A stretch of 64,000 bases of DNA from Bradyrhizobium guangxiense (GTDB lineage: Bacteria; Pseudomonadota; Alphaproteobacteria; Rhizobiales; Xanthobacteraceae). The stretch's first letter is position 1. Each line of letters opens with the position of its first letter. The notes beneath the pieces were generated by a model. That model searched no databases. It was not told where the DNA came from and saw only the letters and a list, made by a program, of their open reading frames with translations. Position numbers and translations under genes: made by a program. Below are positions 1-64,000 of this stretch, in pieces. The stretch spans positions 5,176,501-5,240,500 of the forward strand of contig NZ_CP022219.1 in assembly GCF_004114915.1 (NCBI RefSeq). Direction: 5' to 3'.

Positions 1-582
1 GAGATTCTTTTCCACCGCGACGCGGCCCATCGTCATGAAGATCGGACCCAGCAGATCGAGCCTTGCCGGGCTGTCGGGATGAAACAGCTCGGTGTTGACG
101 CCGCGCGTCCAGAAGCCGAGCCGCTTGAAGCCGCGCTCGGACAGCTCCTGCCGCAGCGACGGCGTCGCCACCATGGTCATCGCGGCAGCATCGTGGAAGT
201 GGCGCAGCACGGCATAGCCGACCGCCGCAGGGATGCCGGTCCGCACCGAAACATATTCCGGAAAGCGCGTGGTGTAGGAGGTGGTGAAGGCCAGCCGGTT
301 GCGGCGGCAATAGGCACGTGCGGCCCAGCCGATCGGGCCTTCGGTAGCGATATGCAGTGCGTCCGGCGCGCACCTCTCGATCCGCCGCGCGATCTCCTTT
401 CCCGACGGCAGCGCAATGCGCAGGCCCGGATAGGTCGGCAGCGGCCAGGACGGAAAGCCGTCCGGGGTCAGGAAGTCGATCTCGACATCGAGCGCCTTGG
501 CGGCGCCTGCCAGCGAGGTCAGCGTCCGGACCACGCCGTTGACCTGCGGATGCCAGGCGTCAGTCGCGATTAATACCCGCAT
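1..582 (-). CDS. Glycosyltransferase family 4, N-terminal part (cut by left edge)
   Basis: The reverse strand reads open for 194 codons from an ATG at 580-582 to the window edge, so the C-terminal half, which would carry the sugar-nucleotide site, is missing. The protein begins MRVLIATDAWHPQVNGVVRT, the usual opening of GT4 enzymes of the GDP-mannose-dependent alpha-mannosyltransferase type (MgtA/PimB-like), and continues with a Rossmann-like N-terminal domain and a FFT-like ATP-poor segment reading TTRFPEYV near residue 105. Near residue 187 MGRVAVEKNL is the linker into the second Rossmann domain. Expected role: transfer of a sugar to a lipid or glycan at the cytoplasmic membrane. Family assignment is good; the acceptor is unknown. 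It is divergent from the transpeptidase at 858, with 275 bases between. Confidence 0.85.
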   Translation of the reverse strand, partial: MRVLIATDAWHPQVNGVVRTLTSLAGAAKALDVEIDFLTPDGFPSWPLPTYPGLRIALPSGKEIARRIERCAPDALHIATEGPIGWAARAYCRRNRLAFTTSYTTRFPEYVSVRTGIPAAVGYAVLRHFHDAAAMTMVATPSLRQELSERGFKRLGFWTRGVNTELFHPDSPARLDLLGPIFMTMGRVAVEKNL

Positions 583-857
583 GGGAAAATCCCGAGAGTT
601 TGATGATTCTCGGCTTTCGACCATCAACCATGGATATTTCAGGCGTGTGACGTCACAGAAGTGTCGGCGGCCGGTTTTGTACGCTCTCCGGCGGGCCGAG
701 CCACGAAACTGTCATGAAACAATCCTTGCCGCCGTGAAACCGTTTTGGGTTTTCCGCGCAAATGTCCCGAAACGTTTTGCCGTTAGTGATCTACGCAACA
801 GAGCACCGCAACGGTGCCATGGTGGCCGAGAACCACCAAGCAAACAGGGGCGATCAC

Positions 858-1574
858 ATGTTCAATCTGGATATTTTCAAGACGTTTTCGCGCGCCGTTG
901 CGCTAGGTGCTGTCGCGGTCTCCGCAATCGCATTTGCGGGTAGCGCCAAGGCCGCGCCGGTGCAGATATTCCCCTTCTCCCAGCCGCTGCCGCCGATGGC
1001 CGCGCCGCAGCCGTTCCAGCCCTACCAACCCTATCAGACGCCGACCTATCAGACTGAGCCGTCCGAGGATCAAGACGTCGTCGAGATGCCTGCCCGCTTC
1101 CGCCGCCAGACCGTCGCTTACGCGACGCGCGAAGCAGCGGGCACCATCATCATCGATACGCCGAACACCTATCTCTATTACGTGCTCGGCAACGGCCAGG
1201 CCCTGCGCTACGGCATTGGCGTCGGCCGCGACGGTTTCACCTGGTCGGGCGTCCAGTCGGTGTCCAGAAAGGCCGAGTGGCCGGCCTGGACCCCGCCGGC
1301 GGAGATGATCGCCCGCCAGCCTTATCTGCCGCGCCACATGGCCGGCGGCCCCGGCAATCCGTTAGGGGCCCGCGCCATGTATCTCGGCGGCACCATCTAC
1401 CGCATCCACGGCACCAACGCTCCCGAGACCATCGGCAAGCGCGTCTCGTCCGGCTGCATCCGCATGACCAATGACGACGTCACCGACCTCTATTCGCGTG
1501 TCAGCGTCGGCACCAAGGTGATCGTGCTGCCGATGACCGAGCGCCGCGCGGAGCTCGGAACCGCGACGCGCTGA
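858..1574 (+). CDS. L,D-transpeptidase (YkuD domain), periplasmic
   Basis: A 238-residue protein with a signal peptide ending near residue 32 (AKA-A), a short Pro/Gln/Tyr-rich linker (about 38-70) and a YkuD catalytic domain from about 95 to the end. The active-site signature is present, with His184 in RIHGTN and Cys200 in SSGCIRM. Known family role: forming 3-3 peptidoglycan cross-links or attaching proteins to peptidoglycan in the periplasm. I chose the ATG at 858 because AGGGG lies 8-13 bases upstream and the signal peptide begins there; an in-frame ATG at 762 would add 32 residues with no signal character. A longer paralogue lies at 37753-38955. The 275-base gap upstream, shared with the divergent glycosyltransferase, must hold both promoters; I see no clear box. 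Confidence 0.93.
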   Translation: MFNLDIFKTFSRAVALGAVAVSAIAFAGSAKAAPVQIFPFSQPLPPMAAPQPFQPYQPYQTPTYQTEPSEDQDVVEMPARFRRQTVAYATREAAGTIIIDTPNTYLYYVLGNGQALRYGIGVGRDGFTWSGVQSVSRKAEWPAWTPPAEMIARQPYLPRHMAGGPGNPLGARAMYLGGTIYRIHGTNAPETIGKRVSSGCIRMTNDDVTDLYSRVSVGTKVIVLPMTERRAELGTATR

Positions 1575-1683
1575 ACCGTCTGGACATTGTGACGCAAACG
1601 GCCCCGGAACCCCGTCGGGGCCGCTTTCGTTTGCTCTCATGCCGGCGCGCGCGCCGCGGCGCGGGTCCTCCATGGAGGCGCAA

Positions 1684-2094
1684 ATGCAATCACGGCTGCA
1701 ATCCCCAGCGAGCCCTCGGCTGCACGCGATCGTCGGAGCACTGACGCTGCTCGTGTCCGCTCCCTCCGCGCTCGCGCAGCAGCCGACCAGCGACGAGGCC
1801 GGCAAGCAAGCCTTCAACAATTCCTGCCGCACCTGCCACTCGGCGAAGGAAGGCGACAACCGCCTCGGCCCCAACCTCAACAAGATCGTCGGGCGCAAGG
1901 CCGGCTCGCTGCCGGACTACAACTACTCCTCGTCGATGAAGGAAGCCGGCTTCGTCTGGGACCAGGACAAGCTGACGCGCTTCATGGTGAAGCCGGACGA
2001 CGTGGTGTCGGGCAACAAGATGCAGCCCTATGGCGGCGTCTCGGCGGAGGAAGCGGCGAAGGTGATTGCGTATCTGCAGTCGGCCTCGCAGTAA
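1684..2094 (+). CDS. Class I cytochrome c, periplasmic (c2/c550-like)
   Basis: A 136-residue precursor with a signal peptide ending at about residue 31 (ALA-Q). Haem attachment is by Cys48, Cys51 and His52 (CRTCH) and the distal ligand is probably Met113 in GNKMQPYGG, the normal mitochondrial-type c arrangement. Expected role: soluble electron carrier in the periplasm, matured by the Ccm system. The ATG at 1684 is preferred because GGAGG sits 5 bases upstream; in-frame ATGs at 1639 and 1672 would place an arginine-rich extension before the signal peptide. It follows the transpeptidase on the same strand after a 109-base gap; there is no evidence of functional linkage. Confidence 0.92.
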   Translation: MQSRLQSPASPRLHAIVGALTLLVSAPSALAQQPTSDEAGKQAFNNSCRTCHSAKEGDNRLGPNLNKIVGRKAGSLPDYNYSSSMKEAGFVWDQDKLTRFMVKPDDVVSGNKMQPYGGVSAEEAAKVIAYLQSASQ

Positions 2095-2137
2095 CGACCT
2101 AGGCGAAGCGGGTCGTTTTGTGTCGGCGATCGTGGCC

Positions 2138-2287
2138 ATCCTTCGAGACGCCCGCCTGCGGCGGGCCCTCAGGATGAGGAGCGGAGTGTGCGGTCGCCTT
2201 TCCCTACGAAGCGCTTGCACCAAGGCGAAGATGCCGGTTAGCCTCATCCTGAGGAGCGCGCCCTGGCGCGCGTCTCGAAGGACGAGG
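2138..2287. repeat. Family-A palindromic repeat, copy A1
   Basis: The element has two roughly 45-base imperfect palindromes in opposite orientation. The left arm begins CATCCTTCGAGACGCCCGCC and ends CTCAGGATGAGG (2138-2179). The right arm begins CCTCATCCTGAGGAG and ends GTCTCGAAGGACGAGG (2242-2287). About 60 less conserved bases lie between them. The right arm is essentially the left arm reversed, so the whole is BIME-like. Full copies recur at 2586, 7565 and 10157, and partial ones at 18801 and 21694. It ends 8 bases before the GIY-YIG start codon. Confidence 0.9.
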
Positions 2288-2295
2288 CGTTCACG

Positions 2296-2627
2296 ATGAC
2301 GGACGGGGCGTGGCTCTACATTCTCGAATGTCGGGACGGCAGCTACTACATCGGCACGACGCGCACCCACCTCGAGATCAGGGTTGCGCAGCATAACGCC
2401 GGCACGTTCGAGGGCTACACAAAGTCACGTCGCCCCGTGACGCTGATCTTCTCGCAATGGTTCGATTGCATCCCGACGCGATCGAATGCGAGCGGAAACC
2501 CAAGAAGTGGAGCCGCGCGAAGAAGGAAGCCTTCATGCGCGGCAATTTTGCCGAACTCCATGAATTGGCAAAGCGCGCATCAAGTCATCCTTCGAGACGC
2601 CCGCCTGCGGCGGACCCTCAGGTCTGA
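2296..2627 (+). pseudogene. GIY-YIG nuclease-family gene with a -1 frameshift
   Basis: The first 59 or so codons encode a clear GIY-YIG domain: LYILECRDGSYYIGTT holds the Y-x-x and YIG strands, followed by RVAQHNAGTF with the usual Arg. At the CCC run at 2472-2474 the reading frame breaks: the original frame becomes low-complexity and ends at 2667, whereas the +2 frame immediately continues the family sequence (DAIECERKPKKWSRAKKEAF, then MRGNFAELHELAKRAS) and stops at 2627. The loss of one C from a CCCC run explains this. The start ATG at 2296 lies 8 bases after repeat A1, and the restored C-terminus is encoded by the start of repeat A2. It could be a real inactivating mutation, a sequencing error, or programmed slippage; I favour a recent mutation or error. 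Confidence 0.8.
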
Positions 2628-2711
2628 GTGTGCGGCAACATATCGCCGCGGGACCGCTGGTAGTTAGCCTCATCCTGAGGAGCCCGCTGAGCGGTCGTCT
2701 CGAAGGGCGAG
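2586..2711. repeat. Family-A palindromic repeat, copy A2
   Basis: Second full copy of the paired-palindrome element. The left arm starts at 2586 (CATCCTTCGAGACGCC) and its right arm runs from CCTCATCCTGAGGAG (2668) to about 2711. It has the shared inner motif GAGTGTGCGG. The left arm forms the last codons and the stop of the frame-corrected GIY-YIG gene. Confidence 0.88.
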
Positions 2712-2715
2712 ACGT

Positions 2716-3015
2716 TCACACGGACGGACGACACGGACGCGCCCGCCGCTCCGCGATCAACCTCAGCCACGCTGCCGAGTGAAACGCGCTCATCAAGAGA
2801 TACATCGGCACCATTCCGCCGAGCAGAGAGCCCTGCCCGGCGGCACACAGCAGGTCTGCCGGCCCACCCCCGATCATGACCGTCAGCACGGCCATGATCG
2901 CGAAGGTCGGTGTCGCCGCCAAGGCCAGCCACAAGGCCAGCCACCTGGCGAGATGGCGCGCCGTCACAACGCCGTCGCGAGCGGCGCCGGCGGTTGCGCT
3001 GGCGGGACTAGTCAC
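2716..3015 (-). CDS. Small two-helix membrane protein
   Basis: A 99-residue protein with two predicted membrane helices, at about residues 23-45 (LALWLALAATPTFAIMAV) and 60-80 (GSLLGGMVPMYLLMSAF). The start is probably the GTG at 3013-3015, which overlaps the end of the DUF899 gene (stop at 3008-3010) so that the two are translationally coupled; an ATG at 3111 would overlap that gene by 100 bases and is unlikely. A GGAAGG sequence precedes the GTG very closely, which is a weak point of this start choice. I recognise it only as a conserved hypothetical type (perhaps DUF2798-like); the function is unknown. The gene ends 4 bases beyond repeat A2. Confidence 0.7.
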   Translation of the reverse strand: MTSPASATAGAARDGVVTARHLARWLALWLALAATPTFAIMAVLTVMIGGGPADLLCAAGQGSLLGGMVPMYLLMSAFHSAAWLRLIAERRARPCRPSV

Positions 3016-3802
3016 GTCCTTCCGCAGCCTCCTTGCGAAAGGCCTTCTCGCCGGCGTCGGAGATCTCGACCCACTTCTTGTCGGGCTCGGCGCCTTCCGT
3101 GTAGCTGTCATGCCAGTTCCACCATTTGTAGGTCGGCGTCTGCGGATAGCCTGGCGGCGAATCCTCCCAGACCTCCTGACGGCCGAGCGGGGTGATGTCG
3201 AGGTAGTTCCAGGTGCCGCCCATCTGCTCGTCGCCGCGACTCTTGACGAAATAGGTGCGGAAGATGCGCGTGCCGTCGCGGTAGAACACGTTCGTCCCGT
3301 GCCATTCGTCGACGCCGAAATCGGCGTCGAAGCTGTCGGTGACGGTGACCCACGGCATGATCCAGCCCATCCGCCGTTTCAGCCGGGCGATATCGGGCTG
3401 CGGCGCGCGCGAGGCGAACACCAGCGTGGTGTCGCGGGCGTTCAAATGCGCGACATGGGCGACCTGGTCGGCCACCATGGAGCAGCCGCGGCAGGCGTGA
3501 TCGGGCCAGCCGAACACGCCGGGCTCGAAGAAGGCGCGGTAGACGATCAGCTGCCGCCGCCCCTGGAACAGGTCGACGAGACTGAGCTTGCCGCCGGGCC
3601 CCTCGAACGCATAGGTTTTGGTCACTTCCATCCACGGCATGCGCCGGCGCTCGGCGGCCAGGGCGTCGCGGGCGCGGGTATGCGCCTTTTCCTTGACGAG
3701 CAGTTGCTGACGGGCTGCCTCCCAGTCCTGCGGCGACACCACCGGCGGTGTCTGCATGGCGGTCTGTGCGTTATTCCGTTCGTTCTGGGCTAATGTCATC
3801 AT
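3008..3802 (-). CDS. DUF899 family thioredoxin-fold protein
   Basis: A 264-residue protein with the DUF899 hallmarks: RMPWMEVTKTYAFEGPGGK (about 54-72), SLVDLFQGRRQLIVYRAF (74-91) and a CRGC pair (Cys104, Cys107) in the position of a thioredoxin CxxC, followed by the conserved WHGTNVFYRDG (157-167) and the C-terminal YKWWNWHDSY. The fold is thioredoxin-like; the activity of the family is not established, so a redox role is inference. The ATG at 3802 is chosen for its GGAG 5-8 bases upstream; the frame is open further upstream but reads antisense to the next gene. It is divergent from the regulator at 3939 (136-base shared promoter region) and couples to the small membrane gene downstream. Confidence 0.9.
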   Translation of the reverse strand: MMTLAQNERNNAQTAMQTPPVVSPQDWEAARQQLLVKEKAHTRARDALAAERRRMPWMEVTKTYAFEGPGGKLSLVDLFQGRRQLIVYRAFFEPGVFGWPDHACRGCSMVADQVAHVAHLNARDTTLVFASRAPQPDIARLKRRMGWIMPWVTVTDSFDADFGVDEWHGTNVFYRDGTRIFRTYFVKSRGDEQMGGTWNYLDITPLGRQEVWEDSPPGYPQTPTYKWWNWHDSYTEGAEPDKKWVEISDAGEKAFRKEAAEGRD

Positions 3803-3938
3803 GACTCTCCAAATCGCTCGCTTGGGCGATCGGCCTGCGTGGCGGAACCGCTCGCCCCTCACCGCACATCGTCGGCCGTCAACGATTTCTGGCACCGCAC
3901 AGTTGCGCGGTGGGAGTAACAAGTGTGGCGGGATTTGA

Positions 3939-5159
3939 ATGGAGTCGCTGATCACGGCCGCCGCCCGAGCGCTGGAAGCGGGCGATCCGCTCGGCGCACT
4001 GAACCGCGTCGCGCTCCGCAACGATGCGCCGTCGCTGGCGCTGCGCGGCATTGCGATGGCGCAGCTTGGCGATCTCGCCAAGGCCAAGTCGCTGCTGCGC
4101 AGCGCCGCGCGCGCATTCGGTCCGCGCGAGGCGGTCGCGCGCGCCAGATGCGTGGTCGCCGAAGCCGAGATCGCACTGGTCTCGCGCGACCTGAGCTGGC
4201 CCGCGAAAACGCTCGCGGCGGCGCGTGCAACGCTCGAGAAGCACGGCGATGTCGTCAATGCCGCCCATGCGGGCCACATCGAGGCCCGCCGCCTTCTTCT
4301 CCTCGGCAGCCTGGACCAGGCCGGACGCACGCTGGCCGAACTCGCCAGCCTTCCGCTGCCGCCTGCATCGCAAGTCATGCGCGAGCTCGTCGTCGCCGGC
4401 ATCGCCATCAGGCAACTCAGGACGAAAGACGCGCGCGCGGCGCTGGCGCGCGCGGCCCGTGCGGTGCGGCAGGCCGACATTCCCGCACTCGCGGCCGAGG
4501 TCGAAAGCGCGAGCCTCGTGCTCGATGCGCCGGCGGCGCGCCTGATCACGCGCGGCGAGGAGCGGCCGCTGCTGCTCGAACAGGTCGAAGATCTCGCCAC
4601 ATCCGAGGCGCTCGTCGTCGACACGTTCCATCATGCGGTGCGCAGGCGCGGCACCATCGTGCCGCTCGGCACCCGGCCGGTGCTGTTCGCCCTCGTCCGC
4701 ATCCTGGCGCAGGCCTGGCCCGCGGACGTCTCGCGGCAGACGCTGATCGCGGGTGCGTTTCACGCCAGGCATCTGGATGAATCGCATCGCGCGCGGTTGC
4801 GCGTCGAAATCGGGCGGCTCCGCACCCAGCTCGAGCCGCTGGCCGACATCAACGCGACGAAGCAAGGGTTCGTGCTGACACCGCGCAAAACCCGCGATGT
4901 CCTCGTACTGGCGCGGCCCGTCGAGGAAAAACATGCCGCCGCCCTCGCCCTCCTCTCCGACGGTGAGCCCTGGTCGAGCTCGGCGCTCGCGCTGGCGCTT
5001 GGCACCAGCGCGCGCACGGTGCAGCGAGCGCTCGACGAGCTGGCGCGATCGGGCAAGGTGCAGTCCTTCGGACATGGCCGGGCCCGGCGCTGGATGACGC
5101 CGCCCGTCCCGGGTTTCCCGACAGGCTTGTTACTCCCCATGCCGCTCCTGAAGGCGTAA
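3939..5159 (+). CDS. TPR / OmpR-type winged helix / C-terminal HTH regulator
   Basis: A 406-residue protein with no signal peptide. Residues 1-200 are alanine/arginine-rich helical repeats of TPR character. Residues about 215-310 match an OmpR/PhoB-type winged helix (PVLFALVRILAQAW, then VSRQTLIAGAFHAR, ARLRVEIGRLRTQLEP and the wing NATKQGFVL). Residues about 330-385 form a second winged-helix/HTH (LALALGTSARTVQRALDELA, then RSGKVQSFGHGRARRW). Two DNA-binding modules behind a TPR region resemble a SARP regulator in reversed order. Position suggests it controls the divergent DUF899 gene and the propeller gene that starts 28 bases downstream. Domain calls are by eye. Confidence 0.75.
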   Translation: MESLITAAARALEAGDPLGALNRVALRNDAPSLALRGIAMAQLGDLAKAKSLLRSAARAFGPREAVARARCVVAEAEIALVSRDLSWPAKTLAAARATLEKHGDVVNAAHAGHIEARRLLLLGSLDQAGRTLAELASLPLPPASQVMRELVVAGIAIRQLRTKDARAALARAARAVRQADIPALAAEVESASLVLDAPAARLITRGEERPLLLEQVEDLATSEALVVDTFHHAVRRRGTIVPLGTRPVLFALVRILAQAWPADVSRQTLIAGAFHARHLDESHRARLRVEIGRLRTQLEPLADINATKQGFVLTPRKTRDVLVLARPVEEKHAAALALLSDGEPWSSSALALALGTSARTVQRALDELARSGKVQSFGHGRARRWMTPPVPGFPTGLLLPMPLLKA

Positions 5160-5187
5160 ATTGGACCCCATCACAGGGAGCGAGCAG

Positions 5188-5826
5188 ATGAAGCGTTCAG
5201 CCGCCGAGATCATCAGGGAATACGGGCCCTTTGCAGGCGTCGATGCCGTGCATGGCGTCACCTATGACGGCAGCCATGTCTGGTTCGCCTCCGGCGACAA
5301 ATTGAATGCGGTCGATCCTGATAGCGGCAAGGTCGCGCGCTCCATCGACGTCGCCGCGCATGCCGGAACGGCGTTCGATGGCAGGCACCTGTTCCAGATC
5401 GCCGAGGACCGCATCCAGAAGATCGATGCGGCCTCGGGGAAGGTGCTCAGCACCATTCCGGCGCCGGGCGGCGGCGGTGATTCCGGTCTGGCCTGGGCCG
5501 AGGGCTCGCTGTGGGTCGGACAATATCGCGAGCGCAAGATCCATCAGGTCGATCCGGAATCCGGCAAGGTGCTCCGCACCATCGAGAGCAAGCGCTTCGT
5601 GACCGGTGTGACCTGGGTCGACGGCGAACTCTGGCACGGCACCTGGGAGAACGAGGAGAGCGACGTGCGGCGGATCGACCCGGAGACAGGCAAGGTGCTC
5701 GAGCAGCTCGACCTGCCGGCCGGGACCGGCGTATCCGGGCTGGAGTCCGATGGCGGCGACCGCTTCTTCTGCGGCGGAGGCGCCAACGGCAATGTGAGAG
5801 CGATCCGCCGTCCCCGGCGCAGCTAG
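5188..5826 (+). CDS. Six-strand-repeat beta-propeller protein (Vgb/PQQ-repeat like), cytoplasmic
   Basis: A 212-residue protein made of repeated propeller blades, each carrying a V/I-DP-[DE]-[ST]-GKV signature: VDPDSGKV, IDAASGKV, VDPESGKV and IDPETGKV. Interspersed W-G-[EG]-x-LW strands are typical of Vgb-like or glutamine-cyclotransferase-like propellers. There is no signal peptide or lipobox, so it is probably cytosolic. The ATG at 5188 has GGGAG 8-12 bases upstream; a TTG at 5161 is possible but lacks one. It directly follows the winged-helix regulator and may be cotranscribed with it. The ligand or reaction is unknown; virginiamycin-lyase activity should not be assumed. Confidence 0.75.
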   Translation: MKRSAAEIIREYGPFAGVDAVHGVTYDGSHVWFASGDKLNAVDPDSGKVARSIDVAAHAGTAFDGRHLFQIAEDRIQKIDAASGKVLSTIPAPGGGGDSGLAWAEGSLWVGQYRERKIHQVDPESGKVLRTIESKRFVTGVTWVDGELWHGTWENEESDVRRIDPETGKVLEQLDLPAGTGVSGLESDGGDRFFCGGGANGNVRAIRRPRRS

Positions 5827-5950
5827 AGGGTCTTCGCGGCGACGTGATCGCTGCCGTTAACCCATTCGCCCCAATTCCACCCCATCGGTGCGCTCTAGCG
5901 CCCTGGTCGCCTGCCCTGTAAAATCCCGGCCGGGGCGGCTTGGGGGATTG

Positions 5951-7519
5951 ATGCGACTGACGTTGAATCTGAAGACGATCCTGATCGGCCTCGCGGTGCT
6001 CGCAGCGTCGTTCTTCATCAGCCTGAAGGCGATGGACCTCCTGTCGCCGCGCGCGACGAATTCGGCCCCGCCGGTCGCGCAATTGCCGCCGCTGCCGCCG
6101 GTGTCGAAGAGCTCCATCGTGATCGCCCCGGTCGCCATCGCGATCTCGGCGATCCGCGAGCAGGCCGAGAAGGCTGCGCCGCGCAATTTCGCGGGCAAGG
6201 CCGACAACCCGATCTCGCAGATCCTGGAGAACGCCGACATCGGCTGGACCGCGGCGCGCGGGCCGATGGCAGCGAGCGGCGACAAGGACGTGCTGACGAT
6301 CTCGACGCCGCTCACCGGCAAGCTGAACGTGACGGGCTCGCTGTCCGCGAAAGCCACCGGCGCGCTCGGCGACGCGCTCGGCAGCGTGCTCGGCGGTGAC
6401 GCAGCGAAACGGATCGGCGCGGTCAACATCAAGAATTTGAACGCCAGCGCAGAGATCAAGGGCAACGTGATCGTCACCTCGCGCCCGAAGCTTGCGGCCA
6501 ACTGGCATTTGGAGCCCAATCTCGGCGCCCAGGTCAATCTCGGCGACACCAATCTCAACGTCTCCGGCGCCAAGATCAACGTGCCGGCGCAGGTCAAGCC
6601 GCTGATCGACAAGAATGTCGGCGAGCAGATCAACATCGTCTCCGAGCGCATTCGCAACGATCCCTCGCTGCGCGAGAATGCGAAGCTGCAATGGGCCAAG
6701 GCCTGCCGCTCGATCCCGTTGCAGGGCTCCGGCGCCTCGGCGGCGCTTCCGCCGCTCTGGCTCGAGATGAAGCCCATCCGCGCCATCGCCGCGCAGCCGC
6801 GTGTCGACGCGCAGGCCGTAACCCTGTTGCTGGGCCTGGAAGCGGAGACGCGCGTCACCTCGACGCAGACCAAGCCGGACTGCCCGTTCCCCGACAAGAT
6901 CTCGATCGTGCCACCGACCGGCACCGGCGTGAACATCGGCGTGCCGATTGACGTGCCGTTCACCGAGATCAACAGGCTGATCGCCGCGCAGATGGTCGGC
7001 CGCACCTATCCCGAGGACGGCTCCGGCCCGGTCGACGTCACCGTGAAGAGCGCCAACGTGATCCCGTCGGGCGACCGACTGCTGATCTCGCTGCTGGTCC
7101 GCGCCAAGGAGAAGAAGAGCTGGTTCGGCCTCGGCGCCGAGGCGACCGTGCATATCTGGGGCCGGCCGGTGCTCGATCAGGCGCAACAGACGCTGCGGCT
7201 CACCGACATCCAGCTCGCGGTGGAATCCGAGGCGGCGTTCGGCCTCTTGGGCGCCGCGGCGCGCGCCGTAGTGCCGCAGATGCAGCAGGCGCTGCTTCAG
7301 AAGGCGACGCTCGACCTGAAGCCGATCGCCGCCAACGCGCGCGAGAAGATCGCCGCCGCGATCGCCGATTACCAGAAGAGCGAGGACGGCCTCAAGGTCG
7401 ACGCCAGGATCGAGAGCCTGACGCTCGCCGATATCGCGTTCGACTCGAAGACGCTCCGCGTGGTCGCGGAAGCCGGCGGCTCGCTGAACGTGTATGTAAG
7501 CAAGCTCTCGGGGATGTAG
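5951..7519 (+). CDS. DUF4403 family protein, membrane-anchored
   Basis: A 522-residue protein with one N-terminal hydrophobic helix (about residues 8-26, ILIGLAVLAASFFISL), acting as an uncleaved anchor or signal, followed by a proline-rich linker (PPVAQLPPLPPV) and a large periplasmic region. That region has duplicated lipid-binding-like beta-rich halves: the ILENADIGWTAARGPM segment near 95, the QWAKACRSIPL segment near 255, the long C-terminal amphipathic portion. It matches my recollection of DUF4403. Function is unknown; a role in outer-envelope lipid handling would be only a guess. The start has GGGGGA upstream (5942-5947). The protein ends 46 bases before repeat A3. Confidence 0.82.
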   Translation: MRLTLNLKTILIGLAVLAASFFISLKAMDLLSPRATNSAPPVAQLPPLPPVSKSSIVIAPVAIAISAIREQAEKAAPRNFAGKADNPISQILENADIGWTAARGPMAASGDKDVLTISTPLTGKLNVTGSLSAKATGALGDALGSVLGGDAAKRIGAVNIKNLNASAEIKGNVIVTSRPKLAANWHLEPNLGAQVNLGDTNLNVSGAKINVPAQVKPLIDKNVGEQINIVSERIRNDPSLRENAKLQWAKACRSIPLQGSGASAALPPLWLEMKPIRAIAAQPRVDAQAVTLLLGLEAETRVTSTQTKPDCPFPDKISIVPPTGTGVNIGVPIDVPFTEINRLIAAQMVGRTYPEDGSGPVDVTVKSANVIPSGDRLLISLLVRAKEKKSWFGLGAEATVHIWGRPVLDQAQQTLRLTDIQLAVESEAAFGLLGAAARAVVPQMQQALLQKATLDLKPIAANAREKIAAAIADYQKSEDGLKVDARIESLTLADIAFDSKTLRVVAEAGGSLNVYVSKLSGM

Positions 7520-7564
7520 TGCGCGCTCACCGCAAGCCTATCGCCGAGAGCTTTTCCCTCCGGC

Positions 7565-7698
7565 CATCCTTCGAGACGCCCGCCCGAGGCGGGCTCCTCA
7601 GGATGAGGACAGGAGTGCGCGGCAACACTTTGAACTGGCGTTCACGCCGATTAGCCTCATCCTGAGGACGCGCGTAAGCGCCGTCTCGAAGGACGAGG
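7565..7698. repeat. Family-A palindromic repeat, copy A3
   Basis: A full paired-palindrome copy: the left arm CATCCTTCGAGACGCCCGCC opens at 7565, the right arm opens CCTCATCCTGAGGACG at about 7656 and closes at about 7698. It fills most of the 310-base gap between the DUF4403 gene and the transporter operon. The remaining 130 bases (7699-7829) must contain the operon promoter; I see no confident box there apart from the ribosome site AGGACA before 7830. Confidence 0.88.
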
Positions 7699-7829
7699 CG
7701 TGCGCAAGCTACCGCCGCGAGCGCATGCAATAGCCTATACTCGCGCGCCTCATCATGGCTTTCGCCGCTGGCATTCTCGCCGCAGGATGCTAGTCTCAAA
7801 CGGCACGTAGGGGACAACGCGAGGACAAC

Positions 7830-8999
7830 ATGGAAGCCGGCATGGTCACGCCCGCGCCGGCATTGGTGCGCTTTTCCGGCATTCAGAAGACCTATGATGG
7901 CGAGCACCTCGTGGTGAAGAACCTCGATCTCGACATCAGGAAGGGCGAGTTCATCACCCTGCTCGGTCCGTCGGGCTCGGGCAAGACCACCACGCTGATG
8001 ATGCTGGCCGGCTTCGAGGTTCCGACCCACGGCGAGATCTATCTCGCGGAGCGGCCGATCAAGAACATGCCACCGCACAAGCGCGACATCGGCATGGTGT
8101 TCCAGAACTATGCCCTGTTTCCGCACCTGACGATCGCCGAGAATATCGCCTTCCCGCTATCGGTTCGCAAGACCAGCAAGGCGGACGTGCAGGAGCGCGT
8201 CGCTGCGGCGTTGCGCATGATCAAGATGGAAAACCTGGCGCACCGGCGGCCCGGGCAGCTGTCCGGCGGGCAGCAGCAGCGCGTGGCGCTAGCCCGCGCG
8301 CTGGTCTTCAATCCGCAGCTCGTGCTGATGGACGAGCCGCTCGGCGCCCTCGACAAGCGTCTGCGCGAGCAGATGCAGCTGGAGATCAAGCAGCTGCACG
8401 AGACGATGGGCATCACCATCGTCTACGTCACCCACGATCAGAGCGAAGCGCTCACCATGTCGGACCGCATCGCCGTGTTCAACGACGGCATCGTGCAGCA
8501 GATCGACAGGCCCGATGCGCTGTACGAGCATCCGGTGAACAGCTTCGTTGCCCATTTCATCGGCGAGAACAACGTGCTGGCCGGCACCGTCGAGACGGTC
8601 GACAAGGACTATTGCCGGGTTGCGCTGGCCGGCGGCGGCACCGTGACCGCCCGGGCGGTCAACATATCGGGCGCGGGCGCATCGACGTCGCTGTCGGTGC
8701 GGCCGGAGCGGATCGCCATCGTCCCGGACGGCAGCTCCAGCGACGGGACGAACCGCCTGCCGGCGAAGGTGCAGAACACCATCTATCTCGGCGACCATGC
8801 GCTGGCCGTGCTCGACGTCGCCGGCAACGGAGAGTTCATGGTCAAGCTTCAGCCGGGCGCTCATGACAGCCTGAGCCATGGCAACCTAAGACCTGGCAGC
8901 CTAAGACCTGGCGCCCTAAGACCTGGCGCCCTAAGACCTGGCGAAAGCGTCTTCATCACTTTCCGCCCCGAGGATTGCCTCGCCCTCGATCCCGTCTGA
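7830..8999 (+). CDS. ABC transporter ATPase, polyamine/opine importer type (PotA-like)
   Basis: A 389-residue nucleotide-binding subunit with all motifs: Walker A GPSGSGKT (46-53), Q-loop FQNYALFPH (91-99), signature LSGGQQQ (144-150), Walker B VLMDEP (165-170) and the switch His in YVTHDQ. The C-terminal regulatory domain has the TOBE_2 pattern (SVRPERI, TFRPEDC). It energises uptake with the binding protein and two permeases that follow on the same strand. Within the TOBE region, residues 353-371 are a fourfold L-R-P-G-[SA] pentapeptide tract encoded by a 15-base tandem repeat, absent from usual PotA proteins. The start has AGGACA 7 bases upstream. Substrate class (polyamine, opine or similar) is inferred from the family. 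Confidence 0.93.
   Translation: MEAGMVTPAPALVRFSGIQKTYDGEHLVVKNLDLDIRKGEFITLLGPSGSGKTTTLMMLAGFEVPTHGEIYLAERPIKNMPPHKRDIGMVFQNYALFPHLTIAENIAFPLSVRKTSKADVQERVAAALRMIKMENLAHRRPGQLSGGQQQRVALARALVFNPQLVLMDEPLGALDKRLREQMQLEIKQLHETMGITIVYVTHDQSEALTMSDRIAVFNDGIVQQIDRPDALYEHPVNSFVAHFIGENNVLAGTVETVDKDYCRVALAGGGTVTARAVNISGAGASTSLSVRPERIAIVPDGSSSDGTNRLPAKVQNTIYLGDHALAVLDVAGNGEFMVKLQPGAHDSLSHGNLRPGSLRPGALRPGALRPGESVFITFRPEDCLALDPV
8886..8945 (+). repeat. In-frame 15-base tandem repeat inside the ABC ATPase
   Basis: Nearly four copies of the unit CTAAGACCTGGC[AG][GC]C run from 8886 to 8945; copies two and three are identical. They are in frame and encode repeated Leu-Arg-Pro-Gly-Ser/Ala. The unit uses CTA and AGA codons, which are very rare in the neighbouring genes, so the tract looks like a recent local expansion. 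Confidence 0.95.
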
Positions 9000-9060
9000 T
9001 CCAACGCAAGCGGTCCCGAGACAATCAACTCACGTAACTCACGAAGAAGGAACGAAGACC

Positions 9061-10110
9061 ATGCTGAATCGCAAGATTGCTCTGGGTTTCGCCGCAGCGT
9101 TCAGTGCCAGCGCCGCGCTGGCGACGGTCGCAGAGGCGCGCGACCTCACAATCGTATCGTGGGGCGGCGCGTACCAGGATGCCCAGAAGAAGGTCTATTT
9201 CGAGCCCTTCAAGAAGGCATCCGGAGTTGCCATGAACGACGAGTCCTGGGACGGCGGCGTCGGCGTGCTGCGGGCCAAGGTGCAGGGCGGCGCAGCCACC
9301 TGGGACGTCGTTCAGGTCGAGAGCGACGAGCTCGCGGTCGGCTGCGAGGAAGGCCTGTTCGAGAAGCTGGACTATACCAAGATCGGCGGCGAGGCCGCCT
9401 ACATTCCGCCGTCGGTCAACCCCTGCGGCGTCGGCGCGATCCTCTATGACTTCGTTCTCGGCTACGACAAGGACAAGCTGAAGGAGGCGCCCAAGGGCTG
9501 GGCCGACTTCTTCGACACCAAGAAGATTCCCGGCAAGCGCGCCCTGCGTCAGGGCCCGAAGACCACGCTGGAGATCGCGCTGATGGCAGACGGCGTCGCC
9601 CCCAAGGACGTCTACAAGGTGCTTGCGACCGACGAGGGCGTCGATCGCGCGTTCAAGAAGCTCGACACCATCAAGGGCGACATCGTCTGGTGGAAGGCCG
9701 GCGCCCAGCCGCCGCAACTGCTCGCCTCCGGCGAGGTGGCGATGACCTCGGTCTACAATGGCCGCATCGACACCGCGAACAAGAACGAGAAGAAGAACTT
9801 CGGCATGGTGTGGGACGGCGCGCTCTTCACCCTCGACAGCTGGGTCATCCTGAAGGGCAGCCCGAACAAGGACGCCGCCTACAAGTTCCTGGACTTCGTC
9901 GGCAAGGCGGAGAACCAGTCGAAACTGTCGGAGAACATCGCCTATGGCACTTCCAACAAGGATGCAGCCGGCAAGCTGCAGCCCGCCGTGCTGAAGGACC
10001 TGCCGACCGCGCCTGACAACATCAAGAATGCAGTCGAGATCAATGTCGGCTTCTGGCTCGAGAACATCGACCGCCTGACCGAACGCTTCAACAAATGGGC
10101 CGCGAAATAG
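9061..10110 (+). CDS. Periplasmic solute-binding protein of the polyamine/opine type
   Basis: A 349-residue precursor with a signal peptide cleaved at about 26 (AEA-R) and the type-2 periplasmic-binding fold of the PotD/PotF group. The mature protein opens LTIVSWGGAYQDAQKK, and SVNPCGVGAILYDF and WVILKGSPNK are conserved family stretches. It captures the substrate and hands it to the permeases. The start has AAGAAGGA upstream. It lies 61 bases after the ATPase gene, and the permease pair begins 211 bases downstream across repeat A4, so the operon is interrupted by a hairpin-forming element. The ligand cannot be read from sequence; spermidine, putrescine and opine-like compounds are all possible. 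Confidence 0.92.
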   Translation: MLNRKIALGFAAAFSASAALATVAEARDLTIVSWGGAYQDAQKKVYFEPFKKASGVAMNDESWDGGVGVLRAKVQGGAATWDVVQVESDELAVGCEEGLFEKLDYTKIGGEAAYIPPSVNPCGVGAILYDFVLGYDKDKLKEAPKGWADFFDTKKIPGKRALRQGPKTTLEIALMADGVAPKDVYKVLATDEGVDRAFKKLDTIKGDIVWWKAGAQPPQLLASGEVAMTSVYNGRIDTANKNEKKNFGMVWDGALFTLDSWVILKGSPNKDAAYKFLDFVGKAENQSKLSENIAYGTSNKDAAGKLQPAVLKDLPTAPDNIKNAVEINVGFWLENIDRLTERFNKWAAK

Positions 10111-10156
10111 CGCCGACTTACGGGAAGGATGCATGGCGGACAACTCGCCCGCGGCG

Positions 10157-10289
10157 CATCCTTCGAGACGCCCGCCTACGGCGGGCCCTCAGGATGAGGT
10201 CTGAGTCTGTGGCAGCGACTTTACAGGCAACGATGGCGATAAGCCTCATCCTGAGGAGACCGCGAAGCGGTCGTCTCGAAGGACGAGGC
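10157..10289. repeat. Family-A palindromic repeat, copy A4, inside the transporter operon
   Basis: A full paired-palindrome copy from CATCCTTCGAGACGCC at 10157 to GGACGAGG at 10288. It sits between the binding-protein stop (10110) and the first permease start (10322), within what should be one transcript. Its two hairpins could attenuate or stabilise the message unevenly. Confidence 0.88.
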
Positions 10290-10321
10290 GCTTGCTCAGG
10301 CCGTTCCAACAGGCTTTCTCC

Positions 10322-11584
10322 ATGACAGCAGCGCCCGCGATCGGCGCCGATGCCCAAACCGAGGTGCCGCTCAAGCGCCGATTGAGGCGTGCAGAGCGGA
10401 CGCGCCAGGTCAAGGCATTGGCGCTGGTTCTGCCGCTTCTCGTCTTCCTGCTCTTCACCTTTGCCGGGCCGATCGCCGGCATGCTGTGGCGCGCGGTCGA
10501 TGACAGGGAGGTGCGCCAAGTCCTGCCGCAAACCATCGCCGCTCTCGCCAGCTGGGATGGCAGGGACCTGCCGGACGAGAAGGCTTATGCGGCGCTGGCG
10601 GGCGACGTGCTGGCGGCGCGTGCCTCCGGCACCATCGCGATTGCGGCCAAGCGGCTGAACTACGCGCTGAACGGGTTCCGCACCATCCTGACCAGCACGG
10701 CCCGCAATCTGAAGGCGGCTCCGGAGCCCGGCACCGCCAAGGAGACGCTGGGCAAGATCAATCCGGCCTGGCGCGAACGCGTCACCTGGACCACGATCAA
10801 GGATGCCGGCGGCCCCATCACGAGCTTCTACCTTCTGGCGGCGCTCGACCTGACGCGAAACGTCGATGGCGCGATCGTCGCGGCGCCGCCGGACCAGGCC
10901 ATCTATCGCGGCCTGTTCGCCCGCACCTTCATCATCAGCCTCAGCGTCACCGCCCTCTGCCTGATCCTCGGCTTCCCGGTCGCTTACCTCCTGGCGACGC
11001 TGCCGCCCGGCCGGTCGAACCTCTTGATGATCTTCGTCCTGCTGCCGTTCTGGACGTCGCTGCTGGTCCGCACCTGTGCCTGGATCGTGCTGTTGCAGAG
11101 CAAAGGCGTCGTCAACGACAGCCTGCACTGGCTCGGCATCATCGACGAGCCGCTGCGCCTGATCTACAACCGCTTCGGCGTCTGCGTGGCGATGACCCAC
11201 GTTCTCCTGCCCTTCATGATCCTGCCGCTGTACAGCAGCATGAGGGCAATCTCGCCCGCTTACATGCGGGCCGCCGCCTCGCTCGGCGCGCCACCCCTCA
11301 CCGCCTTCCTGCGGATCTACCTGCCGCAGACCCTGCCCGGCGTCGGTGCGGGAAGCCTGCTCGTCTTTATCCTGGCGCTCGGCTACTACATCACGCCGGC
11401 CCTCGTCGGCGGCGCCGCCGATCAGATGATCAGCTATTTCATCGCGCTCTACACCACCGAGACCGCCAATTGGGGCCTTGCTTCCGCGCTCGGCGCGGTG
11501 CTGCTGCTTGCCACCATTCTGTTGGCGCTCGTCTACGGCAGACTGGTGCAGGGCCAGCAGGTGACGGGAGGCATGAAGAATTGA
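10322..11584 (+). CDS. ABC importer permease 1 (PotB-like, with long periplasmic loop)
   Basis: A 420-residue inner-membrane permease. The first helix is at about 38-60 (LVLPLLVFLLFTFAGPIAGM). A loop of some 130 residues follows before the core of five helices, which begins near 200 (FARTFIISLSVTALCLILGF). The EAA-type motif that contacts the ATPase is AAASLGAPPLTAFLRIYLP. The long first loop is a feature of a known subgroup of these permeases. I start at the ATG at 10322; the frame also opens at a TTG at 10292, which lies against repeat A4. The stop overlaps the TTG start of the second permease by four bases (TTGA), indicating translational coupling. Confidence 0.9.
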   Translation: MTAAPAIGADAQTEVPLKRRLRRAERTRQVKALALVLPLLVFLLFTFAGPIAGMLWRAVDDREVRQVLPQTIAALASWDGRDLPDEKAYAALAGDVLAARASGTIAIAAKRLNYALNGFRTILTSTARNLKAAPEPGTAKETLGKINPAWRERVTWTTIKDAGGPITSFYLLAALDLTRNVDGAIVAAPPDQAIYRGLFARTFIISLSVTALCLILGFPVAYLLATLPPGRSNLLMIFVLLPFWTSLLVRTCAWIVLLQSKGVVNDSLHWLGIIDEPLRLIYNRFGVCVAMTHVLLPFMILPLYSSMRAISPAYMRAAASLGAPPLTAFLRIYLPQTLPGVGAGSLLVFILALGYYITPALVGGAADQMISYFIALYTTETANWGLASALGAVLLLATILLALVYGRLVQGQQVTGGMKN

Positions 11585-12408
11585 GCGACAATTCCTCACT
11601 TCGCACGCCCAGCCAGCGCATCGCGTGGGCTGCGACCATCGTCATCTCGACGCTGGTGTTCATCTTCCTGATCGCGCCGATCCTGGCGATCATGCCGCTG
11701 TCCTTCAGCGCGGGCTCCTATTTGACCTATCCGCTGCCCGGCCTGTCGCTGCGCTGGTACGACGACTTCATCACTTCACCGCGCTGGATGAATTCGCTGA
11801 GGAACAGCGTGATCATTGGTGTCGCCTCGACCGCGCTGTCCATGGTGCTCGGCACGCTGGCCGCGCTGGGCCTTGCGCAGTGGAAGAGCCGGTTCAAGCC
11901 GCTCGTTCTTGCTTTCGTCTTGTCGCCGGTGGTCGTGCCCGGCGTCATCACCGCGGTCGGCCTCTATTTCTTCTTCGCGCCGATTGGCCTCACCGGCAGC
12001 TATCTCGGCCTGATCCTGGCTCACACCGCGCTGGCGACGCCCTTCGTGGTGATCACGGTCGGCGCGACGCTGCAAAGCTTCGACACCAATCTGGCGCGCG
12101 CCGCCGCCTCGCTCGGCGCCTCGCCGCTTGAGGCATTCCGCCGCGTGATCCTGCCGCTGATCCTGCCTGGGCTCGCCTCGGGCGCGCTGTTCGCCTTCGC
12201 CACCAGCTTCGACGAGGTGGTCATCGTGCTGTTCATGGCAGGTCCCGAGCAGCGCACCCTGCCGCGCGAAATGTTCAGCGGCATCCGCGAGAACATCAGC
12301 CCGACCATCACGGCCGCAGCGGTGATCCTGACGACGGTGTCGGTCATCCTCCTCGCCACCATGGAAGGCCTGCGCCGGCGCAACGAACGGCTCAAGGGCG
12401 GTGGCTGA
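11581..12408 (+). CDS. ABC importer permease 2 (PotC-like)
   Basis: A 275-residue inner-membrane permease with six predicted helices, the first at about 15-40 (AATIVISTLVFIFLIAPI). The EAA loop is AAASLGASPLEAFRRVILP. It pairs with the preceding permease to form the channel. The start is a TTG at 11581 overlapping the upstream stop (TTGA), with GGGAGG 10-15 bases upstream inside the previous gene; an upstream in-frame start at 11470 would overlap the first permease by 115 bases and is rejected. The gene ends the operon: a strong inverted repeat follows at 12423. Confidence 0.92.
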   Translation: MSDNSSLRTPSQRIAWAATIVISTLVFIFLIAPILAIMPLSFSAGSYLTYPLPGLSLRWYDDFITSPRWMNSLRNSVIIGVASTALSMVLGTLAALGLAQWKSRFKPLVLAFVLSPVVVPGVITAVGLYFFFAPIGLTGSYLGLILAHTALATPFVVITVGATLQSFDTNLARAAASLGASPLEAFRRVILPLILPGLASGALFAFATSFDEVVIVLFMAGPEQRTLPREMFSGIRENISPTITAAAVILTTVSVILLATMEGLRRRNERLKGGG

Positions 12409-12422
12409 GCGGCGCTCTTTCT

Positions 12423-12451
12423 CTTCCTACTCCCCTTGTGGGAGAAGGAAG
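12423..12451 (+). terminator. Inverted repeat after the permease operon, probable terminator
   Basis: CTTCCTACTCCCC at 12423-12435 pairs with TGGGAGAAGGAAG at 12439-12451 around a 3-base loop. It lies 14 bases after the permease stop. No clear T-run follows, so it could equally be another intergenic repeat. Confidence 0.5.
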
Positions 12452-12580
12452 AAGGAACACCGCCCGTCCCTTCTGTTTTTGCATTCTACTACGGCGCGGA
12501 TTGCTTAGCTGCGGCCGCCGATAACCGTTAGAACGTCCCTGCAACAACGCCCAAACAACAACACACAGGGAGCAACAACC

Positions 12581-13792
12581 ATGCAAAAACTCATCGCCGC
12601 CGTCGCGGCCGGCCTCGCTTTCGCCGCCACGACAGCCGCGGCGCAGGCGCAGATCTCCGACGACGTCGTCAAGATCGGCGTGCTGACGGACATGTCGAGC
12701 CTCTATGCGGACGCGACCGGCAAGGGCTCGCTCGCCGCCGTCGAGATGGCGGTTGCCGATTACGGCGCCAAGGTCGCGGGCAAGCCCGTGCAGGTGGTCG
12801 CCGCCGACCATCAGAACAAGCCCGACGTCGGCGTCAACATCGCCCGCAACTGGTACGACAACGACAAGGTCGACGCGATCTTCGACGTGCCGACATCGTC
12901 GGTGGCCCTGCCGGTCTCGGCGCTGACGCGCGAGAAGAACAAGATCAACATCAATTCGGGCGGCGGCTCCTCCGACATCACCGGGGCACAATGTTCGCCG
13001 AACACGGTGCACTGGACCTACGACACCTACGCGCTGTCGAACGTCGCCGGCAAGGCAATGGTGAAGCGCGGCGAGGATTCCTGGTTCTTCGTCACCGCCG
13101 ACTACGCCTTCGGCATGGCGCTGCAGCGCGACGCCGCCAACGTGGTCAAGGAGAGCGGCGGCAAGGTGCTCGGCGAGGTCCGCCATCCCCTCAACTCGTC
13201 GGACTTCTCCTCCTTCCTGCTGCAGGCCCAGGCTTCGAAGGCCAAGGTGGTCGCATTGGCGAATGCCGGCGGCGACACCACCAACGCGCTGAAGCAGGCG
13301 GCCGAGTTCGGTCTGACCCAGGGCGGCCAGAAGATGATCGCGCTGCTGCAGGAGATCACCGACACGCATTCGCTCGGCATCAAGGCGACGCAAGGCCTGA
13401 TCGTCACCGACGCCTTCTACTGGGACATGAACGAGGAGACCCGCGCCTTCTCCAAGCGTTTCAACGAGAAGGTCGGGCACATGCCGACCATGATCCAGGC
13501 CGGCCTCTATTCGGCGACCATGCACTATCTGAAGGCGATCGACGCCATCAAGACCGACGAGGCGCCGAAGGTGATGGCGCAGATGCGCGCGACGCCGGTC
13601 AACGACTTCTTCGCCAAGAACGGCAAGATCCGCATCGACGGCCGCATGGTCCACGACATGTATCTGTTCGAGGTCAAGAAGCCCGAGGAGTCCAAGGGCG
13701 AGTGGGACCTCTACAAGCTGATCGCCACCGTGGCCGGCGACGAGGCCTTCCGTCCGCTCGACAAGGGCGGCTGCCCGCTGGTGACGCACTGA
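12581..13792 (+). CDS. Liv-type (branched-chain amino acid family) periplasmic binding protein
   Basis: A 403-residue precursor with a signal peptide to about residue 24 (AQA-Q) and the type-1 periplasmic-binding fold (Peripla_BP_6): DVVKIGVLTDMSSLYADATG opens the mature protein, and VANAGGDTTN-like (ALANAGGDTTNALKQA) and DMYLFEVKKPEESKG are typical later segments. Members bind amino acids, amides, urea or aromatic acids; the ligand here is unknown. AGGGAG is 9-14 bases upstream of the ATG. No cognate Liv permease or ATPase is in the window, so it is an orphan or works with a distant transporter. It is separated from the preceding importer by an inverted repeat and is followed by a terminator. 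Confidence 0.9.
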   Translation: MQKLIAAVAAGLAFAATTAAAQAQISDDVVKIGVLTDMSSLYADATGKGSLAAVEMAVADYGAKVAGKPVQVVAADHQNKPDVGVNIARNWYDNDKVDAIFDVPTSSVALPVSALTREKNKININSGGGSSDITGAQCSPNTVHWTYDTYALSNVAGKAMVKRGEDSWFFVTADYAFGMALQRDAANVVKESGGKVLGEVRHPLNSSDFSSFLLQAQASKAKVVALANAGGDTTNALKQAAEFGLTQGGQKMIALLQEITDTHSLGIKATQGLIVTDAFYWDMNEETRAFSKRFNEKVGHMPTMIQAGLYSATMHYLKAIDAIKTDEAPKVMAQMRATPVNDFFAKNGKIRIDGRMVHDMYLFEVKKPEESKGEWDLYKLIATVAGDEAFRPLDKGGCPLVTH

Positions 13793-13842
13793 AGGACTTC
13801 GCCCTCTCCCGCAAGCGAAGCGAGGTGGACGAAGACACGACA

Positions 13843-13875
13843 GCGCGCCCAGTGAAAACCGGGCGCGCTTCGTTT
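13843..13875 (+). terminator. Rho-independent terminator after the Liv-type binding protein
   Basis: GCGCGCCC (13843-13850) pairs with GGGCGCGC (13861-13868) across a 10-base loop, followed by TTCGTTT. It is 51 bases past the stop and lies between convergent genes. Confidence 0.75.
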
Positions 13876-13895
13876 AGGCCGTCAGTCGAGCCGCA

Positions 13896-14432
13896 TTACT
13901 CCGAGTACTTGAACTCGGGCATGTTCTTGAGCTCATCCTTGCTCGCATTGAACACGGCGTGGTCCGGATACCATTTCGAGGTGGACGACGTCGTGGTCGC
14001 AGCAGGCCTGTTGTCGGTTCCGGTCGCAGCGCCAGTCGTGGTGCTAGCGGCGGGCTTGGCGCCCGGATTCGTGCCGGTGCCGGTGTAGGCCACGGCCTCG
14101 TTGACGAACTTCAACTTCTCATAGGGCACGGCGACCAGATGCTCGCCCATGCCGAGGAAGCCGCCGACGCCGATCACGGCAATCTTGACGGCGCCGCTCT
14201 TGTCCATCAGCAGGTCGTTGATCGAACCGATGTTCTCGTTAGCCTCGTTGTAGACCTTCACGCCGGACATCTTCGAGGCGCGCCACTGGCCGGACGCGGT
14301 CGTGGTCGTCGTTGCCGCGGTGGTTGCCGAAGGTGCCGCCTTGTCGGTGGTGGCGCTCGGCGATTGCGCGAACGCAACCGTTGCAAGAAGTGCCGTGCCG
14401 GCGAGGCCGGCGGCGATCGATTTCGTCAGCAT
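13896..14432 (-). CDS. Secreted PRC-barrel domain protein
   Basis: A 178-residue precursor: signal peptide to about residue 23 (AFA-Q), a Ser/Thr/Ala-rich linker (24-48), a PRC-barrel core at about 50-115 (WRASKMSGVKVYNEANENIG, then SINDLLMDKSGAVKIAVIGV), and a second low-complexity Thr/Ala/Gly stretch before a short conserved tail ending EFKYSE. PRC-barrels are small all-beta modules; rhizobial exported ones are often stress-associated, but no specific function is known. GGAGAGGA precedes the ATG at 14432. A GGAAC-N15-GTTCC inverted repeat lies about 125 bases upstream. Confidence 0.88.
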   Translation of the reverse strand: MLTKSIAAGLAGTALLATVAFAQSPSATTDKAAPSATTAATTTTTASGQWRASKMSGVKVYNEANENIGSINDLLMDKSGAVKIAVIGVGGFLGMGEHLVAVPYEKLKFVNEAVAYTGTGTNPGAKPAASTTTGAATGTDNRPAATTTSSTSKWYPDHAVFNASKDELKNMPEFKYSE

Positions 14433-14518
14433 GTTGTCCTCTCCTTCACAAGAAACTCGTGTTGAGAAAACAGCGCTGATCACACGCAGTTCCGAGCGCG
14501 CCGCAATTTCGTCGCGCG

Positions 14519-14740
14519 ATGCGCGAACTGCAGGGACTGTTCCTGTGTCACCTAGGAACATTTTGCAACGCACGGTTCCCCGCCGACGATGATGCGCCCG
14601 AGCGACCACGGATGCTCGCCGACATCGCCCGCACGTTTCCGAAGGCTGGCGGCCGGCTGTCGCTGCACGCCCGCGAGCCGCATGGACTGATCGTGCGGAT
14701 GCTATTGCCGCTCGGGCAGCAGCCGCGCCTGGCGGCCTAG
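14519..14740 (+). CDS. Doubtful short ORF, possible histidine-kinase ATPase-end remnant
   Basis: This 73-codon ORF is the only candidate in the 328 bases between the PRC-barrel gene and the next gene. Its end (GGRLSLHAREPHGLIVRMLL) vaguely resembles the G2-box end of a histidine-kinase ATPase domain, but it is far too short for one and has no clear ribosome site. It may be a degenerate fragment or chance. If it is real, the start could also be the ATG at 14612 inside it. Confidence 0.2.
   Translation: MRELQGLFLCHLGTFCNARFPADDDAPERPRMLADIARTFPKAGGRLSLHAREPHGLIVRMLLPLGQQPRLAA
14555..14579. promoter_or_regulatory. GGAAC-N15-GTTCC inverted repeat
   Basis: GGAAC (14555-14559) and GTTCC (14575-14579) form an inverted repeat that reads GGAAC...GTT on both strands. 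It recalls the GGAAC/CGTT promoters of the EcfG general stress sigma factor, but the spacing is one or two bases short of what I remember. It could serve the PRC-barrel gene on the minus strand. Confidence 0.3.
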
Positions 14741-14760
14741 ATTTCTTTTGGCTCGGCGCC

Positions 14761-14976
14761 TCAGGCCGCGAGCGGCGGATGCTCGATCGCGTGCTCGTCG
14801 AAGATGGCCACCGCCTCGAAGCGGTAGTTGCAGGCGTGGCAGGGCCAGAGATAGGAGACGCGCCCCTCGCCCGGCTCGATCCAGTCGGGCTGCGGGATCG
14901 GCGTGCCGCATTGGGCACATGGGTTGTCTCTGGGGATGTCGCCGGTGTGTGCAGTGACCAGGCTGGCTTTTGTCAT
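14761..14976 (-). CDS. Small protein with two CxxC knuckles (zinc-ribbon-like)
   Basis: A 71-residue protein starting MTKASLVTAHTGDIPRDNPC. Two pairs of cysteines, CAQC (about 20-23) and CHAC (about 45-48), are spaced as in small zinc ribbons, with aromatic residues between (RVSYLWPC, YRFEAVAIF). A conserved hypothetical type; I cannot name the family. GGAGAGGTGCC precedes the ATG at 14976, which is why I prefer it to a longer reading from 15111. It probably binds zinc and may contact nucleic acid or protein, by inference only. Confidence 0.75.
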   Translation of the reverse strand: MTKASLVTAHTGDIPRDNPCAQCGTPIPQPDWIEPGEGRVSYLWPCHACNYRFEAVAIFDEHAIEHPPLAA

Positions 14977-15207
14977 GGCACCTCTCCCGATTTGCAGCGC
15001 TTGCATACTCGCTTTCGCGCGCCGGCGCGAATAGACAGGCGTGCTGTCGCGAGCGGAGGTCATCCGCCTCGACAGCCCAATTACGCCGGCTTTGCGTCGT
15101 AACGGCGGCACGGCACCGCAAAAACGTCAGCGGCGGCGTTTGGCCACATCATCGCCGTGTTCGGGCTGCTTAAGGCGGCTGGGCGCAGGCTACTGACGGG
15201 ACATCTG

Positions 15208-15756
15208 ATGAAGATTTTACGCATTGCCGCGTTGCTCGCGGCCGGATTGACATTGCCCCAAGCCGCCATGGCCGGCGAAGCCGACTATGCCGAGATGGTT
15301 GCCGCCCATGCCCGCGCCAACGGCGTGCCGGAAGCGCTGGTGCACCGCGTCATCATGCGCGAGAGCCGTTATCAGCCGCATCTCGTCGGCCGTGGCGGCA
15401 CCATCGGGCTGATGCAGATCAAGCTCGCGACCGCCCGCGGCGTCGGCTACACCGGCGATGCCGCGGGATTACGCGATCCCAACACCAATCTCACCTATGC
15501 CGTGAAATACCTTGCCGGCGCCTATCGCGCCGCCAATGGCGACCACGCCAAAGCCGTGCGTTATTTCGCGGGCGGCTATTACTACGCCGCAAAGCGCCAG
15601 CGGCAGGAGGCCGTGCAGCTCGCCAGCATGGGCGAGTCCAATATGGGCCAGCCCTGGCTGGAGCCGAACGGCAATCCGCAGCCGATGTTCGGCGCCTCGA
15701 CGCACAGGAAGATGGCGCAAGGCGTGCGCAACGCACGGGCGCAGGTTCCGCACTAA
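15208..15756 (+). CDS. Soluble lytic transglycosylase (SLT domain), secreted
   Basis: A 182-residue precursor with a signal peptide to about residue 22 (AMA-G). The SLT fold starts near 25; the catalytic Glu lies in VIMRESRYQPHLVG (Glu52), followed by GLMQIKLATARGVGY and the YAVKYLAGAYRA helix. Family role: cleaving the glycan strands of peptidoglycan to leave 1,6-anhydro ends. The ATG at 15208 begins the signal peptide and has ACGGGACA upstream; a GTG at 15157 is possible. At 182 residues this is a minimal SLT enzyme with no other domain. Repeat B1 follows directly. Confidence 0.9.
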   Translation: MKILRIAALLAAGLTLPQAAMAGEADYAEMVAAHARANGVPEALVHRVIMRESRYQPHLVGRGGTIGLMQIKLATARGVGYTGDAAGLRDPNTNLTYAVKYLAGAYRAANGDHAKAVRYFAGGYYYAAKRQRQEAVQLASMGESNMGQPWLEPNGNPQPMFGASTHRKMAQGVRNARAQVPH

Positions 15757-15760
15757 CCAC

Positions 15761-15842
15761 CGTCATTCCGGGTCGACGCGTCAGCGTCGAGCCCGGAATC
15801 TCGAGATTCCGGGCTCGATGCTTCGCATCGCCCCGGAATGAC
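15761..15842. repeat. Family-B palindromic repeat, copy B1
   Basis: CGTCATTCCGGG opens the element and CCCCGGAATGACAG closes it. Two inner stems (GTCGACGC/GCGTCGA and GAGCCCGGAATC/GATTCCGGGCTC) stack within. Other copies are at 17292, 41019, 41576 and 47061, with a relative at 30705. Confidence 0.85.
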
Positions 15843-15896
15843 AGCCCTGTGGCAACACGCGTTGACCATCCCGCCCCACTGGCATACATTGGACGC

Positions 15897-16017
15897 GTTC
15901 CGAGGGGTGCTCCGAGGAGGAGCTGAGATACCGCTAAATGGGCAATTCGGCCAACACCGGCTGCTCAAGACCGCGGTGACCCTTTGAACCTGATCCGGGT
16001 CATGCCGGCGAAGGGAC
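15897..16017 (+). promoter_or_regulatory. TPP (thi-box) riboswitch ahead of thiO
   Basis: The conserved TPP-aptamer elements are all present: GAGGGGTGCTC at the 5' side, the CTGAGATACC pyrimidine-sensing loop (about 15922-15931), GACCCTTTGAACCTGATCC and GGGTCATGCCGG with GCGAAGGGA at the 3' side. P1 pairs GUUCC (15897-15901) with GGGAC (16013-16017). The AAGGGA at 16011-16016 is also the only ribosome-binding site for the ATG at 16022, so ligand-stabilised P1 would hide it. That implies translational control of the thiamine genes. It would not need a terminator, and I see none. Confidence 0.95.
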
Positions 16018-16021
16018 AGGG

Positions 16022-17044
16022 ATGTTGCAAACCACGAAGCGACCGGATTCTCCGGTATCCATCATCGGCGCAGGCATTGCGGGCGCCTGGCAGGCTCTGC
16101 TGTTCGCACAGGCCGGTCATGCCGTGACCTTGCACGAGCGCGGTGACGAGGCGATGACGGACGCCACCAGCCATTGGGCCGGCGGCATGCTCGCGCCCTA
16201 TTGCGAGGCCGAGGTCGCCGAACCCATCATCTCCAGGCTCGGGCTGCGCTCCCTCGACATCTGGCGGCGCGAGCTGCCCGACACGCCGTTCAACGGCTCC
16301 CTCGTCGTCGCCCATCCGCGCGAGCGCAACGATTTCGAGCGCTTTGCCCGCATGACCGAAGACCACCGCCGGCTCGACGCCGCCGGCCTTGCTGCGCTCG
16401 AGCCGTCGCTGGAGGGCCGCTTCCGCGATGCGCTGTTCTTCCCGGCCGAGGGCCATGTCGAGCCGCGCCGCGTGCTGCCGCAGCTGCACGAGCGCATCCG
16501 CGCCGCCGGCGGCACCATCAAGTTCAGCAGCGACGTCACCGTAGGGGATCTCGCAAAGGATCCTGATGGCATCGTGATCGACTGCCGCGGCATCAGTGCC
16601 CGTGACGAGCAGCCCGAGCTTCGCGGCGTCAAGGGCGAGATGATCCTGATCGAGACGGCCGAGGTGCAACTGGCGCGCCCGGTGCGGCTGATGCATCCGC
16701 GCTGGCCGCTCTACGTGATCCCGCGCGAGAACAATCTGTTCATGCTGGGCGCGACCTCGATCGAAGCCGAGGACACCGGCGTCAGCGTCCGCTCGGCGCT
16801 GGAGCTGCTGGGCACCGCCTACACCGTGCATCCCGCTTTCGGTGAAGCCCGCATCGTCGAGTTCGGCTCCGGGCTTCGTCCCGCTTTTCCCGACAATCTG
16901 CCCCGCATCGGCATTCGCGGCCGCAGGATCACCGTCAACGGGCTCTACCGGCACGGCTTCCTGATCGCCCCCGCACTCGCCGAGCTGACGCTCGCCTATG
17001 TCGAGCGCGGCCAGATCGACAACGAGGTGATGCAATGCGGGTGA
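16022..17044 (+). CDS. thiO: Glycine oxidase ThiO (thiamine thiazole synthesis)
   Basis: A 340-residue FAD enzyme of the D-amino-acid oxidase fold: the dinucleotide site VSIIGAGIAGAW is at 12-23, SHWAGGMLAPY near 50 and the C-terminal GLYRHGFLIAPALAEL are typical. It oxidises glycine to dehydroglycine (iminoacetate), which supplies the C2-N3 unit of the thiazole ring. The start ATG is directly after the TPP riboswitch. thiS starts 7 bases after its stop. The gene order (O, S, G, E, then C) keeps the thiazole genes together. Confidence 0.95.
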   Translation: MLQTTKRPDSPVSIIGAGIAGAWQALLFAQAGHAVTLHERGDEAMTDATSHWAGGMLAPYCEAEVAEPIISRLGLRSLDIWRRELPDTPFNGSLVVAHPRERNDFERFARMTEDHRRLDAAGLAALEPSLEGRFRDALFFPAEGHVEPRRVLPQLHERIRAAGGTIKFSSDVTVGDLAKDPDGIVIDCRGISARDEQPELRGVKGEMILIETAEVQLARPVRLMHPRWPLYVIPRENNLFMLGATSIEAEDTGVSVRSALELLGTAYTVHPAFGEARIVEFGSGLRPAFPDNLPRIGIRGRRITVNGLYRHGFLIAPALAELTLAYVERGQIDNEVMQCG

Positions 17045-17051
17045 TCGTCCA

Positions 17052-17249
17052 ATGCTTCTGATCATCAACGGCGAGCAGCGCGAGGTGAACGCGGCCAGCG
17101 TCGATGCGCTGCTCGCCGAGCTCGACTACGAGGGCACCCATTTCGCGATCGCGCTCAACTACGACGTCGTGCCGAAAAGCCGCTGGGCCGAGACGAGCCT
17201 GAAGGCCGGCGACGAGATCGAGATCATCACGCCGCGGCAGGGAGGGTGA
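17052..17249 (+). CDS. thiS: Sulfur carrier protein ThiS
   Basis: A 65-residue ubiquitin-like protein ending in Gly-Gly (TPRQGG), the C-terminus that is adenylated and converted to a thiocarboxylate to donate sulfur to the thiazole. The beta-grasp pattern is visible: LLIINGEQREV for the first hairpin, DEIEIITPRQGG for the last strand. The activating ThiF is not in the window. It is 7 bases after thiO; repeat B2 separates it from thiG. Confidence 0.95.
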   Translation: MLLIINGEQREVNAASVDALLAELDYEGTHFAIALNYDVVPKSRWAETSLKAGDEIEIITPRQGG

Positions 17250-17291
17250 ATGGAATGCGACCCTCTCTTCGCGACGACGGCTCTATTGGCC

Positions 17292-17388
17292 CGTCATTCC
17301 GGGGCACGCGAAGCGTGAACCCGGAATCTCGCGCCACAACTTCGAGATTCCGGATCGGTCCGCGTTCCGCGGCCCGTCGGGAATGACG
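17292..17388. repeat. Family-B palindromic repeat, copy B2, inside the thi operon
   Basis: GTCATTCCGGGGCACGCG opens and CGTCGGGAATGACGG closes the element between thiS and thiG. Internal stems surround GAACCCGGAATC and GATTCCGGATC. It ends 11 bases before the thiG start. Confidence 0.85.
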
Positions 17389-17399
17389 GGGAATCCAAC

Positions 17400-18182
17400 A
17401 TGGTGAGCTTCTACGGCAAATCCTTCGCCTCGCGGCTGCTGATCGGCAGCGCGCTCTATCCCTCGCCTGCGATCATGCAGGAAGCGATCCGCGCCTCCGG
17501 CGCGAGCATCGTCACGGTGTCGCTGCGGCGCGAATCCGCCGGCGGCAAGACCGGCGATGCGTTCTGGAAGCTGATCCGCGAGCTCGACGTCACCGTGCTG
17601 CCGAACCCCGCCGGCTGCCGCACCGTGCGCGAGGCGGTCACCACCGCCAAGCTCGCGCGGGAATTGTTCGGCACCAGCTGGATCAAGCTCGAGGTCATCG
17701 CCGACAACGACACGCTGCAGCCCGACGTCGTCGGCCTGGTCGAAGCCGCCACCATCCTGATCAAGGACGGCTTTGAAGTGTTCCCCTATTGCACCGAGGA
17801 TCTCTCGGTCGCGAGCCGCCTGGTCGAAACGGGGTGCAAGGTGGTGATGCCGTGGGCGGCGCCCATCGGCAGCGCAAAAGGCATCACCAATCGCGATGCG
17901 CTGAAGCTGCTGCGCGATCGGCTGCCCGACATCACGCTGGTGGTCGACGCCGGCCTCGGCGCACCCAGCCACGCGGCGCAGGCGCTGGAGCTCGGCTTTG
18001 ATGCCGTGCTGCTCAACACCGCAATCGCAAAAGCCGCCGATCCCGTCGCGATGGCCAAGGCCTTCCGCCTCGGCTGCGAGGCCGGCCGCACCGCTTATGA
18101 AGCCGGGCTGATGAACGCCCGCGACTTCGCTTCCCCCTCCACCCCTGTCGTTGGGACCCCGTTCTGGCATGCCGTATCCTGA
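17400..18182 (+). CDS. thiG: Thiazole synthase ThiG
   Basis: A 260-residue TIM-barrel enzyme. Lys96 in SWIKLEVI matches the Schiff-base lysine of Thi[16 protein letters not shown] and [16 protein letters not shown] are family signatures. It joins deoxyxylulose phosphate, dehydroglycine and ThiS-thiocarboxylate into the thiazole phosphate. The ATG at 17400 lies close behind repeat B2, with GGGGAA upstream. Its 3' end overlaps thiE by 14 bases, indicating translational coupling. Confidence 0.95.
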
Positions 18183-18777
18183 TCGCTTCTATCCCGTCGT
18201 CGACAGCCTGAACTGGGTCGAGCGCCTGACCAAGCTCGGCGTCGGCACCATCCAGCTGCGCGCGAAAGAGCTCAACGACGCTGACGCGCTGCAGATCGTC
18301 AGCGACGCGCTGGCGATCACCAAGGACACGCAGGCCAAGCTGGTCGTGAACGACTATTGGCGTGCCGCGATCGTTGCCGGTGCAAAATATCTGCATCTCG
18401 GCCAGGAGGATTTGGCCGAAGCCGACCTCCAGGCGATCCGCGAGGCCGGCCTCAAGCTCGGCATCTCCACCCATGACGACGCGGAGCTTGAAACTGCGCT
18501 CGCCGCCAAACCCGACTACGTCGCGCTCGGCCCGATCTTCTTCACCACGCTGAAATCGATGCGCTTCGAGCCGCAGGGCATTCCGAAGATCACGGAATGG
18601 AAGCAGCGCGTGGGCACCATCCCGCTGGTCGCCATCGGCGGCATCAAGTTCGAGCACGCCGCGGAGATCTTTGCCGCGGGCGCGGATTCCATCGCGGTGG
18701 TGTCCGATGTGACACAAAACGCCGACCCCGACGCCCGCGTGCGGCAATGGCTCGGCCAGTCGAAGGAGGCGGCGTGA
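18169..18777 (+). CDS. thiE: Thiamine-phosphate synthase ThiE
   Basis: A 202-residue TIM-barrel enzyme that couples the pyrimidine diphosphate with thiazole phosphate. Conserved parts are [11 protein letters not shown] near the N-terminus (Q-x-R-x-K), LVVNDYW (about 60-66), YLHLGQEDL (about 76-84), [14 protein letters not shown] (about 118-131) and PLVAIGGI (about 151-158). The ATG at 18169 overlaps the thiG end by 14 bases; an earlier in-frame start at 18151 would lengthen the overlap without family support. Repeat A5 follows before thiC. Confidence 0.93.
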
Positions 18778-18800
18778 TGCACATGACACCCTGTTCATCC

Positions 18801-20838
<2,038 letters not shown>

Positions 20839-20880
20839 GGGGCGACCTCGCGCTTCCATAGCCGCATCGTGAGACGATGT

Positions 20881-20912
20881 AAGAGGCCGGGCGAAAGTCT
20901 GGCCTCTTTCAA
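20881..20912 (+). terminator. Rho-independent terminator after thiC
   Basis: AAGAGGCC (20881-20888) pairs with GGCCTCTT (20901-20908) over a 12-base loop, followed by TC and an AATTT stretch. It is 43 bases after the thiC stop. Confidence 0.8.
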
Positions 20913-21161
20913 TTTGGCACGGCATCGATCAAACAAGATGCTAGCAACATGCGGCCAGTGATCAGCATTGGCTACGCCGATCTTGGTACTCTTGCCCTGT
21001 GAGGTCCTCCGGATCTCGATCTCCGATTGCAAGTGACCAGCTCGTTCTCTGGATGACAGGATCATTTTGGCGACCGCCGAGGAACCACCAGGACCTGAAC
21101 TCCGGATTATCGTAGATGGATATCGCTCCGCTCATGCGGGCTACAGCCGCGGATAATTGAC
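20911..21161. other. Unexplained spacer between thiC and the glycosylase gene
   Basis: About 250 bases with no convincing ORF, repeat or RNA signature. It is less GC-rich than its surroundings. A reverse-strand ORF from 21065 crosses into thiC antisense and has no family features. The promoter for the next gene should lie here, but I see no clear box. Confidence 0.4.
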
Positions 21162-21704
21162 TTGCCCGACATCCTCCCCCCCCGCCTCCCCGACCAGCTC
21201 CGTCCCGACCTCCGCCTCGTCTTCGTCGGCACCGCCGCCTCGACGCGCTCGGCCGAGCTCGGCCACTACTACGCCCATCCCGGCAATCGCTTCTGGCGTG
21301 CGATCCATGAGGCCGGGATCACGCCGCGGCGCTATCAGCCAAGCGAGTTTGCAGCGCTGATCGATCTCGGGATCGGCTTCACCGATCTCTGCAAGACGGG
21401 CGCCGGGATGGATCACCAGATCGCGGCGGAGGCGATCGACGTGGCGGGGTTCAGGGCGAAGATCGACAAGTACCGGCCGCGGACGATTGCGTTCACGAGC
21501 AAGAAGGCGGCGAGCTTGTTTTACGGCGGGCCGTCAGCTGCGATTGCGCTGGGGCGGCAGGCGCGGGATCAAAGCCTGCCGGAGATTTTCGTGCTGCCGT
21601 CACCGTCGGGTGCGGCCTCCGGGCATTGGACGCTGGAGCCGTGGCGCGAGCTGGCGGCGTGGATCGCCGCGCTGGAGGTTCAACAACCACGGACCTCATC
21701 CTGA
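21162..21704 (+). CDS. Mug/TDG-like uracil or mismatch DNA glycosylase with altered motif A
   Basis: A 180-residue protein of the uracil-DNA-glycosylase fold, closest to Mug/TDG: LVFVGTAASTRSAELGHYY (about 19-37), HPGNRFWRAIHEAG and the C-terminal loop VLPSPSGAASGHW. In E. coli Mug the first motif reads GINPG with the catalytic Asn; here it is GTAAS, so that Asn is absent. It probably removes damaged or mismatched pyrimidines by another catalytic arrangement. The start must be the TTG at 21162, since a stop lies just upstream in frame. The last residues and TGA stop (21702-21704) are formed by repeat A6. Confidence 0.8.
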   Translation: MPDILPPRLPDQLRPDLRLVFVGTAASTRSAELGHYYAHPGNRFWRAIHEAGITPRRYQPSEFAALIDLGIGFTDLCKTGAGMDHQIAAEAIDVAGFRAKIDKYRPRTIAFTSKKAASLFYGGPSAAIALGRQARDQSLPEIFVLPSPSGAASGHWTLEPWRELAAWIAALEVQQPRTSS

Positions 21705-21799
21705 GGAGACCGCGAAGCGGTCGTCTCGAAGGATGGCTGCGAGCGAGGTGCGGGCCTTTCATGGTTCGAGACGGCGCTTCGCGCCTCCTCACCATGAGG
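21694..21799. repeat. Family-A half repeat (A6) with an adjoining palindrome
   Basis: 21694-21735 is only the right arm of family A (CCTCATCCTGAGGAGACC to GTCTCGAAGGATGG). A further palindrome follows at 21760-21799 (CATGGTTCGAGACGGCGC paired with GCGCCTCCTCACCATGAG). The first part supplies the stop codon of the glycosylase gene. Confidence 0.8.
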
Positions 21800-21803
21800 A
21801 TTG

Positions 21804-21860
21804 GGTAGCTCCGCCGCGGATGCCGAGCGATGGGCTTCGCTACGCTCCACCCATCCTACT
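21804..21860. repeat. Family-D repeat (GGGTAG...CACCCATCCTAC), copy D3
   Basis: GGGTAGCTCCGCCGCGGA at one side and CGCTCCACCCATCCTAC at the other, with GGGCTTCGCTACGC between. It is related to the copies at 22587 and 44378. It lies upstream of the GST gene. Confidence 0.6.
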
Positions 21861-21939
21861 GGCAAAGCAAATAGGCTGTCGGAATCCGCACTCGTCCTTC
21901 GTCCTCGGGCTACAAAGCACGATCAACCCGGAGCCCGAC

Positions 21940-22590
21940 ATGCCTCCCACCATCACCGCCTTCGAAACCTCGCCCGACCGCGGCAAGGGCCACGCGCGCG
22001 ACATGCGCGTGCGCTGGGCGCTGGAGGAGGTCGGCCAGCCTTACGACGTTCGACTCGTCTCGTTCGCCGCGATGAAAGAGCCGGCGCATGTTGCGCTGCA
22101 TCCGTTCGGGCAGATCCCGACCTATGAGGATGGCGATCTCGTGCTGTTCGAGTCCGGCGCTATCGTGTTCCATATCGCCGAACGCCACGACGGCCTGCTG
22201 CCGAAGCATGCCGATGCGCGAAGCCGCGCCATCGCGTGGATGTTCGCCGCGCTGAGCACGGTCGAGCCACCGATCGTCGAGCTCACCATGGCGATGCTGT
22301 TCGAGCGCGACAGGAGCTGGTACGCGGAGCGCCTGCCGATGCTGCAGGACCGCGTCCGGACCAGGCTCGGCGAATTGTCCCGCCGCCTCGGCAAAGCCGA
22401 CTGGCTCGATGGTGCGTTCAGCGCCGGCGATCTGATGATGATGACGGTGCTGCGGCGGCTGAACACGTCAGGCCTGCTCGACGAATATCCTGAAATTGCC
22501 GCGTATCTCTCGCGCGGCGATGCGCGGCCGGCGTTCCGGCGGGCGTTCGAGGCGCAGCTTGCGGTGTTTACCGCGGCGTCCCGTTCGTAG
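21940..22590 (+). CDS. Glutathione S-transferase family protein
   Basis: A 216-residue two-domain GST: an N-terminal thioredoxin-like domain (about 1-80, with RVRWALEEVGQPYDVRLV and the glutathione-site FGQIPTYEDGDLVLFESGAI, which contains the cis-Pro and the ES pair) and a helical C-terminal domain (90-216, with WLDGAFSAGDLMMMTVLRRL). Expected activity: glutathione conjugation or reduction of small molecules; the substrate is unknown. The ATG at 21940 begins the family homology, although the frame is open to 21487. The gene lies between two repeats, and its TAG stop is shared with the first bases of repeat D2. Confidence 0.9.
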   Translation: MPPTITAFETSPDRGKGHARDMRVRWALEEVGQPYDVRLVSFAAMKEPAHVALHPFGQIPTYEDGDLVLFESGAIVFHIAERHDGLLPKHADARSRAIAWMFAALSTVEPPIVELTMAMLFERDRSWYAERLPMLQDRVRTRLGELSRRLGKADWLDGAFSAGDLMMMTVLRRLNTSGLLDEYPEIAAYLSRGDARPAFRRAFEAQLAVFTAASRS

Positions 22591-22679
22591 GGGTGGGCAA
22601 AGCGAAGCGTGCCCACGACCTGTCTCTATCACTGACGAACGGTGGGCACGGCGCTTTCCGCGCCTTTGCCCTCCCTACG
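22587..22679. repeat. Family-D repeat, copy D2
   Basis: GTAGGGGTGGGCAAAGCG and GCGTGCCCACG form the left palindrome; GGTGGGCACGGCGC and GCGCCTTTGCCCTCCCTAC form the right one. It lies between the convergent GST and secreted-protein genes. Confidence 0.75.
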
Positions 22680-22689
22680 GCACCGTCTT

Positions 22690-23124
22690 TTACCGCATCG
22701 TGATCGCAAGCCCGCTCAAGTCCGCGTTCGCCATCAGGCCGACCTGCGTGCCGGTCAGCTCCAGGACCGCGCCCTTCTGGTTGGTCAGCACGATGGCGCG
22801 GGCGCCGGCGCCGACGGCAAGGCCTGCACCTGCGGCGCCGTAGACCCCGGCGACGTCGGAGGGGCGGTTGATGTTGCTGACGCGGCCGCGCAGCACGGTC
22901 TTGGAGCCGCCGAACACGAGGCCGTAGTCGAGGCCGCCGGTGGAGAGCCCGTAAGTGCGGCCGCGGAAGTTGAGCACGCCGCTCCCACCGGAGCCGCCGA
23001 TGATCCAGCCCGCCTTGTAGATCGTCAGCGTCACGAAGCCGCTGTCGGCCTGCGCCGCGGTCGAGAGTCCGGCCAGAGCGGCGATGGCGACCAGCGCGGC
23101 GCGAAAGGTGGATGCAAGCTTCAT
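22690..23124 (-). CDS. Secreted glycine-rich protein of unknown function
   Basis: A 144-residue precursor starting MKLASTFRAALVAIAALAGL, with a signal peptide ending near residue 24 (AQA-D). The mature part is rich in Gly, Val and Leu and looks beta-stranded (VTLTIYKAGWIIGGSGGSG, then GLDYGLVFGGSKTVLRGRV, then GAGARAIVLTNQKGAVLEL). No catalytic motif is visible. I do not recognise the family with confidence; the pattern is reminiscent of small rhizobial periplasmic proteins. I chose the ATG at 23124 for the signal peptide; the frame extends upstream to 23247 without support. Confidence 0.75.
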   Translation of the reverse strand: MKLASTFRAALVAIAALAGLSTAAQADSGFVTLTIYKAGWIIGGSGGSGVLNFRGRTYGLSTGGLDYGLVFGGSKTVLRGRVSNINRPSDVAGVYGAAGAGLAVGAGARAIVLTNQKGAVLELTGTQVGLMANADLSGLAITMR

Positions 23125-23249
23125 GGGGGTCTCCGAAGGGCTATTTTTCAAAGGTGGAATCGAATCAGGCGCAGCGAATCTACCTGATCGATCGGGGCGG
23201 CAACATGATGGGCGTAGGAGGGACGCGGTCTGCGGCCACGCACTCAACT

Positions 23250-23350
23250 GTCATCGCCCGGTTCAACCGGGCGATCCAGTACGCCGAGACGTTTGTGATT
23301 GAGCCGAGAAGCCACGGTGTACTGGATGCCCCGGTCACGCCGGGCATGAC
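23250..23350. repeat. Family-C palindromic repeat, copy C1
   Basis: TGTCATCGCCCGGTTCAACC pairs with the following CGGGCGATCCAGTACG, and a second stem lies at GTGTACTGGATGCCCCGG to CGGGCATGACAG. A relative is at 44216-44322. It occupies part of the 450-base gap 23125-23574. The rest of that gap (23351-23574) has no ORF I trust; it includes a stretch TCTGCCCTTGATTTGCCCG that I suspect, from memory only, is itself a dispersed motif in this genus. Confidence 0.75.
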
Positions 23351-23574
23351 AGCGGGGTTTGGGGCGGCAGGACGGACCAACTTCCATCATGCCATTCTGC
23401 CCTTGATTTGCCCGACGATGCAAACCTTCATTTCGCTGTTCCCGAATTTCAGAAAAATCCAACGATTTCCGCCTGATGCCTACTGTGCATGGGGTTGTTT
23501 TCGCATTTTTCGTTTTGAGCGTGCCGCCCCTGCCGCTACGCTCCAGCGTCAGCCACCGCCCTCGAGGTGATCCC

Positions 23575-23958
23575 ATGCCGATCCAGCACTTCGCGCCCCC
23601 ACCGCACGTCAAGGCGCCGCCGCTGTCCTTTGCGACGCGCGTCGGTGATCTCCTGTTCGTCTCCGGCATTCCCGGCTTCGATGCCAATGGCGCGCTGCCC
23701 GATGGCTTCGAGGCGCAGTTCGCCAATGTCGTCGTCAACATCAAGCGCGTGCTGGGCGAGGCCGGCGCCGGTATCAGTGACCTCGCCAAGGTCAACGTGC
23801 TGCTGACCCGCGCCTCCGATGTCGCCGCCATGAATGCGCTCTATGCCGGCGCCTTCGGCCCGCCGCCTTATCCTGCGCGCACCACTTGCGTGGTGCAGGC
23901 CCTGCCCGATCCGAAAATGCTGATCGAGATCGAGGCGGTGGCGTCGCTGGCGAGGTGA
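23575..23958 (+). CDS. RidA family (YjgF/YER057c/UK114) protein
   Basis: A 127-residue RidA-fold protein, complete in one domain: DLLFVSGIPGFDANGALPDG (about 24-43), FANVVVNIKRVLGEAGAG, SDLAKVNVLLTRASDVAAMN and the active-site Arg in PPYPARTTCVVQALPDP. RidA proteins hydrolyse reactive enamines and imines released by PLP enzymes and flavin oxidases. The ATG at 23575 follows GAGGTGATCCC. The frame opens to 23476, but the homology begins at 23575. No operon partner is evident. Confidence 0.92.
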   Translation: MPIQHFAPPPHVKAPPLSFATRVGDLLFVSGIPGFDANGALPDGFEAQFANVVVNIKRVLGEAGAGISDLAKVNVLLTRASDVAAMNALYAGAFGPPPYPARTTCVVQALPDPKMLIEIEAVASLAR

Positions 23959-24121
23959 GCCGCCGCGGCTGTGGCTTGTCGGGCACGCGGCCAAACCAAA
24001 TGCATGGGGAACAGCTGACATGTCCGTGAAAGGCGGCTCCCCGGCTTGCCAAGGACTTGCCAAGGACCTGCTTTTCCCGCACGAATTTTTCCATTCCTTT
24101 CGTCCCATCAGGAGATATGAC

Positions 24122-24382
24122 ATGCGTCGCGTTCTCGCGCTTTGTGCCGTTGCCGGCATCGCCACCTCCGTCTTCGCCGTGCCGGCCTTGGCCAAGGTCG
24201 GCTATTACGTGATCCGCTGGGACAACACCGGCATCTGCCAGGTCTGGAACGAGAACCTGCAGTAAAAGCCGTTCCAGATCGGGGTGTCGACCTACAAGGT
24301 GGTCAGCAAGCCGGTCCCGACCTTCCAAGAGGCGTCCGACCTGCAGATCAAGATGCGCGCCGAGCGCCGCTGCACGCTGTAG
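24122..24382 (+). pseudogene. Small secreted protein gene interrupted by an in-frame TAA
   Basis: The ATG at 24122 has AGGAG upstream and starts a signal peptide ending near residue 24 (ALA-K), then GYYVIRWDNTGICQVW. A TAA at 24263-24265 ends the 47-codon reading, but the same frame continues without another stop for 38 codons (KPFQIGVSTYKVVSKPVPTF..., then RAERRCTL) to a TAG at 24380-24382, followed by a good terminator. The continuation contains a second Cys like that at the end of the paralogue downstream. TAC to TAA (Tyr to stop) is the simplest explanation. It could be a truncated gene, a sequencing error or, less likely, readthrough. The 47-residue product may still be exported. Confidence 0.8.
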
Positions 24383-24407
24383 GCTTTTCGCGACAGAAGC
24401 GGATTTC

Positions 24408-24446
24408 GAGGGCGGATCGCGCGAGCGGTCCGCCCTCTTCTTTTTT
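24408..24446 (+). terminator. Strong rho-independent terminator
   Basis: GAGGGCGGA (24408-24416) pairs with TCCGCCCTC (24429-24437), with a further inner GCGCGAGC hairpin, followed by TTCTTTTTT. It lies 26 bases after the full-length stop of the interrupted gene, which supports the longer reading as the ancestral gene. Confidence 0.85.
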
Positions 24447-24621
24447 GCAGGCCCCACCTTGTGCGGCTGAAATCCGGCCACTGCCCGCGCGCTGTTTGAA
24501 CCTCGGCAGCGCACGGAACTACTCACATCTTGTCCGCGGCGTATCGCGAAAAGCGTCCGGCACCAGTCCTCCCCGTCATTGCCGGGAGGCGCATCACATC
24601 ATTCAATTTGAGGAGCCGATC

Positions 24622-24873
24622 ATGCGTCGTATTTCCGTGCTGTGCGCTGCCGCCGGTCTTGCCGTCACCGCGTTCGTCGCCGCGAGCCCTGCGGAGGCCA
24701 GCTATCACCTGATCCGCTGGCAGGACACCGGCTTCTGCCAGATCTGGGACGAGAGCATCCCGACGACGCCGTGGCCGGCCGGCTATCATCGCGCCAGCGC
24801 CACCGTGCCGACCTTCATCGACGCACTCGCGATGAAGGATGCCGCACTGAAGAACGGTCACTGCAGCTGGTAG
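24622..24873 (+). CDS. Small secreted protein, intact paralogue of the interrupted gene
   Basis: An 83-residue precursor with a signal peptide to about residue 26 (AEA-S), then SYHLIRWQDTGFCQIWDESI and a C-terminal KNGHCSW. It shares with the gene at 24122 the start MRR..VLCA, the Y-x-[LV]-I-R-W-[QD]-x-TG-[IF]-CQ-[VI]-W core and a terminal Cys, so the two are tandem duplicates with two conserved cysteines that could form a disulfide. The family is unknown to me. GAGGAG is 8-13 bases before the ATG at 24622. A terminator follows. Confidence 0.85.
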   Translation: MRRISVLCAAAGLAVTAFVAASPAEASYHLIRWQDTGFCQIWDESIPTTPWPAGYHRASATVPTFIDALAMKDAALKNGHCSW

Positions 24874-24896
24874 GATTTCGATCGGCGGGCGAACAA

Positions 24897-24933
24897 CCGG
24901 GCAAGGATCCCGCATCCTTGCCCGGCTGCTTTT
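24897..24933 (+). terminator. Rho-independent terminator
   Basis: CCGGGCAAGGAT (24897-24908) pairs with ATCCTTGCCCGG (24914-24925) over a 5-base loop, followed by CTGCTTTT. It serves the small secreted gene and possibly the convergent J-domain gene. Confidence 0.85.
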
Positions 24934-24949
24934 CGGGGGCCTGAAACTC

Positions 24950-25435
24950 TCACGCGTCCTTGTGCGCGCCGGGATGGATCAGGACGTCGCGCGCGGCGGC
25001 GAGGTCGATGAAGGCTTGGGCGCTGCCGCCCTGGTCGGGATGCATGCCCTTGGCCGCGCGGCGATAGGCCTGGTTGATGTCCTCGCAGGTGAGCTGCACC
25101 GCAAGCGGCAGGCCGAGCATCTTGCGGGCGCGATCCTCGCTGGACAACTGTTTCGGCATGGCGTTGCGGCGACCGAAGCGCGGCGCGGTCAGGTCGTGGA
25201 CCACATCGAGCACCACGCCGAGACGGCGCTGCGCCGCCAGCGCGACGCCGCGATCGTCATTGTCGACCGCCTGTCGCAGCACCGGAAGCGCCTGCTCGGC
25301 AGCCTGGCGCAGCGTGACATCCGGGCTCATCCGCGCGATCTCGGCCACGAGCCGGCCCGCCTCGGCCCAATCGGCCGATTGCGCCGACCGCAGGCGTTCA
25401 AGGGCTGGTTTCCAGGAGTCGAGCCGTTCCATCAT
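24950..25435 (-). CDS. J-domain (DnaJ-like) protein with helical N-terminal region
   Basis: A 161-residue cytoplasmic protein. Residues 1-95 are a charged helical region (DSWKPALERLRSAQSADWAE), and the C-terminus carries a J-domain remnant (about 105-155: RKMLGLPLAVQLTCEDINQA, then YRRAAKGMHPDQGGSAQAF) with the essential His-Pro-Asp. J-domains stimulate DnaK ATPase; a C-terminal J-domain without G/F or zinc regions makes this a type III co-chaperone. Two adjacent ATGs (25435, 25432) are the likely starts; a TTG at 25453 is the other option. No strong ribosome site is visible. Confidence 0.88.
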   Translation of the reverse strand: MMERLDSWKPALERLRSAQSADWAEAGRLVAEIARMSPDVTLRQAAEQALPVLRQAVDNDDRGVALAAQRRLGVVLDVVHDLTAPRFGRRNAMPKQLSSEDRARKMLGLPLAVQLTCEDINQAYRRAAKGMHPDQGGSAQAFIDLAAARDVLIHPGAHKDA

Positions 25436-25546
25436 GCGCGTAACGTTTAGCAATCAAGATCAGTATGCCAAGCCTGCCGTTTCCGACCCCTTAATTTCGA
25501 GTTAGCGTTTCGTGAAACTTCGAAAAAAAATCGGGAGGAAAATCTC

Positions 25547-26314
25547 ATGGCATTGCTCGCAAACCACATCGCCGTCATCACCGGGGCCGGTTCCGGCATC
25601 GGCCGCGCGATCGCCGCCGGCTATGCGCGGGAAGGCGCGCAGGTCGTGCTGCTCGACGTCAACGCCGAGACCGCCGCGGAGGCCGCCCGCGAGATCCGGG
25701 CATCGGGCGGCGGGGCCGAGAGCTTTGCGCTCGACGTGACCCGGCGCGAGGATTGCTTCGCGCTCGCAAAGCAGGTCGAAGACAAGGTTGGGCAGGTCTC
25801 GATCCTCGTCAACAATGCCGGCATCCCCCGCCGCAACGCCTTCACCGCGGAGACCGAGACGGTGGCGAAGGATTGGAACGACATCATCTCGCTCAACCTC
25901 AACGGCGTCTTCAACATGACGCAGGCCTTCCTCGCTCCCTTGCGCGCGAGCAAAGGCCGCATCGTCAATATCGGCTCGATCCAGTCCTTCGTGCATCTGC
26001 GCACGCCGAGCTCGGCGGCCTATACGACCTCGAAGCACGGCGTGCTCGGTTTCACCAAGGCGCTCGCAGTGGAGCTCGGCAAGGAAGGCGTGCGCGTCAA
26101 CGCGATCGGGCCGGGCTTCATCGAGACCAACATCAACGCCAATGTGCGCGCGACCAATCCGGCGCTGGTGCAGGCCTTCGTCGACCACACGCCGCTGGCG
26201 CGCACCGGCAAGCCCGAGGACATCGTCGGACCCGCGATCTTCCTCGCGTCGGATCTATCGGCCTATGTCACGGGAACGATCGTGATGGTGGACGGCGGCT
26301 ATCGGACTGTGTGA
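25547..26314 (+). CDS. Short-chain dehydrogenase/reductase (SDR)
   Basis: A 255-residue classical SDR: the cofactor site is GAGSGIG (about 13-19), NNAG lies near 91, the catalytic Ser in GSIQSF (about 145) and Tyr-x-x-x-Lys in YTTSKHG (about 159-163), and the C-terminal ending VDGGYRTV is typical of FabG-like enzymes. The Asp at the end of strand 2 (LLDVN) favours NAD. The substrate is unknown; FabG-like and sugar-dehydrogenase-like roles are both possible. GGGAGG is 9-14 bases before the ATG at 25547. Confidence 0.92.
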   Translation: MALLANHIAVITGAGSGIGRAIAAGYAREGAQVVLLDVNAETAAEAAREIRASGGGAESFALDVTRREDCFALAKQVEDKVGQVSILVNNAGIPRRNAFTAETETVAKDWNDIISLNLNGVFNMTQAFLAPLRASKGRIVNIGSIQSFVHLRTPSSAAYTTSKHGVLGFTKALAVELGKEGVRVNAIGPGFIETNINANVRATNPALVQAFVDHTPLARTGKPEDIVGPAIFLASDLSAYVTGTIVMVDGGYRTV

Positions 26315-26515
26315 GGGAGCGAGATAGTCCCGCATCACGATGCATCTCGCGCCAAACGCGGCGGCTTCGCGGCATTCCTGAGGTCATCTGGTGCGGCGCC
26401 CCGCAATTAACCCTTCATTAACCAAACCCGCCCACCGTAGATCTACGGCTTGGGGGTCGTTTGTTCTCGATCCGCTTCCAACGATGGAAGCGGGCGTTGA
26501 TCGGGGAGTGTGTTG

Positions 26516-26764
26516 ATGACCACTGTTCATGTCGCTGCGTCCGGGCCGGACGCACAATTTCTTGCCCCTCACCAGATCGTTCCGCTTCTGATTGGCGCCA
26601 CTGTCGACGAGGTCGAGCGCGAGCTCGTGCTCCAGACGCTCGCGCGCTGCGACGGCAACCGCACCCGCGCCTCGCGCGTGCTCGGCCTGTCGGTGCGCAC
26701 GCTGCGCAACAAGATCAAGCTCTACGCCGCCTCCGGCATCGACGTGCCCGCCTATCAGGATTAG
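26516..26764 (+). CDS. Stand-alone Fis-type helix-turn-helix protein
   Basis: An 82-residue protein whose C-terminal half is a Fis/HTH_8 domain (VERELVLQTLARCDGNRTRA, then SRVLGLSVRTLRNKIKLY), the DNA-binding end usually found on NtrC-family activators, here without an ATPase or receiver domain. It probably binds DNA as a dimer like Fis. GGGGAG is about 9 bases before the ATG at 26516; GTG and TTG codons just before it (26510, 26513) are alternatives. The stop overlaps by four bases the end of the convergent membrane-protein gene. Confidence 0.85.
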   Translation: MTTVHVAASGPDAQFLAPHQIVPLLIGATVDEVERELVLQTLARCDGNRTRASRVLGLSVRTLRNKIKLYAASGIDVPAYQD

Positions 26765-27003
26765 CGCGTCAGCACGCGCCGGCGGATCAGTCCGCCGGCG
26801 ATGACCGCGAGCGCGATCATCGCGACCGAGCCGGCGATCAATTCGATCGCACGGAGGAAGAAGGCCGTCATGACAGCCCATGACGGTTGCGGCTCCTCGG
26901 CGAATGCGACCGGCACGATGTGCGGCACCAGCAGGTGAGCGAGGCCGATTGCTGCCACCAGGACCGCGGTGAACAGGCAAAAGACTTTCCACGCCGCGCG
27001 CAT
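26761..27003 (-). CDS. Small two-helix membrane protein
   Basis: An 80-residue protein with two predicted membrane helices, about residues 5-28 (WKVFCLFTAVLVAAIGLAHL) and 50-72 (IELIAGSVAMIALAVIAGGL), and a basic tail RRRVLTR. The first helix may act as a signal anchor. Unknown family. The ATG at 27003 fits the hydrophobic start; a GTG or ATG further upstream at 27048 would add a polar extension. It is convergent with the Fis-type gene and overlaps its stop. Confidence 0.65.
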   Translation of the reverse strand: MRAAWKVFCLFTAVLVAAIGLAHLLVPHIVPVAFAEEPQPSWAVMTAFFLRAIELIAGSVAMIALAVIAGGLIRRRVLTR

Positions 27004-27160
27004 CGGTCGCTCCTCGCAAGGGGTGTGGCCGCGTGCGATCGGTGACACGGCGTCTCGCGCCGCGGATTGATGTTGATCAAGCCTGGCACGATGCGGGGCA
27101 GAATTGCTGCTGTCGTCAAACGCCGCTAAGTAGCTTGCTTCGGGTCAAGGGAGCGACGGC

Positions 27161-27670
27161 GTGGCAGACGATCAGGGACGACGGCAGGGACCTCAAGGAC
27201 CGCGCGGACGGCAGGGCGAACCGGGGAGACCGGGTCCGCAGGGACACCCGGGCCGTCGCGGCCCGGACGGCGCGCGCGGCAAGCCCGGCCCGCAGGGCAA
27301 GCCGGGGCCGATCGGAAAGGCGGGACCTCAGGGCAAACCCGGTCCGCAAGGCAAACAGGGCGAAGCGGGCCCGCGAGGGCCAGCCGGCGCGCAGGGTGCT
27401 GCCGGGCCGCAGGGGCCTGCGGGGCCGCAAGGCCCGCGCGGCGAGCCGGGACCCGCCGGCCAATTGCCCTCGATCGAGCAGGTGCTGCCGTGGCTCGAGC
27501 AATTGTTCGACGCCTGGGACGAGCGCCGCCGCCAACGCGAGCGCGAAGCCGCCGAGCGCGAAGCGCTGGAGGCCGCCGTGCAGGAGCCCGATGAGGTCGA
27601 CGACGACATCGACGCCGGCGAAGGCGACGAGCACAGGAAGAAGAAGAAAAAGAAGAAGCACCGGGATTAG
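27161..27670 (+). CDS. Collagen-like Gly-X-Y repeat protein without signal peptide
   Basis: A 169-residue protein starting at GTG 27161 (GGGAG 8-12 bases upstream). Residues 10-99 are 30 uninterrupted Gly-X-Y triplets with many Pro, Arg, Lys and Gln (for example [18 protein letters not shown]). A helical segment follows ([20 protein letters not shown], then a Glu/Arg-rich stretch to about 145), then an acidic patch ([14 protein letters not shown]) and a polylysine end. The pattern predicts a collagen-like triple helix trimerised by the C-terminal helix. There is no signal peptide, anchor or LPXTG motif, which is unusual for bacterial collagen-like proteins. The function is unknown. Confidence 0.85.
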
Positions 27671-27732
27671 CAGCCTGCTCGTGCCCCGGCTCATCTGACC
27701 AAGATCTCAGCACGCTATTCCTGAGTCCCGGT

Positions 27733-27954
27733 TCAGGACGTCGCCGATGAATCGTCTTTGCCCCGCAGCATGCCCATGCGCTCGAACTGCCAGCGCATGG
27801 CGCGATACCAGAGATAGCCGACCACCGCGCCGCACAGGGCCAGGATGATTACGTTTGCGCTCGAGAACGAGCCGCTCCACCACATCATCCACGCAGTCCA
27901 TAGCAGGGTGAACACGATGGCACCTGCTTTGAGAGGAAGAAGGGGGCGGCTCAT
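27733..27954 (-). CDS. Small membrane protein
   Basis: A 73-residue protein (start MSRPLLPLKAGAIVFTLLWT at 27954) with two hydrophobic segments, about residues 8-25 and 32-50 (NVIILALCGAVVGYLWY), and a polar, charged C-terminus (MRWQFERMGMLRGKDDS). Unknown family; probably a two-pass inner-membrane protein. The frame extends to 27993, but the ATG at 27954 has a GAGGAAG-like purine stretch on the coding strand nearby. It stands alone between the collagen-like and DUF2277 genes. Confidence 0.65.
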   Translation of the reverse strand: MSRPLLPLKAGAIVFTLLWTAWMMWWSGSFSSANVIILALCGAVVGYLWYRAMRWQFERMGMLRGKDDSSATS

Positions 27955-28051
27955 GGTCGTGCTCCGGGCTATCAAAACCCCGGCAGACATCATTGCAGGG
28001 TGAGGCGCTCCATACCGTGAGCCAGGTCACGGAACGAGCTGCCAGAGCCCA

Positions 28052-28318
28052 CTAACCGAAGCGCAGCCGCGAGCGCTCCCTGGCCCTTTCCGCCTCGACC
28101 TCGCGATCGCGCGCCGGCGCGTGGGTGTGTAGCGAGGTCAAGAGTTTTCGCGCAGCGTCCGAGACCTCCGCAACCGCGCGATCGAAGGCGGCCTCATTGG
28201 CCTGGGACGGCTTGTTGAAGCCGGACAGCTTTCGCACGAACTGGAGCGCGCTGGCGTGGATCTCGTCCTCCGTCGCCGGCGGCTCGAAGTTGAACAGCGT
28301 CTTGATGCTGCGGCACAT
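28052..28318 (-). CDS. DUF2277 family protein
   Basis: An 88-residue protein that matches my recollection of DUF2277 almost throughout: MCRSIKTLFNFEPPATEDEI at the start, LQFVRKLSGFNKPSQANEAA in the middle and the Arg/Glu-rich end REVEAERARERSRLRFG. Members are small cytoplasmic proteins of unknown function, common in proteobacteria and actinobacteria. The ATG at 28318 is the only sensible start and has a GGGAGAGACC stretch upstream. Confidence 0.92.
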   Translation of the reverse strand: MCRSIKTLFNFEPPATEDEIHASALQFVRKLSGFNKPSQANEAAFDRAVAEVSDAARKLLTSLHTHAPARDREVEAERARERSRLRFG

Positions 28319-28442
28319 GCGGTCTCTCCCGAGTTTTCATAACGACGATCGGCCGAGGTGAAATCCTACAACCTTCCCCCTACTTCTGCTAAGTTCCGCC
28401 CCAACGCGGCCGCTGACGACGAGCCGCAATGGGGAGGCAAAC

Positions 28443-29498
28443 ATGAAGCTGCTTTGCACGGCGCTGTCGGCCGTCATGCTGTCGTTTTCGATATCGGCGA
28501 TGGCTGCCGACTACCCCACTCCCAAGCAAGGCGACTGGATCGCCAAAGACTTCAAGTTCCACACCGGCGAAACCATGCCGGAATTGAAATTGCACTACAC
28601 CACACTCGGCGAGCCATCAGGTCAACCAGTGCTGGTGCTGCATGGAACGGGCGGCTCGGGCGCCAGCATGCTGGGGCCGTCCTTTGCCGGCGAACTGTTC
28701 GGCGCGGGGCAGCCGCTCGATGCGTCCAAATATTACATCATCATTCCCGACAATATCGGCCATGGCAAATCGTCGAAGCCGTCCGACGGCATGAAGACGA
28801 GCTTCCCGAAATACAATTACGACGACATGGTCGAGGCGCAGTATCGCCTGGTGACGGAAGGCCTCGGCGTCAGGCATCTGCGGCTCGTCATCGGCAACTC
28901 GATGGGCGGCATGCACACTTGGCTGTGGGGCGAGAAATATCCGAAGGCGATGGACGCGCTGATCCCGATGGCCTCGCAGCCGACCGAAATGGCGTCGCGC
29001 AACTGGATGCTGCGGCGGATCATGCTCGACACCATCCGCAACGATCCCGACTACAACGGCGGCAACTACACCAGCCAGCCGCGCATGATGAAATACGCCG
29101 TCACCGCCTACGGCATCGCCAGCATTGGCGGAACGCTGGCCTATCAATCGCAGGCGCCGACCGCGGCCAAGGCCGACAAGATCGTCGACGACCGGCTGGC
29201 GACGCCGATCACGGCAGATGCCAACGACTTCGTCTATCAGTGGGAGTCCTCGCACGACTACAATGCCAGCGACAGGCTGGAGGCAATCGAGGCGCCGCTG
29301 CTGCTGATCAATTCCGCCGACGACGAGCGCAACCCGCCCGAGACCGGCATCACGGACGCCGCCATGAAGCGGGTCAAGAACGGCAAGCTGTATTTGATCC
29401 CCGCGAGCACCGAGACGCGCGGCCACGGCACCACGGGCAACGCGAAGTTCTACAGCGAGCAGGTGCGGCAATTGCTGGAGAGCATGCCCAGTCAATGA
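28443..29498 (+). CDS. Secreted alpha/beta-hydrolase, MetX-like
   Basis: A 351-residue precursor with a signal peptide ending near residue 21 (AMA-A). The alpha/beta-hydrolase fold resembles homoserine O-acetyltransferase (MetX): VLVLHGTGGSGASM is the oxyanion loop, Ser153 lies in the elbow GNSMGGMHTW, the acid is probably the Asp in INSADDERNPPE (about 299) and the base His is in TETRGHGTTG (about 326). A periplasmic location argues against methionine synthesis, so it is more likely an esterase or similar acyl hydrolase. GGGGAGGC precedes the ATG. A terminator follows at 29533. Confidence 0.88.
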   Translation: MKLLCTALSAVMLSFSISAMAADYPTPKQGDWIAKDFKFHTGETMPELKLHYTTLGEPSGQPVLVLHGTGGSGASMLGPSFAGELFGAGQPLDASKYYIIIPDNIGHGKSSKPSDGMKTSFPKYNYDDMVEAQYRLVTEGLGVRHLRLVIGNSMGGMHTWLWGEKYPKAMDALIPMASQPTEMASRNWMLRRIMLDTIRNDPDYNGGNYTSQPRMMKYAVTAYGIASIGGTLAYQSQAPTAAKADKIVDDRLATPITADANDFVYQWESSHDYNASDRLEAIEAPLLLINSADDERNPPETGITDAAMKRVKNGKLYLIPASTETRGHGTTGNAKFYSEQVRQLLESMPSQ

Positions 29499-29532
29499 TT
29501 GAATCGGCGCGCCGCTGATTTTGCAATGCATC

Positions 29533-29564
29533 ATATGCGGCGCCTCTCGCGCCGCATATTATTT
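29533..29564 (+). terminator. Palindromic terminator after the hydrolase gene
   Basis: ATATGCGGCGC (29533-29543) pairs with GCGCCGCATAT (29549-29559) over a 5-base loop and is followed by TATTT. Flanking TTGCAATGCAT and GCATGCAAT extend the symmetry, so it could also bind a dimeric protein. Confidence 0.75.
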
Positions 29565-29637
29565 GAGCATGCAATGCGCTGACAGCTCGGGCTTAATCGC
29601 ATCAACGATACGAATCGAAAATGCGACGGAGGATCGC

Positions 29638-29991
29638 ATGCGCAGGCTCGCACTGTGCGTTTGGCTGATCGCGATGACGGCGCTGACGAGCGCTGCATTC
29701 GCGTTCGACAACGGACAATATGATCACGTGCCGCCCGACATCCGCGCCTGGTTCAAGAGCGTGATCGCGCCGAACGGCGTGCCCTGCTGCGACATATCCG
29801 ACGGCCATCGCACCGACTACGACGTGCGCGCAGGCGTCTATTGGGTGCCGATCGAAGGGCAATGGATGGAGGTGCCCGAGCGCGCCATCATCCGTGATCG
29901 CGGCAATCCGGTCGGCCAGGCGGTCGTGTGGTACGTCCACCACCGCGGGGCCATCATCATCAGCTGCTTCGTGCCGGCGGACGCCGTGTAA
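29638..29991 (+). CDS. Secreted conserved hypothetical protein with Cys-Cys motif
   Basis: A 117-residue precursor with a signal peptide ending near residue 22 (AFA-F). The mature protein has APNGVPCCDISDGHRTDYDV (about 42-61), an invariant-looking CC pair next to DGHR, then YWVPIEGQWMEVPERAIIRD and a final Cys in IISCFVP. It matches a rhizobial hypothetical family I have seen but cannot name. GGAGG is 6-10 bases before the ATG at 29638. It stands 77 bases upstream of the PNPOx-like gene, and the two could be cotranscribed. Confidence 0.8.
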   Translation: MRRLALCVWLIAMTALTSAAFAFDNGQYDHVPPDIRAWFKSVIAPNGVPCCDISDGHRTDYDVRAGVYWVPIEGQWMEVPERAIIRDRGNPVGQAVVWYVHHRGAIIISCFVPADAV

Positions 29992-30068
29992 CGTGTCTTT
30001 ACCGATTCCATTGGCTGGCGGCGGCCCGATCGGGGAGGTTGCCGCAAATCCGATGCGGAGGCACGCCA

Positions 30069-30671
30069 TTGACCGATCTTTGCGCCGAAGACCTCGCCAC
30101 CATCTATGCCAAGCCGAGCCCGCGCGTGATCGCGAAAGCGCGTCCCGCGATCGATGCGCATGCGAAGAAGTTCATCGAGATGTCGCCGTTCTGCGTGCTC
30201 GCGACATCGGGCGCGGACGGCAGCGTCGACGCCTCGCCGCGCGGCGGCGGCATCGGCTTCGTCCGCGTCGCCGGTCCCAACCAGCTATTGATGCCCGACC
30301 GCTCCGGCAACAACCGGATCGACAGTTTCCGCAACGTCGTCGAAGGCTCCGGCTTCGTGCATCTGCTGTTCTTCGTCCCCGGCATCGACGAGACGCTGCG
30401 CGTCGGCGGACGCGGCACGCTGTCGGCCGATCCGGATCTGCTCGCATCCATGGTGGAATTCGGCAAGCCGCCGCGCGCGGTGCTGAACGTTGCCGTCAAC
30501 GAAGTCTATTTTCACTGCGGCAAGGCGTTGATGCGCTCGAAGCTGTGGTCGTCGGAGAAGGTGCAGCGCTCGGTGATGCCGAGCATCGTCACGGTCATCC
30601 ACGACCAGACCGGCCTCGGCGAGCCGGCCAGCCAGGAGAGCGTGGAAGAGCTCTACAAGACGCAGTTGTAA
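30069..30671 (+). CDS. Pyridoxamine 5'-phosphate oxidase-like flavin protein
   Basis: A 200-residue protein of the split-barrel PNPOx-like family: SPFCVLATSGADGSVDASPR (about 38-57) is the first strand and FMN-phosphate region, LMPDRSGNNRIDSFRN (about 77-92) is the conserved flavin loop, and VYFHCGKALMRSKLW (about 145-159) the C-terminal strand. It resembles the MSMEG_1061 subfamily, which binds FMN or F420 in reductive reactions. The start is a TTG at 30069 with GGAGG 8-12 bases upstream, since no ATG is available near. The substrate is unknown. Confidence 0.85.
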   Translation: MTDLCAEDLATIYAKPSPRVIAKARPAIDAHAKKFIEMSPFCVLATSGADGSVDASPRGGGIGFVRVAGPNQLLMPDRSGNNRIDSFRNVVEGSGFVHLLFFVPGIDETLRVGGRGTLSADPDLLASMVEFGKPPRAVLNVAVNEVYFHCGKALMRSKLWSSEKVQRSVMPSIVTVIHDQTGLGEPASQESVEELYKTQL

Positions 30672-30704
30672 TTGGGCCTGGGACTGTAGCCGCCGCGGCA
30701 ATCA

Positions 30705-30843
30705 CCCTGTCGTCCCGGACAAGCGCAGCGCAGATCCGGGACCCATAGTCACAGGGAGCGGTTTGCCGAAGACTCGCAGTCACTCGCTCGTCCCACACTC
30801 CTCCCTGTGGTTATGGATCCCCGCGTTCGCGGGGATGACAGGG
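30705..30843. repeat. Family-B-like palindromic repeat, copy B4
   Basis: CCCTGTCGTCCCGGACAAGC opens and CGCGGGGATGACAGGG closes the element. Inner stems include GCGCAGCGCAGATCCGGGAC and ATCCCCGCG/CGCGGGGAT. Its bases differ more from the other family-B copies. Confidence 0.7.
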
Positions 30844-30865
30844 AGTATGCGGTAACAGCCGGAGC

Positions 30866-31354
30866 TTAGTGGCCCTCGCCCTCGAGCCCGCCGACATGCT
30901 TCTGGGTGTAGAGTTCGAGGCCGATGCGGCCGATCAGGTCGAGCTGGGTTTCGAGGAAGTCGATGTGGTGCTCCTCGTCGCTCATCAGCTTCTCGAACAG
31001 ATCACGCGTGACGTAGTCCTTGACGCCATGGCAGTAGGTGGCCGCTTCCTGATAGAGCGCCCGCGCGCTCATCTCGGCGGCGAGGTCGCATTCGATGATT
31101 TCCTTGACGTTCTGGCCGATGCGCAGGGGATCGAGCACTTGCATGTTCGGGAAACCGTCAAAGAATAGGATGCGCGCGGTGAGCTTGTCGGCATGCTCCA
31201 TCTCCTCGATGGACTCCTTGCGCCAGACCTTGGCCATGTCGAGGAGGCCCCAATTGTCGAGGAATCGGTAGTGCAGCCAGTATTGGTTGATCGCAGTCAG
31301 CTCGTGACGCAGCGCCTTGTTCAGATAGTCGATGACTTTTGCGTCGCCCTGCAT
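30866..31354 (-). CDS. bfr: Bacterioferritin
   Basis: A 162-residue four-helix-bundle protein. All ferroxidase ligands stand at E. coli positions: Glu18, Glu51, His54, Glu94, Glu127 and His130, and Met52 is the haem ligand in the dimer (EEMEHADK). The 24-mer stores iron as ferric mineral. The ATG at 31354 is the family start. A near-perfect iron control element lies 43 bases upstream at 31397-31413, so regulation by Irr is likely. Its ferredoxin partner is the next gene upstream on the same strand, 132 bases away. Repeat B4 lies beyond its 3' end. Confidence 0.97.
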   Translation of the reverse strand: MQGDAKVIDYLNKALRHELTAINQYWLHYRFLDNWGLLDMAKVWRKESIEEMEHADKLTARILFFDGFPNMQVLDPLRIGQNVKEIIECDLAAEMSARALYQEAATYCHGVKDYVTRDLFEKLMSDEEHHIDFLETQLDLIGRIGLELYTQKHVGGLEGEGH

Positions 31355-31396
31355 GATTCACTCCAGCTCTTGCAGTCCAAATCGGCCTCAACCAAA

Positions 31397-31413
31397 TTTA
31401 GAATGTTTCTAAG
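31397..31413 (-). promoter_or_regulatory. Iron control element (ICE/Irr box) before bfr
   Basis: TTTAGAATGTTTCTAAG is a 17-base near-palindrome (one mismatch at the end) matching the ICE pattern TTTAGAA-N3-TTCTAAA bound by Irr in Bradyrhizobium and relatives. It lies 43 bases upstream of the bfr start codon, in the expected promoter zone. Confidence 0.8.
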
Positions 31414-31486
31414 TCAGTTTACGAATGAGGGCAACTGGCTGCGGAGGCGCAGCCGGGGAAAAGCTCAGGCGATCCAGCGGAAGATT

Positions 31487-31759
31487 TCAGCAGGCTGCGA
31501 GCGCAAAATGGGCCGGCTCGGCCGTCTCGTCATTGGCGGCGACGGGGTGGCTGTGCGGGCAGCCGGCACAGCAGGACTGCGCGCAGGGGCCGAGGGCTTC
31601 GTCGATGATGGTCTTGATCGTCCGCGCGCAACGGCCGCATTCGGCGCTACAGCCGAGGCACCCATAGACCTGCTTGGCATGGCGCACGGCGTCGTCGGAC
31701 TCGGCGACGGCGGCGCGGATATCGTCATCGCTCAGCACATTACAGGAACAAACGATCAT
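31487..31759 (-). CDS. bfd: Bacterioferritin-associated ferredoxin with a cysteine-rich tail
   Basis: A 90-residue protein. The Bfd-type [2Fe-2S] domain is at 1-55: Cys4 and Cys6 (VCSC), then candidate Cys34, Cys37, Cys41 and Cys44 (GCLGCSAECGRC), of which two complete the cluster. Bfd docks on bacterioferritin and delivers electrons to release stored iron. After it, a tail of about 35 residues adds Cys59, Cys63, Cys64, Cys67 and Cys90 with His-x-His, which is more than the E. coli protein has. The ATG at 31759 is standard. It lies directly upstream of bfr on the same strand. Confidence 0.92.
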   Translation of the reverse strand: MIVCSCNVLSDDDIRAAVAESDDAVRHAKQVYGCLGCSAECGRCARTIKTIIDEALGPCAQSCCAGCPHSHPVAANDETAEPAHFALAAC

Positions 31760-31836
31760 GGAAGCGGCAGGCCCTTCGGTGATGCGCCATCATCGATATT
31801 TAACAGTCCGGCCGGATGCAAAAGGAAAAACCGGTA

Positions 31837-31853
31837 TTTGAAGCTATTCCAAA
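31837..31853 (-). promoter_or_regulatory. Possible degenerate iron box before bfd
   Basis: TTTGAAGCTATTCCAAA is an imperfect inverted repeat 78 bases upstream of the bfd start. It recalls an iron control element but departs at several positions. The surrounding DNA is AT-rich for the window, as expected of a promoter. Confidence 0.3.
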
Positions 31854-31920
31854 CTGGCCCACGAACAGCCTAGGGCGGCTTCGAAACCCAGCGTTGCGCT
31901 GGATCAAGATTAGAGCGGAT

Positions 31921-32205
31921 CTAGTCGCCGCCGCCGCCTCCACCACCACAATCTCCGCCACCGCCGCCGCTGTCGCCGCTGGAACAGCTGCCGCCGTCGG
32001 TCGAGTTCCCGGAACTATCGCCGGAAAACCAGCTTCCCAGCGAGAAGCCGTCGTTTGACCCGGTATAGGTATCGCCGCTGCCACCGTCGCCACCGGCCCC
32101 GGCGCGTGATCGTCGACCCCGGTTCTGGAGGTGGGCGAACCAGCCATAGCCGATCGCAGAAGCGATCCCGGCAGCGATCAATGCGTTGATCATCGCGTTA
32201 CCCAT
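31921..32205 (-). CDS. Small Gly/Ser/Asp-rich protein with an N-terminal helix
   Basis: A 94-residue protein. A hydrophobic helix at about 4-22 (AMINALIAAGIASAIGYGWF) is followed by a basic patch (HLQNRGRRSRAG) and a low-complexity end of Gly, Ser, Asp and Thr with two isolated cysteines and the finish SGGGGGDCGGGGGGGD. The helix probably anchors it in the inner membrane or acts as a signal. GGGAGG is 5-10 bases upstream of the ATG at 32205. Glycine-rich tails after a basic helix are seen in rhizobial proteins annotated as hypothetical; I do not know a function. Confidence 0.7.
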   Translation of the reverse strand: MGNAMINALIAAGIASAIGYGWFAHLQNRGRRSRAGAGGDGGSGDTYTGSNDGFSLGSWFSGDSSGNSTDGGSCSSGDSGGGGGDCGGGGGGGD

Positions 32206-32340
32206 TCTCGCCTCCCTGGCAGAGCCGCGGTCCACATGAATTGGTCGCGCCCGGCAAAGGCGCCGTTCATTGATCATTCAAACGAAGTATGGAACTCTGC
32301 CCCAAAGGGTTTTTGCGTGTTGGTACGAAAGGTCAAGCCA

Positions 32341-32667
32341 ATGAAGAAGTTGCTCCTGGCGGTCACCGCCGTCGCCACCCTGGCCGTCGCGGCCGGAACG
32401 CCGGCCCATGCCCAGCGCGGCGTTGCGGCCGGCGTGGCGGCCGGGATCATCGGCGGAGCCATCGTCGGCGGCGCGCTGGCCTCTCCGTATTATTACGGAC
32501 CCAGCCCGGGCTATTATTACGAACCCGGGTATTATCCGCCCCGCTACTATGCGCCGGCTCCCGGCTATGTCGCTGACGGCTATTACGGCGGCGGCTGCGT
32601 CTGGCAGAGGCAGCGCTTCTGGGACGGCTATGCCTGGCGGGTCCGCCGCGTCCGAGTTTGCGGCTGA
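32341..32667 (+). CDS. Secreted glycine-zipper, Tyr/Pro-rich protein
   Basis: A 108-residue precursor with a signal peptide ending near residue 24 (AHA-Q), a glycine-zipper helix (AAGVAAGIIGGAIVGGALA, about 28-46), a Tyr/Pro/Gly-rich stretch (about 48-84) and a closing CVWQRQRFWDGYAWRVRRVR with Cys at both ends. It is a diverged paralogue of the gene at 32907, sharing the zipper and the C-x-W-x-R-x-R-[FY]-WDGY-x-W...R-V-R-V-C ending. Such proteins associate with the cell envelope; the role is unknown. The ATG has AAGG 9-12 bases upstream. The frame extends back to 32131 without support. Confidence 0.85.
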   Translation: MKKLLLAVTAVATLAVAAGTPAHAQRGVAAGVAAGIIGGAIVGGALASPYYYGPSPGYYYEPGYYPPRYYAPAPGYVADGYYGGGCVWQRQRFWDGYAWRVRRVRVCG

Positions 32668-32906
32668 GACGCCGCGAACCGGCTCGCTGTGATGGCTGCA
32701 GCTAGACCGGTTCACTACGGATGCGCCGTTCATCTCGGGGCCCGAAAAACACCGCTTTTTCCCGTCACAGCTCCGTGTGCGTTTACCGTGGATTGACCAT
32801 TTGCGCGCTTCCTAGCCCAACGGCCAATTTCATCAGAGTGTGCGTGAACCTTTGAAACCCGGGCGCCTCTAACCAGAGGAACCCATCTCCCAGGAGAGCC
32901 CTGAGC

Positions 32907-33188
32907 ATGAAGAAGACTTTAGTTGCCGCCCTCACGGTTGCGACAGTCGCCGGTTCGCTGGTGACCGCCACTCCGTCCGCGAAGGCCCATGACGGCGTCG
33001 GCGCCGGCATCGCGGCCGGCCTGATCGGCGGCGCCATCGTCGGCGGCGCGATCGCGTCGAGCCGTCCCGCCTATGGCGGTCCCGTCTACGTCGCCGAGCC
33101 CCCGCCGCCCGCCCCCTGCTACTGGCGGCGTGAGCGCTATTGGGATGGTTACGGCTGGGTCAGCCGCCCGGTTCGCGTTTGCTACTGA
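32907..33188 (+). CDS. Secreted glycine-zipper protein, paralogue
   Basis: A 93-residue precursor with a signal peptide ending near residue 27 (AKA-H), a glycine-zipper segment (GAGIAAGLIGGAIVGGAIA, about 32-50), a short Pro-rich linker (EPPPPAPC) and the same ending as the gene at 32341 (CYWRRERYWDGYGWVSRPVR, then VCY). The two paralogues are tandem, 240 bases apart, and about equally spaced from the Gly-rich gene on the other strand. AGGAGAG precedes the ATG. A terminator follows at 33224. Confidence 0.87.
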   Translation: MKKTLVAALTVATVAGSLVTATPSAKAHDGVGAGIAAGLIGGAIVGGAIASSRPAYGGPVYVAEPPPPAPCYWRRERYWDGYGWVSRPVRVCY

Positions 33189-33223
33189 TCTGATCGCATG
33201 GCGCTCATGGGCGCCGCGATCGA

Positions 33224-33259
33224 AGCCCGGCCGAAACCATCGGCCGGGCTTTTTCTTTT
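33224..33259 (+). terminator. Rho-independent terminator
   Basis: AGCCCGGCCG (33224-33233) pairs with CGGCCGGGCT (33241-33250) across a 7-base loop and is followed by TTTTCTTTT. It ends the small paralogous gene and precedes the convergent transglycosylase by 10 bases. Confidence 0.9.
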
Positions 33260-33268
33260 GGCCGGGCG

Positions 33269-34495
33269 CTATCGCGCCGCCTGGATTGAGCGCAGCACCT
33301 CTTCGCTCGGCCAGCAATCAACCTTGAGGCCTGCCGATTTCTGATAGGCGCCGAGCGCGGCACGCGTCTGCATGCCGGCCTTGCCGTCGATCTTGTCCTT
33401 GTAGAGCCCGATGCGGGTGAGCCCGCGCTGCATGCTCTCGACGTCTTTCGTGCGCAGCTGCTTGGAGGCCGACCACGGCGTTGCGAACGGCAGCGGGCTG
33501 TTCATGCGGTCGCTGAGATGGCCGACGAACAGCACGTAGAGGTCGGAGAAATTGTATTCCTTGATGACGAAGTAGTTCTTCGTGGTGAGGAACGACGGGC
33601 CATAGATGCCCTCCGGCTGGAGCAGCGACGCCGGCTGCGCCTGCTCCGCCGCGCTCAGGCGCTGGCCACGCACCGGCACAAAGCCTTCGCGCAGCCATTG
33701 GCCGATCGGCTTCGTCACCTCGGGCACGCCGGTGCTGCAATCGACCTTGGCCGGCGCCTGCACCTCATAGGCCCAGCGCAGGCCGCTCTGCCAACCCTTG
33801 TTGACGAGTTGCTGCGCGGCCGAGGCCAGCGCATCCGGCACCGAATGCCAGATGTCGATGCGACCGTCGCCGTCGAAATCGACGCCATGCTTGTAATATT
33901 CGGACGGCAGGAATTGCGTGAGCCCGGTGGCACCCGCCCAGGACGAACGCATGTCCTTGCGCGTCACCACGCCCTCACCGAGGATCTTCAGCGCGAGGAT
34001 GAACTCGGTCCGGTACTGATCCTTGCGGCGCCCGACATAGGCCTGCGTCGCCAGCACGCGAACCAAATCATAAGGCAGCGCGTAGCGGCCGTAATCGGTC
34101 TCGCGGCCCCAGATCGCGAGCATCACGGTCGCAGGCACGCCCGACTTCCTTTCGATCTCGCTCAGCGAGGCGCGATATTTCTGCAGCAGGCGCCGCCCCT
34201 CGCCCGCAAGCCGCGCGATCGAGGCTTCCTTGACGTAATCGGCCGGCACCTGCACGAACTCGGCCTGCGATGGCGCACCAGTCGCGGGCCTTCCGGGCAG
34301 GATCAAGTCGGGCAGCTTGTAGTCGGGTTCGAGCCCGCGCGTCTGCTCGTCGAACGTCGCGCGCGAGACGCCCTCGGCCTGCGCCTCCGGCCAGAGCGAG
34401 GCGATGAACTGCGTGAAGGCGGCGTCGGCGGCGCGGGCGGACGACCAGCCGCAGGTGACTACGATCACCGCAGCGATGAGCGCCCGCCGCATCAT
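33269..34495 (-). CDS. Lytic murein transglycosylase, MltB family (SLT_2 plus peptidoglycan-binding)
   Basis: A 408-residue precursor: signal peptide to about residue 22 (ARA-A), an SLT_2 catalytic domain (about 25-315) with catalytic Glu132 in IWGRETDYGRY and the conserved SSWAGATGLTQFLPSEYYKH with the DFDGDGRIDIW calcium-like loop, and a C-terminal PG_binding_1 domain (about 345-405, RGLTRIGLYKDKIDGKAGMQTRAAL cut here for length to LTRIGLYKDKIDGKAGM). It lacks a lipobox, so unlike MltB of E. coli it is soluble in the periplasm. It cleaves peptidoglycan strands during growth and remodelling. The gene stands alone, with EttA ending 7 bases upstream of its start. Confidence 0.93.
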   Translation of the reverse strand: MMRRALIAAVIVVTCGWSSARAADAAFTQFIASLWPEAQAEGVSRATFDEQTRGLEPDYKLPDLILPGRPATGAPSQAEFVQVPADYVKEASIARLAGEGRRLLQKYRASLSEIERKSGVPATVMLAIWGRETDYGRYALPYDLVRVLATQAYVGRRKDQYRTEFILALKILGEGVVTRKDMRSSWAGATGLTQFLPSEYYKHGVDFDGDGRIDIWHSVPDALASAAQQLVNKGWQSGLRWAYEVQAPAKVDCSTGVPEVTKPIGQWLREGFVPVRGQRLSAAEQAQPASLLQPEGIYGPSFLTTKNYFVIKEYNFSDLYVLFVGHLSDRMNSPLPFATPWSASKQLRTKDVESMQRGLTRIGLYKDKIDGKAGMQTRAALGAYQKSAGLKVDCWPSEEVLRSIQAAR

Positions 34496-34502
34496 GCCGC
34501 TA

Positions 34503-36152
<1,650 letters not shown>

Positions 36153-36386
36153 CGGTCCCGAAAACCTTCGATTTGAGGAAATTTGCTTCGCCTGCGATGT
36201 AGCGATCCCGCCCCCAAAGGGCAACGTTTTCCGTCCGTTCACCACGGATGAATACGGGATGGACACCATCCGGCCACCGATCCGGACAATTGAAACCATC
36301 TTTTAATAAATCAGGCCGAAAGCTCGGTTTCGCGCGGAAACAGCGCCACCCGCTCAGAACGAACGGGAGCACAGCGAGGCCGCATC

Positions 36387-36602
36387 ATGGCTCTGACCGA
36401 GACCCATTCTCTTCCTGTTCCGGCAGAAGCCGGCCGCGTCTCCGGGTTCGTCTCGGAGGTCAAGGGCTTCTGGAAGCGCTTCTTCGCAACCGCCTTCAAT
36501 CCCTATCGGCCCGAACTGCACTACATGCGCGGTCCCGGCCCGGCCTGGCGCGCCAAGCACGGCATGGATGCGCCGTTCCGACTGAAGCCCCGCGACCTCT
36601 AA
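36387..36602 (+). CDS. Small conserved hypothetical protein
   Basis: A 71-residue protein starting MALTETHSLPVPAEAGRVSG with an amphipathic, aromatic middle (FWKRFFATAFNPYRPELHYM) and a basic ending GMDAPFRLKPRDL. No signal peptide or membrane helix. Codon use is normal for the genome and GAGG lies upstream of the ATG, so I take it as real. Unknown family. Confidence 0.6.
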   Translation: MALTETHSLPVPAEAGRVSGFVSEVKGFWKRFFATAFNPYRPELHYMRGPGPAWRAKHGMDAPFRLKPRDL

Positions 36603-36733
36603 AGCGCCTCTCACCTGTCGGATTTTTGAAGACGCAAGCGGCTTGCGCGCTGACGCGATTGCGCGCAACCATGGCTTAGGTTCCGACGACGGCGCTTCGC
36701 CCAGCGCCCACCTCTCGCCATGGATGAACGCTG

Positions 36734-37696
36734 ATGAGCCGGCTGCGCTGTGCAATTCTCGACGACTATTTCAACCTCGCGCTCGACGTCGCCGACTGGC
36801 AGAAACTGTCCGACCGCGTCGACGTCACCGTGTTCAGCCATCCCTTCGCCTCCGAACAGGCCGCAGCGAGCGCGCTGGCCGACTTCGAGATCATCTGCGC
36901 GATGCGCGAGCGCACCGCATTCCCCAAGAGCCTGTTCGAGAGCTTGCCCAAGCTGAAGCTGCTGCTGACGTCAGGCATGCGCAATGCCGCGATCGACATC
37001 GAGGCCGCCAAGGCGCGCGGCGTCGCGCTCGGCGGCACGCAATATTCTCGCGACCCCACCGCACCGCTGACCATGGGCCTGATCCTGGAGCTGACCCGCG
37101 GCATCGGCCGCGAGAACGCGCGCATGCATGCCGGCGAGCCCTGGCAGACCTTTGCCGGCGTCGAGATCGAGGGAATGACGCTCGGCATCGTCGGACTCGG
37201 CAAGCTCGGCAGCAAGATGGCCGGGATCGCCAAGGCGTTCGGCATGAACGTGATCGCCTGGAGCCCCAACCTCACGCCGGAGAAGTGCGCGGCTGCCGGC
37301 GTCGGCTACGCCACCAAGGAGGAATTGTTCGCCAAGTCCGACATCGTCACCATCCATGTGGTGCTGAGCGATCGCTCGCGCGGCCTCGTCGGTGCTGCCG
37401 ATCTGGCGCGGATGAAGCCGACGGCTTTCCTCGTCAACACCGCGCGCGGGCCGATCGTGGACGAGCAGGCGCTGCTCGAGGCGTTGCAGCAGAAGAAGAT
37501 CGCAGGCGCCGGCTTGGACGTGTTCTCGGTCGAGCCGCTGCCGGTCGAGCATCCCTTCCGCAAGCTCGACAATCTCGTGCTGACGCCGCATCTCGGCTAC
37601 GCCACCCAGGACGGCCTGCGCATCCACTACGGCCAGATGGTCGAGGCGATCGACGCCTTCACCAAAGGCGTCGAGCTGCCGCGCAAGCTGGCCTGA
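36734..37696 (+). CDS. D-2-hydroxyacid dehydrogenase (NAD-binding)
   Basis: A 320-residue enzyme of the D-isomer-specific 2-hydroxyacid dehydrogenase family. The NAD site is GIVGLGKLGSKMAG (about 148-161); the catalytic triad is the Arg in TARGPIVDE (about 234), the Glu in the FSVEPLP region (about 263) and the His in TPHLGYATQ (about 282). It is related to phosphoglycerate dehydrogenase but lacks the ACT domain, so serine synthesis is unlikely. The substrate is unknown (hydroxypyruvate- or lactate-like). It stands alone, 130 bases after the small hypothetical gene. Confidence 0.92.
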   Translation: MSRLRCAILDDYFNLALDVADWQKLSDRVDVTVFSHPFASEQAAASALADFEIICAMRERTAFPKSLFESLPKLKLLLTSGMRNAAIDIEAAKARGVALGGTQYSRDPTAPLTMGLILELTRGIGRENARMHAGEPWQTFAGVEIEGMTLGIVGLGKLGSKMAGIAKAFGMNVIAWSPNLTPEKCAAAGVGYATKEELFAKSDIVTIHVVLSDRSRGLVGAADLARMKPTAFLVNTARGPIVDEQALLEALQQKKIAGAGLDVFSVEPLPVEHPFRKLDNLVLTPHLGYATQDGLRIHYGQMVEAIDAFTKGVELPRKLA

Positions 37697-37752
37697 AACG
37701 AAAAGGGCGTGCCCTCGGCACGCCCTACGCAATCTGAATTGGGTTTGGACGC

Positions 37753-38955
37753 CTAGCGCACGGTGACCGGTGCGGGCAGCGGCGGCACCACGGTCGGCTG
37801 CGTGCCGGGGACCGGGCCGGCCTGAGCGGACATTGGAGCTGGACCGGGAGCAGCACCGGCTGCGGGCGCAGCGGACGCGGTCGCCGTTCCCGGCGGTGGG
37901 CCGCCGGGCATCACGACCACGCGGGTGCCGACCTTGACGCGATCGAACAGGTCGGAGACGTCCTCGTTCAGCATGCCGATACAGCCCGACGACACGAACT
38001 TGCCGATGGTCGAGGGCTGGTTGGTGCCGTGGATGCGGTAGACGGTCGAGCCGAGATACATCGCGCGGGCACCGAGCGGATTGCCGGGACCGCCGGCCAT
38101 GAAGCGCGGCAGATAGGGCTGGCGCTCGATCATTTCCGTCGGCGGATGCCAATCCGGCCACTCGGCCTTGCGGGTGATCTTCTGCACGCCGGTCCAGGTG
38201 AAGCCGTCGCGGCCGACGCGGACGCCGTAGCGGATCGCACGGCCGCCTCCGAGCACGTAGTAGAGATAGGTGTTGGGCGTATCGACCACGAGGGTGCCGG
38301 CGGGCTCCTTGGTCTGGAACGAGACCTCCTGGCGGCGCAGGTTCGGCGGCAGCTGCGCCGGCGCGGCGTCCGGCTGCTCCTCGGGCGGCAGCGAGGCGAT
38401 CGTCATCGGCCGGCCATCGGCTCCGACCGGCGGCTGCCCAGCCTGGACCGTTCCGGTCGCGGCCGGACCACCAACCGCCTCAGGCGGACGCATGCCGTCA
38501 TCGGCCTGTCCCTGCTGGCCCGGACGGTTGGCATAGATCACCGGCGGCGGACCGGCGGGGCGGCCATAGCGGGGATCGTCGGGCGACATCACCGGGCCCT
38601 GGGGCGGCGCGGCCGAATAGACCGGCGGAGCACCGGCCGGACGGCCATAGCGCGGATCGTCCGGCGACATCACCGGACCCTGCGGAGCGGCCGAATAGAC
38701 TGGAGGAGCGCCCGCCGGGCGGCCATAACGCGGATCGTCGGCCGGGCCGGGCGGCGGCAGCGATGCGTGCGGCATCGCGTCCTCGTCATCGTCCAGCGCG
38801 TCGAAATTCGGCGTGCGGTCGCCGGGCCGATATTCGGCCGGGGCGCCGTAGCTGGGGGCCTGCTGGACCGGATAGCTCTGAGCCTGCACGAGCGAGGTTC
38901 CCGCCGCAGCGACTGTTGCGGCAGCGCATATCGTCAGAAAATGTTTGATCATCAT
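37753..38955 (-). CDS. L,D-transpeptidase with proline-rich repeat tract
   Basis: A 400-residue precursor: signal peptide to about residue 25 (VQA-Q), a low-complexity region of about 170 residues with three D-D-P-R-Y-G-R-P-A-G repeats (73-149), then a YkuD domain (about 215-345) with His309 and Cys325 (HGTN...SSGCIGM). A Pro/Ala-rich tail follows (GGPPPGTATASAAPAAG). The YkuD domain is closely related to the shorter enzyme at 858 (both contain NTYLYYVL, RDGFTW and GGPGNPLGARAMYL). Two adjacent ATGs at 38955 and 38952 are the candidates. Expected role: periplasmic peptidoglycan cross-linking, with the repeat tract as a spacer through the envelope. Confidence 0.93.
   Translation of the reverse strand: MMIKHFLTICAAATVAAAGTSLVQAQSYPVQQAPSYGAPAEYRPGDRTPNFDALDDDEDAMPHASLPPPGPADDPRYGRPAGAPPVYSAAPQGPVMSPDDPRYGRPAGAPPVYSAAPPQGPVMSPDDPRYGRPAGPPPVIYANRPGQQGQADDGMRPPEAVGGPAATGTVQAGQPPVGADGRPMTIASLPPEEQPDAAPAQLPPNLRRQEVSFQTKEPAGTLVVDTPNTYLYYVLGGGRAIRYGVRVGRDGFTWTGVQKITRKAEWPDWHPPTEMIERQPYLPRFMAGGPGNPLGARAMYLGSTVYRIHGTNQPSTIGKFVSSGCIGMLNEDVSDLFDRVKVGTRVVVMPGGPPPGTATASAAPAAGAAPGPAPMSAQAGPVPGTQPTVVPPLPAPVTVR
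38509..38739 (-). repeat. Tandem coding repeat (about 80 bases, 3 copies) in the L,D-transpeptidase
   Basis: Residues 73-98, 99-125 and 126-149 are copies of DDPRYGRPAGAPPVYSAAP with endings QGPVMSP; the first two differ by one inserted Pro and the third degrades after YGRPAG. At DNA level the units share runs such as GATCGTCGGGCGACAT on the plus strand. Confidence 0.92.
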
Positions 38956-39308
38956 CGCTCTTGTATAGCCCCGGGGCCCCATAAGGACCGTTAACGGCCA
39001 GATGGCCGAAGATAGCGGCACATTCAAGACATATCCGGCCTATTTGCGCCGGATTTGCCGATTTGTGATCCGCAAGACTACCGTTGCCCCGTTGCATCAC
39101 GGGGCCGAAATCGCATTGCGCCGTGGATTGCCGGACGCATCGCCTCCGAATTTAACGGAACGGGGCAGAATCGTTGCGGTATGTTCGAATCAGCCTGATT
39201 CGCCTCCACTTTGAGCTCCGCGCGGCGAACGCGGCAAACAGTACCGTCACCGCGTTCAGATGGCTCATGGGCCCTGGCACCGCCGGGGCGGAAATTCGTA
39301 ATCCGTCA
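38956..39308. other. Divergent intergenic region
   Basis: 353 bases between the divergent transpeptidase and Ala/Pro-rich genes. I see a hairpin GCCCCGTTGCATCACGGGGC at about 39092-39111 and a palindrome at CCGTTAACGG (about 38989), but no promoter I would call. The frame of the next gene is open from 39174, so up to 135 bases could be coding. Confidence 0.4.
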
Positions 39309-40088
39309 ATGCTTCCCGGCTTTCGCTTCCTGTTTGCCGCGATCTTGCTGTCAACCTCCATCCTGGTGTTCGGCCTGGGCGCCGCCGCGCTGCTGCGGGC
39401 GAGCCATGAGCAGTATGTCAGCAACCCCTCCTGGCGGAACGGCCCGCAGGAGCAGATGTTCGCACAAGCCCCCGAGCCGGCCCAGCCGGTGCTCGCGGTG
39501 CTCCGTGCCGAGCCGGAGGTGACCGCCGAGCCCGAGCCGTCGGTACGCGACCAGATACCGACCATCGGCTTGCCGGCAAGCGGGCCTGAGCAGCTCGCCG
39601 CCCTGACGACCGAGGCCGAGGTCCAGCCGCAGGTCATCGCTCCGCCTCCGGCTGAAGTGGCGGCGGTCGAGCCCGCCACGGCCGAGACCACGGCGGAAGC
39701 GGCTGCCCCGGCACCCGCCGATACGCTCACTCCGGCCGACACCACCGCATCGATTCCCGACCCCAAGCCTGACTTGAAGCCTGCCCCTGTCGCGAGCGCC
39801 GGCGAGCCGGCGTCCACCGCCGCCCTCGCCTCCTCGGCGCTCGATGTCGCCGCAGCCAGGCTGGCTGCCCTGAACGATCCGGCGACCACGGCCGTGAAGG
39901 ATGCGCCTGTGAAGGCCAAGGCCGATCGCAAGCCGGACAGCAGCAAGGCGGACGACAAGGCGCGCAAGGCGCAGGCCAAGAAACGGCACCGCGTGGTGCG
40001 GCGTCCGCCGCCTCAGCAGTTGCAGCAGCAGCTCGATCCGTTCGGGCAGCCGCAGCAGACTTTCGCGACGACGACGCGCACGCGGTGA
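39309..40088 (+). CDS. Membrane-anchored Ala/Pro-rich protein
   Basis: A 259-residue protein with one N-terminal helix (about 6-30, FLFAAILLSTSILVFGLGAA), then a long disordered region rich in Ala, Pro, Glu and Thr, and a basic end (KADDKARKAQAKKRHRVVRR, then PPPQQLQQQLDPFGQPQQ). A periplasmic or cytoplasmic tether is likely; there is no recognised domain. Start is uncertain: ATG 39309 begins the hydrophobic helix, while ATG 39264 and the frame opening at 39174 are alternatives; none has a strong ribosome site. It is divergent from the L,D-transpeptidase gene, which suggests but does not prove an envelope role. Confidence 0.7.
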   Translation: MLPGFRFLFAAILLSTSILVFGLGAAALLRASHEQYVSNPSWRNGPQEQMFAQAPEPAQPVLAVLRAEPEVTAEPEPSVRDQIPTIGLPASGPEQLAALTTEAEVQPQVIAPPPAEVAAVEPATAETTAEAAAPAPADTLTPADTTASIPDPKPDLKPAPVASAGEPASTAALASSALDVAAARLAALNDPATTAVKDAPVKAKADRKPDSSKADDKARKAQAKKRHRVVRRPPPQQLQQQLDPFGQPQQTFATTTRTR

Positions 40089-40093
40089 CCTTC

Positions 40094-40123
40094 CTCCCTC
40101 TCCCCGCTTGCGGGGCGAGGGAG
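40094..40123. terminator. Bidirectional terminator-like hairpin
   Basis: CTCCCTCTCCCCGC (40094-40107) pairs with GGGGCGAGGGAG (40112-40123) across TTGC. It lies between convergent genes ending at 40088 and 40148. No T-run is present. Confidence 0.6.
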
Positions 40124-40147
40124 TGGACGGTCATCGGGGCTGTGATC

Positions 40148-41002
40148 TTACGCCGGTCCGGTCGCAATAGCCGGGCCGCCCTCCTGGCCCCATTCCGACC
40201 ACGAGCCGTCATAGAGCGCGGTGTCGGTGATCCCCAGGCGGTAGAGCGCGAGCGTCAGCACGCCAGCGGAGACGCCGGAGCCGCAGCTGGTCACGATCGG
40301 CGCATCTAGCTTGACGCCGGCATTGCTGAAGGCGGCGCGCAGATCATCGAGCGGCTTCATCTCGCCGGTCGCGGCATCGAACAGCAGATTGTAGGGCACG
40401 TTGCGGGCGCCGGGGATGTGGCCGGAGCGGATGCCCGCGCGCGGCTCGGGCGCACGGCCCTCGAAGCGATCGGCGGCGCGGGCGTCGATCACCTGCTCCT
40501 TGCGGCTTTCGACGTTGGTGATGAGCTGCTGCATGCTGCGTACGCGTTTTGAATCGTAGCTCGCCTTGAACGTCGCCGGCTTCGGCGTCACCTCGCCGCT
40601 CTCCACGGGGCGCCCCTCGGCACGCCACTTCTTCAGGCCGCCGTTGAGGATGCGCACATTGCCATGGCCGAAGGCCAGGAACATCCACCACGCACGCGGC
40701 GCGGCGACCCAGCCGCCGGCATCGTAGAGCACCACGGTGTCGTTGTTACCGATGCCGAGATTGCCGACGTCGCGGCCGAACTGCTCGGCGCTCGGATACA
40801 TGTGCGGCAGCGGGTTGGAATGGTCCGACACCGCATCGACGTCGAAGAACACAGCACCCGGCAGATGCGCGGCGAGATAATCGTCCTTCGGCAGCGGCAG
40901 CACGCCCGGCAGCTTGAAGCTTGCATCGAGGATCCTGACGTTGGCATCACCCATATGGGCGGCGAGCCATTCGGTGGAAACGAGGGGGTCGGTGGCGGCC
41001 AT
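40148..41002 (-). CDS. sseA: 3-mercaptopyruvate-type sulfurtransferase (two rhodanese domains)
   Basis: A 284-residue protein of two rhodanese domains. The N-terminal domain is inactive (LPKDDYLAAHLPGAVFFDVD near 40, then VVLYDAGG without a Cys). The C-terminal domain has Cys240 in TSCGSGVSAGV, the CG[ST]GVT-type loop of mercaptopyruvate sulfurtransferases instead of the CRKG loop of thiosulfate enzymes. It moves sulfane sulfur to acceptors such as cyanide or thioredoxin. AGGAAAAG is upstream of the ATG at 41002. The next gene upstream, across repeat B5, is a single-domain rhodanese, so the two may form a sulfur-transfer pair. Confidence 0.92.
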   Translation of the reverse strand: MAATDPLVSTEWLAAHMGDANVRILDASFKLPGVLPLPKDDYLAAHLPGAVFFDVDAVSDHSNPLPHMYPSAEQFGRDVGNLGIGNNDTVVLYDAGGWVAAPRAWWMFLAFGHGNVRILNGGLKKWRAEGRPVESGEVTPKPATFKASYDSKRVRSMQQLITNVESRKEQVIDARAADRFEGRAPEPRAGIRSGHIPGARNVPYNLLFDAATGEMKPLDDLRAAFSNAGVKLDAPIVTSCGSGVSAGVLTLALYRLGITDTALYDGSWSEWGQEGGPAIATGPA

Positions 41003-41018
41003 TAGTCTTTTCCTGGTG

Positions 41019-41121
41019 GTCATTCCGGGGCGCCCGGCGGGCGAACCCGGAATCCATCGAGCGGCTGAATTGGTGGATGAATGGATTCCGGGCTCGCAAC
41101 TTCGTCGCGCCCCGGAATGAC
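41019..41121. repeat. Family-B palindromic repeat, copy B5
   Basis: GTCATTCCGGGGCGCCCGGC opens and CGCGCCCCGGAATGAC closes the element. It lies between the two rhodanese genes. Confidence 0.87.
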
Positions 41122-41141
41122 GGATGAGAGAGCGAGACTTC

Positions 41142-41555
41142 TCACCCCTTCTTCTTCGGCTCCCACTGCTCCGTCGGACCACCGGCGTCGCGCCAGGCGG
41201 CGTAGCCGCCGGCGATGTGGGCGACCGGCTTGAGACCCATGTCCTGCGCGGTCTTGGCAGCGAGCGCGGAGCGCAGGCCGCCGGCGCAGTGAAAGACGAA
41301 CTTCTTGTCCTCCTGGAAGATCGGCTTGGCGTAGGGGCTCTGCGGATCGATCCAGAACTCCAGCATGCCGCGGGTGCAGGCGAAGGCGCCTGGGATGCGG
41401 CCGTCCCGCTCGATCTCGCGGGGATCGCGGATGTCGACGATGACGACATCGCCGTTCTTGGAGATCTCGATCGCGTCCTTGGCGGTGAGCGTCTCGATCT
41501 CGGCATTGGCCTCGTCGATCAGCGCCTTGATGCCGCGGGTGATGGTCTGGGGCAT
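41142..41555 (-). CDS. Single-domain rhodanese
   Basis: A 137-residue rhodanese. The active-site loop is FHCAGGLRSA with Cys90; VVIVDIRDPREIERDGRIPG (about 45-64) and VAHIAGGYAAWRDAGGP are conserved. The loop CAGGLRS is typical of small rhodaneses with unresolved substrate. The ATG at 41555 has AAGGGAAG upstream. An in-frame start at 41633 would run into the repeat B6 and is rejected. It lies between two family-B repeats, upstream of the two-domain sulfurtransferase. Confidence 0.9.
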   Translation of the reverse strand: MPQTITRGIKALIDEANAEIETLTAKDAIEISKNGDVVIVDIRDPREIERDGRIPGAFACTRGMLEFWIDPQSPYAKPIFQEDKKFVFHCAGGLRSALAAKTAQDMGLKPVAHIAGGYAAWRDAGGPTEQWEPKKKG

Positions 41556-41575
41556 GGGTCTTCCCTTCTTCTCTT

Positions 41576-41677
41576 CCGTCGTTCCGGGGCGATGCGAAGC
41601 ATCGAACCCGGAACCTCGATCGTCACACTCCATCTCGAGATTCCGGATCGGCCGCCTTGCGGCCGTCCGGAATGACG
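41576..41677. repeat. Family-B palindromic repeat, copy B6
   Basis: CCGTCGTTCCGGGGCGATGC opens, GGCCGTCCGGAATGACGG closes; ATGCGAAGCAT and CGGCCGCCTTGCGGCCG form inner stems. Confidence 0.85.
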
Positions 41678-41687
41678 GTGGATAGCG

Positions 41688-42863
41688 CTAGTGCGTCAAT
41701 TCCTTCATCGCGCCTTCCAGCCCTTCGATCGTGATCGGGTACATGCGATTGGCGAAGATGCGTTTGATGATGGTGGTGGATTCCGAATAGTCCCAATGCT
41801 TCTGCTGCACCGGGTTCAGCCACACCGCGTGCGGATAGGTGCGGATGATGCGGTCGAGCCAGACCGAGCCGGGCTCCTCGTTGACGTGCTCGACCGAGCC
41901 GCCGGGCACCATGATCTCGTAAGGCGACATCGAGGCGTCGCCGACGAACACGACCTTGTAGTCGTGCGGGTATTTGTGCAGCACGTCCCAGGTCGGGGTG
42001 CGGTCGGTGAAGCGGCGCTTGTTCTGCTTCCACACGCCCTCATAGAGGCAGTTGTGGAAGTAGAAATACTCCATGTGCTTGAATTCGCTCTTGGCCGCCG
42101 AGAACAGCTCCTCGACCTGCTCGATATGCGCATCCATCGAGCCGCCGATGTCGAAGAACACCAGCAGCTTCACCGCATTGCGCCGCTCGGGGCGCATGTG
42201 CACGTCGAGATAGCCGTGGTTGGCGGTCTCGCGGATGGTGGTGTCGAGATCGAGCTCGTCGGGCGCGCCGGTGCGCGCGAATTTGCGCAGGCGTCGCAGC
42301 GCGACCTTGATGTTGCGGATACCGAGCTCGACATTGCCGTCGAGGTCTTTGAACTCGCGCTTGTCCCACACCTTCACGGCGCGGTTGTTGCGGTTCTTCT
42401 CCTGGCCGATGCGGACGCCCTCGGGGTTGTAACCGTGGGCGCCGAACGGCGAAGTGCCGGCGGTGCCGATCCATTTCGAGCCGCCCTGGTGCCGGCCCTT
42501 CTGCTCCTCGAGGCGCTTCTTCAGGGTCTCCATGAGCTTGTCCCAGCCCATGGCCTCGATCTGCTTCTTCTCTTCCTCGGTCAGGTATTTTTCGGCGAGC
42601 TTCTTCAGCCACTCCTCGGGGATCTCCGCCTTCTCCATGGCGTCGAGCAGGTTTTCCAGCCCCTTGAAGACAGTGCCAAAGACGCGGTCGAACTTGTCGA
42701 GATTGCGCTCGTCCTTCACCAGCGAGGCGCGCGACAGATAGTAGAAATTCTCGACCGTGTAGTCCGCAAGGTCAGCGTCGAGCGCCTCCATCAGCGTGAG
42801 GTATTCGCGCAGCGTCACGGGGACCTGCGCGTCGCGCAGAGAGGTGAAGAATTGCAGGAACAT
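41688..42863 (-). CDS. VWA-domain protein of the CoxE-like/DUF-type with MIDAS
   Basis: A 391-residue cytoplasmic protein. The N-terminal part (about 1-200) is helical (TLREYLTLMEALDADLADYT, RASLVKDERNLDKFDRVFGT). The von Willebrand A domain is at about 230-380, with the metal site FFDIGGSMDAH and a TDRTP-like loop. It is the usual partner of MoxR ATPases: the pair acts as a chaperone-like assembly system for enzymes or envelope complexes. The MoxR gene lies 460 bases away on the other strand, with the GlsB-like gene between them. The target is not identifiable from the window. The ATG at 42863 begins family homology; the frame extends upstream to 43136. Confidence 0.9.
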   Translation of the reverse strand: MFLQFFTSLRDAQVPVTLREYLTLMEALDADLADYTVENFYYLSRASLVKDERNLDKFDRVFGTVFKGLENLLDAMEKAEIPEEWLKKLAEKYLTEEEKKQIEAMGWDKLMETLKKRLEEQKGRHQGGSKWIGTAGTSPFGAHGYNPEGVRIGQEKNRNNRAVKVWDKREFKDLDGNVELGIRNIKVALRRLRKFARTGAPDELDLDTTIRETANHGYLDVHMRPERRNAVKLLVFFDIGGSMDAHIEQVEELFSAAKSEFKHMEYFYFHNCLYEGVWKQNKRRFTDRTPTWDVLHKYPHDYKVVFVGDASMSPYEIMVPGGSVEHVNEEPGSVWLDRIIRTYPHAVWLNPVQQKHWDYSESTTIIKRIFANRMYPITIEGLEGAMKELTH

Positions 42864-42986
42864 GGGTGACAGATTGCCCGTCAGGTGGCCGACGTCAAGG
42901 GGCGGAGGCCGCCGCAGGACGCTGGACCGGCAAGCATTTTGCTCTAGAATTGGGGGCCTCAAGGGGCTGTTTTGGGGACGTTTGCA

Positions 42987-43232
42987 ATGGGAATTCTCGC
43001 AGCGCTCATCATCGGCGCGATCGCCGGCTGGCTTGCCGGCAAGATTGTCCACGGGGCGGGATTTGGACTGATCGGCAACATCGTCGTCGGCATCATCGGC
43101 GCGCTGGTCGCGAGCTGGGTGCTGCCGCAGCTGCATATTGCGCTCGCCACCGGCACGTTAGGGGCCATCGTGGACGCCACCATCGGCGCGGTGATTGTGC
43201 TCGTCATCCTTTCGCTGATAAGACGGGTCTGA
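42987..43232 (+). CDS. GlsB/YeaQ/YmgE family stress membrane protein
   Basis: An 81-residue protein with three glycine-rich membrane helices (LAALIIGAIAGWLAGKIV, then GLIGNIVVGIIGALVASWVL, then LGAIVDATIGAVIVLVILSL). This matches the transglycosylase-associated / GlsB family, often stress-induced. The function is not well defined. The ATG at 42987 is preferred because a GGGGA lies 8-12 bases upstream. It lies between the divergent VWA gene and the codirectional MoxR gene; a stable hairpin separates it from moxR. Confidence 0.9.
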   Translation: MGILAALIIGAIAGWLAGKIVHGAGFGLIGNIVVGIIGALVASWVLPQLHIALATGTLGAIVDATIGAVIVLVILSLIRRV

Positions 43233-43248
43233 AAGCCTGACCGAACCA

Positions 43249-43275
43249 GGAACGGCCGCCCTGCGCGGCCGTTCC
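43249..43275. terminator. Hairpin between the GlsB-like and MoxR genes
   Basis: GGAACGGCCG (43249-43258) pairs with CGGCCGTTCC (43266-43275) over a 7-base loop. No T-run follows, so it may attenuate rather than end transcription. Confidence 0.55.
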
Positions 43276-43324
43276 CAGTCGCGACCGGGGCCGGCGCCGC
43301 GCCGATGATATTTGAGGACACGCA

Positions 43325-44167
43325 ATGAAATTTACTGGCACCAAGGACTATGTTGCGACCGACGATCTCAAGGTCGCCGTCAATGCCTCGATCGTGCTGG
43401 AACGCCCGCTCTTGGTGAAGGGCGAGCCCGGCACCGGCAAGACGGTGCTGGCGGAGGAAGTGGCGAAGGCGCTGAACGCGCCGCTTCTGACCTGGCACAT
43501 CAAGTCCACCACCAAGGCGCAGCAGGGCCTCTACGAATACGACGCGGTGTCGCGCCTGCGCGACAGCCAGCTCGGCGATGCCAGGGTCTCCGACATCAAG
43601 AACTACATCAAGCGCGGCAAGCTGTGGGAGGCCTTCACCGCCGAGCAGCGCCCGGTGCTCTTGATCGACGAGATCGACAAGGCCGATATCGAATTCCCGA
43701 ACGATTTGCTGCTCGAGCTCGATCGCATGGAATTCCATGTCTACGAGACCGGCGAGACGATCAAGGCGAAGCAGCGCCCGATCATGATGATCACCTCCAA
43801 CAACGAGAAGGAGCTGCCGGACGCTTTTCTCCGCCGCTGCTTCTTCCACTACATCAAGTTCCCCGACGCCGACACGATGGGCCGCATCGTCGACGTCCAC
43901 TTCCCCGGCATCAAGAAGCGCCTGGTCGAGGAGGCGCTGCGCATCTTCTTCGAGGTGCGCGAGGTCCCCGGCCTGAAGAAGAAACCCTCGACCTCGGAGC
44001 TGCTCGACTGGCTCAAGCTGCTGCTCAACGAGGACATGAGCGTCGAGCAATTGAGGGAACGGGATCCGCGAAAACTGATCCCGCCGCTGCACGGTGCGCT
44101 CCTCAAGAACGAGCAGGACGTGCATCTGTTCGAGCGGCTGGCTTTCTTGAGCCGACGGGAAGTGTGA
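43325..44167 (+). CDS. MoxR family AAA+ ATPase
   Basis: A 280-residue AAA+ protein. Walker A is GEPGTGKT (about 34-41); Walker B is LLIDEIDKAD (about 112-121); sensor 1 is ITSNNEKELPDAFLRRC with the Arg finger. MoxR proteins assemble or activate partner complexes together with a VWA protein, here the one encoded divergently at 41688. GAGGA is 8-12 bases upstream of the ATG. It is followed by a 327-base gap filled with repeats. Confidence 0.95.
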   Translation: MKFTGTKDYVATDDLKVAVNASIVLERPLLVKGEPGTGKTVLAEEVAKALNAPLLTWHIKSTTKAQQGLYEYDAVSRLRDSQLGDARVSDIKNYIKRGKLWEAFTAEQRPVLLIDEIDKADIEFPNDLLLELDRMEFHVYETGETIKAKQRPIMMITSNNEKELPDAFLRRCFFHYIKFPDADTMGRIVDVHFPGIKKRLVEEALRIFFEVREVPGLKKKPSTSELLDWLKLLLNEDMSVEQLRERDPRKLIPPLHGALLKNEQDVHLFERLAFLSRREV

Positions 44168-44215
44168 GCCTCGGGTTCGCGCGCGATAGCGCCCCGCTGT
44201 CGCTTCAAACATTGG

Positions 44216-44322
44216 TGTCATTTCCCCGCGAAGGCGGGGAATCTAGTACGCCGCGGCTTCCAAGCTCAATCACAACTGCCTCTGGAATACTGGATCGCCC
44301 GGTCAAAGCCGGGCGATGACAG
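44216..44322. repeat. Family-C palindromic repeat, copy C2
   Basis: GTGTCATTTCCCCGCGAAGG with CGGGGAATCTAG forms one stem; CTGGATCGCCCGG with CCGGGCGATGACAG forms the other. Similar to C1 at 23250. Confidence 0.8.
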
Positions 44323-44377
44323 CGAGAGTGTGGCACGCGCCTGCCTTCCCGTCGTCATTGCGAGCACAGCGAAGTTC

Positions 44378-44465
44378 GTAGGGTGGGTTAGCGTCAGCAT
44401 AATCCACCTCTTTCGTTTCCCCGTCGACAGAAGTGGTGGGTTACGCTGACGCTAACCCACCCTAC
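44378..44465. repeat. Family-D palindromic repeat, copy D1
   Basis: GTAGGGTGGGTTAGCGTCAG (44378-44397) is the inverse complement of CTGACGCTAACCCACCCTAC (44446-44465). The bases between these arms hold AATCCACC and GGTGGGTT. Together with C2 it fills most of the 327-base gap 44168-44494. Confidence 0.9.
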
Positions 44466-44494
44466 GGCTCCTTGCTTCTTGGCTGGTCCGCGGG

Positions 44495-44782
44495 CTACGC
44501 TAAATCGCTTTCAGCTTTTGTCCGCCATTCTTCCATCGATTCGAGAATGATTGTTGCGGGCCAGCTTGGATGAGCCTCCTTCTTGCCGGACCACGTCAAG
44601 TGAACTTCGGCCACTCTTCCATCGTCCAGTGAGACAAGAACGTCGTCACGGTCATCTCGCCTGGCATCCACCTTGATCTCCAAACCGGCAAGCGGGTGCC
44701 GATCACCGATCTCCCTCCTCAACTCCTCTTCGAGAAGAAGGCGTTCTCGTTCATCGATGATCTGACGCCAGGGCTCAATCAC
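44495..44782 (-). CDS. Small acidic cytoplasmic protein of unknown function
   Basis: A 95-residue protein starting at GTG 44782. Charged helix first (DERERLLLEEELRREIGDRH), then a beta-rich half (LEIKVDARRDDRDDVLVSLD, then GRVAEVHLTWSGKKEAHPSW), ending TIILESMEEWRTKAESDL. It resembles cytosolic rhizobial hypotheticals; I do not know the family. It starts 1 base after the GMC oxidoreductase stop, so it is probably translationally coupled to that gene. Confidence 0.75.
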   Translation of the reverse strand: MIEPWRQIIDERERLLLEEELRREIGDRHPLAGLEIKVDARRDDRDDVLVSLDDGRVAEVHLTWSGKKEAHPSWPATIILESMEEWRTKAESDLA

Positions 44783-44783
44783 C

Positions 44784-46430
44784 TCACGCCATCGCCGCGT
44801 CCGGGATGCGTGCCGCTTCCATCGGCGCCTTGCCGCGGATGAGGTCCGAGGCGCGGTCGGCGATCATCATGGTGGAGGCATTCAAATTTGCCGAGATCAT
44901 GCGCGGCATGACGGAGGCGTCGATGACACGGAGACCTTCGAGGCCGTGGACGCGGAGCTGGTCGTCGACCACCGCCCACGTGCTGTCCGCCGGGCCCATG
45001 CGGCAGGTGCAGCCGGGATGGAAGGTGGTGGTGCCGCGCTCGGTGGCGGCGTGCAAAAATTCGTCGTCGGTGTTGACGTTGGGACCGGGGAAATCCTCGT
45101 AGGCGTAATAGGGCGACAGGGGCGCTGACTTCAAAAGCCGCCGCGCGAGCTTCATGCCGCCGACGATGACGCGGCGGTCGAGCTCGGCGTCGAGATAATT
45201 GGTCTGGATGATCGGCGGCGCGAACGGATCAGACGAGCGGATGCGGACATAGCCGCGGCTCTCCGGGCGCTGCTGCCAGGAGGCCACCGTCATGCCGGGC
45301 TCGTCCTCGAGCTGGCCCTGCACGCCTTCCTTGTAGGAGGCCGGCGTGAAGGTGAGCTGCAGGTCGGATGAGTCGGCGCTCTCGCCGGAATGCCAGAAGC
45401 AATAGACCATGGTCGGCGACAGCGAGAGCAGGCCGCGGCGCGCGGTCGCCCATTTCAGCGCTTCGATCCACAGCGAGAAACCGCGGCGGAGCTCGTTGAT
45501 GGTCTTGATGTCTTTGACGCGCGCAACGGTGCGCGGGGCGTAATGGTCCTGCAGGCCCTCGCCGACGGGGAGCGCGTGACGCACGGCGATGCCGTGCTGC
45601 TGCAACAAATCAGGCGAGCCGACGCCGGAGAGCTGCAAGAGCTGCGGCGAATTATAGGTGCCGCCGGAGAGGATCACCTCCTTGTTCGCGCGCACCTCCA
45701 CCGGCGTGCCGCCGCGGCCGCCCTTGCTGTAGCGCACGCCGACGGCGCGCTTGCCCTCGAAGATGATCTCGGTGGCGTGCGCGTGGGTGTGCACATGCAC
45801 GTTGGGCCGCTTCATCGCAGGCTTGAGGAACGCGGTCGAACCGGAGACGCGCAGGCCGTTGTTGATGGTGCGCTGGCAGTAGGAGACGCCTTCCTGGGTC
45901 TTGCCGTTGTAATCGGGGTTGCGGGGGATGCCGAGCGACACCGCGCCTTCCATGAAGGCCTCGCAAAGCGGATCGCGCCAGTCCATCGTCGTCACCGTGA
46001 GGCTGCCCTCGCGGCCGCGATAGGTGTCCTCGCCCTCGCCGACCCGCTTCTCCAATCGCCGGAAATAGGGCAGCACGTCGGCATAGCCCCAGCCGCGATT
46101 GCCCATCTGCGCCCAGGTGTCGAAATCCATGCGCTGGCCGCGATTGTAGATGTGGCCATTGATCGAGGACGAGCCGCCGAGCGTCTTGCCGCGCGGCGCG
46201 TAGATGCTGCGGCCATTCGTGTACGGCCCGGGCTCCTGCTGGTAGGCCCAGTTGATGCTCTTCATGTGAAAGGTCTTGATGAACCCCGCCGGCAGATGGA
46301 TGTAGGGATGCCAGTCGGAAGGGCCCGCTTCAAGCACGCAGACGCTGACGTTCGGATCTTCGCTGAGCCGGCTGGTGAGCACGCAACCGGCGGAGCCCGC
46401 ACCGACGATCACATAATCAAATCTGTCCAT
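44784..46430 (-). CDS. GMC-family FAD oxidoreductase (choline/alcohol dehydrogenase-like)
   Basis: A 548-residue protein. The ADP-binding site is VIVGAGSAGCVLTSRLSE (8-25), the GMC signature is APRGKTLGGSSSINGHIYNR (about 80-99), the second signature GGTYNSPQLLQLSGVG lies near 255, and the catalytic His is in TTFHPGCTCRMG with Asn in SANLNASTMM near the C-terminus. It oxidises an alcohol group with FAD; the family includes choline dehydrogenase, but that specificity is not shown here. There is no signal peptide. It is followed closely by the small acidic protein gene and preceded by a GNAT gene 15 bases upstream on the same strand. Confidence 0.93.
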   Translation of the reverse strand: MDRFDYVIVGAGSAGCVLTSRLSEDPNVSVCVLEAGPSDWHPYIHLPAGFIKTFHMKSINWAYQQEPGPYTNGRSIYAPRGKTLGGSSSINGHIYNRGQRMDFDTWAQMGNRGWGYADVLPYFRRLEKRVGEGEDTYRGREGSLTVTTMDWRDPLCEAFMEGAVSLGIPRNPDYNGKTQEGVSYCQRTINNGLRVSGSTAFLKPAMKRPNVHVHTHAHATEIIFEGKRAVGVRYSKGGRGGTPVEVRANKEVILSGGTYNSPQLLQLSGVGSPDLLQQHGIAVRHALPVGEGLQDHYAPRTVARVKDIKTINELRRGFSLWIEALKWATARRGLLSLSPTMVYCFWHSGESADSSDLQLTFTPASYKEGVQGQLEDEPGMTVASWQQRPESRGYVRIRSSDPFAPPIIQTNYLDAELDRRVIVGGMKLARRLLKSAPLSPYYAYEDFPGPNVNTDDEFLHAATERGTTTFHPGCTCRMGPADSTWAVVDDQLRVHGLEGLRVIDASVMPRMISANLNASTMMIADRASDLIRGKAPMEAARIPDAAMA

Positions 46431-46445
46431 GGTCCCTCGGCCGCC

Positions 46446-47039
46446 CTAGCGCGGCTTGTCGTTGAGTTGAAATTCCAGATGCGCCTGCACCGTCGGCCAT
46501 TCGGCCGCGGTGATGCTGTACACGACCGTATCGCGCAGCGTGCCGTTCGGCGCGATCTGGTGGCTGCGCAAAATGCCGTCCTGCTTGGCGCCGAGACGCT
46601 CGATGGCGCGGCGGCTCTGGTGATTGAAGAAGTGCGTGCGGAATTCCACCGCGATGCAGTTCAGCGTCTCGAAGGCGTGCCGCAGCAACAGCAGCTTGCA
46701 CTGGGTGTTGAGGGGGCCGCGCTGCGCGCTCTTGCCGTACCAGGTGGAGCCGATCTCGACGCGGCGGTTGGCGGCATCGATGTTCATGTAGGTCGTCATG
46801 CCGACAATCCGGCCGCCGGCATCGAACACGGTGAACGGCAACATCGAGCCCGCGGCCTGCAGGCCGAGACGGCGGTCGATCTCCTTGCCCATGTTCTCCG
46901 GCAGCGGAATCGCGGTGTACCAGAGCTTCGAAAGCTCGCCGTCCTTGACAGCCTCGACCAGCGCCTCGCGATGCTGGTGCGACAGCGGCTCGAGACGGGC
47001 GTGCTGTCCACGCAGGGTGATGGGATCGGGCCAGGGCAT
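46446..47039 (-). CDS. GNAT-family N-acetyltransferase
   Basis: A 197-residue protein of the RimJ/RimL-like GNAT type: LRGQHARLEPLSHQHREALV at the N-terminus, EIGSTWYGKSAQRGPLNTQC (about 95-114) covering the acetyl-CoA loop, and VEFRTHFFNHQSRRAIERLG near 130-150. It transfers an acetyl group to an amine of a protein or metabolite; the substrate is unknown. The ATG at 47039 fits the family start. It ends 15 bases before the GMC oxidoreductase start, so both may be cotranscribed. Confidence 0.9.
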   Translation of the reverse strand: MPWPDPITLRGQHARLEPLSHQHREALVEAVKDGELSKLWYTAIPLPENMGKEIDRRLGLQAAGSMLPFTVFDAGGRIVGMTTYMNIDAANRRVEIGSTWYGKSAQRGPLNTQCKLLLLRHAFETLNCIAVEFRTHFFNHQSRRAIERLGAKQDGILRSHQIAPNGTLRDTVVYSITAAEWPTVQAHLEFQLNDKPR

Positions 47040-47060
47040 TTCTCACTCCATAATGACTGC

Positions 47061-47172
47061 CGTCATTCCGGGGCGCGACGAAGTCGCGAGCCCGGGAATC
47101 CATTCAACGACCAACTCTGGGGCCTAATGGATTCCGGGCCAGCGTGCTGGCGCACGCATCCTGGAATGACGA
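47061..47172. repeat. Family-B palindromic repeat, copy B7
   Basis: CGTCATTCCGGGGCGCGACG opens and CCTGGAATGACGACG closes the element. Inner stems include GCGACGAAGTCGC and GGGAATCCATTC/AATGGATTCCGG. Confidence 0.85.
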
Positions 47173-47195
47173 CGGACGTATCGACACAGATACAG

Positions 47196-48122
47196 TCACT
47201 TGTTCAAAAAGTTCAACGGCAAACCGCCGCGCGGCCAGTCCATCGCGACCAGCTCGCCCTTGCCCGACAGCGTGATATAGGCGGTCTTCAGCTCGGGACC
47301 GCCGAAGGCGATGTTGGTGGTGACGCGATCGCCGGTCGGGACCTGCTCGACCAGCGCGCCGTCGGGCGCGATCACCGAGATGCAGCCGGAGACGAGGGTG
47401 GCGACGCAGACATTGCCGCCAGCCTCCACCGCGAGCGAGTCGAACATCTGGTAGCCACCGAGGCCGCAGATCGGCTTGCCGCGCTCGCCGCGATAGATCA
47501 CGTCGCGCGGCTTGAGCGTGCCTGGCGCGGAGAGCTCGTAGGCCCAGAGCCGGCCCGTCGGCGTCTCCGCGATGTATACGGTATTCTCATCCGGCGACAG
47601 GCCGATGCCGTTCGCCGGCAAGATGCCGTGCACGATCTCGACCAGCTCGGTCATGCCGGGCTTGAGATAATACATGCCGCCGACGTCCATCTCGCGCGCG
47701 CGGCGCTTGCCGAGATCGGAGAACCAGAGACCACCCTGCTTGTCGAACACCAGATCGTTCGGTCCGCGCAGATCGTGCGCGCCGCATTTGGTCACGACGG
47801 TCTCGACCTTGCCGGATTGCAGATCGACGCGCTGGATCGAGCCGCCGAGATAATCGTCCGGCTGCGGGCCCGGCATGATCATGTTGCGGGTCGGGATCCA
47901 GGAGAAGCCGCCATTGTTGCAGATGTAGATCTTGCCGTCGGGCCCGAGCGCGGCGCCGTTCGGCCCGCCCGGAATTTTCGCCACGATCTCCTTGCGGCCA
48001 TCCGGGTAGACGCGCGTCAAGCGCTGGCCGCGGATCTCCACCAGCAGCACCGAGCCGTCCGGCATCACGACCGGCCCTTCGGGAAATTCGAGGTCGGTGG
48101 CGAGAACGCGGACGTTGGACAT
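47196..48122 (-). CDS. SMP-30/gluconolactonase-type calcium propeller
   Basis: A 308-residue six-bladed propeller: EFPEGPVVMPDGSVLLVEIR near the start holds the first metal Glu, GPNGAALGPDGKIYICNNGG has the Asn, and GIGLSPDENTVYIAETPTGR (about 180-200) carries the Asn/Asp of the calcium site. Gluconolactonase-like enzymes open sugar lactones. The GGGAGAG is 6-12 bases upstream of the ATG at 48122; the frame opens at 48158. It is divergent from the enolase-superfamily gene at 48373, a pairing typical of sugar-acid catabolism. Confidence 0.9.
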   Translation of the reverse strand: MSNVRVLATDLEFPEGPVVMPDGSVLLVEIRGQRLTRVYPDGRKEIVAKIPGGPNGAALGPDGKIYICNNGGFSWIPTRNMIMPGPQPDDYLGGSIQRVDLQSGKVETVVTKCGAHDLRGPNDLVFDKQGGLWFSDLGKRRAREMDVGGMYYLKPGMTELVEIVHGILPANGIGLSPDENTVYIAETPTGRLWAYELSAPGTLKPRDVIYRGERGKPICGLGGYQMFDSLAVEAGGNVCVATLVSGCISVIAPDGALVEQVPTGDRVTTNIAFGGPELKTAYITLSGKGELVAMDWPRGGLPLNFLNK

Positions 48123-48372
48123 GTGGAGACTCTCCCGGCTGCTTGTTATGGCTTGCACGGGATGTCCGGCACGGGCCCCACACGCAAGATTTGCCTGCGG
48201 TTATGACAAAGTCGCCTCCGCTTGCCAAGCAAACGGATGGTATGCCAGCGTTGCGCTGCATTCCTTCGTCAGCCGCAATGAGACAGTGCTCGAACAGCCT
48301 CTGGCGACGCCCCGGCATTCGCAGCTACACTCCGCGAGAACCGCTCGCGAGAAAGCACGGAGGAACCGCGTC

Positions 48373-49476
48373 ATGGAAATTACAGATGTGCGGGCGCACC
48401 ATATCCGCATTCCCTATGATGCCGGTGTCGCGAGCTTCCGCCAGGGCGCGTCGGCAATCACGGCTCTCGACATGGTGCTGGTCGAGGTCTTAACCGATGC
48501 CGGGCTGACCGGCTGGGGGGATGCCTTCGCCTATGTCTGCCCGCGCACCACGCGCAGCGCCGTCGAGGAGATGATCGCGCCGCAGGCCCGTGGGCTGAAG
48601 GTGCCCGATGCGGCCGGCATTCCCGCTGTCATGGAGCAGATCCAACGCAATCTGCATCTGTTCGGCCGCTACGGCATCACCATGTTCGCGATCTCGGGGC
48701 TCGATATCGCGCTCTGGGACCTTGCCGCCAAGATCGAGGGCGTGCCCGTGCATCGCCTGCTCGGCGCGACCAGGCGCACGGCGATTCCGGCTTACGCGAG
48801 CCTGTTGCGGATCGGCGCGCCCGACAGCATAGCGGCCGAATGCAGGAAAGCGCTCGCGCTCGGCTACGGCGCGATCAAGCTGCACGAGACCACGACGCCT
48901 GGGGTATTCGCCGCGCGGGAGGCGATCGGCCCCAGCATTCCGCTGATGGTCGACATGAACTGCCCGCTGACGGCCGAGCAGGCGATCGCATTCGCAACGA
49001 CGTGCCGGGACGCGCGGCCGATGTTCCTGGAGGAGCCGGTCTGGCCGCCGGAAGACTTTGCCGCGCTCGCCGAGGTCCGCAGCAAGGGCGGGCTCGGCGT
49101 CGCCGCCGGCGAGAATGCCTGCACGGAATATCAATTCCGCCAGATGATGGCGGCGGGCGCAGTGAGCCACGCCCAGCCGTCGGTCACCAAGGTCGGCGGC
49201 ATCACGGAATTCCTGAAGGTCGCCGCACTCGCCGATCGGCTCGGCGTCAAGATCGTTCCGCACTCGCCCTATTTCGGGCCCGGTCTGCTCGCGACGCTGC
49301 ATCTCTTGGCGACGCGCGACGACGGGCTGGCCGAGATGTTCCATCTCAAGCGCGAGGCCTGCCTCTGGGGCGGCCGCGCCGATAGCGATGCCACCGGCCA
49401 CGTCGCGGTGCCCTCAGGACCCGGGCTCGGCTACGAGCCTGATCGTGGCGTGATGGAGCGATATCGCGTGACGTGA
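48373..49476 (+). CDS. Mandelate-racemase/muconate-lactonizing enzyme-family (enolase superfamily) protein
   Basis: A 367-residue enzyme. The capping domain is at about 1-120, and the TIM barrel holds KLHET (about 175-179), the metal ligands Asp in LMVDMNCPL (about 194), Glu in MFLEEPVW (about 219) and Glu in AAGENACTEY (about 245), and a His in IVPHSPYFGPG (about 296). In the K-x-K motif of racemases the second Lys is here His (KLH). The substrate is probably a sugar acid or similar carboxylate, by context with the divergent SMP-30 gene. GGAGG is 9-13 bases upstream of the ATG. It is not possible to tell racemase from dehydratase by eye. Confidence 0.9.
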   Translation: MEITDVRAHHIRIPYDAGVASFRQGASAITALDMVLVEVLTDAGLTGWGDAFAYVCPRTTRSAVEEMIAPQARGLKVPDAAGIPAVMEQIQRNLHLFGRYGITMFAISGLDIALWDLAAKIEGVPVHRLLGATRRTAIPAYASLLRIGAPDSIAAECRKALALGYGAIKLHETTTPGVFAAREAIGPSIPLMVDMNCPLTAEQAIAFATTCRDARPMFLEEPVWPPEDFAALAEVRSKGGLGVAAGENACTEYQFRQMMAAGAVSHAQPSVTKVGGITEFLKVAALADRLGVKIVPHSPYFGPGLLATLHLLATRDDGLAEMFHLKREACLWGGRADSDATGHVAVPSGPGLGYEPDRGVMERYRVT

Positions 49477-49485
49477 CCGGCGCGG

Positions 49486-49842
49486 TTATTTCGCGGTGTC
49501 CTTCGGCGGCGGCGCGTCCTGCTTCTTCTTCAGATCCTCGACGAGCTTGGTCTGCGCGGCCTGGAGATCACCGATCGTCTTCTGCAAGCCGGCGAGGTTC
49601 GCCTTCAACGCGTCGATCTGACGCCCCGCCGCATCCAGCTTCTGCTGGTGATCGAGGCCGAGCTTGATGATGGTCTTCTGCAGGAAGTCGACATTGCTCT
49701 GCAGGCACGAAGTGCGCCGCTCCATGGTCTTCTCGACCGTGCAGATCTCGATGCCGGGCACGTCCTGCGCGTGCACCGGCGCATGCGCCAGCGTTGCGAG
49801 CAGCAATATCGCGAAACAGATGCCGGCATTTCGAAGCAGCAT
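49486..49842 (-). CDS. Secreted coiled-coil protein
   Basis: A 118-residue precursor starting MLLRNAGICFAILLLATLAH with a signal peptide ending near residue 25 (VHA-Q). Two cysteines lie early (ICTVEKTMERRTSC), then a coiled coil (about 50-105, AAGRQIDALKANLAGLQKTI, GDLQAAQTKLVEDLKKKQ) and a Pro/Lys tail. Periplasmic; unknown function. The ATG at 49842 has GAGGAA upstream. The frame extends to 50271 without support. Confidence 0.75.
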   Translation of the reverse strand: MLLRNAGICFAILLLATLAHAPVHAQDVPGIEICTVEKTMERRTSCLQSNVDFLQKTIIKLGLDHQQKLDAAGRQIDALKANLAGLQKTIGDLQAAQTKLVEDLKKKQDAPPPKDTAK

Positions 49843-50027
49843 AAACGGTTCCTCGTCCGGTCGATCACGGCAATGTGCGCTGTTTGCGCGCAGCCGCCTG
49901 ACGCTACCACACTCGCACCGCATTCTCGCGTTGAGCTTGCGTCTGTTCCCTCGGACGGGGAATGATGATCCGCGCGCGGAGGAAGTGGGCGCTCCTTCCG
50001 CGGCTTTGTTTAGGGGAGATTTTTGGA

Positions 50028-50252
50028 ATGGCAACGCGCGATAGACGTTTGGCGGAATTCGATGGCGCCGGAGAACCACCGCCGGGCCTGCCGGTCGAGG
50101 TGCTGTGCGAGGACCACAGCGGAACGTATCAGTTGCCGTTCGCCTGCCGCTATGTCGAAGGACGCTGGCGAAACCACGAGGCAGGAATCGCGGTCGAAGC
50201 CACCGTGATCGGCTGGCGCCTGCCGCGCGTGAAGCACTCGGGCGCGGCCTGA
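50028..50252 (+). CDS. Small hypothetical protein
   Basis: A 74-residue cytoplasmic protein starting MATRDRRLAEFDGAGEPPPG, with a beta-rich centre (VEVLCEDHSGTYQLPFACRY, VEGRWRNHEAGIAVEATVIG) and the ending WRLPRVKHSG. Start 50028 follows GGGGAG 12-17 bases upstream. It is a conserved rhizobial type as far as I recall, but I have no family name. A hairpin at 50281 follows. Confidence 0.65.
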   Translation: MATRDRRLAEFDGAGEPPPGLPVEVLCEDHSGTYQLPFACRYVEGRWRNHEAGIAVEATVIGWRLPRVKHSGAA

Positions 50253-50280
50253 CCAGCAGCCTCTGTTCCAAAATGCAACG

Positions 50281-50316
50281 GGGCCGCGCTCCGTCTTAAC
50301 CTTCGGAACGCGGCCC
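50281..50316 (+). terminator. Hairpin after the small hypothetical gene
   Basis: GGGCCGCG (50281-50288) pairs with CGCGGCCC (50309-50316), with an inner TCCG/CGGA continuation. No T-run follows. The rest of the 280-base gap to 50533 shows no ORF or repeat I would report. Confidence 0.6.
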
Positions 50317-50533
50317 GAACGAATCACGTCCGAATCAGAGGAATGGCCGTGTACGCACCTGTTCACGGCTAGATGTCGACGCCGCTGTGTGGGCGCGTAC
50401 AATATCTGTGCGGCGTGGCGGACGGCATCGACCCGTCCCGCGCGCCAAAGGTTAATCAGGACAAGGGCATAGCTAGCAGGCTGGCGCTGAGCGGTTGCCG
50501 CCACCGAAACAGGCACGGCCGCACAATGGCTGC

Positions 50534-51190
50534 CTAATATTCGACCTCGAGCTCTTCGATCTCGGCCGGCTCCTCCCGAGCCGCGGCGATCCATTCCTGC
50601 ATCTCGGGCATCGCCATGATGGTGTCGGCATAGGCCTTCAGCAGCGGCTCCAGCTTGACGTCATAGGTCGCAAAGCGCGTCACCACGGGTGCGTACATCG
50701 CATCCGCCATGGTGCGCTGCGTACCGAACAGGAACGGACCGCCCGACTTCTCGAGACAGTCGCGCCAGATGAACCAGACGCGGTCGATGTCGGCCTGCGC
50801 CCGCGACCAGATCTTGAAGCCGGGGAAGTGGCCCTTCAGATTCACCGGCAACGAAGCGCGCAGCGTGGTGAAGCCGGAATGGATTTCGCCGCAAATCGAG
50901 CGGCAATGGGCGCGCTGCACGCGGTCATCAGGCAGCAGGCCGGCGGCCGGCATCACCTCGTTGAGATATTCGGCGATCGCCAGCGTGTCCCAGACCACCG
51001 CGCCCTCGTGCCGCAAGCACGGCACCAGGATCGACGACGACAGCAAGAGGATCTCCGCGCGCGCCGACGGATCGTCCGGCGCGGTGACGATCTCCTCGAA
51101 ATCGAGCCCGGCGAATTTCGCCAGCAGCCAGCCGCGCAGAGACCAGGACGAATAGTTCTTGCTGCTGATGGTGAGTGTCGCCTTCGCCAT
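50534..51190 (-). CDS. Glutathione S-transferase family protein
   Basis: A 218-residue GST: the N-terminal domain (1-80) starts LTISSKNYSSWSLRGWLLAK, with the site residues in SSSILVPCLRHEGAVVWDTL (cis-Pro, and Asp-Thr in place of Glu-Ser); the helical domain (90-218) has FLFGTQRTMADAMYAPVVTR with the conserved N-capping Asp. It is distinct from the GST at 21940. Role: glutathione-dependent chemistry on an unknown substrate. Start at ATG 51190; the frame is open upstream to 51325. It is divergent from phaZ. Confidence 0.9.
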   Translation of the reverse strand: MAKATLTISSKNYSSWSLRGWLLAKFAGLDFEEIVTAPDDPSARAEILLLSSSILVPCLRHEGAVVWDTLAIAEYLNEVMPAAGLLPDDRVQRAHCRSICGEIHSGFTTLRASLPVNLKGHFPGFKIWSRAQADIDRVWFIWRDCLEKSGGPFLFGTQRTMADAMYAPVVTRFATYDVKLEPLLKAYADTIMAMPEMQEWIAAAREEPAEIEELEVEY

Positions 51191-51354
51191 ATGGCCCTTC
51201 CCTGATCCCGCCTCTCCGCCGGCTCGCGAATGCGCGCCGTACTCCGTGCTTGCCGTGACATGAGCAGCAAGCGACGTGCCAATTTTGCGGGGCCGTCCGG
51301 CCGCCGTTTGGCGTCGTAATTGCATAGCACCGCGGAACGGGTGGGCATTCCAGT

Positions 51355-52578
51355 ATGATGTCGATGTATTATCAGGCGTTTCAGAACCACATGGACCTGA
51401 CGGCGCCGTGGCGCGCGGGAGCCTCGTCCGCGCTCAAATTCCTCAATCTGGTGCCGCAGGGCACGTCGGATCAGGTGGTCGGCCGGCTGTCGGCCGCGCT
51501 GGAGCTGATCTCGCGCTCCACCCTCACCTATCACCGGCCGGCCTACGGCATCGACAGCGTGACGGTGGGAAACCGCGAAGTGGCCGTCACCGAGGAGATC
51601 GCCTACGCGACGCCGTTCGGCTCGCTGCTGCACTTCAGGAAGGACGGCGTGGGCGAGCAGCCGCGCATGCTGCTGGTGGCGCCGATGTCCGGCCATTTCG
51701 CGACGCTCCTGCGCGGCACCGTGAAGACGCTGCTGCAGGACCACGACGTCTACATCACCGACTGGCATAATCCGCGCGACATTCCGCGCAGCGAGGGCCG
51801 CTTCGGCCTCGACGACTACACCGAGCATCTCATCGACTTCCTCGCGCAGCTCGGCCCGCGCCCCCACATGGTCGCGATCTGCCAGCCGTCGGTGTCGGCG
51901 CTCGCAGCCGCCGCGATCATGTGCGAGGACAACCATCCCTCGCGCCCGGCCACACTGACGCTGATGGCGGGCCCGATCGACACGCGCATCCAGCCGACCA
52001 AGGTCAATGACTTCGCCAAGAGCAAGCCGATCGAATGGTTCGAGCGCAATTTGATCAACTACGTGCCGGTGCAGTGCCGCGGCGCGCTGCGCAAGGTCTA
52101 TCCCGGCTTCGTGCAGCTCACCGCCTTCGTCTCGATGAATCTCGAGCGCCACATCAAGCAGCACATGGACCTCGCCAACCACATCGCCAAGGGCGAGAAG
52201 GAGAAGGCCGCCACCATCAAGACCTTCTACGACGAATATTTCGCCGTGATGGACCTGCCCGCCGAGTTCTACATCGAGACCGTGCGCGACGTATTCCAGG
52301 AGCATTTGCTGCCGCAGGGCAAGCTGATGCATCGCGGCCGCACCGTGAACACCAAGGCCGTCAGCCGCATGGGGCTGATGACGGTCGAGGGCGAGAAGGA
52401 CGACATCTGCTCGATCGGCCAGACGCTCGCCGCCCAAGACCTCTGCACCGGCGTGCGCGCCTATCGCCGCGTCCACCACATGCAGGCCGGCGTCGGCCAT
52501 TACGGCGTGTTCTCAGGCCGGCGCTGGAACAACGAGATCTATCCGCTCTTACGGGATTTCGTGCACGTCAATTCGTGA
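51355..52578 (+). CDS. phaZ: Intracellular poly(3-hydroxybutyrate) depolymerase
   Basis: A 407-residue protein matching PhaZ of rhizobia: MMSMYYQAFQNHMDLTAPWR at the start, the nucleophile region VAICQPSVSALAAAAIM with Cys (about 180) in place of the lipase Ser, DITDWHNPRDIP-like (VYITDWHNPRDIPRSEG) and the C-terminal GVGHYGVFSGRRWNNEIYPL with the catalytic His. It has no signal peptide, as expected of an intracellular enzyme acting on native polyhydroxybutyrate granules. Two adjacent ATGs (51355, 51358) are possible starts. It stands alone, convergent with the ABC ATPase gene. Confidence 0.94.
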   Translation: MMSMYYQAFQNHMDLTAPWRAGASSALKFLNLVPQGTSDQVVGRLSAALELISRSTLTYHRPAYGIDSVTVGNREVAVTEEIAYATPFGSLLHFRKDGVGEQPRMLLVAPMSGHFATLLRGTVKTLLQDHDVYITDWHNPRDIPRSEGRFGLDDYTEHLIDFLAQLGPRPHMVAICQPSVSALAAAAIMCEDNHPSRPATLTLMAGPIDTRIQPTKVNDFAKSKPIEWFERNLINYVPVQCRGALRKVYPGFVQLTAFVSMNLERHIKQHMDLANHIAKGEKEKAATIKTFYDEYFAVMDLPAEFYIETVRDVFQEHLLPQGKLMHRGRTVNTKAVSRMGLMTVEGEKDDICSIGQTLAAQDLCTGVRAYRRVHHMQAGVGHYGVFSGRRWNNEIYPLLRDFVHVNS

Positions 52579-52592
52579 GGCGAACGGCAACC

Positions 52593-54461
<1,869 letters not shown>

Positions 54462-54470
54462 GCGATTGCC

Positions 54471-55397
54471 CTAATAGCCGCGCGTGCGATCAACCAGCCC
54501 CGGCAACTCCTCGCCGCGGCGGTGGCGTGCGATGACGTCGAGCACGAAGTCGACGGCCGTGTCCGGCGTGGTCATGCTGGCATTGTGCGGCGTCAGCAGG
54601 ATTCGCGGGTGGCTCCAGAACGGATGGCCAGAAGGCAGCGGTTCGGGATCGGTGACGTCGAGCACCGCACCGGACAGCGCGCCATTGGCGAGGGCTGCGA
54701 GGAAATCAGCCTCGACCAGATGCGGGCCACGACCGACATTGACGAGCCCCGCACCGCGCGGCAGGCGCGCGAACAGATCGGCGTTGAGGATGCCGCGGGT
54801 CTCATCGGTCAGCGGCAGCAGGCAGACGAGGATGTCGGCCTGCGCGAGAAACTCCGGCAAGGCGTCGGCGCCGGCGTAACAGGTCACACCGTCGATCTCG
54901 CGCGGCGAGCGATTCCAGCCGAGCAGCGGAAAGCCGAATGCCTTGAGGCGATCGAGCACGGCCTGGCCGAGCTGGCCCAGCCCCATCACGCCGACACGCC
55001 GCCGCTTGGCCGGCGTGATCCTGATCTCGCGCCAGACCTGCTCCTTCTGCTGATTGATCAAGTGCAGGAGGTCGCGATGCAGGGCCAGCACGGCCATGGT
55101 GACATATTCCACCATGGTCTCGGCAATGCCGGGCTCCAGCATCCGTACCAGAGGGATGTGCGCCGGCACTTTCGTGGTATCGAACTGGTCGACGCCTGCG
55201 CCCACCGAGAAGACCAGCTCGAGATTGGGGAACGTCGTCGCAATATCCTCCGGCGGCACCCAGGCCACGAGATAGCGGATATCGGCGGGTTCGCCGATAT
55301 CCGGCCAGAGCCGGAACGGCACATCAGGCGCGCGCTCGGCGAAGAATGTCGCCCACTCGGCGCCACGCACCATGTTGGCCTTGTAGAGAACCGTCAT
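54471..55397 (-). CDS. ghrA: Glyoxylate/hydroxypyruvate reductase A-type dehydrogenase
   Basis: A 308-residue D-2-hydroxyacid dehydrogenase of the GhrA type: GVMGLGQLGQAVLDRL (about 137-152) is the NAD(P) site, the Arg in VNVGRGPHLVE, Glu in DVTDPEPLP and His in LLTPHNASM form the catalytic set. GhrA reduces glyoxylate, hydroxypyruvate or other 2-ketoacids. Its place between the FAD oxidase and the ATPase in one operon suggests that it handles the 2-ketoacid produced by the oxidase. The exact substrate is inference. It starts 7 bases after the oxidase stop. Confidence 0.85.
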   Translation of the reverse strand: MTVLYKANMVRGAEWATFFAERAPDVPFRLWPDIGEPADIRYLVAWVPPEDIATTFPNLELVFSVGAGVDQFDTTKVPAHIPLVRMLEPGIAETMVEYVTMAVLALHRDLLHLINQQKEQVWREIRITPAKRRRVGVMGLGQLGQAVLDRLKAFGFPLLGWNRSPREIDGVTCYAGADALPEFLAQADILVCLLPLTDETRGILNADLFARLPRGAGLVNVGRGPHLVEADFLAALANGALSGAVLDVTDPEPLPSGHPFWSHPRILLTPHNASMTTPDTAVDFVLDVIARHRRGEELPGLVDRTRGY

Positions 55398-55404
55398 GCG
55401 GCCC

Positions 55405-56733
55405 TCAGAACGGGCTGACCGGCGCCAGGCGCCGGCCGTCGATCATGCGCTTGTGGCTGTAGGCGGCGGGATCGACCAGCGGCGTCGCGCCGGTCACGAT
55501 GTCGGCGGCGAGCTTGCCGGCGGCGGGGCCGATGCCAAAGCCGTGGCCGGAGAAGCCGGTCGCGAGGAAGAAGCCCGGCAGCGCATCGACCGGCGAGATC
55601 ACCGGAATGGTATCCGGCGTGCAATCGATGGTGCCGCCCCAGGCTTCCGCGATCTCGATATCCTTCAATTCCGGATTCGCCTTGATCAAGGAGGCCAGCG
55701 CGGCATTGACCAGCGACATGTCGGGCGCGGGATCACGCACGCGCTCGGCCTCGAACGGCGACGGCTTGTCGAAGCTCCAGCTGGTGCCGCGCGCGATCTG
55801 CTCGAAGAACGACTTGCCGAACGAGAGCTTCAGCCCGTTCTTGCGATGCAGATAGGTCGGCCAGAAGGTACGCGCGTAGCGGAACAGGTCGGGCGACAGC
55901 TCGACCGTGCCGCGGTTGCGCAGCGCCAGCGTGAAGCCGCCGTCGAGGCGGCGACGGATGCAATAGAAGTCGGTGCCGAGCGCACCCGAGGTGATCTCCG
56001 GTCCCGGCGTGGTCCGGCATGCGGTGGCGTTGACGAGTCCGATCGGCAGCTCGATGCCGTGGCGGCGGCAGAACAGCGACGACCACGCGCCGCCGGACAG
56101 CAGCACGGCTTGGGTGCGGATGATGCCCTTCTCGGTGACGACGGCGCTGACGCGGCCGCCCGTCGTCTCCAGCCCGCGCGCCGCACAGCCCTGATGGATG
56201 GTGACGCCATGTTTGCGCGCGGCCGTCGCCAGCGCCGGCACGGCCATCGACGGCTCGGCGCGGCCGTCGCTCGGCGTGTGCAGACCGCCGACCCATGTGT
56301 CGGTATTGCCGGGCATCCGCTCGGCGACCTCAGCCGGCGTCAGGACGGTGGAGTGAACCTGCATCTCGCGTGCGACCGCGGCCCAGCGCTCCCAGCTGGC
56401 AAGCTCGTCCTTGCTCTTGGTCAGGAACAGCACGCCGGTGCGACGGAAGCCGGCATCGACGCCGGCGTCGTTCTGCATGTCCTCCCACAACCGTAGCGCC
56501 TCGCGGGCGAGCGGGATCTCCTCACGCGCGCGGCCCTGCTGGCGGCACCAGCCCCAATTGCGGCTCCACTGCTCGCCGCCGACATGGCCCTTCTCGACCA
56601 GCGCGACGGACAGGCCCTTCTTCGCGAGATGATAGGCCGCGGACACGCCGATCACGCCACCGCCGATGACGACGACGTCCGCCTGCGCCGGCAGGCGTTC
56701 ATCGCTATTGATTCGGTTCAGCGGCGGGGGCAT
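55405..56733 (-). CDS. DAO-family FAD oxidoreductase (amine or amino acid oxidase)
   Basis: A 442-residue protein with the FAD site ADVVVIGGGVIGVSAAYHLA (about 18-37), the GG motif region QWSRNWGWCRQQGR (about 52-65) and a C-terminal FAD segment GHGFGIGPAAGKLAADIVTG. Members oxidise N-alkylated or D-amino acids, opines or polyamine derivatives, giving a carbonyl and a free amine. It has no signal peptide. In an operon with a peptide-type importer and a ketoacid reductase, it probably oxidises the imported compound. The start ATG at 56733 follows the dppC-type stop by 40 bases. Confidence 0.9.
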   Translation of the reverse strand: MPPPLNRINSDERLPAQADVVVIGGGVIGVSAAYHLAKKGLSVALVEKGHVGGEQWSRNWGWCRQQGRAREEIPLAREALRLWEDMQNDAGVDAGFRRTGVLFLTKSKDELASWERWAAVAREMQVHSTVLTPAEVAERMPGNTDTWVGGLHTPSDGRAEPSMAVPALATAARKHGVTIHQGCAARGLETTGGRVSAVVTEKGIIRTQAVLLSGGAWSSLFCRRHGIELPIGLVNATACRTTPGPEITSGALGTDFYCIRRRLDGGFTLALRNRGTVELSPDLFRYARTFWPTYLHRKNGLKLSFGKSFFEQIARGTSWSFDKPSPFEAERVRDPAPDMSLVNAALASLIKANPELKDIEIAEAWGGTIDCTPDTIPVISPVDALPGFFLATGFSGHGFGIGPAAGKLAADIVTGATPLVDPAAYSHKRMIDGRRLAPVSPF

Positions 56734-56773
56734 GGGACACTCCTGGCATTCAGTTCGGTCGAGTTCTTGCTCG

Positions 56774-57649
56774 TCATGGGATGTTCATGCGCGGATCGAG
56801 CGCATCGCGCAGGCCGTCGCCGAGAAAGTTGAAGCTGGTCACCGCGAGCGTGATGGCGAGGCCCGGCGCGATCGCGAGCCACGGCGCGCTGGTGAGATAG
56901 ATCTGTGCGTTGTTGAGCATGTTGCCCAAGCTCGCGGCGGGCGGCTGGACGCCGTAGCCGAGATAGCTGAGATAGGATTCGAGCAGGATCGCCTTGGCGA
57001 CGTTCAGGGTCGCCGCCACCACGATCGGCGCGATCGCATTTGGCACCAGCTCGCGGAACATGATCCGCAGATTCGACGAGCCGAAGGCGAGCGCGGCAAC
57101 TGCAAACTCGCGTTCCCGCAGCGAGCGCACCTGGGCCTCGACGACGCGGGCGACCCACATCCAGGCCGTTGCCGCGATCAGCACGGTGGTGGTGAGGAGA
57201 CCGGGCTCGGTGAGCGCGGCCAGCGCCAGCAGCAGGAAGATGGTCGGAAAGCACAGCACCGCATCGAGGAGCCGCATCAGCACCGCGCCGACCACGCCGC
57301 CATAGAAGCCGGCAAAGGCGCCGACGACGATGCCGACCGCCATCGCGATCACCATCGCGACGAAGCCGATCGTGAGCGAGACGCGCGCGCCCATCATCAG
57401 CCGCGCCAGCACGTCGCGGCCGAGTTCGTCGGTGCCGAGGATATGCGCGCCCGAGAGCGGCGGCGCGAACCGCTTCATGATGTCGATATAGGTGTCGTCG
57501 AACGGCAGCAGATATGGGCCGAACACCGAACCGAGCACGAGCACCACGATGATCACCGCACCCGCGAGCGCGAGGCGATGCCGATGGAAGCGCCGCCAGG
57601 CGGCCTGGCCGGGCGCAAGCTGAACGGTGGAGAGGGCTGCGGTCGCCAT
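56774..57649 (-). CDS. Peptide-type ABC permease (DppC-like)
   Basis: A 291-residue inner-membrane protein: an N-terminal helix (about 26-48, LALAGAVIIVVLVLGSVFGP), the DppC-type periplasmic part with LGTDELGRDVLARLMMGARV, and an EAA loop VAALAFGSSNLRIMFRELVP. The final segment is the conserved GDGLRDALDPRM. It forms the channel together with the DppB-like subunit, whose stop lies 3 bases upstream. The start ATG is 57649. Confidence 0.92.
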   Translation of the reverse strand: MATAALSTVQLAPGQAAWRRFHRHRLALAGAVIIVVLVLGSVFGPYLLPFDDTYIDIMKRFAPPLSGAHILGTDELGRDVLARLMMGARVSLTIGFVAMVIAMAVGIVVGAFAGFYGGVVGAVLMRLLDAVLCFPTIFLLLALAALTEPGLLTTTVLIAATAWMWVARVVEAQVRSLREREFAVAALAFGSSNLRIMFRELVPNAIAPIVVAATLNVAKAILLESYLSYLGYGVQPPAASLGNMLNNAQIYLTSAPWLAIAPGLAITLAVTSFNFLGDGLRDALDPRMNIP

Positions 57650-57652
57650 TGC

Positions 57653-58603
57653 CTAGCCCACCCGGATGCGCGGATCGACGACGGCATAGAGGATGTCGGC
57701 GAGCAGCGAGCCGATCAGTACGATCGCCGCCGAGAACATCAGGATGCCCATCACCACGGGATAGTCGCGATAGCCGATGGAATCGAGGAACAGCCGGCCC
57801 ATGCCGGGCCAGGTGAACACGGTCTCGGCGACCAGCGCGCCGCCGAGCAGCGTCGGAAGTTGCAGTCCGGCCACCGTGATCATCGGCAGCAGCGCGTTGC
57901 GAAGCGCGTGCACCGTGAGAATGCGCCATTCCGGCATGCCTTTGGCGCGCGCGGTGCGGATGTAGTCCTGGTTGATGACCTCGAGCATGGAGGAGCGCAT
58001 GAAGCGGCCCCACATCGCAGTCTCGACCAGCGCCAGCACCACCGCCGGCGCGATCAGGTGATGCATGAGGTCGAGCAAGGAGCCGTCGCCAATGGTGTGC
58101 CGGTTGCCGGCCGGCAGCCAGCCGAGCTTCACCGAGAACACGTAGATGGTGACGAGGCCGAACCAGAAGGTCGGGATCGACAGCGCGATCATGGCGCCCA
58201 CGGTCGCAAGCGTGTCGAACAGCGAATAGCGACGCAGCGCGCCAAGGATGCCGATCCAGCAGCCGAGCAGCACCGCGAGGATGGTCGCCGTCACCATCAG
58301 CTCCAGCGTGGCGCCGAGATGCGAGGAGATCACCGACAGCACCGCCTCGCCGTCGCGATAGGACTTGCCCCAATCACCCCGCACCATGCGGCCGAACCAG
58401 TCGAGATACTGGATCGGCAGAGGACGATCGAGGCCGAGCTGCCTGGTGACGCGGTCGAGATCCTCCTGCGTCATCTGTGCGGACACCGCGAACTGGGAGA
58501 GCGGCCCCCCGGGCGCCAGATGCAGGATGGCAAAGCCGATCGCGGAGACGATCACGAGCAGCATGATCGCCTGTACCAGGCGGTTGACGACGTAACGGAC
58601 CAT
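57653..58603 (-). CDS. Peptide-type ABC permease (DppB-like)
   Basis: A 316-residue inner-membrane permease with six predicted helices; the first opens MVRYVVNRLVQAIMLLVIVS, the DppB signature LGLDRPLPIQYLDWFGRMVR is near 55-75, and the EAA loop is RTARAKGMPEWRILTVHALR. It pairs with the DppC-like subunit. It starts 27 bases after the stop of the binding protein gene. Confidence 0.93.
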   Translation of the reverse strand: MVRYVVNRLVQAIMLLVIVSAIGFAILHLAPGGPLSQFAVSAQMTQEDLDRVTRQLGLDRPLPIQYLDWFGRMVRGDWGKSYRDGEAVLSVISSHLGATLELMVTATILAVLLGCWIGILGALRRYSLFDTLATVGAMIALSIPTFWFGLVTIYVFSVKLGWLPAGNRHTIGDGSLLDLMHHLIAPAVVLALVETAMWGRFMRSSMLEVINQDYIRTARAKGMPEWRILTVHALRNALLPMITVAGLQLPTLLGGALVAETVFTWPGMGRLFLDSIGYRDYPVVMGILMFSAAIVLIGSLLADILYAVVDPRIRVG

Positions 58604-58630
58604 CTCAGGCGATCCGACCAGCCCGAGACA

Positions 58631-60319
58631 TCAGGCCCAATACCATTCGCGGATATTCCAGCAGTTGATGGAGGTGTTGATGTTGGGACGGAAGCCTTGC
58701 AGCCCCTCCTTGACACCCTCGGCGATAAAACCCTGGAACAGCGGCAGGATGGCGAGGTCGTTGCGGATCAGCTTCTGCAGATCGCCATAAATGGTCTTGC
58801 GCTGCGCGAGCTCGAACTGCTTGGCGCCTTCGGCGAGCAGACGATCCGCCTCCGGGCTCCTGTACTGATAGGTGTTGAAGCCGCGGCCGCCCTTGGCGGG
58901 AATGGCACTCGAGCCGAAGCGCGGCGTCACGTCGGGGTCACTGCCGAGCATGAAGTTCACGGACACCAGCACGGAGTTGAACTTCGACTGCTGCCAGAAC
59001 TCGCCCCAGATCACCGCCGCCGGCATGTTGTTGACGCGCATCGCAGCGCCGATCGCGCGCCAGTCCTGGATCAGGAGCTGCTGGGTCTGCTCGCGGACCG
59101 CATTGCCCGACGTCGTCGAATTGGTGAATTCGAGCTTGACGCCGCCCTTCTCGCGCACGCCGCCAGCGCCGCGCGTCCCCCCCGCCGCATCGAGCAGCGC
59201 GTTGGCCTTGGCGGGATCGTATTTGTGCTGCGGCAGACCCTGCTGGAACGACCAGGCCTGCTGCGGCACGAAGCTCTCGGTCTGCGTCGGCAGGCCGTAG
59301 TTCAGCGCGTCGATGATCGCCTGCTTGTTGATGGCGAGATACAGCGCCTCGCGCACCGCGCGATCGGCAAAGGGGCCGAATTCCAGATTGGGCGCGATGT
59401 GCTCCACCGAAGACGTCGAGGAAACGAAGATCTTGCGGCCCTTCAGCGTCTTCGCCTCCTGCACGAAGTTCGGCAGAATGCCCTGCAGGCCGGTGTAGTC
59501 GACCTGGCCGGTGCGGAACTGGGTGTAAAGAACGGTGAGGTCCGGAATGTACTTGAAGACGACGCGTTCGACGTAAGGTCCCTTGCCGTGATAGCCGGCA
59601 TGGGCATTCAGCTGGATGTGATCGCCCGGCACGCGCTCGGCCCAGCGGAACGGCCCGGTGCCGACGGGTGCGTTGTGGAACGGCGTGGAATTCGGATCGG
59701 ACACCTTCTCCAGGATGTGCTTAGGCACGATGAAGGTGAGCGACAGGATCGACATGTAGGGCGAATAGGGAGCCTCCATTCGCCAGTGGATCTCGTCGGG
59801 CGCGACGACCTTGATGTCCTTGACGAGACTATGGCCGACGCGGTTGCGGACGCGGAAATCGGGATTGTTGATCAGCTCGAGCGAGAACTTGACGTCCTCG
59901 GCCGTGAAGGCGGTGCCGTCGTGCCACTTCACGTCATTGCGCAGCTTGATCTTCCAGGTCAGGCCGTCCGCCGACAGGCCGCCATTCTCGATGGTCGGGA
60001 CCTCGCGGGCGAGGTCTGGGACGAACTTGCCGTCGGGCTCGATGAACCAGAGCGGCGAGAACACCTGCCACCAGATGCCCTGATCGACCTCGATGCCCGG
60101 CATCAGCGGATGGAAGACGGTCGGCTCCTGCGACAGCGCCGCAATCACCTGTCCGCGCGGCTTGTCCGGCGGACTGGTCGGGCGTTCGGTCTGGGCAAAG
60201 GCGCTGCCTGACAGCGTCCATCCCGCCGCGGCGCCGGCGCCGAGCTGAAAGAACTGACGGCGATTCGGAATGCCGAGATGCAGCGCCCCAACGCCGAGCT
60301 TGCCGGTGTCGTCTGCCAT
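58631..60319 (-). CDS. Peptide-type ABC transporter binding protein with Tat-like signal
   Basis: A 562-residue precursor of the SBP_bac_5 family. Its signal has the twin-arginine pattern NRRQFFQLGAGAAAGWTLSG, cut near residue 43 (AFA-Q), so it is probably exported folded. The mature protein has LTWKIKLRNDVKWHDGTAFT (with the conserved WHDG) and the C-terminal lobe. The ATG at 60319 has GGAGAG upstream; an in-frame ATG at 60430 would overlap the divergent promoter. It is the first gene of the six-gene operon and is divergent from the XRE-cupin regulator, with a likely operator between. Ligand unknown: oligopeptide, opine or amino-acid derivative. Confidence 0.9.
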   Translation of the reverse strand: MADDTGKLGVGALHLGIPNRRQFFQLGAGAAAGWTLSGSAFAQTERPTSPPDKPRGQVIAALSQEPTVFHPLMPGIEVDQGIWWQVFSPLWFIEPDGKFVPDLAREVPTIENGGLSADGLTWKIKLRNDVKWHDGTAFTAEDVKFSLELINNPDFRVRNRVGHSLVKDIKVVAPDEIHWRMEAPYSPYMSILSLTFIVPKHILEKVSDPNSTPFHNAPVGTGPFRWAERVPGDHIQLNAHAGYHGKGPYVERVVFKYIPDLTVLYTQFRTGQVDYTGLQGILPNFVQEAKTLKGRKIFVSSTSSVEHIAPNLEFGPFADRAVREALYLAINKQAIIDALNYGLPTQTESFVPQQAWSFQQGLPQHKYDPAKANALLDAAGGTRGAGGVREKGGVKLEFTNSTTSGNAVREQTQQLLIQDWRAIGAAMRVNNMPAAVIWGEFWQQSKFNSVLVSVNFMLGSDPDVTPRFGSSAIPAKGGRGFNTYQYRSPEADRLLAEGAKQFELAQRKTIYGDLQKLIRNDLAILPLFQGFIAEGVKEGLQGFRPNINTSINCWNIREWYWA

Positions 60320-60404
60320 GTCCCACTCTCCGTTTCCGCACGCGGCACCGTCTCCCGCGCCCCGAGACCCCGGCAAAGGGACAGGAGTGGGCTTTAGTGC
60401 TTCT

Positions 60405-60424
60405 AAATTTTTCTGCCAAAATTT
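60405..60424. promoter_or_regulatory. Candidate operator between the transporter operon and XRE-cupin gene
   Basis: AAATTTT (60405-60411) and AAAATTT (60418-60424) form an inverted repeat with a 6-base spacer in an AT-rich stretch, unusual for this GC-rich window. It lies 86 bases from the binding-protein start and 115 bases from the XRE start, where a divergent promoter is expected. Confidence 0.5.
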
Positions 60425-60538
60425 CATCACGACTAAATACAGCTGTCAATCGCATTGCTAGTATGCGCGACGTCTTCACTCCGACTGAAGCCTCGGCCCG
60501 GTGCGGCCGCGGCTCAAGATGATGCATGGGAGAGCGGC

Positions 60539-61171
60539 ATGGATGGTCGCGGCGACACGAACAGTCTGAAGGACGCTCCGACGACCGAGCCCGACGATGC
60601 GGTCGACCAGCGCCTCGGCGAGACCGTGCGGCTGCTGCGTCAGCGCGCCGGCCTGTCGATCCAGGACGTCGCCAACAAGACCGGCCTGTCCACCGGCATG
60701 ATCAGCCAGCTCGAACGCGCGCGCGCCATGCCGTCGATCCGCACGCTGCGCCTGCTCAGCATCGCGCTCGACGTTCCCATCTCCTATTTCTTCGAGACCA
60801 GCGTTCCCACTGATGCGCCGCGCTACATCGTGCGGAAGAACGCCAGGCGCCTGCTGCGGCTCACCGCCAGCGGCGTGGTCAAGGAAGCCCTCACCCCCGA
60901 AGGCAAAGGCCAGCTCGAGCTCTACGAGCTCACGCTTAACCCGGGCGCCTCCTCCGGAACCGACTTTCTGCAGCACACCGGCGAGAAGGCAGGCTACATC
61001 CTCTCAGGCAGCCTGCGGCTGTGGCTCGACAATCAGGCCCACGTGCTGGAAGCCGGCGACAGTTTCCGCTTTCCGAGCATCGTGCCGCACATGTTCGACA
61101 ATCCGACCCAGCAGGCCGCGCGCGTGATCTGGGTGACGACGCTGCACCAGACCGACTCGCCCGCAGGTTGA
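60539..61171 (+). CDS. XRE-family regulator with C-terminal cupin domain
   Basis: A 210-residue protein: helix-turn-helix at about 26-82 (LRQRAGLSIQDVANKTGLST, then GMISQLERARAMPSIRTLRL) and a cupin at about 125-205 (PGASSGTDFLQHTGEKAGYI, then LSGSLRLWLDNQAHVLEAGD). Regulators of this layout (PuuR-like) bind a small molecule in the cupin and control catabolic operons. It is divergent from the transporter/oxidase operon and probably represses it. The ATG at 60539 has GGGAGAG upstream; the frame opens at 60455. Confidence 0.9.
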   Translation: MDGRGDTNSLKDAPTTEPDDAVDQRLGETVRLLRQRAGLSIQDVANKTGLSTGMISQLERARAMPSIRTLRLLSIALDVPISYFFETSVPTDAPRYIVRKNARRLLRLTASGVVKEALTPEGKGQLELYELTLNPGASSGTDFLQHTGEKAGYILSGSLRLWLDNQAHVLEAGDSFRFPSIVPHMFDNPTQQAARVIWVTTLHQTDSPAG

Positions 61172-61299
61172 GGCGATCGCCGCCTGGTACCGCCGGAAAT
61201 TGCCCCTCGACGCCGTCACGCGGAGTCTGTAGCTCACATCAAGCGGCCCCTCGACCCGGGCGGTCGATGCGGTGCGCGGCTTGCGGTTGGTGTGACACC

Positions 61300-63168
61300 A
61301 TGAAACTCAGGGGGCTTCTGACACTCGCGATGGCCGCACAGGTCGTCGTGACGGCTGCAGCCCTGTTCGCTTCCTACGCCGTGACCGGCCCCCGTGAATT
61401 CGGCATTGCCCAGCTTGTCGCCCTCCTGGCAAGCACCGCCGTTGCGGTGCTGCTCGTGCGGATCTGCACCCGCGCAATCGAGAGGTCGGAGGAGAAGCGC
61501 GCGGTCACGCAATCGGCCGAGCTGGCGCGGGCCCGCAGCGACAGCGCGCAGATGACGCAAGCCGTCATCAAGACCGCGCTCGATGCCTTCATTCAGATCG
61601 ACGGCAGCGGCACCGTGCTGGAATGGAGCTTTCAGGCCGAGGCCCTGACCGGCTGGACGCGCAAGGAGGCGCTCGGCGCCGACGTGGTCGACCTCATCGT
61701 CGCCAAGCCGCTGCGCGCCGCCTTCAGGCAGCGCATGGCGCGGCTGGTGCCGGAACTGTCGGACACGCCGTCCGGCCTGCGCTTCGAGCTCACCCTGATC
61801 CACAGGAACGGCGAGGTGATCCTCGCCGAGGCATCCAGCACGGTGCTGCGGCTGGGCGAGCGCGCCATCGTCAACACCTTCGTCCGGGACATCACCCAGA
61901 AGCGCGCGGCCGAGGAGCAATTGGTGCAGTCCCAGAAGATGGAGGCGGTCGGCCAGCTCACCGGCGGCATCGCGCACGAATTCAACAACATGCTCACGGT
62001 GATCACGGGCACGATCGAGATCCTCGCCGAGGCCGTCAAGGACACCCCGCCGCTTGCGACGATCACCAAGCTGATCAGCGAGGCCGCCGATCGCGGCGCC
62101 GCGCTGACCTCGAGCCTGTTGTCCTTTGCCCGCAAGCAGGCGCTGCAGCCGGCCGAGATCGACGTCAACGAGCTGCTGGAGGAGCTCACGAAGCTGCTGC
62201 TGGCAACCTTCGACAAGAAGATCGAGATCGTCACCAGGCTCGACGGCAACGTCTGGCTCGCCTTCGCCGACCGCGGCCAGCTGAGCTCGGCGCTGCTCAA
62301 CCTCGCCATCAACGCGCGCGATGCCATGCTGGATGGCGGCAGGCTGATGCTGACGACGCGCAACGTCGTGTTCGGCGTGCGCGAGGCCATCGCGGTCGGC
62401 GCCGGCTATGCCGGCGACTACGTCGAGATCGAGATTGCCGACACCGGCACAGGCATTCCGCAAGCGATCCTGGAGCGCATCTTCGATCCGTTCTTCTCCA
62501 CCAAGGAGGTCGGCAAGGGCACCGGGCTCGGGCTCAGCATGGTGTTCGGTTTCGTCAAGCAATCCGGCGGCGGCATCAAGGTCACGTCCGAAGAAGGTCG
62601 CGGCACGGTCTTCACGATCTATTTGCCGAAGGCGGAGGCGAGCGCGCTGCGCCCGGCCGGCTATGACGACCGCAAGATCGTGGGAGGCAAGGAAACCGTC
62701 CTTTGCGTCGAGGACGACCACGACGCCCGCCAATACGTCACCGTCCAGCTCGAGAGCCTCGGCTACAAGGTCATTCCAGCCGCCAATGCGACCGAGGCCC
62801 TCGCAATCGCGGCCGACGGCAGGTCGTTCGACCTGCTCTTCACCGACATCGTGATGGCCGGCGGCATGAACGGACGGGAGCTCGCCGAGCAGATGGTGGC
62901 GACGCGCCCTTCGCTGCGGGTCCTGTTCACCTCGGGTTACGCCTACGATTCGCTGCATGTGCAGGGACGCGCCACGATGGGTGCGCCGCTGCTGCGAAAG
63001 CCCTACCGCAAAGCCGAGCTCGCACGCATGCTGCGCCGCTGCCTCGATACCGCGGTCGATTCCGCCGGCGATGCCATCCCGACGCCCTATTCGGTCCAGG
63101 CCGACGTCGAGGGTTTTCTGCGCAGGCAGGCCGCAAAGGACAACGGCACGACGCGGTCGCGGAAATAG
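61300..63168 (+). CDS. Membrane PAS hybrid histidine kinase with receiver domain
   Basis: A 622-residue sensor: two membrane helices (about 5-27 and 36-56), a PAS domain (about 85-205, with FIQIDGSGTVLEWSFQAEAL), a HisKA helix with His226 (GQLTGGIAHEFNNML), a HATPase domain with the N box NLAINARDAM and G boxes ADTGTGIP and GTGLGLSMVFG, and a C-terminal receiver domain whose phosphoacceptor is Asp516 (LFTDIVMAGG), followed by LRKPYRKAEL with the conserved Lys. Short periplasmic loop, so it senses from the cytoplasm or membrane. There is no cognate response regulator nearby. The start ATG 61300 is the beginning of the first helix; the frame is open to 61021. Confidence 0.92.
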   Translation: MKLRGLLTLAMAAQVVVTAAALFASYAVTGPREFGIAQLVALLASTAVAVLLVRICTRAIERSEEKRAVTQSAELARARSDSAQMTQAVIKTALDAFIQIDGSGTVLEWSFQAEALTGWTRKEALGADVVDLIVAKPLRAAFRQRMARLVPELSDTPSGLRFELTLIHRNGEVILAEASSTVLRLGERAIVNTFVRDITQKRAAEEQLVQSQKMEAVGQLTGGIAHEFNNMLTVITGTIEILAEAVKDTPPLATITKLISEAADRGAALTSSLLSFARKQALQPAEIDVNELLEELTKLLLATFDKKIEIVTRLDGNVWLAFADRGQLSSALLNLAINARDAMLDGGRLMLTTRNVVFGVREAIAVGAGYAGDYVEIEIADTGTGIPQAILERIFDPFFSTKEVGKGTGLGLSMVFGFVKQSGGGIKVTSEEGRGTVFTIYLPKAEASALRPAGYDDRKIVGGKETVLCVEDDHDARQYVTVQLESLGYKVIPAANATEALAIAADGRSFDLLFTDIVMAGGMNGRELAEQMVATRPSLRVLFTSGYAYDSLHVQGRATMGAPLLRKPYRKAELARMLRRCLDTAVDSAGDAIPTPYSVQADVEGFLRRQAAKDNGTTRSRK

Positions 63169-63174
63169 CCGGCG

Positions 63175-64000
63175 CTAGCTCATCCTTCGCCGCAACGTCG
63201 CCGATGGTGTCTCACCGAACTTTTCGCGATAGGCGCCGGCCATGCGGCCGAGATGGGTGAAGCCGAGATCGAAGGCGATGTCGGTGATGGAGACGTCGGG
63301 TGAGGCCTGTGCGAGCCGGGCGTGCAGACCGGCCAGGCGCATGTCGAGCAGCATCTGCGAGATCGACAGGCCGAAGTGACGGCGGAAGCCGAGCTGGAGC
63401 GCGCGGATGCCAATGCCGGAAGCACAGGCGAGCTGCGCGAGGTCGAGCGGCTCGCCGGCATTGTCCGCAAGATGATCCCGCGCCGCGCGGAGCGCGCGCG
63501 GCAGCCGCTCGGCTCGTCCCGAAAAGGTTTGAATCGCATCCGAGAGGCCATGCCGCTGGCCATTGAGCAGATGATCGAGCAGCAGCTCGCGCCAATCGGC
63601 CATCGCGACCGCCGACAGCCTGCCGCAGGGACCGAGACGCTCGGCAAGCGTCATCAGCTCGGCAAGACTGGCTCCCAGGGCCCGCCCCGCCGGCGCCTCC
63701 AGAACGATCATGGGATCGAACTCGACCGCGACCGCCGCCCGGCCAGACAGCGCCGCGGCGCGCTGCTCGACCATGCGGCGGTCGAGCAGCAGGATCGCCT
63801 GAGCGCAGTCGCGCCATATCATCCGGGTCGGGATCGTCGGCGACAGCAGCGACGCCGTCCGCGCCGGCGCCGCCTCGACCTCGATGACGCCGGCGCGGAT
63901 GTGTGCGGTGCCCACAAGCGGGACCTGCACCAGGAAGAAGTGCTCGAGACAACCGGGATCGATGCAGACCGACCCGCCATAGGCGACATAATTGATGGAA
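63175..64000 (-). CDS. AraC-family regulator, N-terminus cut by right edge
   Basis: The frame is open from the stop at 63175 to the window edge, at least 274 residues, with no start seen. The visible N-terminal portion is an AraC_binding_2-like beta-barrel (CLEHFFLVQVPLVGTAHIRA, with VAYGGSVCIDPG just before), and the C-terminal HTH_18 domain is at the end (LACASGIGIRALQLGFRRHF, then ITDIAFDLGFTHLGRMAGAY, then REKFGETPSATLRRR). It controls unknown genes. A GTG at 63930 could be misread as the start; the domain continues upstream of it. Confidence 0.9.
   Translation of the reverse strand, partial: SINYVAYGGSVCIDPGCLEHFFLVQVPLVGTAHIRAGVIEVEAAPARTASLLSPTIPTRMIWRDCAQAILLLDRRMVEQRAAALSGRAAVAVEFDPMIVLEAPAGRALGASLAELMTLAERLGPCGRLSAVAMADWRELLLDHLLNGQRHGLSDAIQTFSGRAERLPRALRAARDHLADNAGEPLDLAQLACASGIGIRALQLGFRRHFGLSISQMLLDMRLAGLHARLAQASPDVSITDIAFDLGFTHLGRMAGAYREKFGETPSATLRRRMS

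Follow-up and report, generated by a model that had tools for sequence, protein, structure and literature searches.

Small GIY-YIG nucleases as candidate partners of CGTC-tagged palindromic repeats in Bradyrhizobium and beyond

Small GIY-YIG nucleases of two clades, A and D, are probably the dedicated partners of palindromic repeats: of CGTC-tagged REPs in clade A and of related palindromes of the form CCTCATCCTGAGG..TCGAAGGATG in clade D, much as RAYTs are for GTAG REPs. According to this reading, to which we give a probability of roughly 0.7, each nuclease would cut its own palindrome, so that palindrome pairs are moved, copied or removed. The pairing of genes and repeats is visible in the loci compared; a cutting or spreading of the palindromes by the nuclease is what we infer from it. 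One such locus lies in the window, the whole stretch of 64,000 nucleotides of Bradyrhizobium guangxiense DNA that was analysed.

The window locus

A sequence-only reading of the window had described a GIY-YIG nuclease gene framed by palindromes of one family (its family A). Four palindromes, two on each side of the gene, were indeed located between 2140 and 2706. The features of the locus are as follows, with z values for folding as single-stranded DNA.

2140..2178, minus strand: outer upstream class-m palindrome (z -3.50)
2243..2281, plus strand: inner upstream class-m palindrome, forming a heads-inward pair with 2140-2178 (z -3.45)
2296..2627, plus strand: clade D GIY-YIG nuclease gene, frameshifted near 2472-2478 (PF01541; two-piece match to L042)
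2589..2626, minus strand: inner downstream class-m palindrome, diverged, overlapping the gene end (z -0.40)
2669..2706, plus strand: outer downstream class-m palindrome (z -3.39)
2085..2741, no strand: stretch missing at orthologous empty sites, limits approximate (5 genomes with 17-57 bp here)

The palindromes have the form CCTCATCCTGAGG..GTCTCGAAGGATG, and two pairs of them enclose the gene. As single-stranded DNA, three of the four fold better than shuffled sequences (z -3.50, -3.45 and -3.39), and the third in order (2589-2626) does not fold above its shuffles (z -0.40). The PF01541 match of the open reading frame at 2296 (E 1.1e-10) is restricted to profile positions 3-57 of 78. Compared with L042, an intact relative, the gene matches in two pieces (query 1-61 at 2296-2478, query 60-109 at 2472-2621), which meet near 2472-2478, so the window gene is frameshifted there.

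The gene had been said to begin 8 bases after one element, and to have its frame-corrected C-terminus and stop codon inside a second one. Both statements hold: the repeated stretch ends near 2287-2289, about 8 bases before the ATG at 2296, and the stop in the second frame is 2625-2627, within the region of the next palindrome (2589-2626). In L042 and L048, both intact relatives, the gene likewise ends within a palindrome, so a stop codon in this position is not a product of the frameshift in the window. The window copy is a broken member of a nuclease-palindrome unit, and mechanistic inference therefore rests on the intact relatives. The sole Rfam match at the locus, MIR918 (E 0.014), was dismissed as implausible, as its 28.7 bits are far under the gathering score of 268.

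Nuclease-free copies of the palindrome, noted earlier at 7565, 10157, 18801 and 21694, were recovered by motif scan as two pairs, one variant pair and one single palindrome:

7568..7692 (7568-7607 minus strand, 7656-7692 plus strand): gene-less class-m pair
10160..10282 (10160-10198 minus strand, 10245-10282 plus strand): gene-less class-m pair
18803..18898 (18803-18841 plus strand, 18863-18898 minus strand): variant pair, closer to class k
21695..21732, plus strand: single class-m palindrome

A tenth match of the scan, at 34597, was set aside as a chance match inside other sequence and not a palindrome copy. Throughout the window genome (G000, 8.2 Mb) the core CCTCATCCTGAGGAG occurs 51 times and its reversed control 0 times. 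The same genome carries three further small PF01541 genes and one long PF01541 gene, which we take to be uvrC. Inverted arms of type CGTCATGGCCGGGCTTGACCCGGCCATCCATC enclose L001, and arms of type CGTCATTCCGGGGC..CCCGGAATCCATC enclose L002, which has one in-frame stop; around L003, a truncated GIY-YIG gene, no inverted palindrome flanks were found.

Some further observations concern this genome. Two of its three REP-type GIY-YIG genes are broken (L002 by the in-frame stop, L004, i.e. the window gene, by the frameshift) and L001 is open; intact copies of the L002 and L004 genes are present in relatives. The truncated gene (L003:1501-1683) is of the FEKYLKS type and follows a tRNA-like sequence, judged by eye, at a distance of about 200 bases. 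At window positions 8864-8938 a 15-base unit (TGGCAACCTAAGACC type) is repeated in tandem, giving four overlapping 30-nt copies.

Enrichment of palindromes around GIY-YIG genes

For the genus, 115 GIY-YIG loci from 39 of 40 genomes, among the matches listed, were sampled, and each was scored by its best inverted repeat with one arm in the 300 nt before the gene and the other in the 300 nt after it; the threshold was a score of at least 34. This score was reached by 73 of the 115 loci, compared with 13 of 664 other genes of the same loci (at least 150 codons, not length-matched to the nucleases) and with 86 of 1143 mispaired flanks, in which the upstream flank of one locus was set against the downstream flank of another. 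All matched inverted flanks were found in clades A and D, the REP-type loci (73 of 84, leaving 11 without such flanks), and none in the sister FEKYLKS clade (0 of 31; Fisher 4e-19). Since many loci are orthologous, they were also grouped by flanking DNA into 23 sites; counted by site, with the layout in at least half of the members, it was present at 20 of 21 REP-type sites and 0 of 2 FEKYLKS sites. In a 248-row tree, built on few columns and with many weak forks, the flank label was carried by 142 of 168 clade A rows, 24 of 40 clade D rows and 0 of 39 rows of three other groups.

The window palindrome was followed with a separate test, in which class-m motifs were sought at most 200 nt away on each side of the gene; its last 60 nt were counted with the downstream part. 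Such motifs lay on both sides of 21 of the 40 genes filed as clade D (13 of 28 in other alphaproteobacteria and 8 of 12 in Bradyrhizobium, where L070, a clade-A gene admitted by the motif filter, is scored as a miss). Among the controls, the motifs lay on both sides of a single one of 682 other genes and of none of 103 other GIY-YIG genes (Fisher 1.8e-28, kinship ignored). The suspicion that the repeat would be enriched near related nuclease genes was therefore well founded, the enrichment being strong and subfamily-specific (21/40 against 1/682, and 73/84 against 0/31). At the level of sequence, the palindrome association of clades A and D is thereby shown.

Palindromes are common in Bradyrhizobium (323 in 1310 kb), and they might accompany these nucleases by chance or through a general tendency of small intergenic genes. 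We consider this extremely improbable, because flanks of this kind were found around only 13 of 664 other genes (at least 150 codons, not length-matched) and 0 of 31 sister GIY-YIG genes of the same genomes, and because the pairing is class-specific and the layout recurs in other phyla (see below). Chance proximity and general palindrome abundance were thus rejected on three controls, namely other genes, mispaired flanks and the sister GIY-YIG clade.

Palindrome form and class-specific pairing

In the arms of 74 loci, most clade-A classes showed the form [C/T]GTC, stem, loop, stem, CCA. The CGTC/TGTC/CCTC end was clearest in classes a-h, j and l and less clear in class i, and in class m it is CCTC; the CCA tail was present in most clade-A classes and absent from the window class m. 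A simple palindrome detector, applied to the surroundings of the genes at loci L036-L115 (1310 kb, with an overlap between two of the loci), found 323 palindromes. Of the neighbours at most 400 nt apart, 122 were tails-inward, so that their tagged ends point outwards, and 20 had one of the other orientations (7, 7 and 6). Among the tails-inward pairs, 90 had a spacer of 20-80 nt and 22 a spacer of 300-400 nt. All 22 long spacers hold a GIY-YIG-like frame, so the gene sits inside the spacer of a tails-inward pair in classes such as a, b, c, d, f and j.

Other classes are arranged differently. In classes g, h and part of e the gene lies between two complete pairs, and in the window class m between two heads-inward pairs with a CCTC head and no CCA tail. 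Gene-less class-m pairs are also heads-inward, unlike the clade-A pairs. A class-e pair folds into one long single-stranded hairpin (z -7.6).

We then asked which palindrome class lies within 250 nt on each side of a gene. The gene's own class was found on both sides at 68 of the 84 REP-type loci and another class on both sides at 0 of 84; for FEKYLKS the count was 0 of 31. As the class patterns had been drawn from those same 84 loci, the pairing was retested on 134 other loci, from which 3 near-duplicates were dropped and which were binned by protein identity to a known class. At an identity of at least 70% (37 loci) the own class was present on both sides in 24 and on one side in 4, another class in 0, and none in 9. 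Between 55 and 70% (78 loci) the own class was found on both sides in 12 and on one side in 14, another class on both sides in 4 and on one side in 5, and no known class in 43. Below 55% (16 loci) there was 1 with a palindrome on one side and 15 with none. Between close relatives the palindrome therefore tracks the protein, and at greater distances it drifts. Within the range of these comparisons, each protein class has its own palindrome class.

The palindromes are present in tens to hundreds of copies per genome. For class e the median was 42.5 in the 14 genomes with a class-e gene listed and 4 in the 26 without (p 3.4e-4, kinship ignored; gene presence is that among the matches listed). There were exceptions: several gene-poor genomes are rich in class-e palindromes, and G004 has 145 copies with no class-e gene among the matches listed.

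The nuclease proteins

The nucleases of clades A and D are small, about 90-115 amino acids. PF01541 scored above cut-off in the GIY-YIG proteins, none of which matched PF01797, and NCBIfam gave no family above cut-off for six of the nuclease proteins. In 31 sequences, two of FEKYLKS type included, eight columns were invariant (Y, Y, G, R, H, E, K and R), presumably catalytic-type residues. By sequence, the nearest solved chains are the UPF0213 proteins 1zg2 and 1ywl (E 7e-20 and 2e-15), followed by the SLX1 chains 7wme, 7cq2 and 6seh (E 3e-6 to 1e-4), for which the PDB name is structure-specific endonuclease.

Seven REP-type classes had median dN/dS values of 0.07-0.09, compared with 0.06 for the FEKYLKS control, with synonymous sites near saturation in some pairs; these values indicate that the nuclease proteins are under purifying selection. 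In the 115 sampled loci the genes occupy 23 sites, and some genomes have two class-e genes.

A gene retained under strong purifying selection at few fixed sites might serve the host or regulate itself, processing hairpins as a cruciform guard or as a regulator acting on its own flanks, without any spreading of the palindromes. The sister FEKYLKS clade, equally conserved without palindromes (median dN/dS 0.06), fits this proposal as well. Nevertheless we consider it unlikely, since a general guard would not need a separate palindrome class for each protein class, and since the presence of the REP pair differs between relatives at the same site, as described in the following section.

Comparison of orthologous sites

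The site orthologous to the window locus was examined in 30 loci, 23 of which had both anchors. Among these 23, the gene-bearing unit was found in 10, a pair only in 2 (247 and 259 bp; G005 and G219), degenerate palindromes in 3, an empty site of 17-57 bp in 5 and other content in 3. Strains without the proposed repeat-gene-repeat block thus exist, five with an empty site (17-57 bp) and two with the pair only. On a tree of the left flank the full, gene-less and empty states were mixed, clustering no more than in shuffles, so that the tree does not polarise gain and loss at this site.

Of 30 loci examined for the L106 site, 27 had both anchors. Here the orientation of the gene with respect to the flank varies: it is the same in G004 and the opposite in, for example, G020, G033 and G037. 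A single hairpin with the tagged end on both sides was present in G213, G220 and G240, and the site was empty (22 bp) in G216. The stretch L106:8640-9420 and its orthologues (L257-L285) also form a turnover hotspot that includes extra palindrome pairs of other classes.

The L108 site holds a gene-less class-e pair. Its 53 loci form a biased sample, composed of the 30 best matches, 20 chosen for two-piece flank matches and 3 of the loci already sampled, in which 16 had no palindromes, 3 a single hairpin and 34 a pair (some degenerate, of several classes). We also observed that at L108:1489-1628 and its orthologues (L297-L346) the class of the pair (e, c, d or g) depends on the genome, the two stems having changed together. 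Palindrome classes may have been replaced or converted at this site. Hairpin remnants can arise by ordinary replication slippage and are therefore no demonstration of enzyme action. No target-site duplication was seen in the arms or in the site comparisons, where relatives are too diverged to resolve the exact ends of the elements. Across the sampled relatives, gene-bearing, gene-less and empty states are found at the same sites.

GIY-YIG is a homing-endonuclease fold, and the window site is known both with the pair alone (G005, G219) and as pair-gene-pair, as would be expected if a free-standing homing endonuclease copied itself into existing palindrome pairs and the flanks were its target. 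However, gene-less pairs are plentiful and the genes nevertheless occupy only 23 sites in the 115 sampled loci. Recurrent insertion of the homing type into existing target copies was not found, the sampled loci showing few fixed sites instead. This makes the homing explanation quite improbable.

RAYT-like loci in the genus

The RAYT domain, PF01797, was found in 8 of 40 genus genomes, with no match in the window genome. Among 11 RAYT-like loci, one (L287) was too short; 4 of the 10 scorable ones had GTAG palindromes in arms scoring at least 35, and 0 of 11 had CGTC-type flanks in a narrow motif test. The genus therefore appears to hold two parallel REP-enzyme systems. GTAG palindromes such as GTAGGGTGGGCAAAGCGAAGCGTGCCCACC enclose the Y1-transposase genes of L291, L292, L293 and L296, which in this respect parallel the GIY-YIG loci.

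Repeat-bounded elements can carry passengers, and with RAYT-type domains in 8 of 40 genomes the palindromes might be moved by RAYT or by other transposases, the GIY-YIG gene merely travelling along. Against this, no RAYT domain was found in the window genome, the scorable RAYT-like loci go with GTAG palindromes (4 of 10, arms at least 35) and show no CGTC-type flanks (0 of 11, narrow motif test), and a class-specific pairing over phyla is not expected of passengers. A RAYT as mobiliser is thus unsupported, and we regard the GIY-YIG gene as a passenger as very improbable.

Occurrence in other taxa

Among 289 alphaproteobacterial genomes, 35 were found to have relatives of L042, a count that includes the window genome. 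Outside the window genome, 17 of 28 loci of the window clade scored at least 34, with the downstream flank including the last 60 nt of the gene; 4 of these 28 belong also to the class-level sample of 30 loci. The stems can change together on the two sides, as with CATGGTGAG..TCGAACCATG in L351 and L365. In the class-level sample, which covers any clade, 15 of 29 testable loci scored at least 34, compared with 6 of 841 mispaired flanks. The best 80 named loci, biased to clade A and to Bradyrhizobium, gave 66 at or above this score and 128 of 955 when mispaired, a higher rate because palindrome classes are shared among them.

A draw at the level of phyla found a clade-A relative in 105 of 397 genomes. 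Of 30 of the loci listed, 23 scored at least 34 (12 of 18 outside the class), with 180 of 870 when mispaired; the mispaired controls outside Bradyrhizobium are hence not negligible (128/955 and 180/870). Among the 80 named loci, those that reached the score include records labelled Planctomycetaceae, Marinimicrobia, Desulfobacteraceae, Omnitrophota and Zixiibacteriota, as well as Caulobacter, Sphingomonas and Methylobacterium. Going by these records, clade A retains the palindrome layout in other phyla.

Proposed mechanism and its meaning

In the reading that we prefer, the nuclease would recognise the hairpin or cruciform form of its own palindrome and nick it near the tagged end. Host repair of the break might then leave pairs lost, replaced or copied elsewhere, and the gene-less pairs would be a non-autonomous form, acted on in trans. 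To our knowledge, GIY-YIG enzymes cleave by hydrolysis and do not transfer strands, so the model has to assume host repair.

A wider and more tentative reading, which in our judgement falls somewhat short of even odds, is that of a second, independently evolved form of REP mobilisation across phyla, in which small structure-specific GIY-YIG nucleases might move or multiply CGTC-type palindromes through hairpin cuts and joining by the host, the two partners co-diversifying class by class. If true, this would explain some of the most common intergenic palindromes of bacteria, such as GTCATTCCCGCGAAGGCGGGAATCCA. The REPIN-RAYT relationship would also gain a second example, arisen by convergence, and general features of such alliances could then be told from particular ones.

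In the part of its text considered here, the 2013 survey of these repeats (PMC3733652) did not settle whether CGTC REPs are moved by an enzyme, or by which one; a candidate can now be named, and matched enzyme-palindrome pairs are supplied. A probable role is offered at the same time for a large group of small uncharacterised nucleases. Judged on the genomic evidence, a widespread class of bacterial repeats has in this nuclease family a good candidate for its missing enzyme partner.

Comparison with known systems

In the sections drawn on here, CGTC-tagged REPs are named for Bradyrhizobium, seem to be without a dedicated transposase and have no associated enzyme reported (Di Nocera et al., 2013; PMC3733652). 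Going by the wording of its description, these repeats share with most clade-A classes the CGTC/TGTC/CCTC end, the palindromic stem, the CCA tail and the high copy number; the window class m differs in lacking the CCA tail. The clade-A palindromes mostly appear to fit the CGTC-tagged REPs. Br-REP1 (CCGGAATCTCGAGATTCCGG) of Bradyrhizobium japonicum USDA 110 corresponds to a junction of class h palindromes; in the portion of the article at hand (PMC5082802), Br-REP1 and Br-REP2 are described as RNA and genome repeats, and the word "nuclease" has 0 occurrences in its text. A published link between GIY-YIG enzymes and REPs was not found in a literature search whose scope omits bioRxiv and most subscription journals.

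Among other systems, UPF0213 and SLX1 have the same catalytic domain as the REP-type nucleases, with a significant profile match; the SLX1 chains are longer (183-324 residues), and the names of the UPF0213 entries do not state a function. Homing endonucleases also have the catalytic domain in common, but no intron or intein was seen here. MITEs resemble the gene-less pairs as short inverted-repeat elements without a gene; they differ in that no target-site duplication was seen here.

The closest likeness is to the REPtrons, in which RAYT (TnpA_REP) genes accompany REPs or REPINs. As in these systems (PMC3116915, PMC8266576, PMC3733652, in the parts relied on), the nuclease gene stands beside its own REP class. 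The cited portions of two of these sources (PMC3116915, PMC8266576) describe RAYTs as mostly single-copy, without evidence of mobility of their own and matched by class to their REPs. From the same parts, the gene is mostly single-copy and stationary, the REP pairs are multicopy and inverted pairs are the non-autonomous form, features that are alike in both systems. The comparison with REP elements and RAYT, made in the sequence-only reading for the window locus, was therefore apt, and it extends to genes at few sites (115 loci, 23 sites) with multicopy repeats. The systems differ in the enzyme, which is an HUH/Y1 transposase (PF01797) in RAYTs and a GIY-YIG nuclease (PF01541) here, and in the palindromes, which are of GTAG type with RAYTs and of CGTC type or CCTCATCCTGAGG type here. 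Because the defining transposase domain is absent, the GIY-YIG system is not a member of REPIN-RAYT; the best reading is that it works like REPIN-RAYT and is built on an unrelated nuclease.
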